25,839 bases of DNA from a virus. Below, in pieces: positions 1 to 25,839 of this stretch (position 1 is its first letter; every line of letters begins with the position of its first letter). The stretch spans positions 1 through 25,839 of IMG/VR virus record IMGVR_UViG_3300008050_000274; one strand, written 5' to 3'. A model generated the notes under the pieces. It was not told the DNA's origin. It saw only the letters and a program-made list of their open reading frames with translations, and made no database searches. The position numbers and the translations under genes are program-made.

Positions 1-599
1 CACTCAAAGATTGTCTGAAGACCCGGCAGGCCATGGCCGGTCTGGACGCGAGTAGAACAGATGGAGCCGCCGCCGATGTTGCATCGGACGCTGTCTGCTC
101 CCCAATCTGCGAGATCATTGACCCCTTCTAGGGTCGCAACGTTGCCGGCCATAATATGAACGGTGTCATCATATACGCTTCGGAGTGCTCGAAGGGCGCT
201 CTTTGTCATCTGATGATGGCCGTGGGCCACGTCGATGCAGAGAAGTCGAATCCCCTCCTCGAATAGTGCAGCCGCTCGTTCCATAAAATCGCCGCCTACA
301 CCGATTGCCGCACCAATACGCGGAGCTTCAAGAGCAGATCTGTCTGCAAGGAATTTGTTTCCAAGTTCAGCCTGCTTTTCAATAGTATTATACCGGTGAA
401 GGATCGCCAATCCGCCGCATGTTGCCATGGCAGATGCCATCGTATTCTCCGCGATAGTATCCATCGGAGAGGCAATAACTGGCAACTCAAGCGCTATTCC
501 GCTTCCTAAATCGGCCGAGATATCAATTTCAGAACGACTTCTGATATCTGAATACTGCGGCTGCAATAACACATCATCATACGATAATGTAAGGTTCAT
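1..599 (-). CDS. guaB: IMP dehydrogenase/GMP reductase family protein (3' end cut by window)
   Basis: This is the first ~199 residues of an IMPDH/GMPR-type (beta/alpha)8 barrel enzyme; IMPDH oxidises IMP to XMP, the committed step to guanine nucleotides. Visible landmarks are the N-terminal [10 protein letters not shown] (residues 5-14), the [10 protein letters not shown] strand (39-48), IDVAHGHHQ (122-130), AGNVAT (148-153) and the active-site loop GGGSICSTR (173-181) with catalytic Cys178. The DxAHG motif favours IMPDH over GMP reductase, which usually has DxANG. The two CBS domains that normally sit between the LAILHR strand and the GAAIGV strand are missing; only about 20 residues join them. 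The ATG at 597-599 follows the upstream stop by 4 bases and has only a weak Shine-Dalgarno (GAG), so expression probably depends on coupling. Frame is open to position 1. Confidence 0.9.
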
Positions 600-603
600 A
601 CGC

Positions 604-969
604 TCATGCATCGTCGTCGGCCTTCTTCTTCTTGCGAGTGGAGCGAGGCTTGCGGGCCGCCTTCTTCTCTTCTTGCTCTATTGCGCGGCGTAGAGTCGGT
701 GACTGCTCGGGGTTCAACTTCTTGGGGGGCCCATCCGGCGGGGCTTCCACGGCGGGCGCGGGCTGCGGTTTATATCCCTGGTGTATAAGGCGATATGCAT
801 TTTCGCAAACCACAATGGCCTTCATGTGTTCAATCACCGTAGTGAGATAAGTGTTGCTGTTCAAAGATTCGATTGGGTTCTCAAAAAATAAGTCCACAAT
901 CGCCTTGTGCTCCATTATCTCGCTGCGCAGTCTCATAAGAGCAGCATCTACGAACTTTTGGCTATCCAT
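604..969 (-). CDS. Small unknown protein with Lys/Arg-rich tail
   Basis: I do not recognise this 121-aa protein. The first ~75 residues look like a helical domain; the rest is a Pro/Ala-rich linker followed by a very basic tail (RKPRSTRKKKK) ending in DDDA. Such a tail could bind nucleic acid, but that is inference. The chosen ATG (967-969) overlaps the upstream stop by one base as TAATG and has AAGGA at good distance; a longer in-frame version to 1017 would run inside the thioredoxin-like gene without a better ribosome site. It sits between a thioredoxin-like gene and guaB. Confidence 0.7.
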   Translation of the reverse strand: MDSQKFVDAALMRLRSEIMEHKAIVDLFFENPIESLNSNTYLTTVIEHMKAIVVCENAYRLIHQGYKPQPAPAVEAPPDGPPKKLNPEQSPTLRRAIEQEEKKAARKPRSTRKKKKADDDA

Positions 970-1337
970 TATTTCTGTCCTTCTATAAAGTTTCTGATAT
1001 CTGTGGTGTGATACCACATCTGTTTGTGGGGTGTGGAGGGATCCTCTAATACACGGATCCGAGGCTTTAGTAGCCCCGTTTTTACAGATAGGATCGTCGG
1101 GACTCCATTAAGCTTAATGATCTCGTCCAGATTTTCAGTGTCTGCAATATTGAAAGCGAAGAAATGGACACCACCTCCGTCGTCGTATTCATCGGAAATA
1201 TCCACGTAGGAGCCGTGCAGGGCGGAGCAGTAGTCACATGTATTTGAGTAAAACTTCACCACGCACAGTGCATCATCCTCGATGCGCTCCTTAAGGAGCT
1301 TTCGCAGGGCGCGTTCGGATATTCTGTCAACCGCCAC
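969..1337 (-). CDS. Thioredoxin/glutaredoxin-like protein
   Basis: A 122-aa single-domain thioredoxin-fold protein. It has the redox pair CDYC (residues 34-37) after the strand VVKFYSN, and the cis-proline loop NGVPTI (Pro80) before the last strands. Thiol-disulfide exchange is the expected activity; a possible partner is the phage ribonucleotide reductase, whose C-terminal Cys pair must be re-reduced, but this link is inference. I chose the GTG at 1335-1337 because AGGAG lies 7 bases upstream; a TTG start at 1433 would overlap the next gene by over 100 bases. With the GTG start the overlap with the upstream gene is 11 bases. Confidence 0.8.
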   Translation of the reverse strand: MAVDRISERALRKLLKERIEDDALCVVKFYSNTCDYCSALHGSYVDISDEYDDGGGVHFFAFNIADTENLDEIIKLNGVPTILSVKTGLLKPRIRVLEDPSTPHKQMWYHTTDIRNFIEGQK

Positions 1338-1554
1338 TTGACTTCTCCTCCTTCTTCTTTGCCGGCGGCGGCGGGTTATCAACCAGGGACTGGAGCTTCT
1401 GACGCTCCTTGACAGCCCCCAGGCCTTCCCCAAGCCGCTGGTCGAGCAGAACTAGCTGCTCGCGGGGTGAGCGCGTAGCACGCTCTTCCTGCCGACGCTC
1501 AGCGTCCGCTCGGAGTTCGTCGCGATGGACGCGACCACGGTTAATCCTTCTCAT
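1327..1554 (-). CDS. Small charged protein of unknown function
   Basis: A 75-aa protein rich in Arg and Glu in its first half, then a segment around SPREQLVLLDQRLGEG (residues 29-44) and AVKERQKL (47-54), then a Pro/Lys-rich tail (PPPPAKKKEEK). Short proteins with a similar LxxLDxRLGxGxGAxxERxxL core occur in many phages, as far as I recall, without known function. The ATG has a perfect AGGAGG upstream. It overlaps the zinc-ribbon gene upstream by 14 bases and the thioredoxin-like gene downstream by 11. Confidence 0.75.
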   Translation of the reverse strand: MRRINRGRVHRDELRADAERRQEERATRSPREQLVLLDQRLGEGLGAVKERQKLQSLVDNPPPPAKKKEEKSSGG

Positions 1555-1795
1555 CTAAAACCTCCTGTGTTTTTTTAATGCAATCAGGACAAAATAAAGT
1601 TACTGATTTCTTCTCTTCCCGGACCACTACTTTCCATGAGAATACCATATCTCGATTCTTCTTGTCAAATTCTTTTTGGCAAGCAGAGCAGCTATCTGGA
1701 AGATGTCCAAATAATGTAATCTTGTCTGCCATGGCTTGCTCTTGGTCTCCATGGCGGCGTCTTGATTCTGCTGCTCGGCGTTGCTTACGGTTCAT
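1541..1795 (-). CDS. Small zinc-ribbon-like protein
   Basis: An 84-aa protein starting MNRKQRRAAE, a common opening for small phage proteins. It carries two CxxC pairs, CSAC (residues 36-39) and CPDC (69-72), separated by a beta-rich stretch, which together could hold one zinc ion. No catalytic domain is visible; a role in nucleic-acid or protein contact is only a guess. The ATG overlaps the stop of the methylase gene as ATGA (1792-1795). A second in-frame ATG at residue 22 (start 1732) would give a protein made of the zinc ribbon alone. Confidence 0.7.
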   Translation of the reverse strand: MNRKQRRAAESRRRHGDQEQAMADKITLFGHLPDSCSACQKEFDKKNRDMVFSWKVVVREEKKSVTLFCPDCIKKTQEVLDEKD

Positions 1796-2268
1796 CGGTT
1801 CATTGCGCCGAAGATTTGCGGACCTGCATAGCTGCCATCGAATACAATAACGGCCGATGGGAACGGCGCGGAGTTGGCGGAGTCACCGAACTTTAGTCGA
1901 CCCTTGACGAAGTGAACTTCTGCGGCCTTCATCACGTAATCGTGCCAATAGCGCGTGTCTGTGCGTGCCGGGATTAGCATAACAACCCTGGTGTTGCTCG
2001 CGCGGGCAGTATTGTAGCTCTTCTCAATCCACTTATCAATACCTCGTCCATAGGGAGGATTAACGAACACTGTGTGACCTGACCAGTCCTGTGCTAATCC
2101 GTCGTCCTCTTCTGTGTAAAAGGTATCGCACTTGGCACTCGACTCATCAGCACAAGGATCCAAGGTGAATGGGCCAAATCGCCAATCTAACTTCTCAAAA
2201 AACTCTTGCGGTGTTGACCAAGTGCCAGTCTTAGAACTGAACATTAGTTTCTGTACGGTGCTATTCAT
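1792..2268 (-). CDS. Phage N6-adenine DNA methyltransferase (Dam-like, phage type)
   Basis: A 158-aa enzyme resembling the compact phage DNA N-6-adenine methyltransferase family (PF05869 type). It would transfer methyl groups from S-adenosylmethionine to adenine in DNA. Visible are TWSTPQEFFEKL (residues 16-27), typical of this family, LDPCA (36-40) and the catalytic NPPYGRG (70-76). Methylation could protect phage DNA from host restriction. I chose the ATG at 2266-2268 because GGGGAG lies 5 bases upstream and it overlaps dut by only 8 bases; the ATG at 2289 is less likely. A second, unrelated adenine methylase lies at 20702-21574. Confidence 0.88.
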   Translation of the reverse strand: MNSTVQKLMFSSKTGTWSTPQEFFEKLDWRFGPFTLDPCADESSAKCDTFYTEEDDGLAQDWSGHTVFVNPPYGRGIDKWIEKSYNTARASNTRVVMLIPARTDTRYWHDYVMKAAEVHFVKGRLKFGDSANSAPFPSAVIVFDGSYAGPQIFGAMNR

Positions 2269-2722
2269 CGGTACTCCCCAGGGCTCCATCGCCCCTGTTG
2301 CTAATAGTCATTGGGTAATCATATAAACTACCCTGTGTACGCTCAGTAGCCCTAAAATGAACAACTGGCGTTAGCACTACCTGAGCGATCTTTGAGCCCG
2401 GCATGATGAACTGTGGCTCTCGACCAACATTGTGGAGGTTGATGAACACCTCTCCATCGTATCCAGAATCAACAACGCAGGCGCCCACCAGAAGGCTTCT
2501 CTTGGCAGCATTGCCGGAACGGTTCTTTACCTCCAGCATGTACCCATGAGGGACGCCGAACTTCAGACCGGTTCCAAGGATGACAGATTCACCCGGAGCC
2601 ACATATTGTCCTGGCTTCACCTCAGCCGATGGGCTGTAGAAAACATCTAGGCCCGCATCGGAGGGGTTTGCTCGCTCTGGTGTACGCGCACTCGCATGCA
2701 CCTTCTTATACTCTAAGATCAT
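2261..2722 (-). CDS. dut: dUTP diphosphatase (dUTPase)
   Basis: A 153-aa trimeric-type dUTPase, which hydrolyses dUTP to dUMP and pyrophosphate, keeping uracil out of DNA and supplying substrate for ThyX. All five family motifs are visible: SDAGLDVF (residues 21-28), NRSGNAAK (67-74), VVDSGYDGE (83-91) with the catalytic Asp and the Tyr that excludes ribose, GSKIAQVVL (109-117), and the glycine-rich C-terminal RGDGALGSTD (143-152). Length is normal for the family. ATG start with AGGAG 5 bases upstream, overlapping the previous stop as ATGA. Confidence 0.96.
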   Translation of the reverse strand: MILEYKKVHASARTPERANPSDAGLDVFYSPSAEVKPGQYVAPGESVILGTGLKFGVPHGYMLEVKNRSGNAAKRSLLVGACVVDSGYDGEVFINLHNVGREPQFIMPGSKIAQVVLTPVVHFRATERTQGSLYDYPMTISNRGDGALGSTDE

Positions 2723-2973
2723 GAAGACTCCTGCTGTCCGGTCAATAGGTTATAGTTGTCAATAACCTCCTCAAGGTTGAACTTACCCTTGTAAAGTCGA
2801 TAAGCCTTTACGGCTGAACGAATCTCATCTGTGTTTAGCCAGCCGTTCTCCTTAAACTCGACTCGCAGTTCGCGCTTCTGCTCCTTGTAAGGCTCCATGG
2901 CCTCTTCGATTGCAACCAAAGAGCGAATGTACTCCTTGACGTAACGCTGCCTTTCTTCTTCTGACTTAGCCAC
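2719..2973 (-). CDS. Small charged helical protein, first gene of its operon
   Basis: An 84-aa protein predicted by eye to be mostly helical, rich in Glu, Lys and Arg, with pattern IEEAMEPYKEQKRELRVEFK (residues 22-41) followed by ENGWLNTDEIRSAVKAYRLYK. The layout recalls small DUF2312/GapR-like DNA-binding proteins, but I cannot confirm that. It starts with GTG (2971-2973) with AGGAG 5 bases upstream, and is the first gene after the consensus promoter at 3006-3034, followed by dut in an ATGA overlap. Confidence 0.7.
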   Translation of the reverse strand: MAKSEEERQRYVKEYIRSLVAIEEAMEPYKEQKRELRVEFKENGWLNTDEIRSAVKAYRLYKGKFNLEEVIDNYNLLTGQQESS

Positions 2974-3005
2974 AATATCTCCTGTGGTTGTGTTAATTGT
3001 TCTTT

Positions 3006-3034
3006 ATTATAGCAAGGGCTCGGACGATTGTCAA
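3006..3034 (-). promoter_or_regulatory. Consensus sigma70-type promoter with extended -10
   Basis: On the minus strand, TTGACA (3029-3034), a 17-base spacer and TATAAT (3006-3011), preceded by TGC (extended -10). All twelve consensus bases match. It lies right after the J-domain gene stop and ahead of the GTG-started gene at 2973. Confidence 0.92.
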
Positions 3035-3038
3035 GTCT

Positions 3039-3734
3039 TTATTCGACAGTCAGTCCAAATAACTGCTTAAGAAACCCTTTGATTAGCTCATCGCGGGCTG
3101 TGTCGTTTTCAGCCTCTGCGAAGAGATAGTTGTATGTTGTTCGCTGCTTTCCGATAATCTTTGACATTCGTTTGTTCTCTTTCTTCATCCATCTTATTTG
3201 TTCATTATAGTTCTTTGGCAACTCAATGTCAAGCTCTTCTGCCAATTCTATCAATTTAAAATACTTCTGGAAGTCTAGGGCTTCTTTAGCTTCTTTAAAC
3301 TTGGACTCATAGTCTTGGCGAGTTTCTTCATCTTGCGCTTTGTCGGGGTGAATCTTTGTAGCGATCATCTTAAACAATTTAGCAAATGAATCATGTATAT
3401 CTATGTCTTCTATTTCTGGCGGATCTTCTGAGGACGGTTCAGAGAGGGAACCAACCATCAGTTCGCCGGCGCCAGGGGGCGGGCGGGCGGCAGGATCCTC
3501 GCCTTCCTCAGTCGGCGTATCTTTCTTAATGCCGTATGCCTCATCAATGCGCTCTCGGTGTTTGTCGTTAAGAGCGCGAATGTCAATGCTGCGTTCAGCA
3601 CAAAACCTCTCGTAATATTCTTGGAATGCTGTGTTGGTTTTTGTCGTGATCTCTTTTAACAGCCCCGACTCCTCATGTAGGAAGCGAAGCTCATTAACCA
3701 CTCTCTTCCAGCGAAGCCGGGTTGTGATAGACAT
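3039..3734 (-). CDS. J-domain (DnaJ-like) protein
   Basis: A 231-aa protein with a J-domain-like core near the middle. The segment SFAKLFKMIATKIHPDKA (residues 116-133) holds the invariant HPD tripeptide (129-131) after a basic helix, followed by a charged helix and EAKEAL (148-153) resembling helix III of J-domains. J-domains stimulate the ATPase of Hsp70 (DnaK). The N-terminal ~75 residues are helical; residues 72-115 are a Pro/Glu-rich acidic linker; the C-terminal part has a KKENKRMSKIIGKQR basic helix. There is no Gly/Phe region or Cys-rich zinc domain, so this is not a full DnaJ. It follows the ClpP-like gene by 13 bases, without a clear Shine-Dalgarno, suggesting coupling. It would redirect host DnaK to a phage task; that is inference. 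Confidence 0.75.
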   Translation of the reverse strand: MSITTRLRWKRVVNELRFLHEESGLLKEITTKTNTAFQEYYERFCAERSIDIRALNDKHRERIDEAYGIKKDTPTEEGEDPAARPPPGAGELMVGSLSEPSSEDPPEIEDIDIHDSFAKLFKMIATKIHPDKAQDEETRQDYESKFKEAKEALDFQKYFKLIELAEELDIELPKNYNEQIRWMKKENKRMSKIIGKQRTTYNYLFAEAENDTARDELIKGFLKQLFGLTVE

Positions 3735-3747
3735 ACACTAAATAGTT

Positions 3748-4353
3748 CTACTTAAAGTCGAACTTGACGCTAGCACTAATTTTCATTTCAGGCACATGAG
3801 TATGGTTGGCGAGGTTGTGCTTTCTGCACTCATCGACTTCTAGAAACCAATCGGCGTGACCTTTATCGTGAACAATATCTAAGAAATGATCCTTATGGTG
3901 GCCACAGTTTTCAGCCATCATAGTATAGATCTTTTTATTCAAACGAGAAGTCTCTTCAGCAGATGCCTGGATCTCTTCTACTTTGCCCCAACTCATAGAA
4001 CTAACATCATGAATCATAACAGTGGCGTCAGGGTCCATATAGCGATGACCTTCCGCGCCAAAGCTAAACAAAATGGCCCCACAGGACATCGCTTTTCCTT
4101 GGACAATGGTGGCGACCGGAATTTTAGAATGCCTAATATCAGATATCATAGACATTAAACTATACACCTGCCCACCATAACTATCGATAACCACTGGAAC
4201 GATGGGTTGCCCTGAATTCTGGGCCTTGTTTATCGAGTTGGAGAACTCTTTTGCGGCTACTTCATCAAATTTCCTCACGCGGATTACGATTGGTAAATCA
4301 TCTACAAGTTCTTTCTCTTTTAATAGCGGACTAAAGTATTTAATGACATTCAT
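3748..4353 (-). CDS. ClpP-like serine protease subunit
   Basis: A 201-aa protein of the ClpP/crotonase fold. The family catalytic triad can be placed: Ser90 in GKAMSCGA (residues 86-93), His115 in TVMIHDVSS (111-119) and Asp168 in HADWFLEVDE (166-175). The glycine-rich strand VIDSYGGQVYS (55-65) matches the oxyanion region. Length is near that of E. coli ClpP (207). ClpP forms a barrel that degrades proteins fed by an unfoldase; some phages use relatives as prohead proteases, but here it sits with the polymerase and a J-domain gene, away from capsid genes in this window. The ATG has AGGAG 9 bases upstream and lies 35 bases after the dnaE stop. Confidence 0.9.
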   Translation of the reverse strand: MNVIKYFSPLLKEKELVDDLPIVIRVRKFDEVAAKEFSNSINKAQNSGQPIVPVVIDSYGGQVYSLMSMISDIRHSKIPVATIVQGKAMSCGAILFSFGAEGHRYMDPDATVMIHDVSSMSWGKVEEIQASAEETSRLNKKIYTMMAENCGHHKDHFLDIVHDKGHADWFLEVDECRKHNLANHTHVPEMKISASVKFDFK

Positions 4354-4388
4354 GATTCTGATCTCCTGTAAGTTACATAGTGCTGTGG

Positions 4389-7300
4389 TTAGCCTAACAG
4401 TCTAAATGTTTTACCAATCGCATATGTGGAAAACCCCCAATTTTCGTCATACCGAAGGCGTGCCATATAAGGTCGGTTAATAAAGATCTTGTCTTTGTGG
4501 GGCTTAATCCCCCAACATCGGATACGAGTGAGTTCGTTATTGGAGTCGATTGTCTCCACAATCCAATATAGCTTTCCATTCTTTGTCTTGCGCTCAATAA
4601 TCTTTCGAGGAATAAACCAGCATAGCTCAAGTGCCTGATCGAACTCCGAAATAGGAGGCACAAACTTTTCCTTGAGCCGACCGACCGTTTCCGGGCTAAT
4701 AACTAGATTAATGGGGAATACCCCAGTCAGATCGGCCTTAAACTGAATGATGTCAGAGGGGCTAAAGTCGCCTTCTGGTCGATATGTCTCGATATTCTCC
4801 GCAAGCCGCTTGGGGTTCTTTGGACGATCAACAACGCATGCTGACCAGAAGTGTTTCATTCCACTGAACCGCTCGTCCTTCAAGACATCCAAGGCCCCTC
4901 CTCGACACAAGGCGTCGAGACACTTCTTATTTAGCTTGCTGTAAATGATTTCTTCGTGAAATAGAAGTTCTTCAGCAGTATTAAAGGGTCGATTATTGAG
5001 AACTTGTTCGATAGCAGAGTCTCCAAAGCCCTTGATGGAAGTCAGCGGCTGGATTAACGTACTATCATCATCGCTGATCTCCCATACTGTACCGGACTTG
5101 TTAATGTCCAGAGGGGCGATCTTAAACCCAAATCGCCTAGCAATGTTGATCGCCTTTTCCTTTCGGCTCTCGGGCTCCTTATCGAGAAAAGCAGCCATCC
5201 ATTCCGCTGGATACTTGTGCCAAAGCCAAGCACACTGATAGGAGATAAGAGAATAGCTGACAGCGTGTGACTTGTTAAAGCCGTATCCAGAGAAGTATTC
5301 GAACTTGTCCCATAGATTCTGTGCAGCATCTCTACTGATGCCCTTATCAAGACACCCTGCAATAAACTTATCGTGCAGCCTGCCCTTTACACTATTCTTG
5401 CCAGTCCCCTTCTTCGTCAAGACCTTTCGGAGCATGTTGCCCTCGTCAAGAGTAAGTCCACCAAGCTTGTGGCCGAGAAGAGCAATCTGCTCCTGGAAGA
5501 TCAGGAATCCGAAAGTCTCGCCCGTGACCTCTTGCACTTCATCCGATAGGTACTGAATGTAGTGCGGGCTCTCCTTCGCCTCGACATACTCTTCGTGGAC
5601 ATCCGCAGATAGCGGGCCGGGACGATAGATAGAAGTGATGGCGGAAATATCAATGATGTTTCGCGGCTTCACTCGGGTGCAGAACTTTTGCGCACCTTCC
5701 TCTGTAAACTGGAAGACCCCTGCCCACTTTCCAGTATGGAAGACGTCCTCATACACAGCCTGTTCTTCTAGATCAATAACATCAGGGTGCAGGTTTTCCT
5801 CATAATACTCGCGGATCTGCGTAAATGTAGGCGCTTCGATCCCATGGTGGCGGCGCAGAATGTGTTCAATCGCACCCTCCATCATCTTAAGAGTTGACAA
5901 ACCAAGCAAATCAAACTTGATGAACCCCATCGGCTCAAGATGTCGGACGTTCTGCCCTTCTGCCCATGGAGCTTGTCGAACTCCGCCTGAGTTAATCAAG
6001 GGCATGTTTTCATCGAGGTTCTCTGCAATCACAACACCGCCGGCATGACGAGAGCACGAGCGCACCTGCCCTACAAGGCCCTCGACGTGAGCCTTAACCA
6101 CGGGATACTTGTTCAGGTATGCCTGGAGCGATGAGGAAAATTCCATTACCTCCTCCCATGTGGGAACATAGACGCCGGCCTTGATACCGTGCTTCTTCTT
6201 TGCAGACGGCGTGGCTTCGCGGATCATCACGGAAGTAACCGTGTTCGCCTCTGTGAAAGGGATCTCATAGAACTTGGAGATATCCTTAATAAGACTACGT
6301 AGCTGTAGTGTGTTCCAGTTAGAAATCGGCGCAACACAATCCTCTCCCCACATCTCAACAAGCTTCTCTTTTAGAAGCATGCTGTCGGAGATATCATAGT
6401 CGATGTCTGGGTAATCGGTAGCATCGGAGCGCAAGAAGCGGGAGAACAGCAGTCCGTACTTGATCGGATCCACCTGCGTAATTCCCAGCGCATATGCCAC
6501 CAGAGAGCCGGCGGCTGAGCCGCGGCCTGGGCCGGTCAGCATCATCTCGTGCGCAGTGTCGGCAATCGCCTTCATTGTGAGGAAGTACTTTGAGAAGCCA
6601 CGATCATCGATAACATTCAATTCGTGCTTAAGGCGGTCCAGATACTCCTGGTTCTCGTTTAGCCCCTTGGAGCGTAGACCCTCCAGGGCATAGTTTACGA
6701 GCGCTTGTGTGGCTGTATGGCCGGCAGGAACGACAAAGTCTGGCAGGCGGACAGTGTTGTCCGGCAGAAAGTCCTCAATTTGATCGAAAGCGATTCTGTG
6801 GGTCTCCTCGATGGACTCTCGCACGATCTCATCGTCATATTCTACATTCGCGGCGGCGGCGTACTTCTTATAGCTCTCCCACATCTGATCGCCATTCTTG
6901 GGATATAGCTCATAGCCAACTTCGTCAACGTTGATCGGTAGCTCTGAGGACATATATGGAGGGAGACCTCCCTTGCCGAGCCAGCCAAGGCGCATATATA
7001 GCTCTCGGTCCTTCCACGCCTCTGGGGACGGATAGTGAGAATCAGCCGTCGTAATCAACTTCAGCCCGAATTCCTTGGCGATCTGGATGATATACTGATT
7101 CAAGGCGTGCTGCTCTGGAACATTGTTCCATTGTAGTTCAGCATACCAGCGATCTCCGAAGATATCAACCATTTGGCGGGTGGTCTCCCGCATAGCGTTA
7201 AGGACCGCTTCATCGCCGGCCTCACAATTCTCCCAATAGTTCCCAGCATATACGCCACCAAGGCACGCGCTGGAGGCGATGACTCCTTCGTTATACTTCT

Positions 7301-7817
7301 TCAGGAGTGCGTAGTCAATACGAGGATAGCGATAGAAGTTCTCGGGCTGGTAAGACTCAGACACCAGCTTAAACAAGTTGTTTAGCCCTTTCTGATTCTG
7401 CGCCAGAAGAACGAGGTGTCGGCGGCGCCGAAGAATATCCTGTGTCTTCTTGGAAGAGCCCTCGTCTTCCACTGTGGCGCCGGACTGGCCTTCCTTCTTA
7501 ATAGAGCGGGCCCGCTTCTTGTCTTCCATGGCCGCGGCATATTCACTGCGCCACTCGTCCAGCGATGGCAAGAAATAAGCTTCGCAGCCAAAGATCGGCT
7601 TGAACTCCTTTCCTTCAGCCCTCATCTTCTTGGCATGAAGCACTTGTCCTGCCAAAGCATTCATGTTCCCGTGATCGGTGACTGCTAGAGCCTCCCCACC
7701 GTTCTGGTAACAAAATGACATATGGTCTTTTGGGTAGCCAATGGCATCAAAAATGCTACCCGCGACGGTGTGTGCGTGGAGTCCGACAAATTTAAGCTGC
7801 GACGTGGTTCTCGCCAT
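4389..7817 (-). CDS. dnaE: DNA polymerase III alpha subunit (DnaE, family C)
   Basis: An 1142-aa replicative polymerase, close in length to E. coli DnaE (1160). In order: a PHP domain (residues ~8-290), palm/thumb/fingers (~380-880), a helix-hairpin-helix part (SIKGFGDSAIEQVL, 927-940) and an OB-type region near the C-terminus. GPGRGSAAGSLVAYALG (429-445) is the nucleotide-binding signature. Catalytic aspartates are D471 and D473 in YPDIDYDISD and D636 in KFDLLGL. GYGFNKSHAVSYSLISYQ (844-861) is a second family hallmark. The PHP metal ligands look intact: H14, H16, D24, H49, E79, H134, C185, D259, H261. Residues ~97-130 form a charged insertion. No epsilon-type exonuclease is seen in the window. 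ATG with GGAGG upstream, first gene after the promoter at 7850-7878. Confidence 0.97.
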   Translation of the reverse strand: MARTTSQLKFVGLHAHTVAGSIFDAIGYPKDHMSFCYQNGGEALAVTDHGNMNALAGQVLHAKKMRAEGKEFKPIFGCEAYFLPSLDEWRSEYAAAMEDKKRARSIKKEGQSGATVEDEGSSKKTQDILRRRRHLVLLAQNQKGLNNLFKLVSESYQPENFYRYPRIDYALLKKYNEGVIASSACLGGVYAGNYWENCEAGDEAVLNAMRETTRQMVDIFGDRWYAELQWNNVPEQHALNQYIIQIAKEFGLKLITTADSHYPSPEAWKDRELYMRLGWLGKGGLPPYMSSELPINVDEVGYELYPKNGDQMWESYKKYAAAANVEYDDEIVRESIEETHRIAFDQIEDFLPDNTVRLPDFVVPAGHTATQALVNYALEGLRSKGLNENQEYLDRLKHELNVIDDRGFSKYFLTMKAIADTAHEMMLTGPGRGSAAGSLVAYALGITQVDPIKYGLLFSRFLRSDATDYPDIDYDISDSMLLKEKLVEMWGEDCVAPISNWNTLQLRSLIKDISKFYEIPFTEANTVTSVMIREATPSAKKKHGIKAGVYVPTWEEVMEFSSSLQAYLNKYPVVKAHVEGLVGQVRSCSRHAGGVVIAENLDENMPLINSGGVRQAPWAEGQNVRHLEPMGFIKFDLLGLSTLKMMEGAIEHILRRHHGIEAPTFTQIREYYEENLHPDVIDLEEQAVYEDVFHTGKWAGVFQFTEEGAQKFCTRVKPRNIIDISAITSIYRPGPLSADVHEEYVEAKESPHYIQYLSDEVQEVTGETFGFLIFQEQIALLGHKLGGLTLDEGNMLRKVLTKKGTGKNSVKGRLHDKFIAGCLDKGISRDAAQNLWDKFEYFSGYGFNKSHAVSYSLISYQCAWLWHKYPAEWMAAFLDKEPESRKEKAINIARRFGFKIAPLDINKSGTVWEISDDDSTLIQPLTSIKGFGDSAIEQVLNNRPFNTAEELLFHEEIIYSKLNKKCLDALCRGGALDVLKDERFSGMKHFWSACVVDRPKNPKRLAENIETYRPEGDFSPSDIIQFKADLTGVFPINLVISPETVGRLKEKFVPPISEFDQALELCWFIPRKIIERKTKNGKLYWIVETIDSNNELTRIRCWGIKPHKDKIFINRPYMARLRYDENWGFSTYAIGKTFRLLG

Positions 7818-7818
7818 T

Positions 7819-7836
7819 AAAACCCTCCAAGGTTTT
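7819..7836 (-). promoter_or_regulatory. Hairpin presenting the dnaE ribosome-binding site
   Basis: The dnaE leader can fold AAAACC (7831-7836) against GGTTTT (7819-7824) with the loop TTGGAG; the Shine-Dalgarno GGAGG lies across the loop and stem base, just before the ATG at 7815-7817. This is a 6-bp stem with only two G-C pairs, so it would be a mild modulator of translation at most. Confidence 0.35.
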
Positions 7837-7849
7837 TGATTGTTTATGT

Positions 7850-7878
7850 ACTATAGCACAGGTGCTAGCAAATGGCAA
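7850..7878 (-). promoter_or_regulatory. Promoter of the dnaE-clpP-J-domain operon
   Basis: Minus strand TTGCCA (7873-7878), 17-base spacer, TATAGT (7850-7855), preceded by TGC (extended -10). Ten of twelve bases match consensus. The -35 box lies 4 bases below the stop of the previous gene. A perfect dyad TAGCAC-N2-GTGCTA covers 7854-7867, overlapping the -10, and could be an operator. Confidence 0.82.
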
Positions 7879-7881
7879 GTA

Positions 7882-8757
7882 CTAAATATCAGTTTCTTTT
7901 AAAGGCTCAAGATTGTAGAATCGTGGTTTATAAATTTCACGATAGGGAGGCACCGCTACGTGGTCTGATGCCATATAGGCGCGGTACTGCTCCCATTCTC
8001 GAATATCATAAAACCAGTCTAGCTCATGTGTCTGTATCTTCTGATTCAGATTCCACTTCGCGAATACTGTTGATAGATCGAAGTATCTCGCTGACCACCT
8101 CTCGCTGAGAGGGCGCTTCACGCTCGGTAATTGGCCGGGTGAAGGGGGTAAATATTCCCTTGTTGTTATCTTGTTTACGTTCCGACGACATTGTAAGTAA
8201 TCTTCTCCTTTCATGGTAAAACTGATCGGGAGATTGTCCATCACAGTCTGATTTTTATAGGTCAATGAAAAGTTGTTATTAGCATCCTGTATCTGGGGTC
8301 TGAGTTCTCGTAGGATACGATAATCATAAACCGACATCGGGAAGGCAATAAAATACTTTTCTGGAATTATCCATCGAGAGATTTTGTAAGACACAAACCA
8401 AGATGAATAAATCCCGTGCAACACAGACCAGCCATACGAATTTCGTCTGTCTAGGTCCTTGGGATGCACCGGAGTGTAATAAATAGGTACTTCTTTGCGT
8501 ACATTCGAATAAAACTTAGTAAAATCTCGTTTATAATATACGGGATCATGCACCCATTCTCCGACTGCCTTTTTGACAAGAGGGGCCACATCGTTATTTG
8601 CGACGATCCATATTGTCTTGCAACCGGCCATAGCGCAAGACATAACAGCGTTTTGAATAGCTGTATAGTCGGGCGCTAACAGCGTCAATACGTCAGGCGT
8701 AATTGAGCTATAATCAGTTTCTAACTGAGCAACTGGAACAATTCCTGCTAAATGCAT
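7882..8757 (-). CDS. Nucleotidyltransferase-like protein (GT-A fold, tentative)
   Basis: A 291-aa protein whose N-terminus looks like a sugar-nucleotide pyrophosphorylase: LAGIVPVAQL (residues 3-12), then YTAIQNAVMSCAMAGC (31-46) and TIWIVANND (48-56), the order of strand, helix and strand seen in the NTP-transferase fold. It lacks the usual GxGTRL(x)PLTxxxPK signature, so activity is uncertain; HDPVYYKR (70-77) follows. Proteins with this LAGIVP...AIQ...IWIVAN pattern occur in other large phages as far as I recall. It is the last gene of the long operon starting at 16868, and follows a gene of unknown function with a 1-base TAATG overlap. It may act with the aldolase and membrane protein upstream. 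Confidence 0.6.
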   Translation of the reverse strand: MHLAGIVPVAQLETDYSSITPDVLTLLAPDYTAIQNAVMSCAMAGCKTIWIVANNDVAPLVKKAVGEWVHDPVYYKRDFTKFYSNVRKEVPIYYTPVHPKDLDRRNSYGWSVLHGIYSSWFVSYKISRWIIPEKYFIAFPMSVYDYRILRELRPQIQDANNNFSLTYKNQTVMDNLPISFTMKGEDYLQCRRNVNKITTREYLPPSPGQLPSVKRPLSERWSARYFDLSTVFAKWNLNQKIQTHELDWFYDIREWEQYRAYMASDHVAVPPYREIYKPRFYNLEPLKETDI

Positions 8758-9638
8758 TAAAGATATCCTATAGTGCGTTGGTGATTCGCCTTATTTTCCG
8801 ATAGGCTTTCGATAAGCGTTCCTTCGCTCTCTGTCGCAATCCTAATCTTGGGTGACGAGCTTCGATACGTTCGATGCGCCGGCTCCAGTCGTCGGGAGAT
8901 ATATGATGTTCTAAATTTATAATATTTTGGGTTTCCATTTTTTCCGTATCCATTAAAAAGCCCCTTCATCCCCCTTGCTTCCATCTCGTGGACTAGTTTA
9001 AATCGCGCCGTGGTCTCTGAATAGTCAAAATCTTCTATCTGAGAATGCTGCAATCTGGATACCACGCACGCATCTTTCACTAGTGTTTCCCCATCAATTC
9101 TATCTGAAGAGTAAAACCACACCTCCTCAACAAACTTATCGTCAGTTAAGATATAGTCGATTTCGTGCTTGCCGCCGCGATTAAAAGCTATCCAATCATA
9201 ACACGTATAGGAAGGTTCGTCAACCGCTTCTTCAGTTAAAAAATCGAGACAACCGCGATCTCCAAAATAATGACACTTATCAAATTCTACTTCCAACAAT
9301 TTAGCGTACTCGTCTGAGAATACAAAACGATCGTCCGATAATCGTATCGAAGAACAGATATTAGTTAGGGGCACTTGCCCGGACAGGGACATTAGAAAAA
9401 GAAGACGTTCCCAGAGTTCACTCTTGGCTACCCCTACGATCTTGTCGGAGCCAAAGCTTTTCAATTCCCGACGAACAGGGGTGAGTTTAACGCTCGATAA
9501 ATCGATATCCGGCGAGAAGTAATCGAACCGGAAAGGTCGGTAAGGAGCGCTATAAAACAAAGGTAGCTCATTTATGAATGCATACAAAACCGCCGCCAAT
9601 GAACTGCCTACTACAATCTCTTCACGCCCTATCCTCAT
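8757..9638 (-). CDS. Unknown protein with possible Rossmann-like N-terminus
   Basis: A 293-aa protein that I cannot assign. The N-terminus REEIVVGSSLAAVLYAF (residues 5-21) has the strand-turn-helix shape of a dinucleotide-binding site, with GSS in place of GxGxxG, followed by LPLFYSA and RPFRFDYF. The middle is rich in aromatic and acidic residues, and the C-terminus is basic. A flavin- or NAD-binding enzyme related to UDP-galactopyranose mutase is one possibility, but evidence is weak. It overlaps the membrane-protein gene by ATGA (9635-9638) and the following gene by one base, so the group is translated together. Codon use is more A/T-rich than in the replication genes. Confidence 0.6.
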   Translation of the reverse strand: MRIGREEIVVGSSLAAVLYAFINELPLFYSAPYRPFRFDYFSPDIDLSSVKLTPVRRELKSFGSDKIVGVAKSELWERLLFLMSLSGQVPLTNICSSIRLSDDRFVFSDEYAKLLEVEFDKCHYFGDRGCLDFLTEEAVDEPSYTCYDWIAFNRGGKHEIDYILTDDKFVEEVWFYSSDRIDGETLVKDACVVSRLQHSQIEDFDYSETTARFKLVHEMEARGMKGLFNGYGKNGNPKYYKFRTSYISRRLEPAHRTYRSSSPKIRIATESEGTLIESLSENKANHQRTIGYL

Positions 9639-10024
9639 TTAATCATCTCTACCAGGATCCCTAAGACTGCCCAAACCGGGTAGTGTACGTAGCTAATAAT
9701 TCCTCTATAATGTAGATTATCGGGCAGGTATCGGTAATCCCAAATTCGAACGCGGCGTGAAAGCGCAATATTTCCCACTACAAGTTCTACAAGCCAAATG
9801 CACAACGGATAAGTCAGGTAGCGTACATAATTATTAGGCAGCGCCCATTGAACTATATCAAAACCATACGTCAACCCTAGGGCATAAATGGGGAACATTA
9901 ATAAAGATGTGTGACCAACCAGATTGCGTTTATTAGAGAAGATATATTGTCGGCTAGCTGTAAACAGAACCTCCATGAGAAGCCCGAATGAGCCCCAAAA
10001 TATCATCTCATTCACTGCTCGCAT
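9635..10024 (-). CDS. Membrane protein resembling CmpB-type ABC transporter family
   Basis: A 129-aa protein with about four hydrophobic segments: residues ~7-24 (IFWGSFGLLMEVLFTA), ~38-52 (TSLLMFPIYALGLTY), ~68-86 (YLTYPLCIWLVELVVGN) and ~110-127. The motif RIWDYRYLPDNLHYRGIISY (93-112) resembles the WDYSDLPFNLxGxI pattern of the putative ABC-transporter CmpB family (PF06541), a poorly understood group of bacterial membrane proteins. It would sit in the inner membrane. ATG with AAGGAG 6 bases upstream, 3 bases after the aldolase stop. Transport or surface modification is inference. Confidence 0.65.
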   Translation of the reverse strand: MRAVNEMIFWGSFGLLMEVLFTASRQYIFSNKRNLVGHTSLLMFPIYALGLTYGFDIVQWALPNNYVRYLTYPLCIWLVELVVGNIALSRRVRIWDYRYLPDNLHYRGIISYVHYPVWAVLGILVEMIK

Positions 10025-10027
10025 TTC

Positions 10028-10612
10028 TTACTCCTTCAAGTTGGCAGCTAAGGTAATCTTACAAATGTGCTCAAGCCTCTCGATATGCTCGAAAGCCTCC
10101 CAAGGGCTAGCGCCAATAGCGCATACTCCATGTTGGGCCTGTCCCACGATATCGTATATGACGTTCTCTCCACCGTCGGTCATGTGAACGAACGTATGCT
10201 GCGCCAATTCGGGGCTAATTGCCGGCAAAACAGGTACATTGGGGGCGACACGAGTATAGCGATAAATCTCTGGAAACTTCTTCGCCAATTCGTTCAAGTC
10301 ATAGCCCCTCATCATTGCGGCAATCGTGTAGGTGGGGTGAAGATGAACCACCGAACATGTTCTACGGTGGCTGTTTTGGAGAAGCCAGTGCATTTCAAGT
10401 TCACCTGAAGCCTTTTTTGTTGCCTTAAGCTCTCCGTTCACGATGGGGATGCGCAGGATTGTCTCAGGATAGATAATGTTCTTTCTTACTCCTGTAGGGG
10501 TGATATATAACGTGCTCTTCTCCATTCGCTTTACGGAACAGTTGCCGTCTCTTGTAGTGATCCAATTGCGCCTGTACGCCTCTCGCATCACATCGCCCAT
10601 TGCAGTAATCAT
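10028..10612 (-). CDS. Class II aldolase/adducin family protein
   Basis: A 194-aa zinc-type aldolase-like protein, resembling fuculose-1-phosphate aldolase and methylthioribulose-1-phosphate dehydratase. Visible motifs are GNCSV (residues 23-27), YITPTGVRK (36-44), Glu73 in SGELEMH, the metal-binding HLHPTY (90-95, His90 and His92) and a third histidine in QAQHGVCAIG (158-167, His161). These correspond to Glu73, His92, His94 and His155 of E. coli FucA. The substrate cannot be told from sequence; sugar phosphates or methylthioribulose phosphate are options. Start overlaps the AbrB-like gene by ATGA, with GGAGG upstream. It opens a four-gene metabolic group. Confidence 0.88.
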   Translation of the reverse strand: MITAMGDVMREAYRRNWITTRDGNCSVKRMEKSTLYITPTGVRKNIIYPETILRIPIVNGELKATKKASGELEMHWLLQNSHRRTCSVVHLHPTYTIAAMMRGYDLNELAKKFPEIYRYTRVAPNVPVLPAISPELAQHTFVHMTDGGENVIYDIVGQAQHGVCAIGASPWEAFEHIERLEHICKITLAANLKE

Positions 10613-10776
10613 TTCTTACTCCTCCTTGATATCAGTATGGCATTAGGGTTATGCTCAAAATCTCTACATAGTTCGATCTTGAGAGTGTTTCCCTTCTTCC
10701 ACTTAAGTTTCTTTAAAAGTTCTTCGGGAATAACGATGATATTATCGCCGGCGAGACCTTGGATCTTAACCTTCAT
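10609..10776 (-). CDS. Tiny SpoVT/AbrB-domain-like protein
   Basis: A 55-aa gene. It begins MKVKIQGLAG, followed by IIVIPEELLKKLKWKKGN (residues 13-30) and TLKIEL, matching the swapped-hairpin AbrB/MazE fold: a short strand, 'xIPxxLLKKLxxKxGD', and a strand. Such domains bind DNA as dimers and occur in transition-state regulators and antitoxins. No toxin partner is seen beside it; the neighbours are a GNAT-like gene and an aldolase. It overlaps both neighbours by ATGA (10773-10776 and 10609-10612) and has a strong GGGGGG-type Shine-Dalgarno, so it is a real gene despite its size. Confidence 0.75.
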   Translation of the reverse strand: MKVKIQGLAGDNIIVIPEELLKKLKWKKGNTLKIELCRDFEHNPNAILISRRSKK

Positions 10777-11267
10777 TCTACCCCCCAATCACAATCGCAC
10801 GGATCGCACCCACAAGCGATACAAGCACGGACAGCATATTCAAAGTTAACAGTCGCCTCGTTCGTTCTGAATTTGGCCGCACCATTTCTAAGATGAAATC
10901 TTTCAGCCATCTCTGTTTGTGGAGAAAGTGTGACGACACGCTGGATGTTTTTTAACATAGTCTTGGCAAACCACAGCACTTCGTTGATCATCTCTCGGCC
11001 GGCGCCCTTTTCAAAGCTCCATACGGAATACGGCACGACTACAGTGCCGTCGCTATCCGTCATTGCCTCTAGTTCTTGCAAATTGCGAGGAACATCCGTG
11101 GTAATAGCAAGGCACATAAATGCCTTCCATTTACCATCAGCCCCTTTGAGTCCGAAAACCTCTCGGCCCTGTGCTGTCTTAAACTCAGCGCCAAGGGTGG
11201 GGTGAATTGGATCCGAATCTCGCCAAAGCTCGGGCTCACTGGTTACTGTTTGAACACAATATTTCAT
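10773..11267 (-). CDS. GNAT-like acetyltransferase with Cys-rich tail (tentative)
   Basis: A 164-aa protein. The stretch VPYSVWSFEKGAGREMINEV (residues 78-97) resembles GNAT motif A (strand, then xxGxG and helix that bind acetyl-CoA), and AERFHLRNGAAKFR (121-134) resembles motif B of that fold (A..FY.K.GF). The N-terminus holds WRDSDPIHP and a strand KWKAFMCLAITT (46-57). The tail ends with CIACGCDPCDCDWGVE: Cys149, 152, 154, 157 and 159, a dense metal-binding-like cluster not part of normal GNATs. Start by ATGA overlap with thyX, with AGGAG 6 bases upstream. The substrate is unknown. Confidence 0.55.
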   Translation of the reverse strand: MKYCVQTVTSEPELWRDSDPIHPTLGAEFKTAQGREVFGLKGADGKWKAFMCLAITTDVPRNLQELEAMTDSDGTVVVPYSVWSFEKGAGREMINEVLWFAKTMLKNIQRVVTLSPQTEMAERFHLRNGAAKFRTNEATVNFEYAVRACIACGCDPCDCDWGVE

Positions 11268-11995
11268 CCTTCACTCCTAATTCTGCGATAAGCGCCCACG
11301 GTCTCGGGGAATAGACCCGTGGCAATCTCCAAACAAGCCTCAGCGGCCTTCTGAATCTCCCATTGGGCGCCTTCGTGTGTGCGAAGATCGATGAACTTCA
11401 AGAGGTTAGACAGATTGACTGTGCCGTAGTATTCGGTATAGAGGTTCTGTGGTAAAACTCCACGGGATTGTTCTCGACAAACGCCTGCTTCGATAAGTTG
11501 GTTAAACAAAGCAAGGCTGTGGTTGTGGTGAGCACGCATTTTCCAAGACGCCGTAATCTTGTTAGATTCAGGATCATCAGGGATAAAATACATCTGCGGA
11601 TCAATCAACTCGTCGGCATTGCTTGCCTGTCGGTTGCTCTTGTGTTGTGTTCTGAAAGCCTTTGGCTCATAGAATCGGAGATCCACATCAGTATACCGCC
11701 GGGATATCTCATTATACGACCAAGTGCGATGGCGGTGATGCTGACTACGCACAAATAGAGGAACACAAAACTTAAATGTAACACCACAATGCTCCAATGT
11801 TGATGTGTGACGATGCTGGATAAGATATTCGATAAGCTTCCTATCGCGGTCGTCGAGTTCTTCCTTCATTCTTCCAAAAGAGACCCTGGCTGCATTTACA
11901 ACCGACTTGTCGCTGCCATAGCTTTCAACAAGCTGGACTCTGCCAATTCCATCACCATATAGATAAATGGCGTTATTTTCTGTTTCGTGATTCAC
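11264..11995 (-). CDS. thyX: FAD-dependent thymidylate synthase ThyX
   Basis: A 243-aa enzyme making dTMP from dUMP with methylene-tetrahydrofolate, NADPH and FAD. The family signature RHRTWSYNEISRRY (residues 88-101, RHRxxSxNExSxR) is intact, as are the Ser/His region STLEHCGVTF (65-74) and the C-terminal SRGVLPQN that contacts dUMP. I chose the GTG at 11993-11995: it overlaps the holin-like stop as GTGA and has GAGG 4 bases upstream. An ATG at 12028 would add 11 residues and a 37-base overlap. It works with dUTPase, the deaminase and RNR in the window. Confidence 0.95.
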   Translation of the reverse strand: MNHETENNAIYLYGDGIGRVQLVESYGSDKSVVNAARVSFGRMKEELDDRDRKLIEYLIQHRHTSTLEHCGVTFKFCVPLFVRSQHHRHRTWSYNEISRRYTDVDLRFYEPKAFRTQHKSNRQASNADELIDPQMYFIPDDPESNKITASWKMRAHHNHSLALFNQLIEAGVCREQSRGVLPQNLYTEYYGTVNLSNLLKFIDLRTHEGAQWEIQKAAEACLEIATGLFPETVGAYRRIRSEG

Positions 11996-12204
11996 TGTTC
12001 CTCTGGGGTGTTGCTGTAGGTTTTCCAATCAAGCCAAAATCCGGCTGCGACCGCAGCGTGCATTAGTACTGAACTTGATATTTCTATTATATCACGGTAG
12101 TCGTGGAGATGCAAGTGAATATGACCAACAATCCAAAAAGGAATCGCGAATTGCTGACTATACCATACTAAGAAAAACTTGCTAAACTCTCGCAGATTAC
12201 TCAT
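11992..12204 (-). CDS. Candidate holin: small two-segment membrane protein
   Basis: A 70-aa protein with two hydrophobic segments, about residues 9-27 (KFFLVWYSQQFAIPFWIVG) and 42-60 (ISSSVLMHAAVAAGFWLDW), joined by a short loop with clustered histidines (HIHLHLHDYRD, 28-38). Size, topology and place right after the amidase gene fit a class II-type holin, but I recognise no holin family, so the role is inferred from context. The ATG at 12202-12204 overlaps the amidase stop by 8 bases; a start at 12216 would add four residues. The stop overlaps thyX as GTGA. Confidence 0.55.
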   Translation of the reverse strand: MSNLREFSKFFLVWYSQQFAIPFWIVGHIHLHLHDYRDIIEISSSVLMHAAVAAGFWLDWKTYSNTPEEQ

Positions 12205-13114
12205 CTTCTTCGGCAACGATTTCTGCCAGAAGTTCTTTAATGTCCAAACCGGCGCAGTCTATCTTCTTTTTACTGACATGATAATGACTAACAACGCCAT
12301 TAAAGTTGCCGTAAAGGGCATCCTGATGATATCTGGTGCCCGTCTTTCCAGTCTGACTGAGAGGTGTCTTGTACTCTACGCCGGCTGCGTTGTGAACGGC
12401 TTTCCAAAGCGCCTTGGCGGCCTCGATCTGCTCGGGATAGAATCCCAAAAACGGTTCTAGCTTCTCGGAGTGGACCCAGGCGTCTTCAACAAGGGGGCGT
12501 TTGCCAAATCCATTTTTCACGTACCAGTCCTGGTACTTGGGGTAATAGGCGTTTGTTATTTCTACGCCGACAGAGGCGCGGTTAGCACGGGCATGCCCGG
12601 CATGCCATGCGCCATGCTGCATGTCGAGAGTCTGATAGATCGTACCATCATTGTCAATGAGGAAGTGGACAGAAATGCCTCTTTTGTTCAAAACGCGAGC
12701 GCATGACTTAGAGCTTAAACACGCATCCCAATGGTTGACAAAAAGGCGAATATTCCTCTTCGGGCGGCCGGTATAATCGTAATAGGAGCCGGGGTCTGCT
12801 TTAAGTCCACCTTCATCGGTCCAGAGAACAACCTTTTCCCACTCAATAGGGCAAAAATCGCCATGGTAAATTATGAAATTGGAGTATTTCGGCTCTTCAT
12901 CGACCGTATTAGTAACAGCCTCCTGCCTCTCGGTCCAGATACGACGAAAAGTAGTGGGACCACAAAGTCCATCAGCCATAAGGTTGCGAAACTTCTGCCA
13001 TTTTTTGATTGCACGCACTAAATTCTCATCAAAATGTTTTTCCCCAAACCAAGAGGGTTCCCATCCTAACTTTGCTGCCGAGGCCTGATTGTAAAAACTC
13101 TTGTCGATCCCCAT
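12197..13114 (-). CDS. N-acetylmuramoyl-L-alanine amidase (endolysin) with peptidoglycan-binding domain
   Basis: A 305-aa lysis enzyme. Residues ~26-60 form a short peptidoglycan-binding domain (FDENLVRAIKKWQ, DGLCGPTTFRRIW). From ~120 on there is an amidase_2 domain that cuts the bond between muramic acid and the stem peptide. Zinc ligands appear to be His128 in FVNHWDA, His279 in SHYHVSKKK and Cys287 in KIDCAG, with the same His-to-Cys spacing of eight as T7 lysozyme (H122/C130). HGAWHAGHA (167-175) and SVGVEITN (181-188) are other conserved strands. No signal peptide is seen, so it would need a holin. ATG; no strong Shine-Dalgarno. Confidence 0.92.
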   Translation of the reverse strand: MGIDKSFYNQASAAKLGWEPSWFGEKHFDENLVRAIKKWQKFRNLMADGLCGPTTFRRIWTERQEAVTNTVDEEPKYSNFIIYHGDFCPIEWEKVVLWTDEGGLKADPGSYYDYTGRPKRNIRLFVNHWDACLSSKSCARVLNKRGISVHFLIDNDGTIYQTLDMQHGAWHAGHARANRASVGVEITNAYYPKYQDWYVKNGFGKRPLVEDAWVHSEKLEPFLGFYPEQIEAAKALWKAVHNAAGVEYKTPLSQTGKTGTRYHQDALYGNFNGVVSHYHVSKKKIDCAGLDIKELLAEIVAEEDE

Positions 13115-13154
13115 AAATTAATATAGCCCGCTCAATGACGCTCTTTAGGGCTTC

Positions 13155-13424
13155 CTATAGTGTGCCTAGAATGTAATTATCAAGAACTAAGGTAAATAGT
13201 TCGTTATTAACATTAATTTCCTCAACCATGGATTTATCCACCACCACCTTAGAACCGCTCGCAATAGGAAACCGAACGTCTGTGGCGGCGTCTACTACTA
13301 CGGCTGTGATGTGTCGCTCTTCCTTTGTCTTATAATCATCAGGAAGCACGATCCCGGTCTCGGTCGTGTTTTCGGGGATGTCGGGTAACCTAATCCACAC
13401 ATATCTATTAACTGGCTTAAACAT
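13155..13424 (-). CDS. GroES-like co-chaperonin (Cpn10)
   Basis: An 89-aa co-chaperonin subunit that would cap a GroEL barrel. FKPVNRYVWIRL (residues 2-13) matches the first strands of GroES; residues ~15-26 would be the mobile loop that docks on GroEL; TGIVLPDDYK (23-32), ITAVVVDAA (39-47), SGSKVVVDK (56-64) and the C-terminal VLDNYILGTL (80-89) match later strands. Like T4 gp31, a phage version could help fold a phage protein such as the capsid; that is inference. ATG with AAGGA upstream, 33 bases after the RNR stop. Confidence 0.88.
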   Translation of the reverse strand: MFKPVNRYVWIRLPDIPENTTETGIVLPDDYKTKEERHITAVVVDAATDVRFPIASGSKVVVDKSMVEEINVNNELFTLVLDNYILGTL

Positions 13425-13457
13425 ATTCTCTATCCTTTTGGTTAGTGTTGTTAGATT

Positions 13458-15425
13458 TTATATCTCGCAAGATTCGCCATCACAAAACTTTGTACCGGCG
13501 CCGCCTTCTTCTGTCATAAATCTCCGAATCGGAGTGATGTCTTGAATAAGCTCCTCATACTGTTCCTTCGTGATCGGCTCATACGGCGCCTGCTTGTATC
13601 CTGTATCCTTGTACCGTAAGAAAGAAACAGCCTTGAGGCGTGATTCGTACATTTCCAGCGCATTCTTAATCTGGGGAGCCTCAGCATCATTGAACGTCAC
13701 TGTGACAGAGACTGAATTGTCTGCCCAGTAGTGCTGATACTGTGCTGCGATTTCTAGCTGCTCCCACATCGACACGTCTTTCTTGCTCTTAGTGAAAAAC
13801 GGCTCATGAACCGGGAATTCAACACAAACTGTATTAGGTGAGTAGGCGTCTTCCTCAGTTTTATAACCAGCCTCTGACAAAGGAGCCAGAAGTTCCGAAT
13901 CTTTTGAAAACCGAATTCTCCTGATATAGTACTCGGACTCTGGGAAGTGGATTCCGGGGGTAGACCCGTTAAGCAGCGAAACAGTGCCGGAAGGCTTGAT
14001 CGAGGTCATTCTGACTGATTTCGGGATGCATAGCCAATTGGAGTAATATTCATCTAGCTTCTGCACATATTCATATGCTGTGTCGCTCCACTTCAGCACC
14101 TGACGGCGGCCGAACTTATTAAATGCCTGAACAACTCCCGACTGTGACAGTCCGATCCGGCGATTCTTAAGCATCTTAGCGTTAGTTTCAGGCCAGTGAG
14201 TATTGGACAATGTAATGGTTTTCCCATACAGGTACGCAATCTTCAAAGTTTTTAGATAGTCCTCATAATCATCATGCTTTGCTGGAAAGGTCTCGACTAA
14301 GCAACACAATTCGGCATCTTCAAGCTGCTGCTCAACGCAAGGATTAAACCCAGCAACATTAATATCGTCTAAACGAGTACCGTCCTTAAATCGGCCCTTG
14401 GTACGCGCATTGTTAAGCCAAATGTACCCAGGTTCTCCATTCTTCTGTGACTGCTCGGCATGCCATTCATAGTCCATTCCGACCGCGGCATTGCATGAGT
14501 TGTTAGAGCCCCAACGATGATGGTATAGCTTCTCGTCATCGTTCTTCATTTGTAGATATTCTTTATCGCCATGGCGGCCCATAGCGAGTGCCGCGGAACG
14601 ACGAACATTGCCGGCAACAACACATCGACCGATAAGATTCTCAGTATCTACGATGTCTATGGATGTGATAGGCTCACCGATCTTGGAGGAGTATAGCTCT
14701 GTGAGGCTTTGATGTAGTTCCTTAAGAGGTCCATGTCCGCTAGAGGTTCCCCCAAAGCCGCGGATAAGAGCGCCGAGTGGGCGAATGGCCGAATAGTCGA
14801 ACTTTGGCACCTTGCCGCCGAAAATAAACCCATCAAGCAGCATGTGGACAGAGTCGACCCAACCTTCGCGAGAATCATCAATAACAAGAACATCATTAGT
14901 GTACTGCGGTTCCCGAATGGTAATACTTCCTTCACCCTCGGTATCGAACCCGACACCGATGCCTAGCATGAGCGCATCCATCATCCATGCAAATAGATAA
15001 CCACCCTTGGTACTAAGATCCTTAGTGGAACGAAACGCACAATTAAAAAGACCAGCAGCAGTACGCTCTTCAACAAACTTAGTGCCCATCATCCACAGGC
15101 CGCGGCCGGGAGGGGTCCACTTCAAGCTGAACAGCCTGTCGTAAGCATCCTTAGCTGTCGCCTGGGCCTTTGCGTCATTCCATTCCAGACCCAGCAGGAA
15201 GACGTGTTGCTTTTGCATATCGAACATTCCCTCAATAACACGCCGGCAAGTTTGCCACCATTCTTCAGTGCCGGGGGCGTCTGTTTCAAATTCGCTCAAC
15301 CTGCGGGCATATGTCCGCTTAAACGTAACATAGCCAAGGGGGCCCCAAGGCACCTCAGAGACCGTGTAGGGCTCTATAAAAGTATCTGATAATCTAAAGC
15401 GCCGAATATTGTTAAGTGTTCTCAT
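13458..15425 (-). CDS. nrdJ: Adenosylcobalamin-dependent ribonucleoside-triphosphate reductase (class II)
   Basis: A 655-aa monomeric class II RNR of the Lactobacillus leichmannii RTPR type, making dNTPs from NTPs with coenzyme B12 and without oxygen dependence. Expected cysteines are present: Cys129 in LFNCAF, Cys363 in FNPCVEQQ with Glu365, Cys374 in AELCCLVE (the C363-C374 spacing of 11 equals C408-C419 of RTPR), and the C-terminal redox pair Cys648/Cys653 in FCDGESCEI. KPSGTVSLL, a phosphate-binding loop of RNRs, is at about position 510. The enzyme needs host cobalamin and a thioredoxin-like reductant; a candidate is encoded at 969-1337. ATG with AAGGA, 2 bases after the helicase stop. 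Confidence 0.95.
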   Translation of the reverse strand: MRTLNNIRRFRLSDTFIEPYTVSEVPWGPLGYVTFKRTYARRLSEFETDAPGTEEWWQTCRRVIEGMFDMQKQHVFLLGLEWNDAKAQATAKDAYDRLFSLKWTPPGRGLWMMGTKFVEERTAAGLFNCAFRSTKDLSTKGGYLFAWMMDALMLGIGVGFDTEGEGSITIREPQYTNDVLVIDDSREGWVDSVHMLLDGFIFGGKVPKFDYSAIRPLGALIRGFGGTSSGHGPLKELHQSLTELYSSKIGEPITSIDIVDTENLIGRCVVAGNVRRSAALAMGRHGDKEYLQMKNDDEKLYHHRWGSNNSCNAAVGMDYEWHAEQSQKNGEPGYIWLNNARTKGRFKDGTRLDDINVAGFNPCVEQQLEDAELCCLVETFPAKHDDYEDYLKTLKIAYLYGKTITLSNTHWPETNAKMLKNRRIGLSQSGVVQAFNKFGRRQVLKWSDTAYEYVQKLDEYYSNWLCIPKSVRMTSIKPSGTVSLLNGSTPGIHFPESEYYIRRIRFSKDSELLAPLSEAGYKTEEDAYSPNTVCVEFPVHEPFFTKSKKDVSMWEQLEIAAQYQHYWADNSVSVTVTFNDAEAPQIKNALEMYESRLKAVSFLRYKDTGYKQAPYEPITKEQYEELIQDITPIRRFMTEEGGAGTKFCDGESCEI

Positions 15426-15427
15426 TT

Positions 15428-16807
15428 TTATTTCCTTTTAAGTTTGCTGTATTTGTCTTTCAAAAGCTGCTTCTGCAATCCAGGACCCAGAGGTGGCGGA
15501 GGGGCACCAGCATTTGTTGAGGTCTGCGAGCCCGGAGGAGGTGACGGCATAATCTTGATGTTCACATTAGATGTGTCCATAAAGATATTATACACCATTC
15601 CGTCGGGGCCATTTCTATTTTTTGCAATAAACATCTTGCCTTGGTTGTTCTGCTTATCTTCAATCGTTCGCGAGATGGAAAAAATGAAGTCCGCCACAAA
15701 ACACTTACTGAAGGCCTCAGAAATTTGCTCCATCGTAATCACTTCCGCATTCAAGCCGGAGCGATTAGTCTGAGAGGCCGTCCAGATTGGGCACTTAAAT
15801 TCAGTCGCAATAGCGCGTAGCTCTTCATAAATAGATTCCAATTCGCTTCTTTTCTCTTTTCTCACTACAACTGGCTTCAGCAAATCTCCATAGTCCACAA
15901 TGATCATTCCAGGGTTTATTCCTCTCTTTTCGAGCCTTGAGAGATGCGTGCGAATGGTATTAGTTGATGCGGATTTTGTAGGGTACTCCTTGATAATCAG
16001 CGAGCCATCGATATCCTTAATCTCTTCATAAACCTCGTCTTTAAAATTAATCACGTCCGAAAGTGGATAGCCGGTAATACAACTATCGTATCGCGTGGCG
16101 ATTACGGTCTCTTGAAGTTCTAAAGTATAGTGGACAACTGTTTTTCCTTCCTTTACTCCTTGGGCGCCAAGATGCACCAAAGCCATTGACTTACCAGCGC
16201 CAGTTGGGGCGATAACAACACCCAACTCGCCTTTTCCAAGTCCGCCACCGCAGAGCTTGTCGATCTCTGTCCAACCTGTCGTACACGGGAGTCGATACTT
16301 TGGGATAAAACGAGCTTCAAAATCAGCCATATAGTCATAGCCAAAGTTGTTGTCTGAGCCCAGCTTAAGTGCGTCGTTGATAACTGTGGAGATCTCGTCA
16401 AAAGAACAATTCTGAAGCAACCCAACCGACTTGAGCATCGCTTCCTTCAGGTTTTGCTTCCTGCAAAAATCGAGAGAGGTTTCCTTGATAAACTCAATAT
16501 CAGTCATCTCTCGCTTATGGATGCGAAGAAAATACTCACGCACCTGCTGCTGCAACACCTCTTCTTCTTCGTCTAGTCCTGTCTTAAGGAGAGTGGCCAC
16601 CGCCTCCACCGAGGGGTGTCGGTTGTAGCGATCTCGATAGTCTACGATCTGCTTAAGGAAGATTCTTAGATAGTCTAGCTCTAGAAAGTCGCGATCTAAG
16701 ACCTCAGTGATCTGATCTGCGAACGGTCTATCTTCATAAATCAGTTGAACTAGCCCTTCTTGGAAGGATTTTCCGTACCTTCCGAGGCCTGCCTCCGATG
16801 CTTTCAT
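15428..16807 (-). CDS. DnaB-like replicative DNA helicase
   Basis: A 459-aa RecA-fold helicase like T4 gp41/DnaB, a hexamer that unwinds DNA ahead of the polymerase. The N-terminal ~150 residues form a helical domain. The C-terminal domain has Walker A APTGAGKS (200-207), the motif HYTLELQE (226-233), Walker B MIIVDYGDLL (301-310) and the polar ASQTNRSG loop (344-351). The last ~30 residues are Pro-rich then basic. It is the first gene after the promoter at 16841-16868 and heads a twelve-gene operon. No primase domain is fused to it, so primase must be elsewhere. Confidence 0.93.
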   Translation of the reverse strand: MKASEAGLGRYGKSFQEGLVQLIYEDRPFADQITEVLDRDFLELDYLRIFLKQIVDYRDRYNRHPSVEAVATLLKTGLDEEEEVLQQQVREYFLRIHKREMTDIEFIKETSLDFCRKQNLKEAMLKSVGLLQNCSFDEISTVINDALKLGSDNNFGYDYMADFEARFIPKYRLPCTTGWTEIDKLCGGGLGKGELGVVIAPTGAGKSMALVHLGAQGVKEGKTVVHYTLELQETVIATRYDSCITGYPLSDVINFKDEVYEEIKDIDGSLIIKEYPTKSASTNTIRTHLSRLEKRGINPGMIIVDYGDLLKPVVVRKEKRSELESIYEELRAIATEFKCPIWTASQTNRSGLNAEVITMEQISEAFSKCFVADFIFSISRTIEDKQNNQGKMFIAKNRNGPDGMVYNIFMDTSNVNIKIMPSPPPGSQTSTNAGAPPPPLGPGLQKQLLKDKYSKLKRK

Positions 16808-16840
16808 TTATGCCCTCACTGTGTATTCTGTCTTACTCTA

Positions 16841-16868
16841 ATTATACTCTAACCACTCTAGAAGTCAA
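16841..16868 (-). promoter_or_regulatory. Promoter of the helicase-RNR-lysis-ThyX operon
   Basis: Minus strand TTGACT (16863-16868), 16-base spacer and perfect TATAAT (16841-16846). Unlike other promoters here it lacks the TGC extension. Three copies of TAGAGT (16835-16840, 16846-16851, 16855-16860) lie at 9-11 base spacing over the spacer and -10. Confidence 0.8.
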
Positions 16869-16885
16869 TCTAAAAGATATAAGTT

Positions 16886-17863
16886 TTAACTATTGACATT
16901 GGAGTTGCTGCTTACAATCCGGTTGAGATTTGTCCTCAAATCTTCGAGATTTAGTTCACCAAACCCGTCTTCTGTCATAAGACGGATGATGTCTGTTCGG
17001 TTGAAATCAAACTCAAAGTTTTCTACTGCATTCTTAACAAACTGCTTGTCTCGAATCGACATCTGTGGAGCATATAGCTGCATCATCTTGTAGTTGTGAC
17101 GAATGAGGTCATGACTTTCGCTCACATTAGCGTAAAACTTAAGATTACTATCTTCTAACTTTTCCTCACAATAATCGATTACCTCGTCAATTGTGATAGT
17201 CTCCTCGCTGGCCAAAAAGCCAAGGCGCTTTGCAACTGTCGCAAAGCCAGCACCTCGGACACCAGGAAGATTGTCTGAGGCATCTCCGATAATAGCGCGA
17301 GCGAGCGCCATGTTTGTAGGGTGAACCCCTACAGATTCCAAGATCCGTGTAGTGTTCAAGATCTCGTCCTTCGTGGGGCGCCAAAGCACCGTTTCCTCAT
17401 CGCACAACTGCATAAAATCCTTATCGTTAGAAACGATGATCTTCTGCCAGCCATCGTAATAAGGAAGCCGCGTAGTGTAAGAAATTACATCATCCGCCTC
17501 AATCTCTGGCAGCATAATCTGGATAATCGGCATGTTGTTGAGATATTCGATTGTACGAGACTGTTGCCAGATCTTATTAAGCATCTGCTCGTCATCTGTC
17601 AAATTCTGGTACGCACGATTAAGGCGCAGCGGCTTCCTGCCGGCCTTATAGCCCTTATCCATGATCTTGCGCTTAGCTGAGCCATTGGGCCCATCCCAGA
17701 CAACCATGATCTGGTCGGGGCGGGTCATCCGTACAAGCTTCTGCAAGATCTTAATAAAGCCCTTGAGTCCGCCGATTGGCTGGCCATTAGTCGAAAGGCT
17801 TGGGTCTACGATATAAGCTCGTAGGTATGCGTTTAGTGCATCAACAATTAGTAGTCGTTTCAT
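16886..17863 (-). CDS. 5'-3' exonuclease / flap endonuclease (T4 RNase H-like)
   Basis: A 325-aa FEN-family nuclease that would remove RNA primers and trim flaps at Okazaki fragments. Metal-binding acids are visible: Asp8 in LLIVDALN, Asp57 in VVWDG, Glu120/Asp124/Asp125 in PEIEADDVI, Asp147/Asp149 in SNDKDFMQL, and Asp194/Asp197 in GDASDNLPGVRGAG, the helix-hairpin-helix entry. I chose the ATG at 17861-17863 (GGAG 5 bases upstream), where the conserved domain begins; longer forms to 17989 run through the upstream gene. Overlap with that gene is 23 bases. Last gene of its operon. Confidence 0.93.
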   Translation of the reverse strand: MKRLLIVDALNAYLRAYIVDPSLSTNGQPIGGLKGFIKILQKLVRMTRPDQIMVVWDGPNGSAKRKIMDKGYKAGRKPLRLNRAYQNLTDDEQMLNKIWQQSRTIEYLNNMPIIQIMLPEIEADDVISYTTRLPYYDGWQKIIVSNDKDFMQLCDEETVLWRPTKDEILNTTRILESVGVHPTNMALARAIIGDASDNLPGVRGAGFATVAKRLGFLASEETITIDEVIDYCEEKLEDSNLKFYANVSESHDLIRHNYKMMQLYAPQMSIRDKQFVKNAVENFEFDFNRTDIIRLMTEDGFGELNLEDLRTNLNRIVSSNSNVNS

Positions 17864-18323
17864 TGGTTCTCCACCATGTTGGGGGGTTGATTTTCCATGT
17901 AGCAAAGCTGGACTTCTCGCCATGGTAGTAAGCTCTGTAAGCTTTGACTGCGTTCTCATCTTTATATTCCTCTGGCATTGCTTGCGCAAATGGTGTTAGT
18001 TCTTGTGTGTTAAAATTCATTTCTAGGTGGTCGCAGTAATCGATTATACTTTGACTCTTGTGGCGTTTACTGTAGCGCTGAGTGTATTCGGCACATAATG
18101 CGTTGCCGTGCTCTAAAAGCCATCTCCAGTTTGCTTCGGATTCTCCAGCCCACATGGTACACGGATGCCGGGCATGAGTTTGGCGGTAAGGAGCCCAGCC
18201 GCCTTGCTTGCGCACTACACTACATAACATTTGTGCTGTTTCTAAAATCATTTTAACCACATGTTTGTCACACATCATTGTAGCTGCAATCCGCGGGTCT
18301 TCATCCAAAACAAAGATATTCAT
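17841..18323 (-). CDS. Pyrimidine-dimer DNA glycosylase family protein
   Basis: A 160-aa protein matching a family often found in large phages and annotated as pyrimidine dimer DNA glycosylase (PF03013 type, with T4 DenV a distant relative). Visible are MNIFVLDEDPRIAATMMCDK (residues 1-20), HVVKMILETAQML (21-33), HARHPCTMWAGESEANWRWL (50-69) and FATWKINPPTWWR near the end. Family members cut DNA at UV damage, but this His/Trp-rich subgroup is not well studied, so activity is unproven. ATGA overlap with the deaminase gene; GGGAG upstream. Confidence 0.75.
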   Translation of the reverse strand: MNIFVLDEDPRIAATMMCDKHVVKMILETAQMLCSVVRKQGGWAPYRQTHARHPCTMWAGESEANWRWLLEHGNALCAEYTQRYSKRHKSQSIIDYCDHLEMNFNTQELTPFAQAMPEEYKDENAVKAYRAYYHGEKSSFATWKINPPTWWRTNETTTNC

Positions 18324-18760
18324 AGCTTGTAGCTCCCTGCTACTTTTTCATTAATAGTATAAACAACGCGCTTGACGCCAACATGGCGCATTGCTGATTC
18401 ACACATCGGACAAGGCTTGGACATCTTAAGGTTGCCTCTCTTGCCGACGCGGGCGACGTAAACTTCAGATCCTTCCGTCTTGCGACGGTCGATCCCAAGG
18501 ATCGCGCCCAATTCGGCATGGACTGTGGCATGACCACGCTGAAGGTACTGGTTTCGGAATCGATTTCCGAACGCACAGAAGTTGTTCTTATTCTCTGACA
18601 CGTTGATTACAGATGCTCCGCGAACCAGGACAGCGCCATGGTGCGAGCCATCATGTGTTGACTGGTGAGCTACTCGGCGGGCTAGTTCCAAATAGCGCTT
18701 GATCCGGCCAGTGTACTTATGGTGCCTTTCTGTCTCGCTAGAGAATGTATATGTCAACAC
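18320..18760 (-). CDS. Cytidine/deoxycytidylate deaminase-like protein
   Basis: A 146-aa zinc-dependent deaminase. HAELGAI (residues 81-87) supplies the zinc histidine His81 and the proton-shuttle Glu83; PCPMC (116-120) supplies the two zinc cysteines. A dCMP deaminase would make dUMP for ThyX, fitting the neighbouring nucleotide genes, but a nucleoside or other substrate is possible. Starts with GTG at 18758-18760, with GGAGG 5 bases upstream, first after the promoter at 18785-18813; the next codon is TTG, another possible start. Confidence 0.88.
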   Translation of the reverse strand: MLTYTFSSETERHHKYTGRIKRYLELARRVAHQSTHDGSHHGAVLVRGASVINVSENKNNFCAFGNRFRNQYLQRGHATVHAELGAILGIDRRKTEGSEVYVARVGKRGNLKMSKPCPMCESAMRHVGVKRVVYTINEKVAGSYKL

Positions 18761-18784
18761 GAAGCCCTCCGCTGTTTATATCTT

Positions 18785-18813
18785 ATAATAGCAACTGCGG
18801 AGAGCTTTGTCAA
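18785..18813 (-). promoter_or_regulatory. Promoter of the deaminase-glycosylase-FEN operon
   Basis: Minus strand TTGACA (18808-18813), 17-base spacer, TATTAT (18785-18790), preceded by TGC (extended -10). A 10-base inverted repeat (18763-18772 with 18797-18806, one G-T mismatch) flanks the -10 and covers the deaminase ribosome site on its lower arm. Confidence 0.88.
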
Positions 18814-18816
18814 GCA

Positions 18817-19110
18817 TTATTTTCCAGGGCGCCTGCGGTGGCCTGGGCGCGTGGTCGGCTTCGCGGGGGGACGATAACGTCCGCCAGTATAACGAATATA
18901 TCGGTGGGGATGCTGGTGGAGCATGCGAGGATCAACCCAACGAAGCTCCCAATATCCCGTATATTGAAGAGTATGGGCGCTATAGTGCCCTACCCACGCT
19001 CATGCCTGAACCTGCGCGTGGGAGTGAGGTCGAGGATGGGGAGACGCCGCATAATATGGGATACATCCGCCCAATAGGAAAGCTCCAAGAGCAACTGTTA
19101 GAAATCTCAT
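18817..19110 (-). pseudogene. Lipoprotein gene interrupted by in-frame TGA (possible read-through)
   Basis: From the ATG at 19108-19110 one frame runs to TAA at 18817-18819, broken only by a TGA at 19000-19002 (codon 37). The part after the TGA stays open for 60 codons and looks like coding: rich in Tyr, Arg, His, Trp and Pro, with WVGHYS, QYTGYWELRWVDPRM and HRYIRYTGGRYRPP, resembling the aromatic WVxGxW-type repeats in some bacterial envelope lipoproteins. The frame ends 4 bases before the next promoter's -35, so it fills the gap exactly. TGA cannot be a sense codon in general here because many genes end in it. Options: recent nonsense mutation, sequencing error, or stop read-through. Confidence 0.5.
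19000..19110 (-). CDS. Very short lipoprotein (up to the TGA)
   Basis: A 36-aa product as written: MRFLTVALGAFLLGGC is a clear lipoprotein signal with one Arg, a hydrophobic core and the lipobox LGGC (Cys16), followed by a Tyr/Pro/His-rich stub of 20 residues. The Shine-Dalgarno AAGGAG sits 8 bases from the ATG and overlaps the recA stop. Short Pro-rich lipoproteins act as outer spanin subunits in Gram-negative phages, so this form could be functional by itself, but the gene lies ~6 kb from the endolysin and no inner spanin is next to it. Confidence 0.55.
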   Translation of the reverse strand: MRFLTVALGAFLLGGCIPYYAASPHPRPHSHAQVQA

Positions 19111-19122
19111 TATTCTATCTCC

Positions 19123-20271
19123 TTACTTATTCTTTGCCGGTGGGGTCGCGTCTTCAGATTCTTCATAGAAATCACTAGCATCGCCCTCCCGTCGATCAAA
19201 CTTCTGTACAATCTCCTCATCCATAATCTGGTAGACCCTTTCTCTAAAGGCCGGATCTTTCATCTTCTGTCCCCATTTTGATGGCTGAAACTTGTCTTCA
19301 GACCCGTCTTTCATTCTCAACGTGTACCATGAGCCAGAACTGGTAAGACTTTCAGATTTCTTGATTGCATCGAAAAGGCTCATATCACATTGAATGCCGA
19401 TCTCCTCTGTCCCCCATAAAATCTTAAAATGACAGTTTCTTCCCGCTGTCCCAAAGCGCGACTTTTCAAGCTTCACTTTAACTTCGGAACCAATGCGGAA
19501 ACCCTTTTCATCCTCAATGAATGCAGCCTTCGCTTTTCGGCCAGTAAGCCAAATACGTAGCGAATATGCATAGTGCATGGCTCGACCACCAGGGGTAGTG
19601 TATGGGGATACCATGGCAATCTGTCGCGCCATCGGTCCCTGGGGGATGTTAGTCTTCAACTGGTTGAGAACAAGGAACGTTGCCTTCTTATCTGCAATCG
19701 GAATAACGAGCTTAGACATGCCCTTAGCAAGGATACGTGCCTTGACTGCCATTGAGGACTGCGGGTTGAAATCCCCTTCTACATCCGAGACCGACGGCGT
19801 AAAAGCCAGAGAGTCCCAAATAAAGAGCACCTGCTCATCAGCCGCACCGAGGATCTCTTCGATAGTCTCCAGAACAAACTCGACTGATGCCGCTTGCACG
19901 TACATCAGGCGCTCTAGATCGCACCCTGCTCGCTCCAGGAACGAGGGGTCGATGGCAGACTCCGAATCAAAGTAAACGACGAGCATACCCATTTTCTGGG
20001 CGTTTGCCGCGACCTGAACAGCCATGTAGGACTTACCTGTAGCCTCCAATCCTGCGATCTCTGTGACCTTGCCTACAGGGATTCCGGTAACCTTGCCCTT
20101 GGCAATGATCGAATCAAGCCAGCGCGATCCAGTCGGAATCCACTGCTTTACTTCCGTAGGGTTGTCTCCTGTAAGATCGTGGGCGACAGTAACGCCGGCC
20201 TTCTTATTAACAAGACTCATCAAGTCTTTCATTGAAACCTTTCCAGGCTTGGTCTTAGTCTTTTTTGCCAT
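19123..20271 (-). CDS. RecA/UvsX-like recombinase
   Basis: A 382-aa strand-exchange ATPase. Walker A is GLEATGKS (residues 74-81), the glutamate-rich strand VVYFDSESAID (98-108) follows, Walker B is VLFIWDSLAF (148-157), and LVLNQLKTNIPQGP marks the region before the DNA-binding loop 2. It has about the length of T4 UvsX (391). The C-terminus is acidic (EGDASDFYEESED). It would coat ssDNA together with the SSB encoded in the same operon and drive recombination-dependent replication and repair. ATG with AAGGAAG upstream; 24 bases after the previous stop. Confidence 0.94.
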   Translation of the reverse strand: MAKKTKTKPGKVSMKDLMSLVNKKAGVTVAHDLTGDNPTEVKQWIPTGSRWLDSIIAKGKVTGIPVGKVTEIAGLEATGKSYMAVQVAANAQKMGMLVVYFDSESAIDPSFLERAGCDLERLMYVQAASVEFVLETIEEILGAADEQVLFIWDSLAFTPSVSDVEGDFNPQSSMAVKARILAKGMSKLVIPIADKKATFLVLNQLKTNIPQGPMARQIAMVSPYTTPGGRAMHYAYSLRIWLTGRKAKAAFIEDEKGFRIGSEVKVKLEKSRFGTAGRNCHFKILWGTEEIGIQCDMSLFDAIKKSESLTSSGSWYTLRMKDGSEDKFQPSKWGQKMKDPAFRERVYQIMDEEIVQKFDRREGDASDFYEESEDATPPAKNK

Positions 20272-20295
20272 TATAGCTTCCTTCCTTGTTATAGT

Positions 20296-20700
20296 TCAAT
20301 AGTCAATATTAATGCCGCAACGACCGTCACGGAGCCCATACGGCTGTAGAGCTACCTCTACGCCCAACTCTTCCTTCCAGTCGAAAAATGAATTTCGCAA
20401 TGTACTAGCAAAAACATCATTATCAAAAACATAAGTGTTGTATTCTCCCCACTCGTCTTTGTGAGTGATCGTTTCAGTAATAATTTTAGGACCGGACGTC
20501 TCGATTAGCTTAGCAATAACAGGACGGCGAGACTCATAATTCTTACCTTCAGTTGCGCAATCAGCATATTCATCGAGAACCCTATCTGCAATATCCGTGA
20601 AAAAATCAGGGATCTTAGAATCAATCGCTTCCATAATCCATTCTGCATAGTCTCCGAAACTGGCAGTTCGGGTCTTCCATTCAAACTCATAATCGTACAT
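20296..20700 (-). CDS. Unknown protein between recombinase and methylase
   Basis: A 134-aa acidic protein I do not recognise. It begins MYDYEFEWKTRTASFGDYAE and has repeated aromatic/acidic stretches, ending GLRDGRCGINIDY. No membrane segment, signal or Cys cluster. The ATG has AAGGAAG at good distance and starts one base after the methylase stop codon, so it belongs to the ssb-dam-recA operon. Confidence 0.7.
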   Translation of the reverse strand: MYDYEFEWKTRTASFGDYAEWIMEAIDSKIPDFFTDIADRVLDEYADCATEGKNYESRRPVIAKLIETSGPKIITETITHKDEWGEYNTYVFDNDVFASTLRNSFFDWKEELGVEVALQPYGLRDGRCGINIDY

Positions 20701-20701
20701 T

Positions 20702-21574
20702 TTATGCTTCCTTGTTTCCTATCATTAGAATTTCTGTAGCCTTTTTGGCGCTATGTGTTCCATCATCATTCTTCTTTCTACGACCGGCGGTATACGTTAC
20801 ATCAAAGTAAACGAGCTTGTTATCGCCCTGTCGGGATTCGAAGAACCCATCTCCCACATCTCTATTGGACATCATAGCATAAGCGCCAACGTTTGTCGAG
20901 TCATTTAAGAATTTAATTACTCGATTCTGCATCTCGTCATCAAAATCAACACCATACTGTGTGAAAGAGCCACGATATGGCGGATCTAGAAAGACAAAGG
21001 CGCTGTCTGTGACTTCGGTGAAGGTGTTCTCAAAGTCTCCTGTCATTAACTGACAGTTCTGAAGGGCCATGTGCCACTCTTTGACATTATCTTTGTCATA
21101 CACCTTATCCTTCTGATTTAGAAGTCCCGACGGGGTTCCAAATCGTCCGTTTGTATTCTTATTGATCTGCCAGATTCCGTTAAAACCAGTCTTCATCAGA
21201 AAGTATAAAGATGCAGCTTCTTCAGTGTTGTTCCACTTTTCGTAATCAAATGCATGCTCTTGCCTCAGAGCATAATAAAATTCTTTACGCTGGGGCTTTT
21301 CAAGCGGCAGATATTGTGCTGAAAGCTCATCCAGGCGTTCTGTAAAATTGTCGGGGTCGTCGCGGATAGTCTTATAGACATTCATGATTGATGCATTATA
21401 ATCGTTCAATACGAAATGCGCACCAGGATTCTGTTCGTATGCCCAGACAAACATCGCGCCGGCACCTAGAAACGGCTCTACGTAGGCGCTAAAAGAACGA
21501 GGCATAACTGCCTTCTCTTTATATTTCTTAATGAGGCGCGTTTTGCCTCCTGCCCACATAAACAACGGCTTCAA
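20702..21574 (-). CDS. dam: Dam-type DNA adenine methylase (D12 class)
   Basis: A 290-aa class alpha N6-adenine methyltransferase. Motifs in order: KPLFMWAGGKTRLI (residues 2-15, SAM-binding FxxxGGK), YVEPFLGAGAMF (31-42, FxGxG), VLNDYNASIMNVYKTI (55-70), GFNGIWQIN with NGRFGTP (130-148), and catalytic FLDPPYRG (195-202). Target may be GATC as for T4 Dam, not provable here. I chose the TTG at 21572-21574: GGAGGG lies 3 bases upstream and the family usually begins MKPLFxWAGGK. The ATG at 21637 would translate the terminator-like hairpin as a non-conserved 21-residue leader. Confidence 0.92.
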   Translation of the reverse strand: MKPLFMWAGGKTRLIKKYKEKAVMPRSFSAYVEPFLGAGAMFVWAYEQNPGAHFVLNDYNASIMNVYKTIRDDPDNFTERLDELSAQYLPLEKPQRKEFYYALRQEHAFDYEKWNNTEEAASLYFLMKTGFNGIWQINKNTNGRFGTPSGLLNQKDKVYDKDNVKEWHMALQNCQLMTGDFENTFTEVTDSAFVFLDPPYRGSFTQYGVDFDDEMQNRVIKFLNDSTNVGAYAMMSNRDVGDGFFESRQGDNKLVYFDVTYTAGRRKKNDDGTHSAKKATEILMIGNKEA

Positions 21575-21588
21575 GTGCCCTCCGGTAT

Positions 21589-21623
21589 AAAAATGTGGCA
21601 GACTATTTGCTCCCGGTCTGCCA
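21589..21623 (-). terminator. Terminator-like hairpin between ssb and dam
   Basis: On the minus strand TGGCAGAC (21616-21623), a 12-base loop, GTCTGCCA (21596-21603), then CA and TTTTT (21589-21593). An 8-bp perfect stem followed by a T run fits an intrinsic terminator, which would make ssb mRNA more abundant than dam-recA mRNA. T4 gene 32 likewise has a terminator behind it. Confidence 0.65.
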
Positions 21624-21648
21624 TCGGTGGTCCACATGCCTAGTTAGA

Positions 21649-22416
21649 TCAGGCCATCAATTCCTCAAACGCCTTATCAACATCATTCGTAGGTTGGGCG
21701 GAGTACTTGGCCGACTCAGTTGAACGGCTTTCGGCAGAACCATCGCCAGAAAGCTGCTCATCCAAGATAGCGCCGACCTGCTCTGTGGTCAGACGTTCGA
21801 ATAGTGTATCGAACGAAGGGATGCGGTCTAGGAGGGCAGGGATAGACTCAGCATCAGGGAGCAGTTGGGATGTGTTTCGACGCATCTTTAGGCTCGTTTG
21901 TGGAAATGCACCCGGCTTATTGGGCTTAGTGTAAGTAAGGGCGATATCGGTGCCCTCATGGGCATCTGTGATATCTCCGTACTCAGGGTCAAGGATATAG
22001 CCGAGAAGAAGCTCATATGCCTTCTTACCGTAGCCATATACCTTTACGCCCTCATCCTCACGCCCTCGGACGACGACGGGAGAGAAGTAGCGCTGGCGGA
22101 CAAAGAGCGACTTAGCAAGGTTCTTGCTATCCTCGTCATTGTTCGCCGTTCCTTCACGCCACAGGGCGGAAGCAAAGTCGCAAATCGGGCATCCATCTCC
22201 GAAATTGCGCTTGGGGCAAAGAACACCGCCACGGTGCTCGCCCACGTTATAGTGGAAGGCCATCTCCTTGAGAGGATCGCCATCGTTCGTCGGAACAATA
22301 CGAATATCCGTATCGCCCTCGTCCGGCTTAAACCAGACCGATGTGCTGTCGTCTCCACGTCCTTCTCCACGAAGGGATGCGAGCTTCCGCCGCATCAGTT
22401 CCATATCAATTGCCAT
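21649..22416 (-). CDS. Single-stranded DNA-binding protein, T4 gp32-like
   Basis: A 255-aa protein. The N-terminal ~15 residues (MELMRRKLASLRGEG) are basic and helical, as in gp32's cooperativity domain. A zinc site is visible in HYNVGEH (55-61) and CPKRNFGDGCPICD (67-80): His55 or His61 with Cys67, Cys76 and Cys79, comparable to gp32 H64/C77/C87/C90. The core has aromatic strands (SLFVRQRYFSPVVV). The C-terminus is acidic and ends VDKAFEELMA after a Ser-rich linker, suited to recruit partners. Strong AAGGAG before the ATG; own promoter and downstream terminator suggest high expression. Confidence 0.88.
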   Translation of the reverse strand: MAIDMELMRRKLASLRGEGRGDDSTSVWFKPDEGDTDIRIVPTNDGDPLKEMAFHYNVGEHRGGVLCPKRNFGDGCPICDFASALWREGTANNDEDSKNLAKSLFVRQRYFSPVVVRGREDEGVKVYGYGKKAYELLLGYILDPEYGDITDAHEGTDIALTYTKPNKPGAFPQTSLKMRRNTSQLLPDAESIPALLDRIPSFDTLFERLTTEQVGAILDEQLSGDGSAESRSTESAKYSAQPTNDVDKAFEELMA

Positions 22417-22444
22417 TTTTAGTGTCTCCTTATCGACTTATAGA

Positions 22445-22465
22445 ATATCAAGCGTTCCTTGATAT
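22445..22465 (-). promoter_or_regulatory. Dyad at the ssb transcription start (operator or leader hairpin)
   Basis: Perfect 8-bp inverted repeat ATATCAAG-N5-CTTGATAT, 3 bases below the -10 of the ssb promoter. The position, around the expected +1, suits a repressor operator; alternatively most of it could fold at the 5' end of the mRNA. T4 gp32 regulates its own mRNA through a leader structure, but this element is not the same shape. Confidence 0.5.
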
Positions 22466-22468
22466 CTT

Positions 22469-22497
22469 ATTGTGGCACACTTGACGTAGCTTGTCAA
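22469..22497 (-). promoter_or_regulatory. Promoter of ssb operon
   Basis: Minus strand TTGACA (22492-22497), 17-base spacer, CACAAT (22469-22474) preceded by TGC (extended -10). The -10 hexamer is weak but the -35 is perfect and spacing matches the other promoters. The -35 contains the TGA stop of the tubulin-like gene. Confidence 0.7.
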
Positions 22498-23333
22498 GAG
22501 TATTTTTGTATTACGTTTGTTAGGGCAACGCAAAACCCAAAATCTTCAAAATCGGTCTCATAAATTGCATATGAGATCTTGCGAAAAGCATTTCGCGGTT
22601 TGTTCTTAAGCAGGTTAACGATTTTCTTGTGCAGGCCTCCGTCTGTCTCTAGTTTTTCCTTGTTTATACACATATAATAGCATACATCTCGGTCCATGTC
22701 AAGCTCAAAAAGCCACTTTTCTTCTAAATCCTTCACATTGAGCAAACCGATAGTTCTAATACGGCAAATGTCCAATGGCTTTGCCACCATTCCGATTTCT
22801 GGCTCATTGTGTTCAAAGAAATTTAGGTAATGAACTGTAGAGAAAACAGAGTCGTTCAGCGTGTCATAGTATTTCTTGATCGGCACATTGCCAAGGTGAC
22901 CTTCGATAAGCTCGTTACTCATGATTGTGAGCGACTTCAAGAGCCCGGAGCGAGCATACTGCTGTAGGATGCTAAAAACGACTTTATCCAGAAGCTTCGG
23001 AACCCCGGTCAGCAACTCTGAATCGGGCTTAATATAGAACACTTCGACTTGCTTGTCTTTTAGCTGTTCCAGGATCCCCAAAGCATAGTTTGAACTCATC
23101 GAAGAACCAACAACAAACAAATGCACGCGATCATTCACGTCAGCAAAGAACTTTCCCAAATCAGGAATATTGTCTTCGTATTCTTCTGGTGTCGAGAATA
23201 CCTTCAACTTCCTCTTATACTTGGTGTTACGTTCGACCTTGCTATTCAGTTGATACACCTTATAGTTGCCGACTGCTCTAAACTTTTCTGCGATGTTAGA
23301 AGCTGCGTTTCCAATTCCGATAATCGAAATCAT
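22494..23333 (-). CDS. Possible diverged tubulin/FtsZ-fold protein
   Basis: A 279-aa protein. Its order of elements follows the FtsZ/tubulin GTPase domain: MISIIGIGNAASNIAEKF (residues 1-18) like the FtsZ start with GxGGxGxNA (loop T1); LFVVGSSMSSNYALGILEQL (72-91) where FtsZ has the T4 loop GGGTGTG followed by helix H4; VEVFYIKP (96-103); VFSILQQYARSG (119-130); LTIMSNELIEG (134-144) where FtsZ has LIVIPNxxL; then a helix YYDTLNDSVFSTVHYL. The signature GGGTG(T/S)G itself is absent (GSSMSSN), so GTP binding is doubtful. It is coupled by ATGA to the polymerase gene. Assignment is by pattern only; it could be another Rossmann-like fold. Confidence 0.5.
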   Translation of the reverse strand: MISIIGIGNAASNIAEKFRAVGNYKVYQLNSKVERNTKYKRKLKVFSTPEEYEDNIPDLGKFFADVNDRVHLFVVGSSMSSNYALGILEQLKDKQVEVFYIKPDSELLTGVPKLLDKVVFSILQQYARSGLLKSLTIMSNELIEGHLGNVPIKKYYDTLNDSVFSTVHYLNFFEHNEPEIGMVAKPLDICRIRTIGLLNVKDLEEKWLFELDMDRDVCYYMCINKEKLETDGGLHKKIVNLLKNKPRNAFRKISYAIYETDFEDFGFCVALTNVIQKYS

Positions 23334-24502
23334 ATCTCCATTCCGGTCAACTCAAAATAGTTCTTACCTGCCTTCATAGTGCTCAGATAGCCATCTTCAA
23401 AAGCAGCCTTTACGTCCTTAATAAGGGGGCGGTCTTCATCGCTGTAGTCAATGACCACTTCATCGTGAAGAATGTGGGAGACAAATGACTTCTTGCCTTC
23501 CAACATCTCATCAATTATGGCCGCCTTGGCCAGAACACGATCAGCAGTGGTACTTTGAATAAGATAATTCATGGCTCGCCAATCGTCAACTTCCATCTTT
23601 CTCTGATAAGGTGTAATAATATAACCGTCTTTATACCATTTGTCAAGCAATTTCTTCTTGTCGTAAAAATCGTTGTTCAAGGCATTGGAATCGGGATTAT
23701 ACAGCCATGCAAAGAACTCCACCTTCGCCTCATCGCGCGTTAGGCTGTTAGAGAACACATTGCGCACATTCCACTCATGGATATCATAATCCGGCTGATC
23801 AGCGCCGCAAAGTTCGATGAATGTACGGACTTCTGCTCCATTGTAATCCAAAGCCACGAAAAGGTCGTTATTTGGCTTCAGAAGCTTCCGAAACTCCTTC
23901 TTGAGGGTTAGTACCGGAAAAGTCCCAGGAAGCGTTGTGAGGCGTCCTGTGGCTGTCCCAAAGAGGTTATAGTCGATGTACGAGTAGTTCGAACACAAAT
24001 CCTGTGCTTTCATTCGTTTTTGGGACGACAGAAGCAAGCTTCGGCAGTCTGTAGTGTTCAGATTCAGTCGGTTCTGGCGGATATTGTAAAGCAGCTTGTG
24101 AACCTTTACCAGATGATCGTAATTGGCGGGCTTCTCGATGGTCTCAAAAACATGCTCCGTAATCTGGTTCTTGACATCACAATAGCGAGCAAGAAAGTCA
24201 TGCGGCACGAGATCAAAAATACAGTGCTCGTTCAGGTTTACCTTTGCAATTCTGAATGTCTTGGTGTAGGCACGCATTTTACGCTGAAGTTTCTCAAGCT
24301 CTTCTGATAGCTCTTCCGAGCATGCGGAGCGCAGGTCTTTACCGTGGCCGCGAATCCAGGCATATTCTACGTCTTTGTCTTTAAGGGAGCCGCCATATCT
24401 CCAGGTGCGCGTAAGTTCAGTCGGAAAGTCATCAAAATACAGCCTCCCATTCGTATAAATGCCAACGCATTCTGATTTATCATCAATAGTTTGAAAATAC
24501 AT
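23330..24502 (-). CDS. Minimal family A DNA polymerase (PolA-like palm and fingers, no exonuclease)
   Basis: A 390-aa protein carrying the Pol I catalytic core. GTATGRLT (residues 182-189) precedes motif A LDYNGAEVR (218-226: Asp219, Glu224, matching Klenow D705/E710). Motif B fits with R256, K260, F264 and Y268 in RDEAKVEFFAWLY, the same spacing as Klenow R754, K758, F762 and Y766. NYLIQSTTADRV (312-323) matches NxxIQGxxAD, and motif C is HILHDEVV (343-350; Asp347, Glu348). Fingers and inter-motif parts are shorter than in Pol I. The N-terminal ~130 residues show no 3'-5' exonuclease motifs. A role in repair, gap filling or a special replication step is inference, as DnaE is also encoded. 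ATG; 14 bases after the upstream stop. Confidence 0.85.
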   Translation of the reverse strand: MYFQTIDDKSECVGIYTNGRLYFDDFPTELTRTWRYGGSLKDKDVEYAWIRGHGKDLRSACSEELSEELEKLQRKMRAYTKTFRIAKVNLNEHCIFDLVPHDFLARYCDVKNQITEHVFETIEKPANYDHLVKVHKLLYNIRQNRLNLNTTDCRSLLLSSQKRMKAQDLCSNYSYIDYNLFGTATGRLTTLPGTFPVLTLKKEFRKLLKPNNDLFVALDYNGAEVRTFIELCGADQPDYDIHEWNVRNVFSNSLTRDEAKVEFFAWLYNPDSNALNNDFYDKKKLLDKWYKDGYIITPYQRKMEVDDWRAMNYLIQSTTADRVLAKAAIIDEMLEGKKSFVSHILHDEVVIDYSDEDRPLIKDVKAAFEDGYLSTMKAGKNYFELTGMEI

Positions 24503-24516
24503 TACTCACACTTAAT

Positions 24517-25836
24517 TTAGAGGTCCGGGATGTCTTCGGAAGCCTGCAATGATTGGATGGCGGCCTGACCTGGAATAGATGCGCCGTATGTAGAGGGGGA
24601 ATCCTGGCGATCCGTAGCCTGATTCGCTCCTGTATGGGACTCCAGATATGGTGGAACTTCCGGTACAACAGTGGACTGTGTGCCTCCATCAACCAGACTT
24701 TCTCCACTATTGATATATTCATTAAATGCTGTTTCAGTCTCTAGCATTTCCAACACCTCTGGCGAATCTGATTCAAAAGCCTGTAAAAGTTCTCTTCTAA
24801 AGAGATCCTCTGCTTTTGCCTCCAGGTGTCTCTTAATATACTCGAAAGATCTGCGTTTGTCAAATTCTTTATTGATGACGACCTCAAAATTCTTCACGGC
24901 GCGAGCATAATTTGAACGCGCTTTTCCGATATCAACCGTTTTTGTGATAAGCCTGTTGGCCTCGATAGACGTCAACTCTGGCTGCTCCTCGTAAAGCCTG
25001 ATGCGCAGATAATATTTCATCATCTGAATTACGCCCTGCTCCCGAAGAAGAGTAGAAAGTGTATATCTTGTGGGATAAATCTTCTTGTACGTCGTGCATC
25101 CGTTGCGAATGGTCGCTTTCTTGTAGTTCCGCACTTTACAAGCATCATAGAGTGCCAGAAGATCCTGAGAAAAGGACTGTAGATTGACTATTGGTGCGCT
25201 TCTATATGCGCGAGAGAAAACAGTCTCCAAATTAGGCATCCCGTAGCGGGCGCCAATTTCAGTCGTCAATTCTGAATCTATATCTGCCACAATCCTCCAA
25301 GGTATATTAGAGTCTACCATAAAACCGTATGTATCGCAAGCGTTAATATAAAACTGCCAGTTTGGGCTCTCTAGAAACTGTCTTACCTTCTCATCGTCAT
25401 TCTCGTATGACAAGTCGGCTATCTCTAAAGCAAGTCCGCTAGCTAAAACAGTGCAATCGCCACTCTTGAGAAAACCAGGAAAAGTGAATTTACTCGCCTT
25501 GGTGGTTCCTTGAATAAGGGGCATCAATTCTTTGATAAACTCGTCAAAGCTAGAGAAGCGGATCCGGTTCTTTTTGAAGAATGAAGCCAAGCTGGCAAAA
25601 TACGCTCTTTTATGAGAACGATACTGAACATATGGAGAGTTGTATGCTCTGTAGACCTTTAGGGTAGATAAATAGGGATCGTTAGGCACGATATTCTTAA
25701 GCATTGAGGCTTTTTCAAATTGGAGTGCCATCTCGTTAAACCCATCCAGCACATAGTTGACGGCCTGTAGTGTTTGTCCTCGGTTTCCTGTGTATGAGAG
25801 CGTTTTTAATGTGTTCTCTCTCAAACATATCGGCAC
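24517..25836 (-). CDS. Large unknown protein (5' end may lie beyond the window)
   Basis: At least 439 residues; I cannot assign a function. Helical segments with many Tyr/Arg/Lys dominate residues 1-360; YGFMVDSNIPWRIVADIDS (about residues 169-187) followed by a region of ~50 residues ending QDLLALYDAC stands out. From ~385 the C-terminus becomes a low-complexity Ser/Thr/Pro/Gly/Gln tail. I have an impression of similar proteins in large marine phages, possibly virion-linked, but cannot verify it. The frame is open to the window edge; in-frame starts are GTG at 25836 or TTG at 25824, and neither can be checked for a ribosome site. It precedes the PolA-like gene by 14 bases. Confidence 0.75.
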   Translation of the reverse strand: MPICLRENTLKTLSYTGNRGQTLQAVNYVLDGFNEMALQFEKASMLKNIVPNDPYLSTLKVYRAYNSPYVQYRSHKRAYFASLASFFKKNRIRFSSFDEFIKELMPLIQGTTKASKFTFPGFLKSGDCTVLASGLALEIADLSYENDDEKVRQFLESPNWQFYINACDTYGFMVDSNIPWRIVADIDSELTTEIGARYGMPNLETVFSRAYRSAPIVNLQSFSQDLLALYDACKVRNYKKATIRNGCTTYKKIYPTRYTLSTLLREQGVIQMMKYYLRIRLYEEQPELTSIEANRLITKTVDIGKARSNYARAVKNFEVVINKEFDKRRSFEYIKRHLEAKAEDLFRRELLQAFESDSPEVLEMLETETAFNEYINSGESLVDGGTQSTVVPEVPPYLESHTGANQATDRQDSPSTYGASIPGQAAIQSLQASEDIPDL

Positions 25837-25839
25837 AAG

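Follow-up and report, generated by a model that had tools for sequence, protein, structure and literature searches.

A predicted tubulin-fold protein without the GTPase signature, encoded in overlap with a family-A DNA polymerase in uncultured marine phages

The window, that is, the whole 25,839-nucleotide stretch analysed here (IMG/VR record IMGVR_UViG_3300008050_000274, positions 1 to 25,839), carries a block of replication genes on its minus strand. At 22494..23333 (−) lies a 279-residue ORF with an ATG start, encoding a protein of predicted tubulin fold devoid of the GTPase signature and referred to here as the pseudotubulin. As the sequence shows directly, its gene starts within the TGA stop codon of the preceding polymerase gene, through an ATGA overlap at 23330..23333 (−). 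That polymerase (23330..24502, −; 390 aa) belongs to family A (PHROG 17, E 2.5e-17; PF00476 over the cut-off) and comprises the polymerase domain alone, no 3′–5′ exonuclease part being seen. Motif C (HDE) and the O-helix pattern are present in 187/187 relative ORFs, 153 of which also carry the strict motif-A pattern. Upstream of the polymerase, a conserved neighbour, orf439 (24517..25839, −), runs off the window; its product of at least 440 aa has no match in PHROG or Pfam. A single-strand DNA binding protein (SSB) gene sits directly downstream of the pseudotubulin gene (21649..22416, −; PHROG 1192, E 4.6e-21), and a UvsX-like recombinase gene (19123..20271, −; PHROG 97, E 4e-59) belongs to the same block. 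The order orf439, polA, pseudotubulin, SSB, UvsX-like recombinase recurs in the first-scan loci for as much of the block as each contig covers, with other genes inserted after SSB at times. The window also encodes a family-C polymerase, a DnaE/PHP-like protein of 1142 aa at 4389–7817 (−) that was read by eye.

The junction between the polymerase and pseudotubulin genes is invariant. Wherever it could be read, in 142/142 distinct genes, the pseudotubulin start overlaps the stop of the polymerase gene, in line with the ATGA fusion and the joint translation that the sequence-only reading had proposed for the window. A script scored 135 of these genes as starting at −4 and seven at −7; in the −7 cases L020, L021, L028 and L075 a real ATG is also found at −4, the HMM start having been placed one codon early. 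The fixed ATGA overlap argues for coupled production of the two proteins and, probably, for a complex with the polymerase. In one alternative explanation, the tubulin fold may have been reused as a stable subunit of an exonuclease-less family-A polymerase, contributing to fidelity, processivity or hand-off to SSB, with no link to a filament. The invariant four-base overlap with polA, the adjoining SSB gene and the bare 390-aa core of the polymerase all speak for such an accessory, which we regard as possible, if somewhat doubtful.

The gene belongs to an abundant family. An initial IMG/VR scan yielded 65 close relatives, a scan with an alignment as query brought the count to at least 494 IMG/VR stretches, and a further 101 came from a search centred on a more remote member at about 48% identity. 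These relatives establish the ORF as real. Identity ranges from 48 to 82%. The 198 full-length loci reduce to 143 distinct genes. Reading frames are intact in the distinct full-length copies, and 40 close pairs give a median dN/dS of 0.05. Hundreds of relatives together with this ratio rule out a chance ORF. Other searches did not recover it: it was found in 0 of 84,980 species genomes of bacteria and archaea, tblastn against 50,697 phage records returned no match, no PHROG or Pfam family recognises it, and PDB sequences searched by profile gave nothing meaningful. The family is strongly conserved and phage-only, and it is carried by a large group of uncultured marine viruses. Searches of open-licence literature turned up neither a phage pseudotubulin nor a phage with two tubulins, an absence that is itself weak evidence.

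The assignment of a fold comes from structure prediction. An AlphaFold2 model of the pseudotubulin built from 32 natural relatives reached a pLDDT of 88.8 and a pTM of 0.89. When it was searched against the PDB with Foldseek, FtsZ and TubZ chains ranked first (E 1e-12 to 6e-11, TM mostly 0.64–0.72); the best match was E. coli FtsZ (E 1e-12, TM 0.69), and identity in the top rows was 8–15%. VIA-align, used as a second look at these matches, aligned the model with CetZ at Z 23.7 (258 residues, 3.1 Å), with TubZ at Z 22.6, with FtsZ at Z 21.6 and with tubulin at Z 21.4. The matches span 258–272 residues, cover both domains and reach from residue 1 to residue 279. Among viral models (BFVD), the FtsZ from an uncultured phage came first (E 2e-13), with PhuZ-type tubulins also among the best matches (E 1e-8 to 1e-5). 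The predicted model has the elements in tubulin order: an N-terminal domain of nucleotide-binding type, a long helix where core helix H7 would lie (residues 152–174; 22812..22880, −, from the model secondary structure) and a C-terminal domain. The topology on which the sequence-only reading had staked its proposal is therefore seen in the predicted structure over the entire length, and the pseudotubulin almost certainly adopts a tubulin fold. Weak Pfam matches to F420_oxidored (E 0.015) and CoA_binding_2 (E 0.25) had raised the alternative of a dehydrogenase or CoA-binding Rossmann protein, which was rejected, since the match between the model and tubulins extends through both domains; other sub-threshold Pfam matches, Uteroglobin among them, were disregarded.

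The same model departs from its canonical counterparts in several respects. The pseudotubulin shares both domains with CetZ, FtsZ and TubZ (3zid, 6ll6 and 2xka; Z 21–24), but it is shorter than they are, 12–15% identical to them and trimmed in its C-terminal domain. The secondary structure of the model shows no H8 helix, and the order of secondary-structure elements, taken by itself, suggests that FtsZ helices H8 and H9 are both missing. The modelled chain stops seven residues past the last strand and so has no C-terminal tail. The apparent absence of H8 and H9 would remove much of the normal filament interface, which again fits a polymerase subunit with no filament to join. At the level of sequence profiles, hhalign of the pseudotubulin profile against an FtsZ profile gave a non-significant E of 0.06.

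In FtsZ, the T1 Asn and the H7 Asp contact guanine, and the T7 Asp is catalytic. The strings singled out by the sequence-only reading are all in place (GIGNAASN, residues 6–13; VVGSSMSSN, 74–82; YIKP, 100–103; IMSNEL, 137–142), and the loss of GGGTGTG that it noted in the window gene extends family-wide, such a motif occurring in 0/143 distinct genes. At the T4 position the window protein has GSSMSSNY (residues 76–83; 23085..23108, −), and the family alignment shows a loop of the type GSSxS[SA]N[YA], of which Gly76 is invariant among 35 aligned sequences. In the T1-like loop (23295..23318, −), Gly8 is invariant and Gly6 is kept in 34/35, and the position of the guanine-contacting Asn holds N in 14/35 and otherwise A, K, S or R. 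The aligned H7 Asp position is D in four of the 35. The T7-equivalent, PLDICRIR (residues 186–193; 22755..22778, −), carries R in 30, K in four and V in one sequence at position 191, which is aligned with the catalytic Asp by sequence pattern and secondary structure rather than by model coordinates; an acidic residue lies three residues ahead, at position 188 (D/E in 33/35). Because neither the T4 signature nor the aligned catalytic residue is kept and the guanine-contacting positions vary, GTP binding and hydrolysis have probably been lost, making the protein a likely pseudo-GTPase. Nucleotide binding of some kind is possible, since a Ser/Gly loop can bind phosphate. Taken further, this idea would make the pseudotubulin a nucleotide-dependent filament protein still, in which GSSxSSNY would replace the usual phosphate loop. 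The invariance of Gly8 and Gly76, loops that remain small and polar, and the retention of both domains and a long H7-like helix are compatible with it; the variable Asn and Asp positions, the R/K/V found in 35/35 at the aligned catalytic position and the lack of a predicted H8 render it very unlikely.

Since the fold is that of tubulin while the signature, the catalytic residue and recognition by known profiles are missing, we place the family on a non-canonical branch of the fold, probably devoid of GTPase activity, and class it outside FtsZ, TubZ and PhuZ. Known phage tubulins are GTP-driven filaments that move DNA, the phage nucleus or capsids. PhuZ and phage TubZ of the nucleus-forming jumbo phages resemble the pseudotubulin in being phage-encoded and tubulin-folded; they differ from it in that the pseudotubulin lacks the T4 signature and the C-terminal tail and has its gene coupled to that of a polymerase. 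PhuZ(RAY) retains the tubulin T4 signature and assembles filaments (PMC10299810), the tubulins of marine jumbo phages are of PhuZ type (PMC9123017), and jumbo-phage tubulins overall fall into two kinds (PMC7824862). A conserved signature-less tubulin whose gene is inseparable from that of a DNA polymerase would put the fold to a new use. Putatively degenerate GTPase motifs in tubulin/FtsZ-like folds occur in eukaryotic Misato/DML1 and ARC3, which regulate active partners; these are eukaryotic proteins, unlike the phage-borne pseudotubulin. Another phage cytoskeletal protein, AlpC of prophage CGP3, is not known to be coupled to a polymerase gene. In contrast to the pseudotubulin, AlpC has an actin fold and is an active filament protein; it is reported to be needed for efficient viral DNA replication (PMC4446434).

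The lineage that carries the pseudotubulin consists of T4-like marine phages of about 190 kb, the T4-like placement being by terminase. A 190-kb relative, G001 (the source of L102), encodes a second tubulin-like protein, 383 aa long and over the Pfam PF00091 cut-off (E 5.6e-10). Its motifs are intact in alignment (T1 GVGGGGN, T4 GGGGGTGSS, T7 FDS[KR]DLET), and hhalign matches it to the FtsZ profile with an E of 7e-9. Judged by sequence, this second tubulin is an FtsZ/tubulin with an intact GTPase signature. Its structure model has low confidence (pLDDT 47.6), and its Foldseek matches were for that reason not relied on. As hhalign between the pseudotubulin profile and that of this companion was not significant, no descent of one from the other is claimed. 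Of annotated phage records, the one closest to the second tubulin is the putative FtsZ-like G_138 of phage G (AEO93400.1; 26% identity over 45%, E 3e-4); phage G has no match to the pseudotubulin profile. Most FtsZ matches in records labelled as phage look like bacterial contamination; these matches were kept as an FtsZ reference set alone, which also included an E. coli FtsZ sequence (99.7% match to a deposited one).

The two tubulin genes travel together at a distance. In the loci listed, the second tubulin gene lies between a fused SbcD/SbcC-like gene and the terminase gene, and the pseudotubulin gene follows 37.6–43.9 kb downstream on the same strand. Among 31 contigs carrying the second tubulin, the pseudotubulin is present in 10/10 that extend at least 40 kb downstream and in 0/21 that extend 36 kb or less; the tenth of the former, G043, was tested once the rule was apparent and obeyed it. 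Two more contigs end at the distance that this spacing predicts, their edges falling within the second tubulin gene. This co-presence is known from relatives: only 2.5 kb of the window lies upstream of the pseudotubulin gene, so the second tubulin is not visible in the window's own phage. Given the spacing of 38–44 kb and the position of the second gene between the SbcCD-like gene and the terminase, the two do not form one operon. The SbcD and SbcC halves (T4 gp47/gp46 type) are apparently joined in a single ORF of about 1043 aa (L133:11417-14545), which in the 190-kb relative immediately precedes the intact FtsZ-like gene; many relatives have a match to it there.

Cultured phages related to this lineage present a different picture. 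The nearest TerL records are those of the Flavobacterium phages immuto (47% identical) and Microcystis phage Mel-JY01 (43%), and neither the pseudotubulin nor the second tubulin was detected in immuto or Mel-JY01. No tubulin-like protein was found at the same locus in either of them: immuto carries two small unknown genes at the corresponding place, and Mel-JY01 has a 428-aa gene ahead of SSB that weakly matches a methyltransferase PHROG. A role confined to the polymerase leaves unexplained why lineages with the pseudotubulin also keep a GTPase-type tubulin, while neither tubulin was detected in these closest relatives, whose SSB and recombinase genes are homologous. Such a polymerase-subunit-only role is nonetheless nearly as likely as that of a filament partner.

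The explanation we prefer, at a probability of about 0.4, is that the pseudotubulin is a non-catalytic partner of the polymerase that likely links replication to the FtsZ-like filament encoded by the phage itself. Its GTPase residues are lost yet purifying selection is strong, which argues for a structural role, and the presence of a second, GTPase-competent tubulin in the same phages suggests that this role is that of a non-catalytic filament partner. The pseudotubulin would be made by translational coupling with the family-A polymerase and most likely would bind the polymerase and the replication machinery. Its tubulin surfaces may then cap, nucleate or dock on the FtsZ-like filament, whereby the polymerase/SSB complex or the replicating DNA would be tied to that filament. 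Several points weigh against this proposal: genes conserved in one phage lineage can co-occur without interaction, the two tubulins are not in one operon, the pair is known from relatives of the window's phage, and the Ser/Gly loop may still bind phosphate. Its fuller form, a two-component tubulin cytoskeleton in which an FtsZ-like GTPase makes the filament and the pseudotubulin links the replisome or replicating DNA to it, is put forward tentatively and at clearly less than even odds.

Besides organising replication sites, the sequence-only reading had offered a block of host FtsZ. On that account, the pseudotubulin would be dominant-negative, capping or poisoning the FtsZ of the host so that division stops during infection. 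An FtsZ fold minus its catalytic residues could indeed resemble a capping subunit, and phage inhibitors of FtsZ exist, lambda Kil reportedly being one (PMC3961180). The gene sits in the conserved replication core, not among variable host-takeover genes, which makes an attack on host FtsZ less likely, and conservation of this strength (48–82% identity, dN/dS 0.05) suggests a partner encoded by the phage; we consider host takeover unlikely. The conserved context favours the organisation of replication sites. If the two-component reading is true, these viruses would encode a tubulin-based replication scaffold, and a phage that has one active tubulin and one inactive would offer a small and testable model for cooperation of such cytoskeletal subunits.

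Two minor observations concern further tubulin features. The second tubulin (L139:8001-9149) bears a nearly invariant acidic N-terminal extension, residues 1–66, which is unusual for a tail and is perhaps a docking peptide. A sub-threshold PF00091 match (E 0.04) was also seen in L396 (LR756508.1), a 484-kb uncultured phage, with one TAA read through.
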